IMG/VR virus record: IMGVR_UViG_3300017992_000085
Span: 1 to 23,852 of that record
Source: a virus
Length of the DNA stretch: 23,852 nt
Direction: 5' to 3' (one strand)
Below are positions 1-23,852 of the stretch, one piece after another. Each line of letters begins with the position of its first letter. The stretch's first letter is position 1. The notes beneath the pieces are model-generated. The model was not told the origin of the DNA, searched no databases, and saw only the letters and a list, made by a program, of their open reading frames with translations. The position numbers were made by a program, and so were the translations under genes.

Positions 1-1
1 G

Positions 2-187
2 GCCACATCGATGCTTGCGGGTCCTCCTGGACGGGGACCGGGGTCGCGAAGCGACGGTATGGTTCGGGCGGTTTTTCTACGCGCGGAGAAAAATCTGGCG
101 TGGGGGGCGGTTCCTGGGGCGCGACACGGCTACACGGCTGGCCCGTGGCGCGAGTTCTGGGCCGCGGCTGGGGCTGGGTTCGGGTGA
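2..187 (+). CDS. Possible 3' end of an upstream gene (doubtful)
   Basis: One frame runs open from the left edge of the window to a TGA at 185-187, with an internal ATG at 11. The translation ends in a stretch rich in Trp, Ala and Gly and matches nothing I recognise. Third-base G+C is not clearly raised, so this may simply be non-coding sequence before the methyltransferase gene. A short perfect inverted repeat (GTCGC, GAA loop, GCGAC; 43-55) lies inside it. I see no convincing promoter in 1-205. Confidence 0.2.
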   Translation, partial: ATSMLAGPPGRGPGSRSDGMVRAVFLRAEKNLAWGAVPGARHGYTAGPWREFWAAAGAGFG

Positions 188-205
188 AACTGACTGGGGG
201 CCACC

Positions 206-1453
206 GTGGGCGTTAAGCGGCACAAGCTGGCGACAATGCCGCTCGCGGACCTCGTGCCCGCGGACTACAACCCGCGGCGGATTTCGGACGAAGCAATGGC
301 GGGGCTGGGGGCCAGCCTGGATCGGTTCGGCCTCGTGCAGCCCATCGTCTGGAACCAGCGGACGGGGCGCGTGGTCGGCGGGCATCAGCGCATCAAGGCG
401 CTGGCCGACCGGGGCGCCACCGAGGCCGATGTCGTGGTCGTGGACCTGCCGGACGCGGAGGAGAAGGCGCTCAACGTCGCCCTCAACTCGCCGGCCATTT
501 CGGGCGAGTTCACCGAGGATCTGAACGCGCTGCTGGACGAAATCAGCGGCGAGTTGCCCGACGTCTACGACGCGCTGCTGCTGGATGAGCTGCGGATTGA
601 CACGGGCGGGAACGGCCAGGTCGAAGAGGATGAGGCGCCCGAGCTGCGGCCGGCAGCGCTGTCGCGGCCCGGCGACCTGTGGCACCTGGGCGAGCACCGG
701 GTGTTGTGCGGTGATTGCACGGACGCCGAGGCGGTCACACGCCTGATGGACGGCGCCAAGGCAAAACTCGTCGCGACCGACCCGCCGTATGGGGTGAATT
801 ACAGCAAGACGAAAGACGGCATTCCCAGATCGGGGTTCGCCAAGCACAACGAGCAATGGGGCGACCTGAAAAACGACGGGCACGAGGGGCCGGCCTTACA
901 GGACTTCCTCGAGCGGGCGTTCACGGCGGCGCTGCCGCACCTCGACTGCGCGGCGTGGTATCTCTGGCATGCGCATCTGACACAAGGGTTCTTTGCGGCG
1001 GCGGCGGCGGCAAACGTCGTGCTACACCGCCAGATAATTTGGCGTAAACCGGGGTTCGTTCTGACCCGCTCGGGAATGTACCACTGGTCGCACGAGCCGT
1101 GTTTCTACGGCTGGGTGAAGGGGCATCAGCCGCAATGGCTCGGCAACAAGTCGCAGACGTCGGTCTGGGAGTGCGGGCGCGACGAGGACAGCGGGCAGCA
1201 CCCGACGCAGAAACCCATCGAACTGTTCGCCATCCCGATCCGCAACCACCTCAAGCAAGGCGAGGTCTGCTATGAGCCGTTCGCCGGCAGCGGGTCGCAG
1301 TTCATCGCCGCGGAACAGCTCGGGCGGAAGTGTTACGGAATCGAGATTGAGCCACGCTATGTGGATGTCATCTGCCGGCGCTGGCACAAGTTGACCGGGC
1401 GCGTACCCCACAGGGACGACGGCACGCCCTTCCCCGTGGCATCTGAGAGTTGA
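206..1453 (+). CDS. ParB-domain / DNA methyltransferase fusion (DNA modification)
   Basis: This 415-residue protein joins two modules. Residues about 11-80 form a ParB/sulfiredoxin-like N-terminal domain, with YNPRRIS near 21-27, a GLVQPIVWN strand and the motif GRVVGGHQRIKAL (54-66). Residues about 155-395 form an S-adenosylmethionine-dependent DNA methyltransferase. The catalytic motif DPPYG is at 192-196, HPTQKP at 332-337 and the cofactor motif FAGSG at 359-363. The catalytic motif precedes the cofactor motif, which is the beta-class order of N6-adenine and N4-cytosine enzymes. The GTG start at 206 follows a G-rich stretch at 196-200. The gene lies 18 bases before the small terminase. Such fusions are common beside phage terminases, and protection from host restriction is the likely role (inference). 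The target sequence cannot be read from the gene. Confidence 0.9.
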   Translation: MGVKRHKLATMPLADLVPADYNPRRISDEAMAGLGASLDRFGLVQPIVWNQRTGRVVGGHQRIKALADRGATEADVVVVDLPDAEEKALNVALNSPAISGEFTEDLNALLDEISGELPDVYDALLLDELRIDTGGNGQVEEDEAPELRPAALSRPGDLWHLGEHRVLCGDCTDAEAVTRLMDGAKAKLVATDPPYGVNYSKTKDGIPRSGFAKHNEQWGDLKNDGHEGPALQDFLERAFTAALPHLDCAAWYLWHAHLTQGFFAAAAAANVVLHRQIIWRKPGFVLTRSGMYHWSHEPCFYGWVKGHQPQWLGNKSQTSVWECGRDEDSGQHPTQKPIELFAIPIRNHLKQGEVCYEPFAGSGSQFIAAEQLGRKCYGIEIEPRYVDVICRRWHKLTGRVPHRDDGTPFPVASES

Positions 1454-1471
1454 GATGTGTGACCCCCCAAC

Positions 1472-2257
1472 GTGACGCGCAAACGTGAGACCGACGAAAC
1501 GACCAGTGTGTCCGAGCGGTTGGACCGCGAACTGGCGCAGGCCGCATTGCAGAAGCGGCAGCGCAAGGAGAAGCCAACCGCGCGCGAGGCCGCGGCCCTG
1601 CGGCGCGTGGAGGCCGAGCGCGAGGAACGCCAGCGCTGGGAACACTACCGCCGCATCCCGCGCAAACACTGGAAGGAAATGGCCGGCGACAAGTACGGCC
1701 GGCAACTCAAGGCGCAGGCCGCGCGGAGCGGGATACCCTTCGACGGCGCGACGGTCAGCCTGCCCGACGTCGTGTTCGCGCTCCACCAACTGCTGGCCGG
1801 TGAGCAATACGACGAGCCGCACGCGGTCTACGCCACCAGCAAGCCCGAACTGGCGTGGATCTTCGGCGTGTCGCCCAAGACCGTGGACGGCTGGCTCGCC
1901 AGCGGCGGGCCGGCGAAGACCGAGCACGGCTACAACCTGCGCGACTGGCTGGCGTGGCGCAACCCGCACACGACGTCGCAGGCCGACCAGCAACTGGCCG
2001 AGTGGCGGACGCGCCGGCTCGCGGCCGAAGCGCGCCGCGCCGAAGTGTTGGCCAAACAGGCGGCGGCGGAAGTGGTGGACCGCGCGGAGCACGAGCAGGA
2101 ACTGGCGCGGGTGGCGCAGATATTCGTGGCCTGCCTGGAACGGCTGGCCACCGAACTGCCCGTCAAGCTGGAAGGCGTGCGGGCCGACGGGCGCCGGGCC
2201 GTCATCGCCCAACACCTGCACGAGGTACGTGAGCAATTAACGCGCTACCCGAAATAG
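1472..2257 (+). CDS. terS: Terminase small subunit, Nu1-like DNA-recognition protein
   Basis: This 261-residue, strongly charged protein starts at a GTG. Residues 1-60 are a basic and acidic helical segment. Residues about 60-110 form a compact region around the IPRKHWKEM motif. Residues about 120-165 look like a winged helix-turn-helix: SKPELAWIFGVSPKTVDGWL, then the DWLAWR segment. This resembles the DNA-binding domain of lambda Nu1 and related small terminases. The C-terminal 80 residues are a long helix, probably used for oligomerisation. The gene sits directly before the large terminase, which is the expected place. Small terminases recognise the packaging site and load the motor. The stop codon lies inside the probable true start region of the large terminase, which suggests translational coupling. 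Confidence 0.82.
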   Translation: MTRKRETDETTSVSERLDRELAQAALQKRQRKEKPTAREAAALRRVEAEREERQRWEHYRRIPRKHWKEMAGDKYGRQLKAQAARSGIPFDGATVSLPDVVFALHQLLAGEQYDEPHAVYATSKPELAWIFGVSPKTVDGWLASGGPAKTEHGYNLRDWLAWRNPHTTSQADQQLAEWRTRRLAAEARRAEVLAKQAAAEVVDRAEHEQELARVAQIFVACLERLATELPVKLEGVRADGRRAVIAQHLHEVREQLTRYPK

Positions 2258-2304
2258 TCCGGCAGATCGTCGCCCCGCGTGACGAACTCGACCTGCCCGA
2301 ATGG

Positions 2305-4239
2305 GTGGCGCGGCATCGCTACGTCACGCACGGTCCGTACGTCGGGGCCGCGGGCGTGCCGGTGCGGTGGGACCACGCCATCGACCCGCTGGCCGTCACG
2401 CCGCTACGGGCCGCGGACGATCCGCGCTGGACGCGTGTGGCCCTGATGGGCAGCCCCCAACGCGCGGGCAAAACGGAACTCGGCACCAACTTCATCCTCG
2501 CCGCGCTCGAGCAGGCCGGGACCAACGTGTTCTATTTCGCCGCGTCCGCCGTGCTCGCGCAAGACGTGTGGCAAAAGAAAATCGCGCCCGCCCTGCTGGC
2601 CAGCGCGAAAACCGAACCGCTGCTGCCGCTGGACCGCGAGGCCGCGGGTACCAAAGAGCGGCGCGACTTTACGAACAAGACCAGCCTGTTCGTACGCGGC
2701 TCGGAATCACGCGGGGCGCTGGCGTCGGCGACGGCGCCGCGGATCGTGGCCGATGACGTGCAGGCCATGCGCGTGTTCCCCGAGGGCGACCACCCGGTCG
2801 ATGTGGCGCAGGAACGCGCCGACGCCTACCCGGCCGATCAGCGACGCTACCTGCTGCTCGGACAGCCGGGCACGGTGGACGACTACCTGGCGCGCACGCT
2901 GTTCGCCTCCGCGTTCTACGTGCCGTTCGTCCCGTGCCCCAAGTGCGGGACATATCAACTGCTCGAGTGGGGTCGGCTGCAATTCGACAGCACCAACCCG
3001 CGTAAGGCCCGCACGGGCGCGTGGCTCAAGTGCGCGCACGCGGATTGCCACCACAAGATTCGCCGGCGGTCGGTGCCGGGGATGCTCCGCGATCACCTGT
3101 GGGTGTCCACCCCGCCGGGCAAGAACTGGATTACGGAACCGACCGAGGGCGGAACGTGGATCGACCCGGCGCAGCACGCGGTGTACCCGGACACGCGGCG
3201 CGACACGACCGTGGCGGGGTTCTGGCGCAGCGCGCTCTACTGGCGGTTCGCGGATTGGGGGGCGCTCGCGGCCGAGTACCTCGAGGGGCGCGGCAATCCC
3301 GAGAAAGTCATCAACTTCCAGAAGCGGATTCGGGCCGTGCCGTGGAAAGAGCCCGAGGTCGATGAGGACAAACTGACGGAGGCCGAGTTGACACAGCATG
3401 CCGCGAAGTATCCGGCCGGGCACATACCCGACGCGGCCGACGTCGTGACCGTCGGCGTCGATGTGCAATCGGGCTACGTCTATTACATCGTGCGGGCGTG
3501 GCGCAAAAGCGACGGCGAGACGTGGCTCATCGACCTGGGCACGTGCGGCAAACCGCTCAAGGGCCTGGCCGACGAGTCGAAGCGGGACCGCGGCAAGCGG
3601 CGCGCGGTCGCGATCGCCGAAGGGCTTGAAGAGGTCGCCGAACTCGCCGCGGCGGGCTGGCCAGTCATCGACGCGGCCGGGGAGATCATCGGCCAGCGCA
3701 GCGCGACGATTTGCGTGGTGGACCGCGGGTACGAGAAAGACGTGGTCGGTGGCTGGTGGCAGACGCGCGGGCGGCAGCAGAACTGGCGCATGGTGCTCGG
3801 GCAAAAGGCGGGGATCCGGCTCGCGCTCTGGCCGGCCAAGCCGCGCCTGGACGACCGGCAGCGCCCATATCGCCCGCTCGACGTGAGTCAGGCGAAAACC
3901 GTACTGCGCCGCCTGCTACGCATTCCGCGCGGGCAGAGTGGTTACTGGCACTTCCCGGCCGCGGGCGTGCACACGAACACGGTGCGGGCCTACCACCGGC
4001 ACCTGACCAGCGAGGAGTGGCGCACGGACTTCAAGACGCCGCGCTGGGAAAAAATCGCTGGCGTGCGGGCGAATCACTTTCTGGACTGCGAAGTGTACGG
4101 CCTGTGCGCGGCGCGCGGGCTGGGCGTGGCGCTGGCGGGTTTCGCGCGGCCCCCGGAACAGACGCGGACGCGCGGGTACGCCCGGCGCGCCGCCGGCGGA
4201 CAGCGCCGGTCGGGCGGGAGTTGGAGGATTGGACGATGA
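2305..4239 (+). CDS. terL: Terminase large subunit, GpA family (packaging ATPase and nuclease)
   Basis: This is the DNA-packaging motor and nuclease. In the 644 residues counted from the GTG at 2305, an ATPase half has a Walker A-like SPQRAGKT (50-57) and a Walker B-like IVADD (147-151). A zinc-binding insertion follows (C211, C214, C243, C248). The nuclease half has Asp in VGVDVQ (386), Asp in VVDRGYE (473) and Asp in FLDCEVY (594), which is the usual GpA pattern. The GTG is probably not the real start. The same frame stays open upstream to 2233 and encodes LPEW just before residue 1, in register with the EWA..YYL segment of lambda gpA. No ATG, GTG or TTG exists in that extension. An ATT at 2236 preceded by GAGG (2222-2225) is the best candidate. 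The C-terminal 30 residues are a low-complexity Arg/Gly tail. Confidence 0.95.
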   Translation: MARHRYVTHGPYVGAAGVPVRWDHAIDPLAVTPLRAADDPRWTRVALMGSPQRAGKTELGTNFILAALEQAGTNVFYFAASAVLAQDVWQKKIAPALLASAKTEPLLPLDREAAGTKERRDFTNKTSLFVRGSESRGALASATAPRIVADDVQAMRVFPEGDHPVDVAQERADAYPADQRRYLLLGQPGTVDDYLARTLFASAFYVPFVPCPKCGTYQLLEWGRLQFDSTNPRKARTGAWLKCAHADCHHKIRRRSVPGMLRDHLWVSTPPGKNWITEPTEGGTWIDPAQHAVYPDTRRDTTVAGFWRSALYWRFADWGALAAEYLEGRGNPEKVINFQKRIRAVPWKEPEVDEDKLTEAELTQHAAKYPAGHIPDAADVVTVGVDVQSGYVYYIVRAWRKSDGETWLIDLGTCGKPLKGLADESKRDRGKRRAVAIAEGLEEVAELAAAGWPVIDAAGEIIGQRSATICVVDRGYEKDVVGGWWQTRGRQQNWRMVLGQKAGIRLALWPAKPRLDDRQRPYRPLDVSQAKTVLRRLLRIPRGQSGYWHFPAAGVHTNTVRAYHRHLTSEEWRTDFKTPRWEKIAGVRANHFLDCEVYGLCAARGLGVALAGFARPPEQTRTRGYARRAAGGQRRSGGSWRIGR

Positions 4240-4382
4240 GCAGAGCGCCACGCAGCGACGAAGCCACGGAGCCACGCGCGGGCCGGCCAGCGCTCGTGGA
4301 GCGGCCGTACATCGACGGTCAGCCGCGGCTGTCAATGACTGCGCAGGAACAAACAGATTTGAGATTTCAGGCTGACGACTGA
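4236..4382 (+). CDS. Doubtful 48-residue ORF overlapping the terminase stop
   Basis: The ATG overlaps the terminase stop as ATGA, and a GGAGG lies about 9 bases upstream (4223-4227), so the translation signals are good. The product is hydrophilic, with no recognisable domain. Its first 15 codons and its last 12 codons fall in sequence that looks like common intergenic repeat text, and the last part lies inside the repeat at 4354-4393. It may therefore be a chance frame at the terminase end rather than a real gene. Confidence 0.35.
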   Translation: MSRAPRSDEATEPRAGRPALVERPYIDGQPRLSMTAQEQTDLRFQADD

Positions 4383-4393
4383 GAACTGAGAAC
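4354..4393. repeat. Spacer with tandem ACTGAGA repeat, interspersed-repeat-like
   Basis: This A/T-richer stretch contains ACTGAGA repeated in tandem (4378-4391), after CAGATTTGAGATTTCAGG. It stands out from its G+C-rich neighbours. From memory, similar text recurs in the intergenic regions of many bacterial genomes; I could not check this. It separates the terminase from the zinc-ribbon gene. Confidence 0.4.
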
Positions 4394-4399
4394 CCCCCC

Positions 4400-4762
4400 A
4401 TGCCCAAACGCAAACACACGACGAAACCGAAACCGAACAAACCCGTGGAGCCGGTGACGCAGGACCCCCCGCTCGAGACGCAGGAGCCGCAGTACGAATA
4501 CCGCGGGGGTAACGTGCTCTGGCCGCAGGGCCGCAGCTTGCCGCAGCGCTACTTGAAGCTGGCCCGGCACGCGGCCGTCCTGCCGTGTCCGCGGTGCCGG
4601 CATATGTGGTTCCGGCGCGGGGGCTGCCGGGCCGTGCGCGTCCGGCACGCGAACGACACGATTGCGTACCTGGAATGCCGGGCGTGCGGCCACGCATACA
4701 AGCTGCCCGTGACGCTGCTGGGGGCGGACGGTACGCCGGGCGCCGACGCCGACGCCACCTGA
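4400..4762 (+). CDS. Small zinc-ribbon protein of unknown function
   Basis: This is a 120-residue protein. Residues 1-35 are a Lys/Pro/Thr-rich, probably disordered tail. Residues about 60-103 carry two CxxC knuckles (C63, C66 and C93, C96), as in a four-Cys zinc ribbon, with a further Cys at 76. The C-terminus is acidic. The start ATG follows a run of C with no visible Shine-Dalgarno sequence. It sits between the terminase and the portal, where phages often carry small packaging or head-completion accessory genes. It could bind nucleic acid or a terminase partner (inference). I recognise no family beyond the zinc ribbon. Confidence 0.7.
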   Translation: MPKRKHTTKPKPNKPVEPVTQDPPLETQEPQYEYRGGNVLWPQGRSLPQRYLKLARHAAVLPCPRCRHMWFRRGGCRAVRVRHANDTIAYLECRACGHAYKLPVTLLGADGTPGADADAT

Positions 4763-4788
4763 AACGCGGCCTCTGACCGCGCCCCCCT

Positions 4789-4807
4789 CTTTTCTGAGTC
4801 AGAAAAG
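4789..4807. repeat. Perfect A/T-rich palindrome in the spacer 4763-4849
   Basis: CTTTTCTGA and TCAGAAAAG are perfect reverse complements around one central G. As RNA it could fold into a 7-bp stem with a 5-base loop. The symmetry and the low G+C in a G+C-rich context also suit a protein-binding operator. The rest of the 87-base spacer shows no gene and no convincing promoter. Confidence 0.6.
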
Positions 4808-4849
4808 TCGCGCGCCCGGTTGGCGCCGTGACGTGTTACATAACGCGGC

Positions 4850-5134
4850 ATGGCGACCACGCAGATCACCGTTGCGGCCTTTCAGGATGCGTGTGCCGAG
4901 TGCGCGGACGCGCTGGCCGACGGGGATATCGCGACCGCCACCACGAAATACGCCGTGGCCGAGGCCATCAACTCCGGCCTCGACGTCGAAGGCAGCGCGG
5001 GGGAATTCCGCAACCGACGGCGCGAAGCACTGACCGGACTGAAAAACGCCATCGACGCGCTCGAGGCAGCGCTGGCACAGACCACGGACAGCGGGCGACG
5101 ACTCATCACCACGCGGACGAGGCACACGGTATGA
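4850..5134 (+). CDS. Small helical protein in the head-tail joining (gpW) position
   Basis: This is a 94-residue, mostly helical protein. Residues about 9-45 form an Ala-rich helix pair (FQDACAECADAL, then TTKYAVAEAIN). A basic turn (FRNRRREAL) and an amphipathic helix (LKNAIDALEAALAQ, about 64-77) follow. It occupies the position of lambda gpW, the small head-tail joining protein between the terminase and the portal. The spacing of the final helix is reminiscent of gpW, but I cannot claim homology. The ATG at 4850 is the only start in this frame after a TAA at 4841, and no Shine-Dalgarno sequence is seen. The gene overlaps the portal start by 4 bases (ATGA). Confidence 0.65.
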   Translation: MATTQITVAAFQDACAECADALADGDIATATTKYAVAEAINSGLDVEGSAGEFRNRRREALTGLKNAIDALEAALAQTTDSGRRLITTRTRHTV

Positions 5135-5655
5135 AGTCCGCGAGCGATACGATCACGCGGTTCGTGGACTGGGGCGTGGGGCTGCTGTCCCCGGCCCGCG
5201 CCGTCCGCCGGCAACACTTCCGCCGCATGGCCCGCGACCCGGACTACCGCGCTTCCGTGCTGGCCCTGCTGCGAGCGCGCGGCTACCGCGCGGCCAAAAA
5301 GGGTAACAGCACGCCGTGGCGCGGGGGGGCCGGGGACGCGGACACCGAGATTTCGGGCGACCTGCCCGAACTGCGGAACCGGGCGCGCGAAGCGGAGCGG
5401 GACGACCCGATCGGCAGCGGCCTGCACCGCACGTTCAAAACGAACGTCATCGGCACCGGCCTGCGCCCGCAGGCGCGCACCGGCGATACCGACAAGAACC
5501 GGCGCATCGAGGCGTTCTGGAAAGCGCGCCAAAACGAACTGTTCCCGGCCGAGGACATTTCGTTCCACGAGGCGCAGAAACTCCCTACCTCTCGGTCATC
5601 CGCGACGGCGACGTGTTTATCAAGCACGCGGCCCGTGGGCCGGACGAGCCGCTGA
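5131..5655 (+). CDS. Portal protein, N-terminal part (before frameshift)
   Basis: The ATG at 5131 overlaps the stop of the preceding gene. The frame encodes the N-terminal region of a lambda-family portal: a helical start, then ELRNRAREAERDDPIGSGL and NVIGTGLRP. These match the RARxxxRNNP and NVIGTGI block of lambda gpB relatives. The portal sense holds to about 5583 (FHEAQKL). Beyond that the frame gives a meaningless Ser/Thr-rich tail of 24 codons to a stop at 5655, while the portal sequence continues in another frame from 5586. The portal is the dodecameric ring at the capsid vertex through which DNA is packaged and ejected. Confidence 0.85.
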   Translation: MKSASDTITRFVDWGVGLLSPARAVRRQHFRRMARDPDYRASVLALLRARGYRAAKKGNSTPWRGGAGDADTEISGDLPELRNRAREAERDDPIGSGLHRTFKTNVIGTGLRPQARTGDTDKNRRIEAFWKARQNELFPAEDISFHEAQKLPTSRSSATATCLSSTRPVGRTSR

Positions 5656-6962
5656 CGTTCGAACTCGTCGAAGCCGACCGCGTGGCCACGCCGCTGAGTT
5701 ACCAGCCGGCCGAGGGCCACGAACTCCGCGACGGCGTGGAACGCACGGCGCTGGGCGTGCCCGTGGCCTACCACGTGCGCAAGCACCATCCCGGCTCCAA
5801 CACCGTGACGAGCATCGGTAAGTCCGACGAATACGCGCGCATCCCGAAAGAACTGTGTAAACACCTGCGCCGTATCGGCCGCAGTGGGCAGACGCGCGGC
5901 GTACCGCTGTGTCACGCGGTCCTGCAGGAACTGCGCGACCTGGACCTGCTCATGCTCGCGGCGCTGAAGCGCACGCAGATCGCCGCCTGTCTGGCCGCGT
6001 TCATCACGAGCAAGGGCGGCGTCGATGATCTGCTGCCGACGACGGCGGATAAGTACGGCTACCAACTCGACCAGGACATCGAACCGGGCATGCTGTTCAA
6101 GCTCGACCCGGAAGAGTCAATCCAGACGCTGATTCCGAACTTCCCGACCCCCGAACTCGTGCCGTTCATCGTCGCGATCGCGCGGCGGATCGGCGCGGCG
6201 GTCGGCGTGAGCTGGCAGGTCGTGTTGCGCGACTTCGGCGACTCCACGTATTCGTCGGCGCGCACGGACTTGCTTGAAACGCGGCAGACGTACACCGATG
6301 AACGGTCCTGGTTCGCCGAGGACCCGTTGGGCTGGCTCTGGCACGAGGTCATGGCGGACGGCCTGCTGCGCGGCGACCAGCGCCTGTGGGGTGTGACGCC
6401 GGCGGACATCGGCCTGGTGGCCTGGATTGGCAACGGGTGGAAGTGGGTGGACCCGCTCAAAGAGGCCAAGGCGGTCGAGACGGCGCTCAAGGCCGGACTC
6501 ACGACGCTGCAATACGAACTCGCGCAACTCGGCCTCGATTGGGAGGAGGTCATTGCGCAGCGCCAGCGCGAAAGAGTGGCCCTCGAAGCGGCCGGATTGC
6601 TGGACAACGCGGCGACGGCCAAACCGATGGAGGATATCGCGCGGGCCGTGCGGAGCGGGGTGCCGATCGGCGTGGCCGAAGCGCGCGGCGCGCTGGGACT
6701 GCCGGTCGAGACGCCGGACGGTCCGCGGCTGCGCTTCAACGATCAGGACGTACTCCAGTACCACGTCGAGGCGGGCGTGTTGACCATCAACGAGATCCGG
6801 GCCGTGCTGGGACTGCCGCGTGCGGCGTGGGGCGACGTGCCGGTCCGCAAGACGGGCCTCAGCCCGGTGAGCGGGGAAGAGCACGCGGGCAGCGAAATTG
6901 AGACCGAGGACGAAGCGCGCACACTGGTCGGCGCGGGAGGCAATGGGCATGGGCACTTGTAA
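5586..6962 (+). CDS. Portal protein, main C-terminal part (after frameshift)
   Basis: From the TAC at 5586 the frame reads YLSVIRDGDVFI, the expected continuation of the upstream portal fragment, and stays open for 458 codons. Features typical of lambda-family portals include ELRDLDLLMLAALKR, a WQVVLRDF segment, DLLETRQTYTDERSWF and the C-terminal DWEEVIAQRQRE helix. The joined product would be about 610 residues, somewhat longer than lambda gpB (533). No start codon with a good ribosome site lies at the beginning of this part, so it is unlikely to be an independent gene. An unbroken gene would need one extra base at 5584-5586. The stop is 99 bases before the protease. Confidence 0.88.
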   Translation, partial: YLSVIRDGDVFIKHAARGPDEPLTFELVEADRVATPLSYQPAEGHELRDGVERTALGVPVAYHVRKHHPGSNTVTSIGKSDEYARIPKELCKHLRRIGRSGQTRGVPLCHAVLQELRDLDLLMLAALKRTQIAACLAAFITSKGGVDDLLPTTADKYGYQLDQDIEPGMLFKLDPEESIQTLIPNFPTPELVPFIVAIARRIGAAVGVSWQVVLRDFGDSTYSSARTDLLETRQTYTDERSWFAEDPLGWLWHEVMADGLLRGDQRLWGVTPADIGLVAWIGNGWKWVDPLKEAKAVETALKAGLTTLQYELAQLGLDWEEVIAQRQRERVALEAAGLLDNAATAKPMEDIARAVRSGVPIGVAEARGALGLPVETPDGPRLRFNDQDVLQYHVEAGVLTINEIRAVLGLPRAAWGDVPVRKTGLSPVSGEEHAGSEIETEDEARTLVGAGGNGHGHL

Positions 6963-6966
6963 GAGC

Positions 6967-7040
6967 ACCGCCAAAACGCGAAGAGCGCCAGCAGCGCAAC
7001 TATGTCTTGGTGCCCTGGGTGTTCTGGACGTCTGGGCGGT
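6967..7040. repeat. Degenerate inverted repeat filling the portal-protease spacer
   Basis: The left arm ACCGCCAAAACGCGAAGAG (from 6967) and the right arm ending TCTGGGCGGT (to 7040) are imperfect reverse complements: about 16 of 26 positions agree over the outer arms. The outermost six bases (ACCGCC and GGCGGT) match perfectly. It lies in one of the few real gaps of the operon (6963-7061). The arms resemble interspersed palindromic text I recall from bacterial intergenic regions (unverified). Confidence 0.4.
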
Positions 7041-7061
7041 TGAACGAGCGAGGTCTACGCG

Positions 7062-8054
7062 ATGAGCACCACGGCGACGGAAACGACGGAGAAGCCGGTC
7101 ACGCGGGCGCTGCTCGACAGCGTGACCGTACGGGACATCGACGAGGAGCAGCGGCGCGCTACGTTCGTGGCCGCAACCGAGAACGGGGTGCAGACGTGGC
7201 AAGGGCCGGAACACCTGCGCATGGGCGGCGCGGACCTGACGCGCTACCGCAAGAATCCGGTCGTACTCGACACGCACAACCGCTGGGAAGTCGGGGCCGT
7301 GATCGGCAACGCGACGGTCAAGACGGCCAAGCGCGAACTCATCGCGGAGGTCACGTTCGCCGAAACCGAACGCGCGACTGAGGCCTGGCAACTCATCAGC
7401 GGCGGATTTGTGTCCGCCCTGAGTATCGGGTTCATCCCGCTCGAAGTGGAAATCGTATCCGACGGGGAGGTGTCCGGGCGCGGCGAGAACCGCATCGAGG
7501 GTCCGGCGCGGATCGTCCGCCAGTGGGAACTGTTCGAGATTTCGGTCGTGCCCGTGCCGGCCGACGCGGACGCGCTCAAACGCATGTTTTTCGCGACGGA
7601 CGGCCTGGCCGAACTGCGCGACCTCGTGTGCCAGATCGAGCGACACGTACAAGCCCTGACCGGGGCTACTGAACAACGCCACTCTCAGATGGAGGTATCC
7701 GCGATGGATACAAACGACAAGCCGACGGCAGCCCCGGCGACAGAAGAGGGCGCCACGACCGAGACGGCCACCGAGCGGGTTCTCCTCGAGCCTGAAACCG
7801 AAGAGGAGACGCTGCGGCGGCGGCTAATGGCCGTGACGCCCAAGGCGCTGCACGAGTTCGCCGAAAGCGTGCTGCTCAAGGGCGGCACGTTCGAAGAAAT
7901 GCGCGCGGTCGTGCAGGCCGAGCACGCGCAACGGGCGGAGGCGGTCGGGACTCCCGCGCCGACGCAGGGCAAGCGCCAGGACGCAGGCCGCGACGAGCCG
8001 AAGATGGCGGACGTGTCGTCCGACCAGTTGGCGCGCGCGCTCAACAGTCTGTAA
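7062..8054 (+). CDS. HK97-type prohead protease with C-terminal scaffold-like extension
   Basis: This is a 330-residue protein. Residues about 20-180 form the HK97-family prohead serine protease: the His of LDTHNRWEVG (H72), the Ser of ALSIGF (S121) and the acidic WELFEISVVPVPAD block (E156, E159) that follows. The protease trims capsid and scaffold proteins inside the prohead. Residues about 215-330 are extra. They are acidic and Thr/Ala-rich, then helical (FEEMRAVVQAEHAQR), ending in a short helix DQLARALNSL. That profile suits a scaffolding domain. A strong internal start (see the nested gene at 7704) suggests this part is also made alone. The ATG follows GAGCGAGG with about 8 bases of spacing. 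Confidence 0.92.
   Translation: MSTTATETTEKPVTRALLDSVTVRDIDEEQRRATFVAATENGVQTWQGPEHLRMGGADLTRYRKNPVVLDTHNRWEVGAVIGNATVKTAKRELIAEVTFAETERATEAWQLISGGFVSALSIGFIPLEVEIVSDGEVSGRGENRIEGPARIVRQWELFEISVVPVPADADALKRMFFATDGLAELRDLVCQIERHVQALTGATEQRHSQMEVSAMDTNDKPTAAPATEEGATTETATERVLLEPETEEETLRRRLMAVTPKALHEFAESVLLKGGTFEEMRAVVQAEHAQRAEAVGTPAPTQGKRQDAGRDEPKMADVSSDQLARALNSL
7704..8054 (+). CDS. Candidate nested, in-frame scaffold gene (lambda Nu3-like arrangement)
   Basis: Inside the protease gene and in the same frame, the ATG at 7704 has a GGAGG at 7691-7695 with an 8-base spacer, one of the better ribosome sites in the window. Translation from here gives a 116-residue acidic, helical protein identical to the protease C-terminus: a disordered Thr/Ala/Glu start, a helical core (KALHEFAESVLLKGG, FEEMRAVVQ) and a C-terminal helix. 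Lambda makes its scaffold Nu3 from an in-frame start inside protease gene C. The arrangement here is the same, with an HK97-type protease. Function is inferred from position, size and composition. The start signal itself is seen directly. Confidence 0.5.
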   Translation: MDTNDKPTAAPATEEGATTETATERVLLEPETEEETLRRRLMAVTPKALHEFAESVLLKGGTFEEMRAVVQAEHAQRAEAVGTPAPTQGKRQDAGRDEPKMADVSSDQLARALNSL

Positions 8055-8059
8055 GGAGG
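8052..8059 (+). promoter_or_regulatory. Stop codon fused to perfect Shine-Dalgarno (decoration gene)
   Basis: TAAGGAGG contains the protease stop TAA and is fully complementary to the CCTCCTTA core at the 3' end of bacterial 16S rRNA. The ATG follows after 7 bases. Confidence 0.85.
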
Positions 8060-8066
8060 CTGACCA

Positions 8067-8585
8067 ATGGCAACGAATCAAATGCGCTGGGTCGGCAATC
8101 TGGACGGCGCCAGCGAACCGCGGGTGATGCTCGGCAAGTTTCAGGCGGGCGCCACGCAGGCCATCAAGCGCGGCGAACTGCTGGAACTCACGGGCGACAC
8201 GAACACGGCCTGGGTGCCGCTCGACTCCGATTTCGGGATGAACTCGAACGTCGCGATCGCCAACGAGGAAATCAAGTCCGGCGACCGGGCTGGTTACTAC
8301 GAAATCATCGTCCCGCGGCCGGGCGATATCTTCGAGTTCGACCTGGCGGCCGCGGGCAACGATGGCGCCGGTACGGCGGTGTACTACAGCGACAGCGAGA
8401 CCGTGACCGTGACGGCCGGTTCCAATGTGCTGGGCTACATCGTGGGCCAGGAGCACTACCCCGACAAACAGGGACACCTCACGGATGATGCCAGCGGCGA
8501 CGCGGGCACGACCATCCGTAGCGTGTCGAAGGCCAGAATCGCAATCAAGGCGGCGTGTAGCTACTACTCGGCGCTGGTGGTCTAA
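8067..8585 (+). CDS. Probable capsid decoration/cement protein
   Basis: This 172-residue, beta-rich protein lies between the protease/scaffold and the major capsid gene, where lambda has its decoration protein gpD. Visible elements include QAGATQAIKRGELLELTGD near the start, alternating strands rich in Val, Gly and Asp, and a hydrophobic C-terminal strand (YYSALVV). The perfect ribosome site implies high expression, as expected for a protein present in hundreds of copies. It is longer than gpD (110 residues). I recognise the general style of capsid cement proteins but no firm family signature. Confidence 0.7.
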   Translation: MATNQMRWVGNLDGASEPRVMLGKFQAGATQAIKRGELLELTGDTNTAWVPLDSDFGMNSNVAIANEEIKSGDRAGYYEIIVPRPGDIFEFDLAAAGNDGAGTAVYYSDSETVTVTAGSNVLGYIVGQEHYPDKQGHLTDDASGDAGTTIRSVSKARIAIKAACSYYSALVV

Positions 8586-8590
8586 GGAGG
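8583..8590 (+). promoter_or_regulatory. Stop codon fused to perfect Shine-Dalgarno (major capsid gene)
   Basis: The same TAAGGAGG element appears here, with the stop of the decoration gene as its first three bases. The capsid ATG at 8599 follows after 8 bases, which fixes that start over upstream candidates in the frame. Confidence 0.85.
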
Positions 8591-8598
8591 TCAAACCG

Positions 8599-9816
8599 AT
8601 GGTAGCCACCAAGAATAAGCCGCGCCTGTCCCCGACGATCGTCATCGACGACGGCGTGCTGCGCGAGGACGCGCTGCGGACGCTGGCGCAAAACGAGCCG
8701 GGCCGCTTCATGGAGACCGTCCGACAGGCGATCGCGGACGGCAATTTGTCCTGGCAGACGCTCCGCAATCTGCCACGGCTATGGAACGCGCTGGCAGACA
8801 TTGAAGTCGAGACACACATCGACATGGCCGGGCAGCGGCGGGCCATCATGGCCAGCGCCTTCCCGCTCCTGTCGGGCGCGCTGACCGTGGCGGGCATCAA
8901 CGCCGCGTACGAAGCCGTGCCGACGATCGGCGAGCAGCTCGTCACGGACTTCGAGGACAATAAGCGCGTGTCGGAATTCGCATCTCTCACCAGCGAGGAC
9001 ACGGGCGTCGATCGCGTGGACGAAACGAAGGACTTTCCCGAGGTTGGCGCGGGCGAAGAGAAGTACGAAATCCGCTCCAAGCGCAACGGGCGGCGGGTCA
9101 GCATCACGGCCGAGGCGATCGAGGAAAACGACCTCGCGAACATCGTGCAGCGCGTCAACCAATTGGGCGAGATTGCGGCCGAGTTCGTCGAAGAGCAGAC
9201 GCTGCGGCGCGTGTGTGACATCGACGGTTCGGCCGCGTCGGCCGCGGAGCCGTACGTGTTGCGCCCCAACGGCGCCGGTACGTCGCTCTACTCGACGACC
9301 GCGAACACGCCGGGCACACGCGCCCCGAGCGGGACGCGCGTGAACAGCAACGCGCTGGCGGACGAGTCCGACCTGGAGGCCGTGCGGGACGTGCTGGCCG
9401 CGATGAAAAACTCGCGCGGCAAGCGGATCGCCATCCCCATGAGCCGCTGCAAACTGCTCGTGCCGGATGCGCTGGCCCCGACGGCCATGCGCCTGCTCAA
9501 CAGCGAGTACACGCCGGACGTGCCCAACGAGTTCAACCCGTGGGGACCGCGCGGCAGTTACCGGCCGGCGCTGGTCAGTTCGCCGAAACTCGACGACCTG
9601 TCCACCACGGCGTGGTATCTCGGCTGGTTCGAAAAGCAGTTCCTGCGTAAGTGGAAGTTGCGCTTCGAGTACGTCACGCTGACCGACTCGACGGAATCGT
9701 TCCTGAAATCGCGGCTCGCGTTTCAGGCGCGTGTCGCCTGGGACTGCGAGATCGGTGCCACGGACTACGTGTACGTCGTGCAGAGCCTGAGCGGCACATC
9801 GGCGCCCACGCCGTAA
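8599..9816 (+). CDS. Major capsid protein, HK97-like fold (inferred)
   Basis: This is a 405-residue protein. The order fits HK97-fold capsid proteins: an N-terminal helical arm (ALRTLAQNEPGRFMETVRQAI), a region like the extended E-loop (DFPEVGAGEEKYEIRSKRNG) followed by RRVSITAEAIEENDL, and a long helix with RVNQLGEIAAEFVEEQTL. A central domain has EAVRDVLAAMKNSRGKRIAIP and the C-terminal LKSRLAFQARVAWDCEIGA segment, typical of capsid protein ends. Position after the protease and decoration genes, size and the very strong ribosome site all support the call. The frame extends upstream of 8599, but the Shine-Dalgarno sequence and the end of the previous gene settle the start. Confidence 0.88.
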   Translation: MVATKNKPRLSPTIVIDDGVLREDALRTLAQNEPGRFMETVRQAIADGNLSWQTLRNLPRLWNALADIEVETHIDMAGQRRAIMASAFPLLSGALTVAGINAAYEAVPTIGEQLVTDFEDNKRVSEFASLTSEDTGVDRVDETKDFPEVGAGEEKYEIRSKRNGRRVSITAEAIEENDLANIVQRVNQLGEIAAEFVEEQTLRRVCDIDGSAASAAEPYVLRPNGAGTSLYSTTANTPGTRAPSGTRVNSNALADESDLEAVRDVLAAMKNSRGKRIAIPMSRCKLLVPDALAPTAMRLLNSEYTPDVPNEFNPWGPRGSYRPALVSSPKLDDLSTTAWYLGWFEKQFLRKWKLRFEYVTLTDSTESFLKSRLAFQARVAWDCEIGATDYVYVVQSLSGTSAPTP

Positions 9817-9821
9817 GGAGG
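9814..9821 (+). promoter_or_regulatory. Stop codon fused to perfect Shine-Dalgarno (gene after capsid)
   Basis: This is the third TAAGGAGG copy. The capsid stop is its first three bases, and the next ATG at 9829 follows after 7 bases. Confidence 0.85.
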
Positions 9822-9828
9822 TGTTCCG

Positions 9829-10395
9829 ATGGGACGCAACGCAGGAGTAGACGACACGACCGGCAACCGGCTCAAGCACGTGGTCGGCAACAAGTCCGAC
9901 ACGGCCGTCAAGGCGCCCGGCACGTCGGCCAGCATCATCGCGTATCTCAAGGGCCTGTTTCAGACGAGCACGCTGGCCGGCACGACGGACATCGATATCA
10001 GCGAGTCCGACTACACCGGGTACATCACGCTCTTGACCGTCACGGCCCCGAGCACGGGCCTGACCAATCTCGTGCTCGACCTGGACTACAACAAGGCCAC
10101 GTCCGGCGTGGACGCGGTCGGGACGGCGGACGACACGCTCGACGTGTGCGTGGTCGGCAAGACCGACGGCACCAACGAGCGCACGCTGCTGACCGGCACG
10201 CAGGTCACGCTCAACGGTGACGGGTCGCTCGACGACAGCGAGAGCGGCGTGCGGTTCAACGTCGGCCCCGTGGCCGCGTCGGAAGCGATCGCCGTCAAGG
10301 TGAAACTGAGCGCCGAGCGCGCCGACGCGGAAGTGCCCTATCGCGTCACGTACACCGGCGCGGCGCCGACCGTGACCGCGGTGGCGGCTGGGTAA
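9829..10395 (+). CDS. Probable abundant virion protein of unknown function
   Basis: This is a 188-residue protein. Residues about 12-45 form a short segment, NRLKHVVGNKSDTAVKAPGT, then SASIIAYLKGLFQ, a pattern I associate with capsid-linked and fibre-like phage proteins (from memory). The remainder is beta-rich, with Thr, Val, Asp and Gly alternating, like one or two Ig-type sandwiches, ending YRVTYTGAAPTVTAVAAG. It directly follows the capsid gene and shares its perfect ribosome site, so it is probably made in large amounts. A head fibre or outer decoration protein is the best guess. A strong hairpin follows its stop. Confidence 0.7.
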   Translation: MGRNAGVDDTTGNRLKHVVGNKSDTAVKAPGTSASIIAYLKGLFQTSTLAGTTDIDISESDYTGYITLLTVTAPSTGLTNLVLDLDYNKATSGVDAVGTADDTLDVCVVGKTDGTNERTLLTGTQVTLNGDGSLDDSESGVRFNVGPVAASEAIAVKVKLSAERADAEVPYRVTYTGAAPTVTAVAAG

Positions 10396-10407
10396 TGGCG
10401 CGGAATC

Positions 10408-10438
10408 GAGCGGGGCGCCGCACGCCGGCGCTCCGCTC
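10408..10438 (+). terminator. Strong G+C-rich hairpin after the capsid block
   Basis: GAGCGGGGCGCC (10408-10419) pairs with GGCGCTCCGCTC (10427-10438) across a 7-base loop: 12 pairs with a single G-T wobble. No T-tract follows, so it is not a standard intrinsic terminator. It could be a partial terminator, a pause site, or a barrier that stabilises the upstream capsid mRNA. It lies in the 100-base gap 10396-10495. Confidence 0.4.
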
Positions 10439-10495
10439 CGCGTGCCCACCGCGCGACGTATGCGAGCTGTGATCTTTGAGGTTTCGGAGCGAGTC

Positions 10496-10819
10496 ATGCC
10501 CAGCGAAATGCGAACCCCGACTGAGACGACCGAGCCGATTGTCAACGACACGGCGGGACTCTGGACGTTCGTTCCGCCGGCCAGCGTTATCAGCGTGCAT
10601 AACAACAGCGGACAGCCGGTCTACGCGCGGTTCAATTCCGCGTCCGCCGCGTCGGCGACGCCGGGCGCGTACGACGACGTGTGGGCTTCCGGGACCGCCG
10701 CGGCCGCGCTGCGCAACCACTACCGCGCTAGCGACTTCGGGCTGGACAAGTTCGAGACCGTCAGCGTGTGGTTCCCCACGGGTGCGACGGTGGCAAACTT
10801 CAACATGCGCGGGAACTGA
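10496..10819 (+). CDS. Small probable virion structural protein
   Basis: This 107-residue, beta-rich protein starts at the ATG at 10496, chosen because GGAG lies about 7 bases upstream. The frame itself is open from a GTG at 10442 that has no good site and sits next to the hairpin. Visible features are a Thr/Glu-rich start, then FVPPASVISVHNNSGQPVYARFN, which looks like a beta-sandwich strand pair, and a C-terminal VSVWFPTGATVANFNMRGN. I do not recognise a family. Placement between capsid and connector genes suggests a minor head or decoration protein. Confidence 0.6.
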   Translation: MPSEMRTPTETTEPIVNDTAGLWTFVPPASVISVHNNSGQPVYARFNSASAASATPGAYDDVWASGTAAAALRNHYRASDFGLDKFETVSVWFPTGATVANFNMRGN

Positions 10820-10825
10820 TGACCG

Positions 10826-11185
10826 ATGGCGTCGGCCTTCGAAACAGGTTTTGCGGCCGGCACACTGCCCGGCCTGGCCGGCCTGCACGGCGCGACCGGC
10901 ACGTACACGGCGCCGGACTCCACCGTCGCGACGAGCTGCACGGTCATGCTGCACATTGCGCCGGGCCTGGCGGTCACGCATGACGACGAGGCGGCGCACC
11001 TGGACCGCAGCGCCATCGCCCAAGTGGCGGTGAGCGAGATTGCGACCGTGGCGTTCGGCGGACGCTTCGCCGTCGATGGCGCCAACTGGACCGTCACGGA
11101 TACGCCGGTCCAGCAAGCCGGCTTCTGGCGGTCCGAAGTCGCCAACCGCGACCGCGACAGCCAGGGCGAGCGGAGGCAGATGTAA
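10826..11185 (+). CDS. Head-tail joining protein, lambda FII-like (inferred)
   Basis: This 119-residue protein is close to lambda FII (117) in length and layout: a helical start (FETGFAAGTLPGLAG), then strands, a middle segment of the type RSAIAQVAVSEIATVAFGGRF, an AVDGANWTVTDTPV strand pair and a short basic tail. FII-like proteins cap the filled head and provide the tail attachment surface. The position after the capsid block and before the tail terminator fits. Only a weak ribosome site (GGGA) is seen, and the gene starts a few bases after the previous stop. Similarity is by pattern only. Confidence 0.6.
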   Translation: MASAFETGFAAGTLPGLAGLHGATGTYTAPDSTVATSCTVMLHIAPGLAVTHDDEAAHLDRSAIAQVAVSEIATVAFGGRFAVDGANWTVTDTPVQQAGFWRSEVANRDRDSQGERRQM

Positions 11186-11725
11186 ATGGCCGACCTTGCA
11201 CCCGCAGCGCCAGTCACCAAAGCGGCCAACCGCATCCGCGCGGGGCTGGCCGCCAACAGCGACTTTCAAGCGTGGTGTGACGCGGCCGATTTAGCCGAGG
11301 CGCTGACGCACATTCCCCTGGGCGTATTGACCGAGAGCGATGTGGACGCGCTCGTGTGGCCGTATGTCGAGATCCTCAGCGGCGACGAGGGCGAGACGCA
11401 TACACAGGTCGCGGTGCAGACGTTCACGTGTGCGTACACCCTGAAACTGTTTGTCGGAAACACCGTGCCGACGGAATACAAGAACGACGCCCGCAACGCC
11501 TGGGTGTACGTCGAAAACGACGTGGACACCATGACGGGCATTCTGCGGGCCATCAACGGGATCGAAGATCCGAGCGGGTCGAACACGTTGATCGAATACA
11601 ACACGATCACACTGGCCGAGCGGCCGGCGTTTCTGGCCCGCGCGGAAGGCAGCACCACGGATCGGTATCAAAAATTCGAGTACGTGCTCGAACTGACGTT
11701 CGGGCCGGGACCGGCGGTGGATTGA
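11186..11725 (+). CDS. Tail terminator-like protein (gpU position)
   Basis: This 179-residue protein begins directly after the preceding stop with no gap. The N-terminal helices (ANRIRAGLAANSDFQAWCDAA) are followed by a strand (FTCAYTLKLFVG), a helix (VENDVDTMTGILRAI), and a C-terminal strand pair (YNTITLAERPAFLARA and YQKFEYVLELTFG). This helix-strand layout, with a final strand ending in LTFG, is typical of tail terminators that cap the tail tube and join it to the head. The call rests on pattern and neighbourhood. Confidence 0.55.
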   Translation: MADLAPAAPVTKAANRIRAGLAANSDFQAWCDAADLAEALTHIPLGVLTESDVDALVWPYVEILSGDEGETHTQVAVQTFTCAYTLKLFVGNTVPTEYKNDARNAWVYVENDVDTMTGILRAINGIEDPSGSNTLIEYNTITLAERPAFLARAEGSTTDRYQKFEYVLELTFGPGPAVD

Positions 11726-11727
11726 CG

Positions 11728-12267
11728 ATGGGCGCGTTCGTCGCACATTTCGGCGTAAACGAGGAACTGCTCAAGCTCGCGCAGCGCGACGGGCTCGTGG
11801 CCCGCGAGTTGCGCAACGCGCTGGCCGCGGCCGGCCGGTGGTGGTTCCGCAAACTGCTGCCGCTGCACTTCAAGGCCGGGGCCGCGCTGCGCTACCGCGG
11901 GGCGTACACGCGCCGCAGTCGTGCGTACGAACAGGCCAAGGGCCACCGCCGGCCGATGGTGGGCCATCTGACCGGGCGCTACCGGCAACGCAACGGCCGG
12001 CACATGCGCGACCAGATCCTCCAGGGTCGGCCGACGATCACCGCCAAGTGGAGCGGCAAATCGACGCGCGTGCAGATCAAACTGCCGCACGCGCGCCTGA
12101 CCAACATCTGGAGCGGGTACAAGCGGCCCAACTTTCACAAGGAACTGACGGCCGTCCGCGCGGACGAGATCGAACAGATGCGCGTCATGGTCGAAGAGCA
12201 CCTGCGCAAAAAACTGCAAGACGCACTGGACCGGGGGCCGGTGAAACGGCGCCGGATTGCCGGCTAG
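11728..12267 (+). CDS. Basic neck/tail completion protein, HK97 gp10 / lambda Z-like
   Basis: This 179-residue protein is strongly basic, with an N-terminal helix (LVARELRNALAAAGRWWFRKLL), an Arg/Tyr-rich central part and a C-terminal helical segment (ADEIEQMRVMVEEHLRKKLQDAL). That composition and ending recall HK97 gp10 and lambda Z relatives, which complete the tail-to-head junction. It starts at the ATG at 11728, two bases after the previous stop. In lambda the Z-type gene precedes the U-type gene; here the order looks reversed. The identification is tentative. Confidence 0.55.
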   Translation: MGAFVAHFGVNEELLKLAQRDGLVARELRNALAAAGRWWFRKLLPLHFKAGAALRYRGAYTRRSRAYEQAKGHRRPMVGHLTGRYRQRNGRHMRDQILQGRPTITAKWSGKSTRVQIKLPHARLTNIWSGYKRPNFHKELTAVRADEIEQMRVMVEEHLRKKLQDALDRGPVKRRRIAG

Positions 12268-12279
12268 GAGAATAAGACA

Positions 12280-13734
12280 ATGGCGGCTGAACAATTCATG
12301 CTCGACCGGGTTGTGTTCAGCAGCCCGGCGCTCACCGTGAAGGGCTGGACGGGTTACACGCTGTCGCCCGGCTTGCAGCAGACGCTCAACGCCGGCGGCA
12401 GCGAAATGGACCCGACGCTGCTCGCGACGACGGCCAGCGCGCCCGTCATCGAAGGTACCACGCTCGACGTGGGCCAGTTCCTGGGGGCCTCCGCGAGCGC
12501 GACCGGCCTGTTCACGCGCACCGATACGACCGACCCGGCCATCCCGCACCTGGCGTTCGCGGCCGCGGTGGACTTCTGGTTCGTGTCCGCTTCCGACGGT
12601 GGGACGCGCGGGTCGAGTTCGACCAGCACCAATACCAAGATGACGCTGATGAAAGGCGTCGCCATCCCGGTCAGCCTGTCGAACAACGCCGACGGCCTGG
12701 CCGAACTGACCGTGCGGTTCTACGCCGACTACGACGGGACCAACGTGCCGGTTACGTTCACCGCGGACCAGACGCTGCCCGCCGGAGGGGCGGGCGCGAA
12801 CGCGCTGTGGACCGTCCGCGCGCTGCGCAACGGCACGTCGGGCAGCATCCTGCACCGCCTGCAAGGGATCAACGTGGATTTCGGCGTCGGCGTCACGCGC
12901 GACACGCCGGCCAACGCCATCTACCCGACCGATACGGCGGTCAACAGCTTCCGGCCCGTGGTCCGCTGGCGCACAACGGACATCGCCACGGCGCTCGCGG
13001 CCTCCGGTTTCTCGGGCGCGGTGGCCGGCGGGGGCGGCTTCCTGGTCTACATCGCGCAGTACGCGACCGACGCGGCCGGCGTGCAGACCAGCGGCGCGCT
13101 GACGCTCATCGTCCGCACGCTCTCCCCGTGGTGGACGGACGGACTGACGATGAACGCCGGGCAACTCCTCGCGCTGGACTACCAGTGCGTCGGCTGCGGC
13201 GACGATACGGTCGGCGACATCGCCGGCGGGGCCGAGCCGCCCATGCAGTACGCGGCCGGCGTCAGCATCGCGGCCATCCTCGAGACGACCAACAGCAGCC
13301 TGTATATGGCCGGACCCATCAAAGACAACGCCACGGACATCAACTACGCCACGCTGCGCATCGACTTCGGGCTGGCCTGGGACATCATGGGCGAGGCGCA
13401 TACGCCCTGGCCGACGCACGCGGCCCTGCTGCGCCGCGAACCGTCCATCCAGGTCACAACCAACCACCTGGACTACGTGAGCGCGCTGGGGCTCAACGGG
13501 CGCGGGGTGGATACGACGTTCACCTGTTACGCGCGCAAACTGGGGGCCGACAGCGAGCCCCTGAAAGACGCCTACAGCGGCAGCGTGCACACGGCGCTCG
13601 CGTGCACGAGTGGCTGGATTCTCCCGAGCGCGGTGGGCGGTGAACACGGGGCGCTGCTGCAACCGGAGTTCCTGGTGCGGCCCACCAGCGGGCTGACGAT
13701 CGACACAAGTGCGAACATTGTGCGCGGGTCGTAA
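12280..13734 (+). CDS. Probable major tail (tube) protein
   Basis: This 484-residue, beta-rich protein has TAGGAG (its TAG being the stop of the previous gene) about 9 bases before the ATG. It sits between the connector genes and the tape measure, where the tube protein is expected. Long alternating segments rich in Thr, Ala, Gly and Val (FMLDRVVFSSPALTV, MKGVAIPVSLSNNADGLAELTV, INYATLRIDFGLAWDIMG) suit stacked beta-sandwich domains. It is about twice the length of lambda V (246), so it may carry additional surface domains. A tail fibre role is possible but less likely from the order. Confidence 0.6.
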   Translation: MAAEQFMLDRVVFSSPALTVKGWTGYTLSPGLQQTLNAGGSEMDPTLLATTASAPVIEGTTLDVGQFLGASASATGLFTRTDTTDPAIPHLAFAAAVDFWFVSASDGGTRGSSSTSTNTKMTLMKGVAIPVSLSNNADGLAELTVRFYADYDGTNVPVTFTADQTLPAGGAGANALWTVRALRNGTSGSILHRLQGINVDFGVGVTRDTPANAIYPTDTAVNSFRPVVRWRTTDIATALAASGFSGAVAGGGGFLVYIAQYATDAAGVQTSGALTLIVRTLSPWWTDGLTMNAGQLLALDYQCVGCGDDTVGDIAGGAEPPMQYAAGVSIAAILETTNSSLYMAGPIKDNATDINYATLRIDFGLAWDIMGEAHTPWPTHAALLRREPSIQVTTNHLDYVSALGLNGRGVDTTFTCYARKLGADSEPLKDAYSGSVHTALACTSGWILPSAVGGEHGALLQPEFLVRPTSGLTIDTSANIVRGS

Positions 13735-13739
13735 TTACG

Positions 13740-14486
13740 ATGGCCGAGTTCGTTTACTATATGCCGGGCCTCGCGAGCGTGGACACGTTCAACAGCGTGA
13801 TCGGCGCCGACCGCTTCGACGTCCCGCCGGCCATGACACGCATCCCCGCCGGTCCCGACGGCGGGGAGGGCATCGTCTATCACCGGGGCGACGTGCCGGC
13901 CGATATCGTGTGGACGCCGGCGCCGACGGGGGACTATTGGTGCGGGTACAACCCGCTGGCGCGGCCCAAGCCAGCCCAGTTGCGCAAGCCGGTAGACGTG
14001 CTGTCCGGGTTCGCCGTGCGGCTGCGCGACGACCAGATGTGGACCATCCCGCTCGTTTTGCCCTGCACGCAGCGCGATGCGACGCGCGCCAGCGGTCTGC
14101 CGGGCATTCCCGTGCACGACGCCGCGCGGGGCGCGATCGTGCATCAGGCGGACCCGGCGTACAACGAACTGCGCGACCGCGCGGCCGACCTGCTGGCCGC
14201 GTTTCCCGCGGATGCCACGCAGCTCTACCCGTACTGCGCCGCCGTGCTGGCCGTGTGCTACCGGGTGTCGCTGGTCGAAGTGCTGGCGCTGGGCTTGCTC
14301 GACGCGGCCAGCGCCGAACTCATCGCCGTCGAATCGCTCGACGGCATGGAACAACTCAAAGCGCAGGCCGACCCGGAACTGGCCCGGCTGGCGGACGAGC
14401 ACGGTTTGACCTGGGCGGCGATCCAGATCGCGCGGCGCGAGTACGCCAACTTGCCGGCCGGCGGGGAGGGGGTGGCCGATGACTAA
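13740..14486 (+). CDS. Unknown protein in the tail assembly chaperone position
   Basis: This is a 248-residue protein. Residues about 1-110 look beta-rich (VYYMPGLASVDTFNSV, GFAVRLRDDQMWTIPLVLPC). Residues 135-245 are mainly helical (LRDRAADLLAAFP, LAVCYRVSLVEVLALGLLD, MEQLKAQADPELARLADEHG). It lies between the tube and the tape measure and overlaps the latter by 8 bases. Tail assembly chaperones occupy this slot, often as a frameshifted pair, but no useful -1 extension exists here: that frame stops at 14482. I do not recognise its family. Confidence 0.55.
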   Translation: MAEFVYYMPGLASVDTFNSVIGADRFDVPPAMTRIPAGPDGGEGIVYHRGDVPADIVWTPAPTGDYWCGYNPLARPKPAQLRKPVDVLSGFAVRLRDDQMWTIPLVLPCTQRDATRASGLPGIPVHDAARGAIVHQADPAYNELRDRAADLLAAFPADATQLYPYCAAVLAVCYRVSLVEVLALGLLDAASAELIAVESLDGMEQLKAQADPELARLADEHGLTWAAIQIARREYANLPAGGEGVADD

Positions 14487-15978
14487 GGCCGTATCGCTCT
14501 CGCTCGAGGGTAAGACCGCCAGCGCGCAGGAACAACTCAAGAAGCTGACGCAGGAGATCAAACGCGGCGAGAAACAACTCGAAAAGCTGACGCAGCAGGC
14601 CAACCGGGCGATGTCCCGGTTGGATGGCACGAACAACGCCATGAACCGCGGCGCGAAAGGCGCCAGCCGGTTCGGTGGGGCCATTAGCGCGGCCAAGTCG
14701 TCGCTGATGCAGTTCGCCGGTATCGGCGGCGCGGGGATGCTGTTCCGCAAGGTGATGGCCGATATCCGCCAGGAGGCGGATAACGCCGCTGGCTCGATTA
14801 CGTCGTTCGTCGATGCGTCGCGCAAGCTGGCGCAGGTCACGAAGGGGCCGCAGGAACTCGGCATCGCCATGCTGCAAGCCGAGCAAGCGGCGCTCGAATC
14901 GGGCATGTCGCTGGAAGCCGCGTCAAACCTGACGTTCCAGGCCAAGTCGTTCGGCATCGGCGCCGGGGATGCGACCCAACTGGCCAAGACGCGCCTGTTC
15001 GGCGGGACCGACGAATCCACGCTCAAGTTCGTGCGTTCGGTCGGCAAGTTCCGCAGCGCCACGATGTTCGGCGAAGAGGCCGGCAGCGCCAAACAACTCG
15101 TGTCCGGGATGCTGGCCGCGGGCGCGGAATCGGACGTGGCGTCCGAAGACATCGGCGCGGCAGCGATCAAGGCCGCGGGCGCCATGAAGATGATCGGTTC
15201 CGGGATCGACGAGATATTGGCCGCCACCGGCGTGGCCGCCACCGGCTTTGCGTCACCCGAGGAAGGGGCGACCGGACTCAAAGCGCTGGCCAAGGTCGTC
15301 CAGGCCGGCGGGTTCGGCGGCGCGGGGCTCATGCAGGGCCTCAGTGCCTACCGTGGCGCGCAGCCCGAAGAGTTCGCCAAATCGATCGCCGCGAATATCC
15401 GCGCGGCGCAGGCGTACGAGGTGATCGGCAAAGGGGCGGGCGCCGCAGAGGTCGTCGCCAAGACGAGTGAGGTCGGCGCGGCGCGCTACGGCGGGACGCT
15501 GTACGACGAGCAGCTCGCGTCCGTGCGGGGGGTGCCGATGATGCGCATCGCCGAACAGGCGCGGCAGATGGAACTTGCGAAACAGGTTTCCGATCTGGCG
15601 ATGGGCCAGAAAGAGATGCGCTTTCGCACGCTGCTGGACGCGCGCGAAGTGTTGTCCGAACAGGCCGAGCGCGAGGGGGGCGGCGGGATCGGCGACACCC
15701 CGTATGCGCGCTGGTGGAGCCGGGCCGTAACCACGGGCGTGCGCAACGTGGGGGGGGTTGACGCTGGCATGGCCGTCGCGCGCGGCTATGGCATGGGCGG
15801 ACTGGACGACCAGCAGATCATCGGCGCGGCGCTCGAATCGCTGAACCGGCACCTGGAAGAGCAGACGCGGCTCTTGCAGGATGGCAACGCGACGCGCGAA
15901 CGGCAGGTGCAGCGCACGGGCGGCCCCGAACTGCGCCCGGCCTACCTCGATGACCGCGAGGGGGAGGGACGGAACTGA
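14479..15978 (+). CDS. Tape measure protein (short)
   Basis: This 499-residue, mostly helical protein has an N-terminal coiled coil (about residues 14-50) containing a duplicated 14-residue unit. An Ala/Gly-rich hydrophobic part (GGAISAAKSSLMQFAGIGGAGMLF; about 65-90) and long helical segments follow. Position after the tube and chaperone-slot genes, helical content and composition fit a tape measure. If the usual ~1.5 angstrom per residue rule holds, the tail would be only about 75 nm (inference). No lysozyme or peptidase domain is visible. Confidence 0.72.
   Translation: MTKAVSLSLEGKTASAQEQLKKLTQEIKRGEKQLEKLTQQANRAMSRLDGTNNAMNRGAKGASRFGGAISAAKSSLMQFAGIGGAGMLFRKVMADIRQEADNAAGSITSFVDASRKLAQVTKGPQELGIAMLQAEQAALESGMSLEAASNLTFQAKSFGIGAGDATQLAKTRLFGGTDESTLKFVRSVGKFRSATMFGEEAGSAKQLVSGMLAAGAESDVASEDIGAAAIKAAGAMKMIGSGIDEILAATGVAATGFASPEEGATGLKALAKVVQAGGFGGAGLMQGLSAYRGAQPEEFAKSIAANIRAAQAYEVIGKGAGAAEVVAKTSEVGAARYGGTLYDEQLASVRGVPMMRIAEQARQMELAKQVSDLAMGQKEMRFRTLLDAREVLSEQAEREGGGGIGDTPYARWWSRAVTTGVRNVGGVDAGMAVARGYGMGGLDDQQIIGAALESLNRHLEEQTRLLQDGNATRERQVQRTGGPELRPAYLDDREGEGRN
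14531..14595 (+). repeat. Duplicated 14-codon unit in the tape measure coiled coil
   Basis: A 23-base block starting AACAACTC and ending AGCTGACGCAG occurs at 14531-14553 and again at 14573-14595, exactly 42 bases apart, with two differences. The protein repeat is QLKKLTQ / QLEKLTQ. It looks like an in-frame duplication within a coiled coil. Confidence 0.75.
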
Positions 15979-16412
15979 TGGCGTCTGACCCGCAGATCGG
16001 CAGCACGACGTTTGCCCTGCGCCTGGCCACCGGCGGCGGCCCGTGCCGGGAATGGCTGCCGGGACTGGCCACGGCCACACGCCGCGTGACGCGCGAAGGC
16101 ATCGACGGCGAAGCGGCCAAACAACTCGGCACCCGCGGACAGCCCGTGCAGTGGCGCTTCGTCAAGTTCTTCGCCACTTGGTCCGCGGCGCTCACGCACG
16201 CCGAGACCGTGGCCGCCCTGCAAGGCACCATCGCCGAGGTGCGCCACGAAGAGTACAGCGGCGGTGACGAGTCAACGTATGCCGACTGTCTGGTCGAAAT
16301 GGTCGGTCCGCCACAGACGACGCCGTGCATCTACTACGACGGCGCTACCACCTACACCGTGCGCGTGGCGCACGATATCACCCTGGTCCAGATCACAGCA
16401 CAGGACGGCTAA
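15978..16412 (+). CDS. Small tail protein of unknown function
   Basis: This 144-residue protein has its ATG overlapping the tape measure stop as TGATG. Beta-rich segments (STTFALRLATGGG, TTYTVRVAHDITLVQITAQDG) surround a helical middle (TWSAALTHAETVAALQGTIAEVRHEEY). In siphophages the gene after the tape measure is often the distal tail protein or a small tip protein such as lambda M. Size suits the latter. No family recognised. Confidence 0.6.
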   Translation: MASDPQIGSTTFALRLATGGGPCREWLPGLATATRRVTREGIDGEAAKQLGTRGQPVQWRFVKFFATWSAALTHAETVAALQGTIAEVRHEEYSGGDESTYADCLVEMVGPPQTTPCIYYDGATTYTVRVAHDITLVQITAQDG

Positions 16413-16414
16413 TC

Positions 16415-16729
16415 ATGGCGATCACGAGTCCGCAGGCCACCACGTTTACCAACGAGCGCGTCCGCGTCGCGGCCGACAAGCTGGCGCAGGCGTACAACTT
16501 CGCCAACCTCGTCATCAACGAGTGGTATGCGCTCGATATGGCGGCGCTTATCGACAACGACGCGGGCGAAACTGTCGCAGATGGCGCCGCGACCGACGGC
16601 CGGCCGATCATCACGGGCGCCATGGTGCACAACGTGCTGAACCGGCTCATCGAACTGCGCGACGATTACGACGCGGGCGGGTCGGCGAAACTGAACACGA
16701 TTCTGCAAGTCGCGGTCAACCCGGAGTAA
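16415..16729 (+). CDS. Small helical tail-region protein, unknown
   Basis: This 104-residue protein starts at the ATG at 16415, two bases after the preceding stop, with AGGA about 10 bases upstream. The product is mostly helical: VAADKLAQAYNFANLVINEWYALDM, a short acidic turn, then MVHNVLNRLIELRDDYD. It might be a tip subunit or a chaperone for the neighbouring beta-helix protein. No family recognised. Confidence 0.6.
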   Translation: MAITSPQATTFTNERVRVAADKLAQAYNFANLVINEWYALDMAALIDNDAGETVADGAATDGRPIITGAMVHNVLNRLIELRDDYDAGGSAKLNTILQVAVNPE

Positions 16730-16735
16730 GCCGCG

Positions 16736-18127
16736 ATGGCATACACGGAATTCCGAGTCACGCAGGACGCGAACTCCGCCGCAGACAACGGCGGATATTG
16801 CGGCATCCCCGGCATTGACGGCGCGCCCACGTATACGATCACCGCCAACGCGACCGTCAACGCCGGGGCCTTGACGACCATCGTGGATAACAGCGGCAGC
16901 AACTGGGGCACGGCCGCAGTCGGCGACTGGCTGTGCTGGGACACCGGCGGCGTCAAGGAGTTCCGGCGCATCCAGGCCAAGTCCGGCACCGATGTCACCG
17001 TGGACCGCAACTGCACGGCGGGCGCGTCGAAAACCGTCAAGGTCGGCGGCTACTGGGATACGCTCAGCAGCGCGTGCGACCTGCTCGACCAGTACGGGGC
17101 CGCGAACTGGCCGGCCGGCGTGGACGCGCCCCGTATCAACGTCAAGGCCGAGGCGTCGGCCTACGCCGAGAACGCCACCACCTGCGACCTGAGCAGTGAC
17201 TGGTCGGCGGCGATCCGGCTGACGATCCAAACGTATGCCAGCAGCCCCGACGACCTCAATCCGTTCTCGAACGTGACCCGCGCGGACGTGGATTTCACGA
17301 GCGGCAAAATCAACATTCCGGCCGACCATGTGGACGTGATCGGCCTCAACGCCGAGAGCACGACCGCCACGCGCGTCTTTGACGTGGCCGGCAGTTACTG
17401 CAACCTCATCGGCTGCCGCGGCTACACGACCAGCACCTCGGCGTCGCTCGATATTTTCAATCTGACGGGCGCATACAACCACGCGATTATGTGTGCGGCG
17501 GAACTGGAAAACGCGGCGGCGTCTACCGGCAATGTGCTGTTCTACATCGGCAACTACTGCGGCGCGCTGGGGTGCCTCGCGCGGGGGGCGTCGAGCGGCA
17601 CCTGGTCGGGCGCGTGCTACTTTGTGAACTACCACGTCACCGTGGACTCGTGTAGCGCGAAAGACGGTTACTACGGCGTGCAGATGAACGGCGGGAATAT
17701 CGTCATCAAGAAAAGCAACATTTTCGCGTGCGACATCGGCGCCGGCGGTACAACGGCCGACCTCATGTGTTCGTCGGTGGCGCTGAACAACATCTTCGCC
17801 TACTGCGGGTATGGCGTGCGGGCCGGCGGCGGCGCGGCCTGCCAACTGCGGCGCTGGGACTTCAACACGTACAAGAGCAACACGACGGCCAACTGGCACA
17901 GCAGCATCGACATGCTGGGCGGCAACGACCAGGTCGTCGCCGGCAGTGAACTCGTGGTGCGCGACTACGCCAACGCGGACTATCGCCCGCCGCACGACGC
18001 GCTCGGGAACGCGACGGGCTTCCCGCTCCGGCTGCCGGGCAGCGGCGACGGGTACGACGGACAGGTGGACATGGGCGCCCTCGGCCGCGTATTGCGGGCG
18101 CCGGTGCGGAGAGTGCAACGTGTATAA
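16736..18127 (+). CDS. Cys-rich right-handed beta-helix protein (tail spike/adhesin-like)
   Basis: This is a 463-residue protein. Residues about 195-390 contain successive short rungs typical of a right-handed parallel beta-helix: VDVIGLNAEST, NLIGCRGYTTS, VTVDSCSAKDGYYGVQM, IVIKKSNIFACDIG, VALNNIFAYCGYGVRAGG. I count 16 cysteines, mostly one per rung. The N-terminal about 110 residues (MAYTEFRVTQDANSAADNGG and onwards) are probably the virion-attachment part. Such helices occur in polysaccharide-binding or -degrading spikes. No catalytic site is evident. The C-terminus reads SGDGYDGQVDMGALGR, a common ending for such repeats. Confidence 0.72.
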   Translation: MAYTEFRVTQDANSAADNGGYCGIPGIDGAPTYTITANATVNAGALTTIVDNSGSNWGTAAVGDWLCWDTGGVKEFRRIQAKSGTDVTVDRNCTAGASKTVKVGGYWDTLSSACDLLDQYGAANWPAGVDAPRINVKAEASAYAENATTCDLSSDWSAAIRLTIQTYASSPDDLNPFSNVTRADVDFTSGKINIPADHVDVIGLNAESTTATRVFDVAGSYCNLIGCRGYTTSTSASLDIFNLTGAYNHAIMCAAELENAAASTGNVLFYIGNYCGALGCLARGASSGTWSGACYFVNYHVTVDSCSAKDGYYGVQMNGGNIVIKKSNIFACDIGAGGTTADLMCSSVALNNIFAYCGYGVRAGGGAACQLRRWDFNTYKSNTTANWHSSIDMLGGNDQVVAGSELVVRDYANADYRPPHDALGNATGFPLRLPGSGDGYDGQVDMGALGRVLRAPVRRVQRV

Positions 18128-18992
18128 AAACACAGCATCCCAGAAACTCGCGGTCTATGCCTACGACGCCGTGGACGGCGACCCCGTCACGGGCGACGCC
18201 GCGAATATCACGGCGCAGATTGCCAAAGACGGCGCGGCGTGCGCGGCCACGGACGACACGAACCCGACCGAACTCGACGCGACCGATGCGCCGGGCGTCT
18301 ACCTGTTCGATTTGACGCAGGCCGAGACCAACGCCAACCTCATCGTAGTCGCGGCGGTGAGCAGCACGTCCGACGTGCGGATCGACCCGGCGATTGTGTA
18401 CACGCAGCCCACGCTCGGCAGCGACGGCAAACCACTCATCTCGACCGACGCGCAGGACCTGTCGGCGTCACTGGATGTCAACGCCAAGACGCTCGGCGAT
18501 GACTGCATTACCAGCGCGAAGTACGACGAGTCCAGCGCGTTCCCGGTAGCGTCGGCTGACTCCGGCAGCACACAGATCGCCCGTGTGGGCGCCGACGCCG
18601 ATACACTGGAAACACTGTCCGACCAGCTCGACACCGTGACCAGCGAAGTGCAGAGCGATTACTACGACGTCAAGGTGCAGGTCGGCATCGATGACAACGC
18701 GACCACGGCCACGGATATCTGGCTGGTCCTCATCTACAAGAACGGCGCCCTGCTGACCGCGGGCGTCACGTCGCCAACGATCACGGTGTACCACGACGAT
18801 GATGGCGACTGGTCCACGCTCATCAACGCGCAGACGTTGACGCCACAGGCCGCGGGCTCCGGCTGGCTGCGCTATGCGGCCACCGGCGCCGAACGGATCA
18901 CCCGTGGCGAACCGCTGAAAGCGAAGATCGTCGCGACCATCGACGGCGGGTCGCGCACCATGTATGCCCCGCTCAGCCGCGACGAACCGTAG
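18120..18992 (+). CDS. Tail structural protein with repeated beta-sandwich modules
   Basis: The GTG at 18120 has GGAG about 8 bases upstream and overlaps the end of the preceding gene by 8 bases, giving 290 residues; the frame is open further left inside that gene. The first 95 residues (NITAQIAKDGAACAATDDTNPTELDATDAPGVY, then FDLTQAETNANLIVV) follow a pattern I know from many phage tail and adhesion proteins. A short helical linker (TLETLSDQLDTVTSEVQSD) leads to a C-terminal Ig-like domain with YHDDDGDW. It is probably a tip or fibre subunit. Confidence 0.65.
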   Translation: MYKNTASQKLAVYAYDAVDGDPVTGDAANITAQIAKDGAACAATDDTNPTELDATDAPGVYLFDLTQAETNANLIVVAAVSSTSDVRIDPAIVYTQPTLGSDGKPLISTDAQDLSASLDVNAKTLGDDCITSAKYDESSAFPVASADSGSTQIARVGADADTLETLSDQLDTVTSEVQSDYYDVKVQVGIDDNATTATDIWLVLIYKNGALLTAGVTSPTITVYHDDDGDWSTLINAQTLTPQAAGSGWLRYAATGAERITRGEPLKAKIVATIDGGSRTMYAPLSRDEP

Positions 18993-19000
18993 GGCCGCAC

Positions 19001-19636
19001 ATGACCCGCAAGGCACGCAACATCTTCCGTTTCGGCGACGGCCAGGACATGAACAATGTGCATGCGCCCCGCCGCGTGACCGGCTACACCGTCACAGACT
19101 ACGGCACGCTCCGCAAAGTCACGGCCACCGCTTCGCGCAGCGGGGGACACTGGCACTGGTATCGCGACGGGGAACACCTGGCCGGGCCGAACACGGAGGC
19201 GTACATCTATACGCGCATCTCGGACGCGGACGGGGCCAAGCTCGTCGCGCGGTGCGTGCGCTACTTCGACCACGATCCGCGACGTCAACCACCCCTGTCC
19301 GCACCGGCGTACCGCACCATCGCATGGCCGACTGTCACGAACGCCTACGAATACGTGTGTGCGTACGCGACCGGGCAGAGCACGCCGGGGGCCGAGGACT
19401 GGACTACGTTCGCGACCGTGCGCGACGACGGGCGCAGCCACTTCGCGCAGCGGACGCCGCGGCTGACGACGTTGACCTACTACTGGTTCCGCGTCACGCC
19501 GCGCACACGGGCAGGCAACGAGGGCACGGCGGCGACGTACGGCCCCGCATACATCGTGTGCAAACCGGCCTGGCCGGATGTTACGTTGACCTACGACGAC
19601 GGTACGGGGCAGGTCACGATTGCGGCGGCGAGTTAG
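19001..19636 (+). CDS. FN3/Ig-like tail protein, ends at an in-frame amber codon
   Basis: This is a 211-residue protein with beta-sandwich features: YIYTRISDADGAKLVARC, then TLTYYWFRVTPRTRAGNEGTAATYG, a typical fibronectin type III strand pattern. It stops at TAG 19634-19636, and the ATG of the next gene follows at once in the same frame. The last residues (VTLTYDDGTGQVTIAAAS) look like the beginning of another sandwich domain, cut short. It may be the N-terminal part of a longer protein. Confidence 0.65.
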   Translation: MTRKARNIFRFGDGQDMNNVHAPRRVTGYTVTDYGTLRKVTATASRSGGHWHWYRDGEHLAGPNTEAYIYTRISDADGAKLVARCVRYFDHDPRRQPPLSAPAYRTIAWPTVTNAYEYVCAYATGQSTPGAEDWTTFATVRDDGRSHFAQRTPRLTTLTYYWFRVTPRTRAGNEGTAATYGPAYIVCKPAWPDVTLTYDDGTGQVTIAAAS

Positions 19637-20974
19637 ATGGCACGCATCGACGGCGTAAACCTGACGTGGCGCGACAGCGGCGACAGCGCGGACCTCACCA
19701 GTCTGGTCGCGCGCGGCGGACTGCCCGGCGTGGCGCTCGACGCGGTGGCCGGCCGCAACGGGCCGGGGCGCGGCTACCTCAAACTGTCACCCGCCGGAAC
19801 GTCGCTGTCATGGTGCCCGCCGGGGCGCACGTTCGGGACCGCGGTGGATGTGTCGGCCGGCGGGACGTTCACGCTCGGCGGGACGGACCCCGACCGCTGG
19901 GTGACGGTCACGGTGACGGCCGCGCAACTCTCGGCCGGCCCGCTCATTCAACGCATCATGCTCACCGATGCGATCGATACTGCGTTATGCAGCGCGGACA
20001 TCACGGCCGCACAGGCGGCGGCGGGGAATACGGCCGACTGGTCAATTCTCGTCAAGAACGAATCCGGCGCCACGATGAACAACCTGACCGTGTGGGTGCC
20101 GGCCGCGTGCGAGGACATTGAAATCCGCAAGAGCGCCGGCGATTCGTGGGTGACGCCGCGCGGGGACCTCCCGGCGCAAGCCGCGTTCGGGACCGTCAAC
20201 TTGGCCGCGGACGCGACCCAGGCCGTGTACGTGCAGCGGACCATCGCGGCGGGGCAGGCGGCGCACCCGGCGCGGCCCATTGTGTTGCGTTGCGCGTGGG
20301 ACGACAGCGAAGGCGGGCGGGCGCACGCGACCGTGCGCGGGCTCTATCGCATCTTCAACGCGGCCGGCTACCGGCTCTACTACGAAGACGGCCGCACGCC
20401 GGAACCGGGGCGGGATACGGTGCGCGACACGAATGCGAGCGTGCCGTGGACGCCGACGTTCAATTTCAAAAGCGCGGACGCCGACTATCGCGTGGGCGTG
20501 ACGTACACCGATGGCATCAACGAGTCGGGGCTCGTGGTCCCGACCCGCATCGAAATCGACAGCGGCGCGAAACTCCCCGCCCGACAACGCAAGCCCGCGC
20601 GGTTCTGGATGGCGCCAGACGCCGACGGCGTGGTGATCGTCAAGGCCATCTACCACAAGCCGCGCGACGCGAACGCGGAGACGGCCGCGACGCATTGGGC
20701 CATCTGGTATACGACCGACGGCAGTGACCCGGACACCGGCACAGCGCCGGACTACACCGAGACCATGACGTTCGCGAAGGGGGTGGCGCGCCTCGCCAAG
20801 GCATTGCCCGCCCAGGCCGATGGCACGACCGTCAAGGTGGCCGTGCGCACACGCCGCACCGTCGCCGCCGCCGCGGTCGATTGCGATACGCTTACCGACC
20901 AGAGCGTGGTGGCCGAGGATGCGTGTGCCGAGGTCGGATACGCAAAACTGGGAAAGCCGGGAGGGATTCTCTGA
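19637..20974 (+). CDS. FN3-containing minor tail protein
   Basis: This 445-residue protein starts immediately after the TAG of the preceding gene, in the same frame, with no ribosome site of its own visible. Beta-sandwich segments are spread through it: LTWRDSGDSADLTSLV near the start, a TADWSILVKNESGATMNNLTVWVPA domain, ATVRGLYRIFNAAGYRLYYED, and a C-terminal FN3-like domain (HWAIWYTTDGSDPDTGTAPDY, then TVKVAVRTRRT). It ends one base into the next gene. Likely a tail-tip or fibre component. Confidence 0.68.
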   Translation: MARIDGVNLTWRDSGDSADLTSLVARGGLPGVALDAVAGRNGPGRGYLKLSPAGTSLSWCPPGRTFGTAVDVSAGGTFTLGGTDPDRWVTVTVTAAQLSAGPLIQRIMLTDAIDTALCSADITAAQAAAGNTADWSILVKNESGATMNNLTVWVPAACEDIEIRKSAGDSWVTPRGDLPAQAAFGTVNLAADATQAVYVQRTIAAGQAAHPARPIVLRCAWDDSEGGRAHATVRGLYRIFNAAGYRLYYEDGRTPEPGRDTVRDTNASVPWTPTFNFKSADADYRVGVTYTDGINESGLVVPTRIEIDSGAKLPARQRKPARFWMAPDADGVVIVKAIYHKPRDANAETAATHWAIWYTTDGSDPDTGTAPDYTETMTFAKGVARLAKALPAQADGTTVKVAVRTRRTVAAAAVDCDTLTDQSVVAEDACAEVGYAKLGKPGGIL

Positions 20975-23040
20975 TGCCCTACAACCCGAGCACGTCCGAC
21001 CCGATCGTCCCGCACGGTTACGTGGTGCAGAAGAACGACGACTGGGACGATGACGGTATCCCGGACCACGAAGAGGACGCGGAGCGGATCGCGGTCGTCG
21101 TCGAGACGAAATCAACCTGGGCGGACGATTGGGAGGAAGAGCGGACGCTGGTGTGCACGCGCGCCGTGCGGCACCTGGCGAGTGTCGGCGGCGACCGCGC
21201 GGACTTTCACCGCGAGTTCGGGCCTATCAAAGAGCCGTGGGAAACCGACTTTGCGTACCGCGCACCGTGGGACACGACCGGCTGGTGGGTGCGCGTGCTG
21301 CTCGTGGACGGCGAAGAGGTCACGCCGATCTTTGTCGGGCGCTTCGACAATCAGGTCGAGCGCGTCGGCGGGGCGAACGAAGGCACCACCACGCCGAGCG
21401 GCGTGCAGCGCTGGGTGGCCAAGGGGGCCGGGCGCACACTCGAGACGATCAATTTCGACACGACGCAGTGGCTCAGCGCGGACAATACGCAAATCGAACT
21501 GGCGCGCATGGACGGGTTCAACCGACGGAACGAACGCGGCTGGATCGTCGGCAATCGGACGCCGCACAAGCCGGGCTCCGGCGCCAGCCATCTGTTCGGC
21601 GGGCGGGCACGGTGGTCGCGGCTGCAAATGCTCGAATACCTGCTGGCGCAGCACGTTGCGCAGTGGGACGGACCCACCTGGGAGATCACCGGGCGGACGG
21701 ACCTGTTGCAGCAGGTGGACTACGAAGTCGTGCCGATGCGCGCCGCCGAGAACGTGGCGCAACTGATGGCCCGCATCGTGCCCACGGAAATCGGCGTGGA
21801 CTGGTACGTGGAGGATGTGTACGACGGGGACGGCGCTATCACCGGGTTCGCCGTGCGGATCGTTGCGCTGCCGGCCGCCGAGGCGCAGTTTGACCTGGAG
21901 GGCGAAGTGTACGACTTCGCAGCCGACGAATACCTCGGTTACTACGACGCGGCGCACAGCAACCTCGTGACCGCGACGCTGGACGTGGACAAGTCGCAGC
22001 AGTTCGACCGCGTGATCCTGACCGGGCAGCCGATCCAGTTCGTGACGTCGATCGGGTACGGGACCAGCGTGGCGCTCGCGGCCGGGTGGGACAGTGCACT
22101 GCAAGCGACGTATATCGACTCGGCCGGCGATACGCTCGAAGAAAAGGACGCCTATCGTGCGCAAGATGAATTTGCGGACGTGTTTCAGCGGTTCGTGGTG
22201 GACCGCGCGACGGAGATCACCACGCCGGTCGTCAACCTGGACGGCTCGATCGATACGGCCCCGGATGATGCGCCGCAAGACCTGGAGCGCAGCACGGCGC
22301 CGCGCCTGCCGCTGCGGTACGGTGGCGATTACACAACGGACCCGCCCAGCGATGTGGACGAACTGGCGGATGTGCGCCCGCCGTTCGTCATCGCGTACGA
22401 CGAGGACCTGGACAAGTTCGTGCCCGCGGACGCGCTGTGCGATGTGGGCAAGATATCCGCCAGCGTCATGTCGCTACCGGATAATTGGGGGTTCCGCCTC
22501 CGGTCGTCGCCGAACCACGGTTTTGCGCGGGGCACGTTCAGCGGCGCGGGGGATAGCCGCGTCGAGCGCGCTGAACAGATGGTCGCCTGGGAGAAGTTGA
22601 CGGCCACCATCGCGATCGTGTGCGACGGCAAGCTGCGGGTCGGGCTGCAACGGCCAACCGGGCAGCAGAGCGGCGAGAACCGCACGAAGGTGCTCCGTTA
22701 TCCGCAGTACGCCCTGCACGCCGTGGCGCCCAACGCGGTGATCGGCATCGACACCGATGGCACAGTCCTGCAAGCGCCGGGGGCGCTCATGTACATCCGT
22801 GACGACCGCGCGCAACTGGCACACCGCGCGGTCGGGGCTGCGGCGCGGTTTCTGTACGAGCGGGCGCGGCTGACGATCGTCGAAGAGTGGTTGCAGCCGT
22901 GGCACGTCATGCTCGGGGCGATCTTCGGCGAGGTCGATGCGGGCGATGTATCCGCGCACGTCAACGGCCCGTTGACATCCGTCGAGTACGACCTGGCACA
23001 CCAGCGCGTGACGCTGCGCGCCGGACAGGGGGTAGGCTGA
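20974..23040 (+). CDS. Large tail hub / tip protein with a calcium-binding motif
   Basis: This 688-residue protein starts at the ATG at 20974, overlapping the previous stop as TGATG, with GGGAGG about 10 bases upstream. Residues 23-34 (DWDDDGIPDHEE) match the DxDxDGxxDxxE calcium loop of thrombospondin type 3 and dockerin repeats. The middle reads like a siphophage hub: VGRFDNQVERVGG, RWSRLQMLEYLLAQHVAQW, NVAQLMARIVPTEIGVDWYVED, QFDRVILTGQPIQFVTSI. The C-terminus (LTSVEYDLAHQRVTLRAG) is a common ending for such proteins. It probably forms the tip hub on which fibres sit. No peptidase motif is evident. Confidence 0.6.
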   Translation: MPYNPSTSDPIVPHGYVVQKNDDWDDDGIPDHEEDAERIAVVVETKSTWADDWEEERTLVCTRAVRHLASVGGDRADFHREFGPIKEPWETDFAYRAPWDTTGWWVRVLLVDGEEVTPIFVGRFDNQVERVGGANEGTTTPSGVQRWVAKGAGRTLETINFDTTQWLSADNTQIELARMDGFNRRNERGWIVGNRTPHKPGSGASHLFGGRARWSRLQMLEYLLAQHVAQWDGPTWEITGRTDLLQQVDYEVVPMRAAENVAQLMARIVPTEIGVDWYVEDVYDGDGAITGFAVRIVALPAAEAQFDLEGEVYDFAADEYLGYYDAAHSNLVTATLDVDKSQQFDRVILTGQPIQFVTSIGYGTSVALAAGWDSALQATYIDSAGDTLEEKDAYRAQDEFADVFQRFVVDRATEITTPVVNLDGSIDTAPDDAPQDLERSTAPRLPLRYGGDYTTDPPSDVDELADVRPPFVIAYDEDLDKFVPADALCDVGKISASVMSLPDNWGFRLRSSPNHGFARGTFSGAGDSRVERAEQMVAWEKLTATIAIVCDGKLRVGLQRPTGQQSGENRTKVLRYPQYALHAVAPNAVIGIDTDGTVLQAPGALMYIRDDRAQLAHRAVGAAARFLYERARLTIVEEWLQPWHVMLGAIFGEVDAGDVSAHVNGPLTSVEYDLAHQRVTLRAGQGVG

Positions 23041-23363
23041 TGGCTGAATACCAGCGCGTGGCGAAATACGGCGACGGCGGGCAGGTGTTGTACCCGGCCG
23101 AGTTCCAGGAGTACAGCGGTGCGCGGATTATGGTTAAGCTCATTGTTGGAAACGAAGCAATTGGCGACGCCTTCAGCGCGGCCGTGCTGAGCTATGGGGA
23201 GGATGCTGACGCATTCCAGACTGTTACGCTAGAGCAAAATACTATGCCACCGCTGTACGGAGGGGAAACAGTGTTTCTCATGCGCTCGCAATCCAATGGA
23301 TACAACGGCTGGCTGTGTATTTCCCCGACATTTACGGCATTCGGTTGCACGGAGGCAGAATAA
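23040..23363 (+). CDS. Small protein spanning a composition break
   Basis: This 107-residue protein has its ATG overlapping the previous stop as TGATG. The first 28 codons (AEYQRVAKYGDGGQVLYPAEFQEY) have the high G+C of the operon. From about 23125 G+C falls, and A/T-ending codons appear. The product is beta-rich with few charges. No family recognised. It likely belongs to the tail-tip set. Confidence 0.6.
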   Translation: MAEYQRVAKYGDGGQVLYPAEFQEYSGARIMVKLIVGNEAIGDAFSAAVLSYGEDADAFQTVTLEQNTMPPLYGGETVFLMRSQSNGYNGWLCISPTFTAFGCTEAE

Positions 23364-23852
23364 TGCCTCTGCCCGAACGATGCGCATTGTCGCGATTGCC
23401 AAATCGTTGTGCCGAAATCGCGTTGCCAAAGCTCTGCGGTTCGTGCGACGTGTGCCCCGGTACGCCAAACGATATCTACTGTACGATTGGCCCGTATGGC
23501 GGCGATGACGGTTTGCAATTGTTGTCGTGCATCAGCGCAGGCCCGCCCTCCTACCAATCGCGTCGCTTGACTTTAACGGAAGGCGCACTAAACGGCACAT
23601 GGCAGCTATTGTTTAGCGGTGGGGATACGTGGCCGTGTGAATGGCGCAGCATTCTGGGTTATGGCCAGTATGAGCGTTACCCTGAGGCGCCGGATTGCAC
23701 CGGAGGAATGTATGTTGAAACTGGCATCGTTTATATCGTAGCGTATCGGAATGATTGCCTGTTGCGGGTACAGGCGTGGAGCGGCGCAAACTATGGTTCG
23801 AGCTATCTTGTGGACAACCTATTAGTGGCCACGGTGTCGTGCCCGGAGATAC
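23363..23852 (+). CDS. Cys-rich protein, partial at window end
   Basis: The ATG at 23363 overlaps the previous stop as TAATG, and the frame remains open to the window edge for 163 codons. The N-terminus has clustered cysteines at 7, 16, 25, 28, 31 and 40, with CGSCDVCPGTPNDIY, followed by a beta-rich part (LNGTWQLLFSGG, GIVYIVAYRNDCLLRVQAW). This resembles Cys-rich domains that I recall from planctomycete and phage proteins, but not firmly. It has much lower G+C than the other genes. Truncated here, so length and function are open. Confidence 0.6.
   Translation, partial: MPLPERCALSRLPNRCAEIALPKLCGSCDVCPGTPNDIYCTIGPYGGDDGLQLLSCISAGPPSYQSRRLTLTEGALNGTWQLLFSGGDTWPCEWRSILGYGQYERYPEAPDCTGGMYVETGIVYIVAYRNDCLLRVQAWSGANYGSSYLVDNLLVATVSCPEI

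Follow-up and report, generated by a model that had tools for sequence, protein, structure and literature searches.

The window, i.e., the whole stretch of DNA analysed here, is an IMG/VR virus record of 23,852 bases. Its head genes run from a gpA-type terminase through a lambda-family portal, an S78 protease gene and a decoration-like gene to the capsid gene, an arrangement that matches the A-W-B-C/Nu3-D-E order of lambda. The parts described from the portal to the capsid gene lie on the plus strand. The portal gene (5448..6962; PF05136, E 3.4e-49) is frameshifted in the window record near 5585, where a single base is missing in comparison with two sibling contigs (L002 and L004); the loss probably reflects an error in sequencing or assembly, and the siblings have intact copies. 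The portal is followed by a full-length open reading frame (ORF) of 330 aa (7062..8054), predicted to encode a prohead protease of the Peptidase_S78 family (Pfam PF04586, E 2.1e-8, aa 72-171) that ends in a scaffold domain. Next, in the position of lambda D, comes the gene of a decoration-like protein (8067..8585) with a weak match to the PF09956 cement family (E 0.0045, below cut-off). The major capsid protein is encoded by a separate gene (8599..9816; PF25209, E 4.7e-17) that has its own Shine-Dalgarno (SD) sequence (AAGGAGGT), and a search of this protein against named phages returned 0 matches. Elsewhere in the window, ORF 206-1453 joins a ParB N-terminal domain to an N6/N4 DNA methylase.

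The protease had been called HK97-type in an earlier note made from the letters alone, and this call agrees with the Peptidase_S78 profile, against which the 330-aa protein scores 34.9 bits (curated cut-off 21, aa 72-171); PHROG major head/protease families match it along aa 12-313. No sequence relatives of the protein were found in the PDB. An AlphaFold2 model built with 20 relatives (mean pLDDT 77) shows a protease fold at aa ~14-168 (7101..7565), where mean pLDDT is mostly 83-96, and the best PDB fold match of the model is the T4 gp21 protease (Foldseek prob 0.99, E 6e-3). His72 and Ser121 are invariant across 20 sequences aligned with the window protein, and given what is known of the S78 family we take them to be the candidate catalytic residues. 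Beyond the fold lies a helical linker (aa 180-215; 7599..7706), poorly conserved, with variable alignment columns, which bears the SD motif described below. Downstream of it the model has disorder at 216-242, a helical domain predicted with confidence (247-292) and a helix at the C-terminus (320-328). M215 is modelled where helix 180-215 meets the disordered stretch, ca. 40 residues beyond the catalytic domain. The earlier placement of this ATG exactly at the end of the protease domain therefore needs correction, as the domain already ends at aa ~168-176 (Pfam S78 to 171, AlphaFold fold to ~168).

From M215 to the stop codon (7704..8054) the gene would encode a nested scaffold protein of 116 aa (12.6 kDa, pI 4.78). 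This part has no match of its own among the named families of Pfam and PHROG, and the profile of its family matches the segment that precedes the capsid protein in fused protease-scaffold-capsid ORFs of relatives (hhalign prob 96%, E 3.8e-9). The acidic, helical and scaffold-like character ascribed to it before is in keeping with its pI, the modelled helices, its homology to the scaffold of the fused ORFs and the lambda gene order, so that its assignment as a putative scaffold is well supported by sequence comparison. Such an assignment would identify the missing scaffold for a large group of uncultured lambda-like viruses.

The junction between linker and scaffold reads ATGGAGGTATCCGCGATG (7689-7706). 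It holds an internal SD motif, GGAGG, at 7691..7695 (GGAGGT to 7696), then a spacer of 8 bases, TATCCGCG, and an in-frame ATG (M215) at 7704..7706, exactly as the earlier note had described, and this ATG, whose position is kept in relatives, is the predicted start of the nested scaffold. It is codon 215, in frame with the ATG at 7062, and the first stop is that of 8052-8054, i.e., the nested frame is 3'-coterminal to the protease ORF 7062-8054. The same is seen in the sibling contig L002, which comes from another metagenome and is identical in DNA over 7062-8054; an independent contig identical over the whole ORF rules out two genes joined by assembly error. Duplex energies with the anti-SD are −10.6 kcal/mol at the internal site, −8.7 at the protease start, −12.1 at the decoration gene and −12.7 at the major capsid gene. 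None of the other internal ATG, GTG or TTG codons of the 7062-8054 ORF falls below −5.0, which leaves M215 as the only SD-bearing internal start there; M210 (7689) was ruled out as a start, being without SD (+0.4). Among all 455 ATGs of the window on both strands, 12 reach −10, and several of these 12 are real starts.

Taken by itself, the site is real yet inconclusive, because in the window linker alone a strong SD-ATG arises in 7% of codon shuffles and in 55% of synonymous shuffles. The amino acids at the SD are M-E-V, and given these an SD is retained in 55% of synonymous recodings, for which reason we dropped the single site as proof. With these amino acids the site could have arisen by chance, which also fits a reading in which the full-length protease-scaffold fusion alone is made and the SD-like site is fortuitous. 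Phage P2 offers a precedent: its gpO works without a nested start, and an SD-ATG looked for at the gpO domain boundary was not there. It is conservation that decides the case, and it leaves this reading improbable, since the SD-ATG recurs at one junction in many divergent relatives, is specific to the reading frame and exceeds the expectation from shuffles.

Relatives were gathered by portal and protease scans of viral contigs, plus a few named phage records, which gave 151 usable S78 ORFs, 121 of them below 80% identity. By classes defined by tail length, 9 of the 121 consist of the protease only, 49 combine protease and scaffold (P+S) and 59 continue through the scaffold into the capsid protein within a single ORF (P+S+M); the remaining 4 are truncated at contig ends. 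In relatives 34-47% identical, the SD-ATG lies at the same junction despite the unconserved protein sequence of the linker, and an alignment of 20 sequences shows variable linker amino acids with the M column kept. At a conventional threshold (dG <= −5), the junction SD-ATG is present in 23 of the 25 P+S genes in the cluster that contains the window (28 members) and in 30/32 and 18/21 of the two main fused-ORF clusters, although these cluster counts are not independent events, the sample having been found via similarity to the window and its relatives. The conservation of the internal site, proposed earlier as a check, was also found overall: 59 of the 108 non-redundant P+S and P+S+M ORFs have a strong SD-ATG at most 45 codons from the protease domain, above both the codon shuffle (7.8 ± 2.6 expected, maximum 16 in 200) and the synonymous shuffle (25.6 ± 3.6, maximum 37). 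Most strong-SD in-frame ATGs (61/73) fall 0-50 codons beyond the protease domain. A strong SD stands upstream of 27-42% of the in-frame linker ATGs, compared with 1-5% of out-of-frame linker ATGs and of ATGs elsewhere, and the nested M is followed by a residue typical of starts (A/S/T/N/K/D/E/P) in 95% of cases vs 54% for other Met. RNA structure near the nested starts is weak but no different from shuffles; selection for low structure was ruled out as an explanation, this being a base-composition effect only. As read from these sequences, the internal SD-ATG is a conserved feature of a large and separate protease family, S78.

One S78 cluster of 15 members keeps a linker ATG without SD. Similarly, S78 protease-scaffold genes of Bacteroidota-type phages (the L089-L112 group and L200-L202) have the junction ATG, with A/T-rich sequence upstream in place of an SD. 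We considered the 15-member cluster as a counter-example and dropped it as such, given that its loci seldom use SD at any gene and that its relatives on bacterial contigs are assigned to Bacteroidota (Chitinophagaceae, Flavobacteriales and Bacteroidaceae). Over 87 loci, the strength of the junction SD follows SD use by the other genes of the same virus (Spearman −0.59).

A free scaffold might also be released if the full-length protein cut itself in the linker, with no internal initiation, seeing that prohead proteases cut scaffolds and that the linker region 180-242 is exposed and partly disordered in the model. We regard this as very improbable: cleavage requires neither an in-frame Met nor an SD, yet both are conserved, and in the split relative FP_Epona a real stop divides the gene at the junction, where the scaffold-capsid part begins as its own ORF with AGGAGG-ATG. 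Least probable is a role of the SD in ribosome pausing between domains, or its being a relic, without present use, of past gene fusion (split and fused states both occur among the relatives, so that fusion events have taken place), as the SD lies at initiation spacing from an in-frame ATG and is absent from out-of-frame ATGs of the same linkers, and a relic would decay, whereas this SD has persisted in the different clusters and varies with SD use by the host.

Phages with known nested scaffolds provide both a calibration and a comparison. For Mu I and its homologues in ten relatives (11/11), the annotated Z start is the site with the strongest internal SD, at −5.9 to −7.4, i.e., weaker than in the window. 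As in the window gene, the scaffold Z starts in frame within the protease gene I at an SD-preceded ATG, but the protease is Mu-like_Pro (PF10123), on which Mu I scores 330 bits, and not S78; the window protein has no match to PF10123 at E <= 1. The similar first residues of the two scaffolds (MNETLRKLLARLGV vs MNEKLRKLLISRGM) prompted a comparison of Mu Z with the window-family scaffold by hhalign, which was not significant (prob 0.1% for P+S and 3.9% for the fused group) and leaves homology to Mu Z unsupported. A conserved internal start with SD has also been reported in the Mu-like phage PaMx73 (PMC4378225).

In lambda C/Nu3, as in the window, the protease gene contains a 3'-coterminal in-frame scaffold, follows a lambda-family portal and precedes the decoration and capsid genes; the difference is that lambda C is an S49/ClpP-type protease (PF01343 match), the window protein being of PF04586 S78. 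The earlier note had likened the window gene to the logic of lambda C/Nu3; the likeness holds for the predicted nested scaffold, its own SD and the gene order, but this logic is not unique to lambda, as Mu I/Z and Mu-like phages have it too. Within lambda C itself, the ATG of codon 309 (L194:2543, lambda 5342) is preceded by AGGAGG (dG −9.7), and the 131-aa product from that codon shows an end-to-end match to PHROG 8399 'head scaffolding protein'; the annotated nu3 start (L194:2333, lambda 5132) is without SD (−2.7). Herpesvirus UL26/UL26.5 likewise has a 3'-coterminal in-frame scaffold within the capsid protease gene, but there a separate promoter, and not an internal ribosome site, gives rise to the second product. 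In HK97, an S78-type protease (gp4) adjoins a capsid protein (gp5) whose assembly requires a scaffold function, but the two are separate genes and the scaffold is the N-terminal delta domain of the capsid protein (PMC8508860). In the open-licence papers searched, we found nothing relevant on internal starts in S78-type protease genes. The economy of a nested scaffold is already known from lambda and Mu; by its sequence, the window gene is a predicted case of the same arrangement within a capsid protease gene, but with a protease of a different family, S78.

We consider it highly probable that M215 of the 7062-8054 gene is a functional nested start. The window gene very probably carries an internal start from which its scaffold end would be made separately. 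The nested in-frame scaffold start first suggested for this locus gains support from the conserved junction site, the specificity for in-frame ATGs, the excess over shuffles and a behaviour like that of Mu Z, the short product itself being predicted from these features. One gene would then give two 3'-coterminal proteins: initiation at 7062 would yield the S78 protease with its C-terminal scaffold domain (~36 kDa), and independent initiation at the SD-ATG of 7704 would yield the 116-aa scaffold alone, presumably in excess. Scaffold and capsid protein would co-assemble into the procapsid, and the shared C-terminal domain could bring a few protease molecules inside, i.e., a scaffold-tethered protease, which would later cut the scaffold and itself. 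Such a nested start would explain how unequal amounts of protease and scaffold come from one gene.

The fused S78 ORFs (e.g., VP882, phiHAP-1, PHROG 617/4523) have a homologous protease and scaffold, and their junction likewise holds an in-frame ATG, in most cases with SD. They lack a stop behind the scaffold, so that initiation at this ATG would yield the scaffold joined to the capsid protein. Protease, scaffold and capsid are joined in one ORF, with the junction ATG in frame and usually SD-preceded, in L010-L017, L115-L147, L041, L042 and L305-L316; these ORFs are annotated merely as 'major head protein' or 'protease', and the nested product is annotated in none of the fused-gene phage records examined. 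The ATG with the strongest SD lies in the linker in 46/59 of the P+S+M ORFs (expected 6.6), and where exactly one linker ATG exists, leaving no room for site selection, dG is <= −5 in 27/33. The junction ATG is present in all 12 cultured VP882-like and similar fused-gene phages examined, and its SD ranges from poor (−2.7) to good (−7.6); VP882-like FoX3, MQ-4 and Mano keep the ATG with a poor SD. For two cultured fused-ORF phages, the predicted nested start is M217 (HeidiAbel_Bas97, which grows on laboratory E. coli K-12) and M190 (RcCronus). The nested start likely extends to the fused genes, less uniformly so in cultured VP882-like phages, and within the sampled data its predicted presence inside fused protease-scaffold-capsid genes is new. 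A structure model of one fused relative (L013) was too poor for use (mean pLDDT 46).

In the F10/MD8 group (L195 and relatives L253-L275), which has ClpP-type fused capsid genes, an in-frame ATG with an SD-like site lies right after the protease domain. The junction ATG has an SD in 14/15 F10 relatives, this SD being partly encoded by conserved residues, and the scaffold-capsid part of the group is related to that of the S78-type fusions (PHROG 133). MD8-like phages have been described as having a single gene for protease, scaffold and capsid protein, and the description (PMC8508860) does not mention an internal start. We postulate, as a fairly probable generalization, that in S78 and ClpP-type F10/MD8 phages the apparent protease-scaffold-capsid polyprotein genes are two-product genes, in which the internal SD-ATG would supply the bulk of scaffold-capsid precursor and the first codon a few protease-bearing copies. 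Stops, decoration genes and different proteases would be gained and lost at the junction start, which would thus act as a border between modules, and the N-termini now annotated for the 'major capsid protein' in such phages would be wrong. For fused-ORF phages the nested start is a prediction of where the capsid precursor truly begins, and without it their 1:1 ratio of protease to capsid would puzzle. In phiHAP-1 (L041:4067), the deposited major capsid gene begins within the protease domain, and reading upstream in its frame meets no stop as far as an SD-preceded ATG at 3908.

A relative with a reduced scaffold was also recovered. In L199 (ORF 6007-6738), which is 62% identical to the window across the protease domain, the scaffold is shortened to 61 aa, i.e., most of the helical segment is gone, and what is retained is the junction GGAGGG-ATG and the C-terminal peptide DISDADLLRAIGG, as at the end of the window protein, a pattern that suggests that the short C-terminus may bind capsid.
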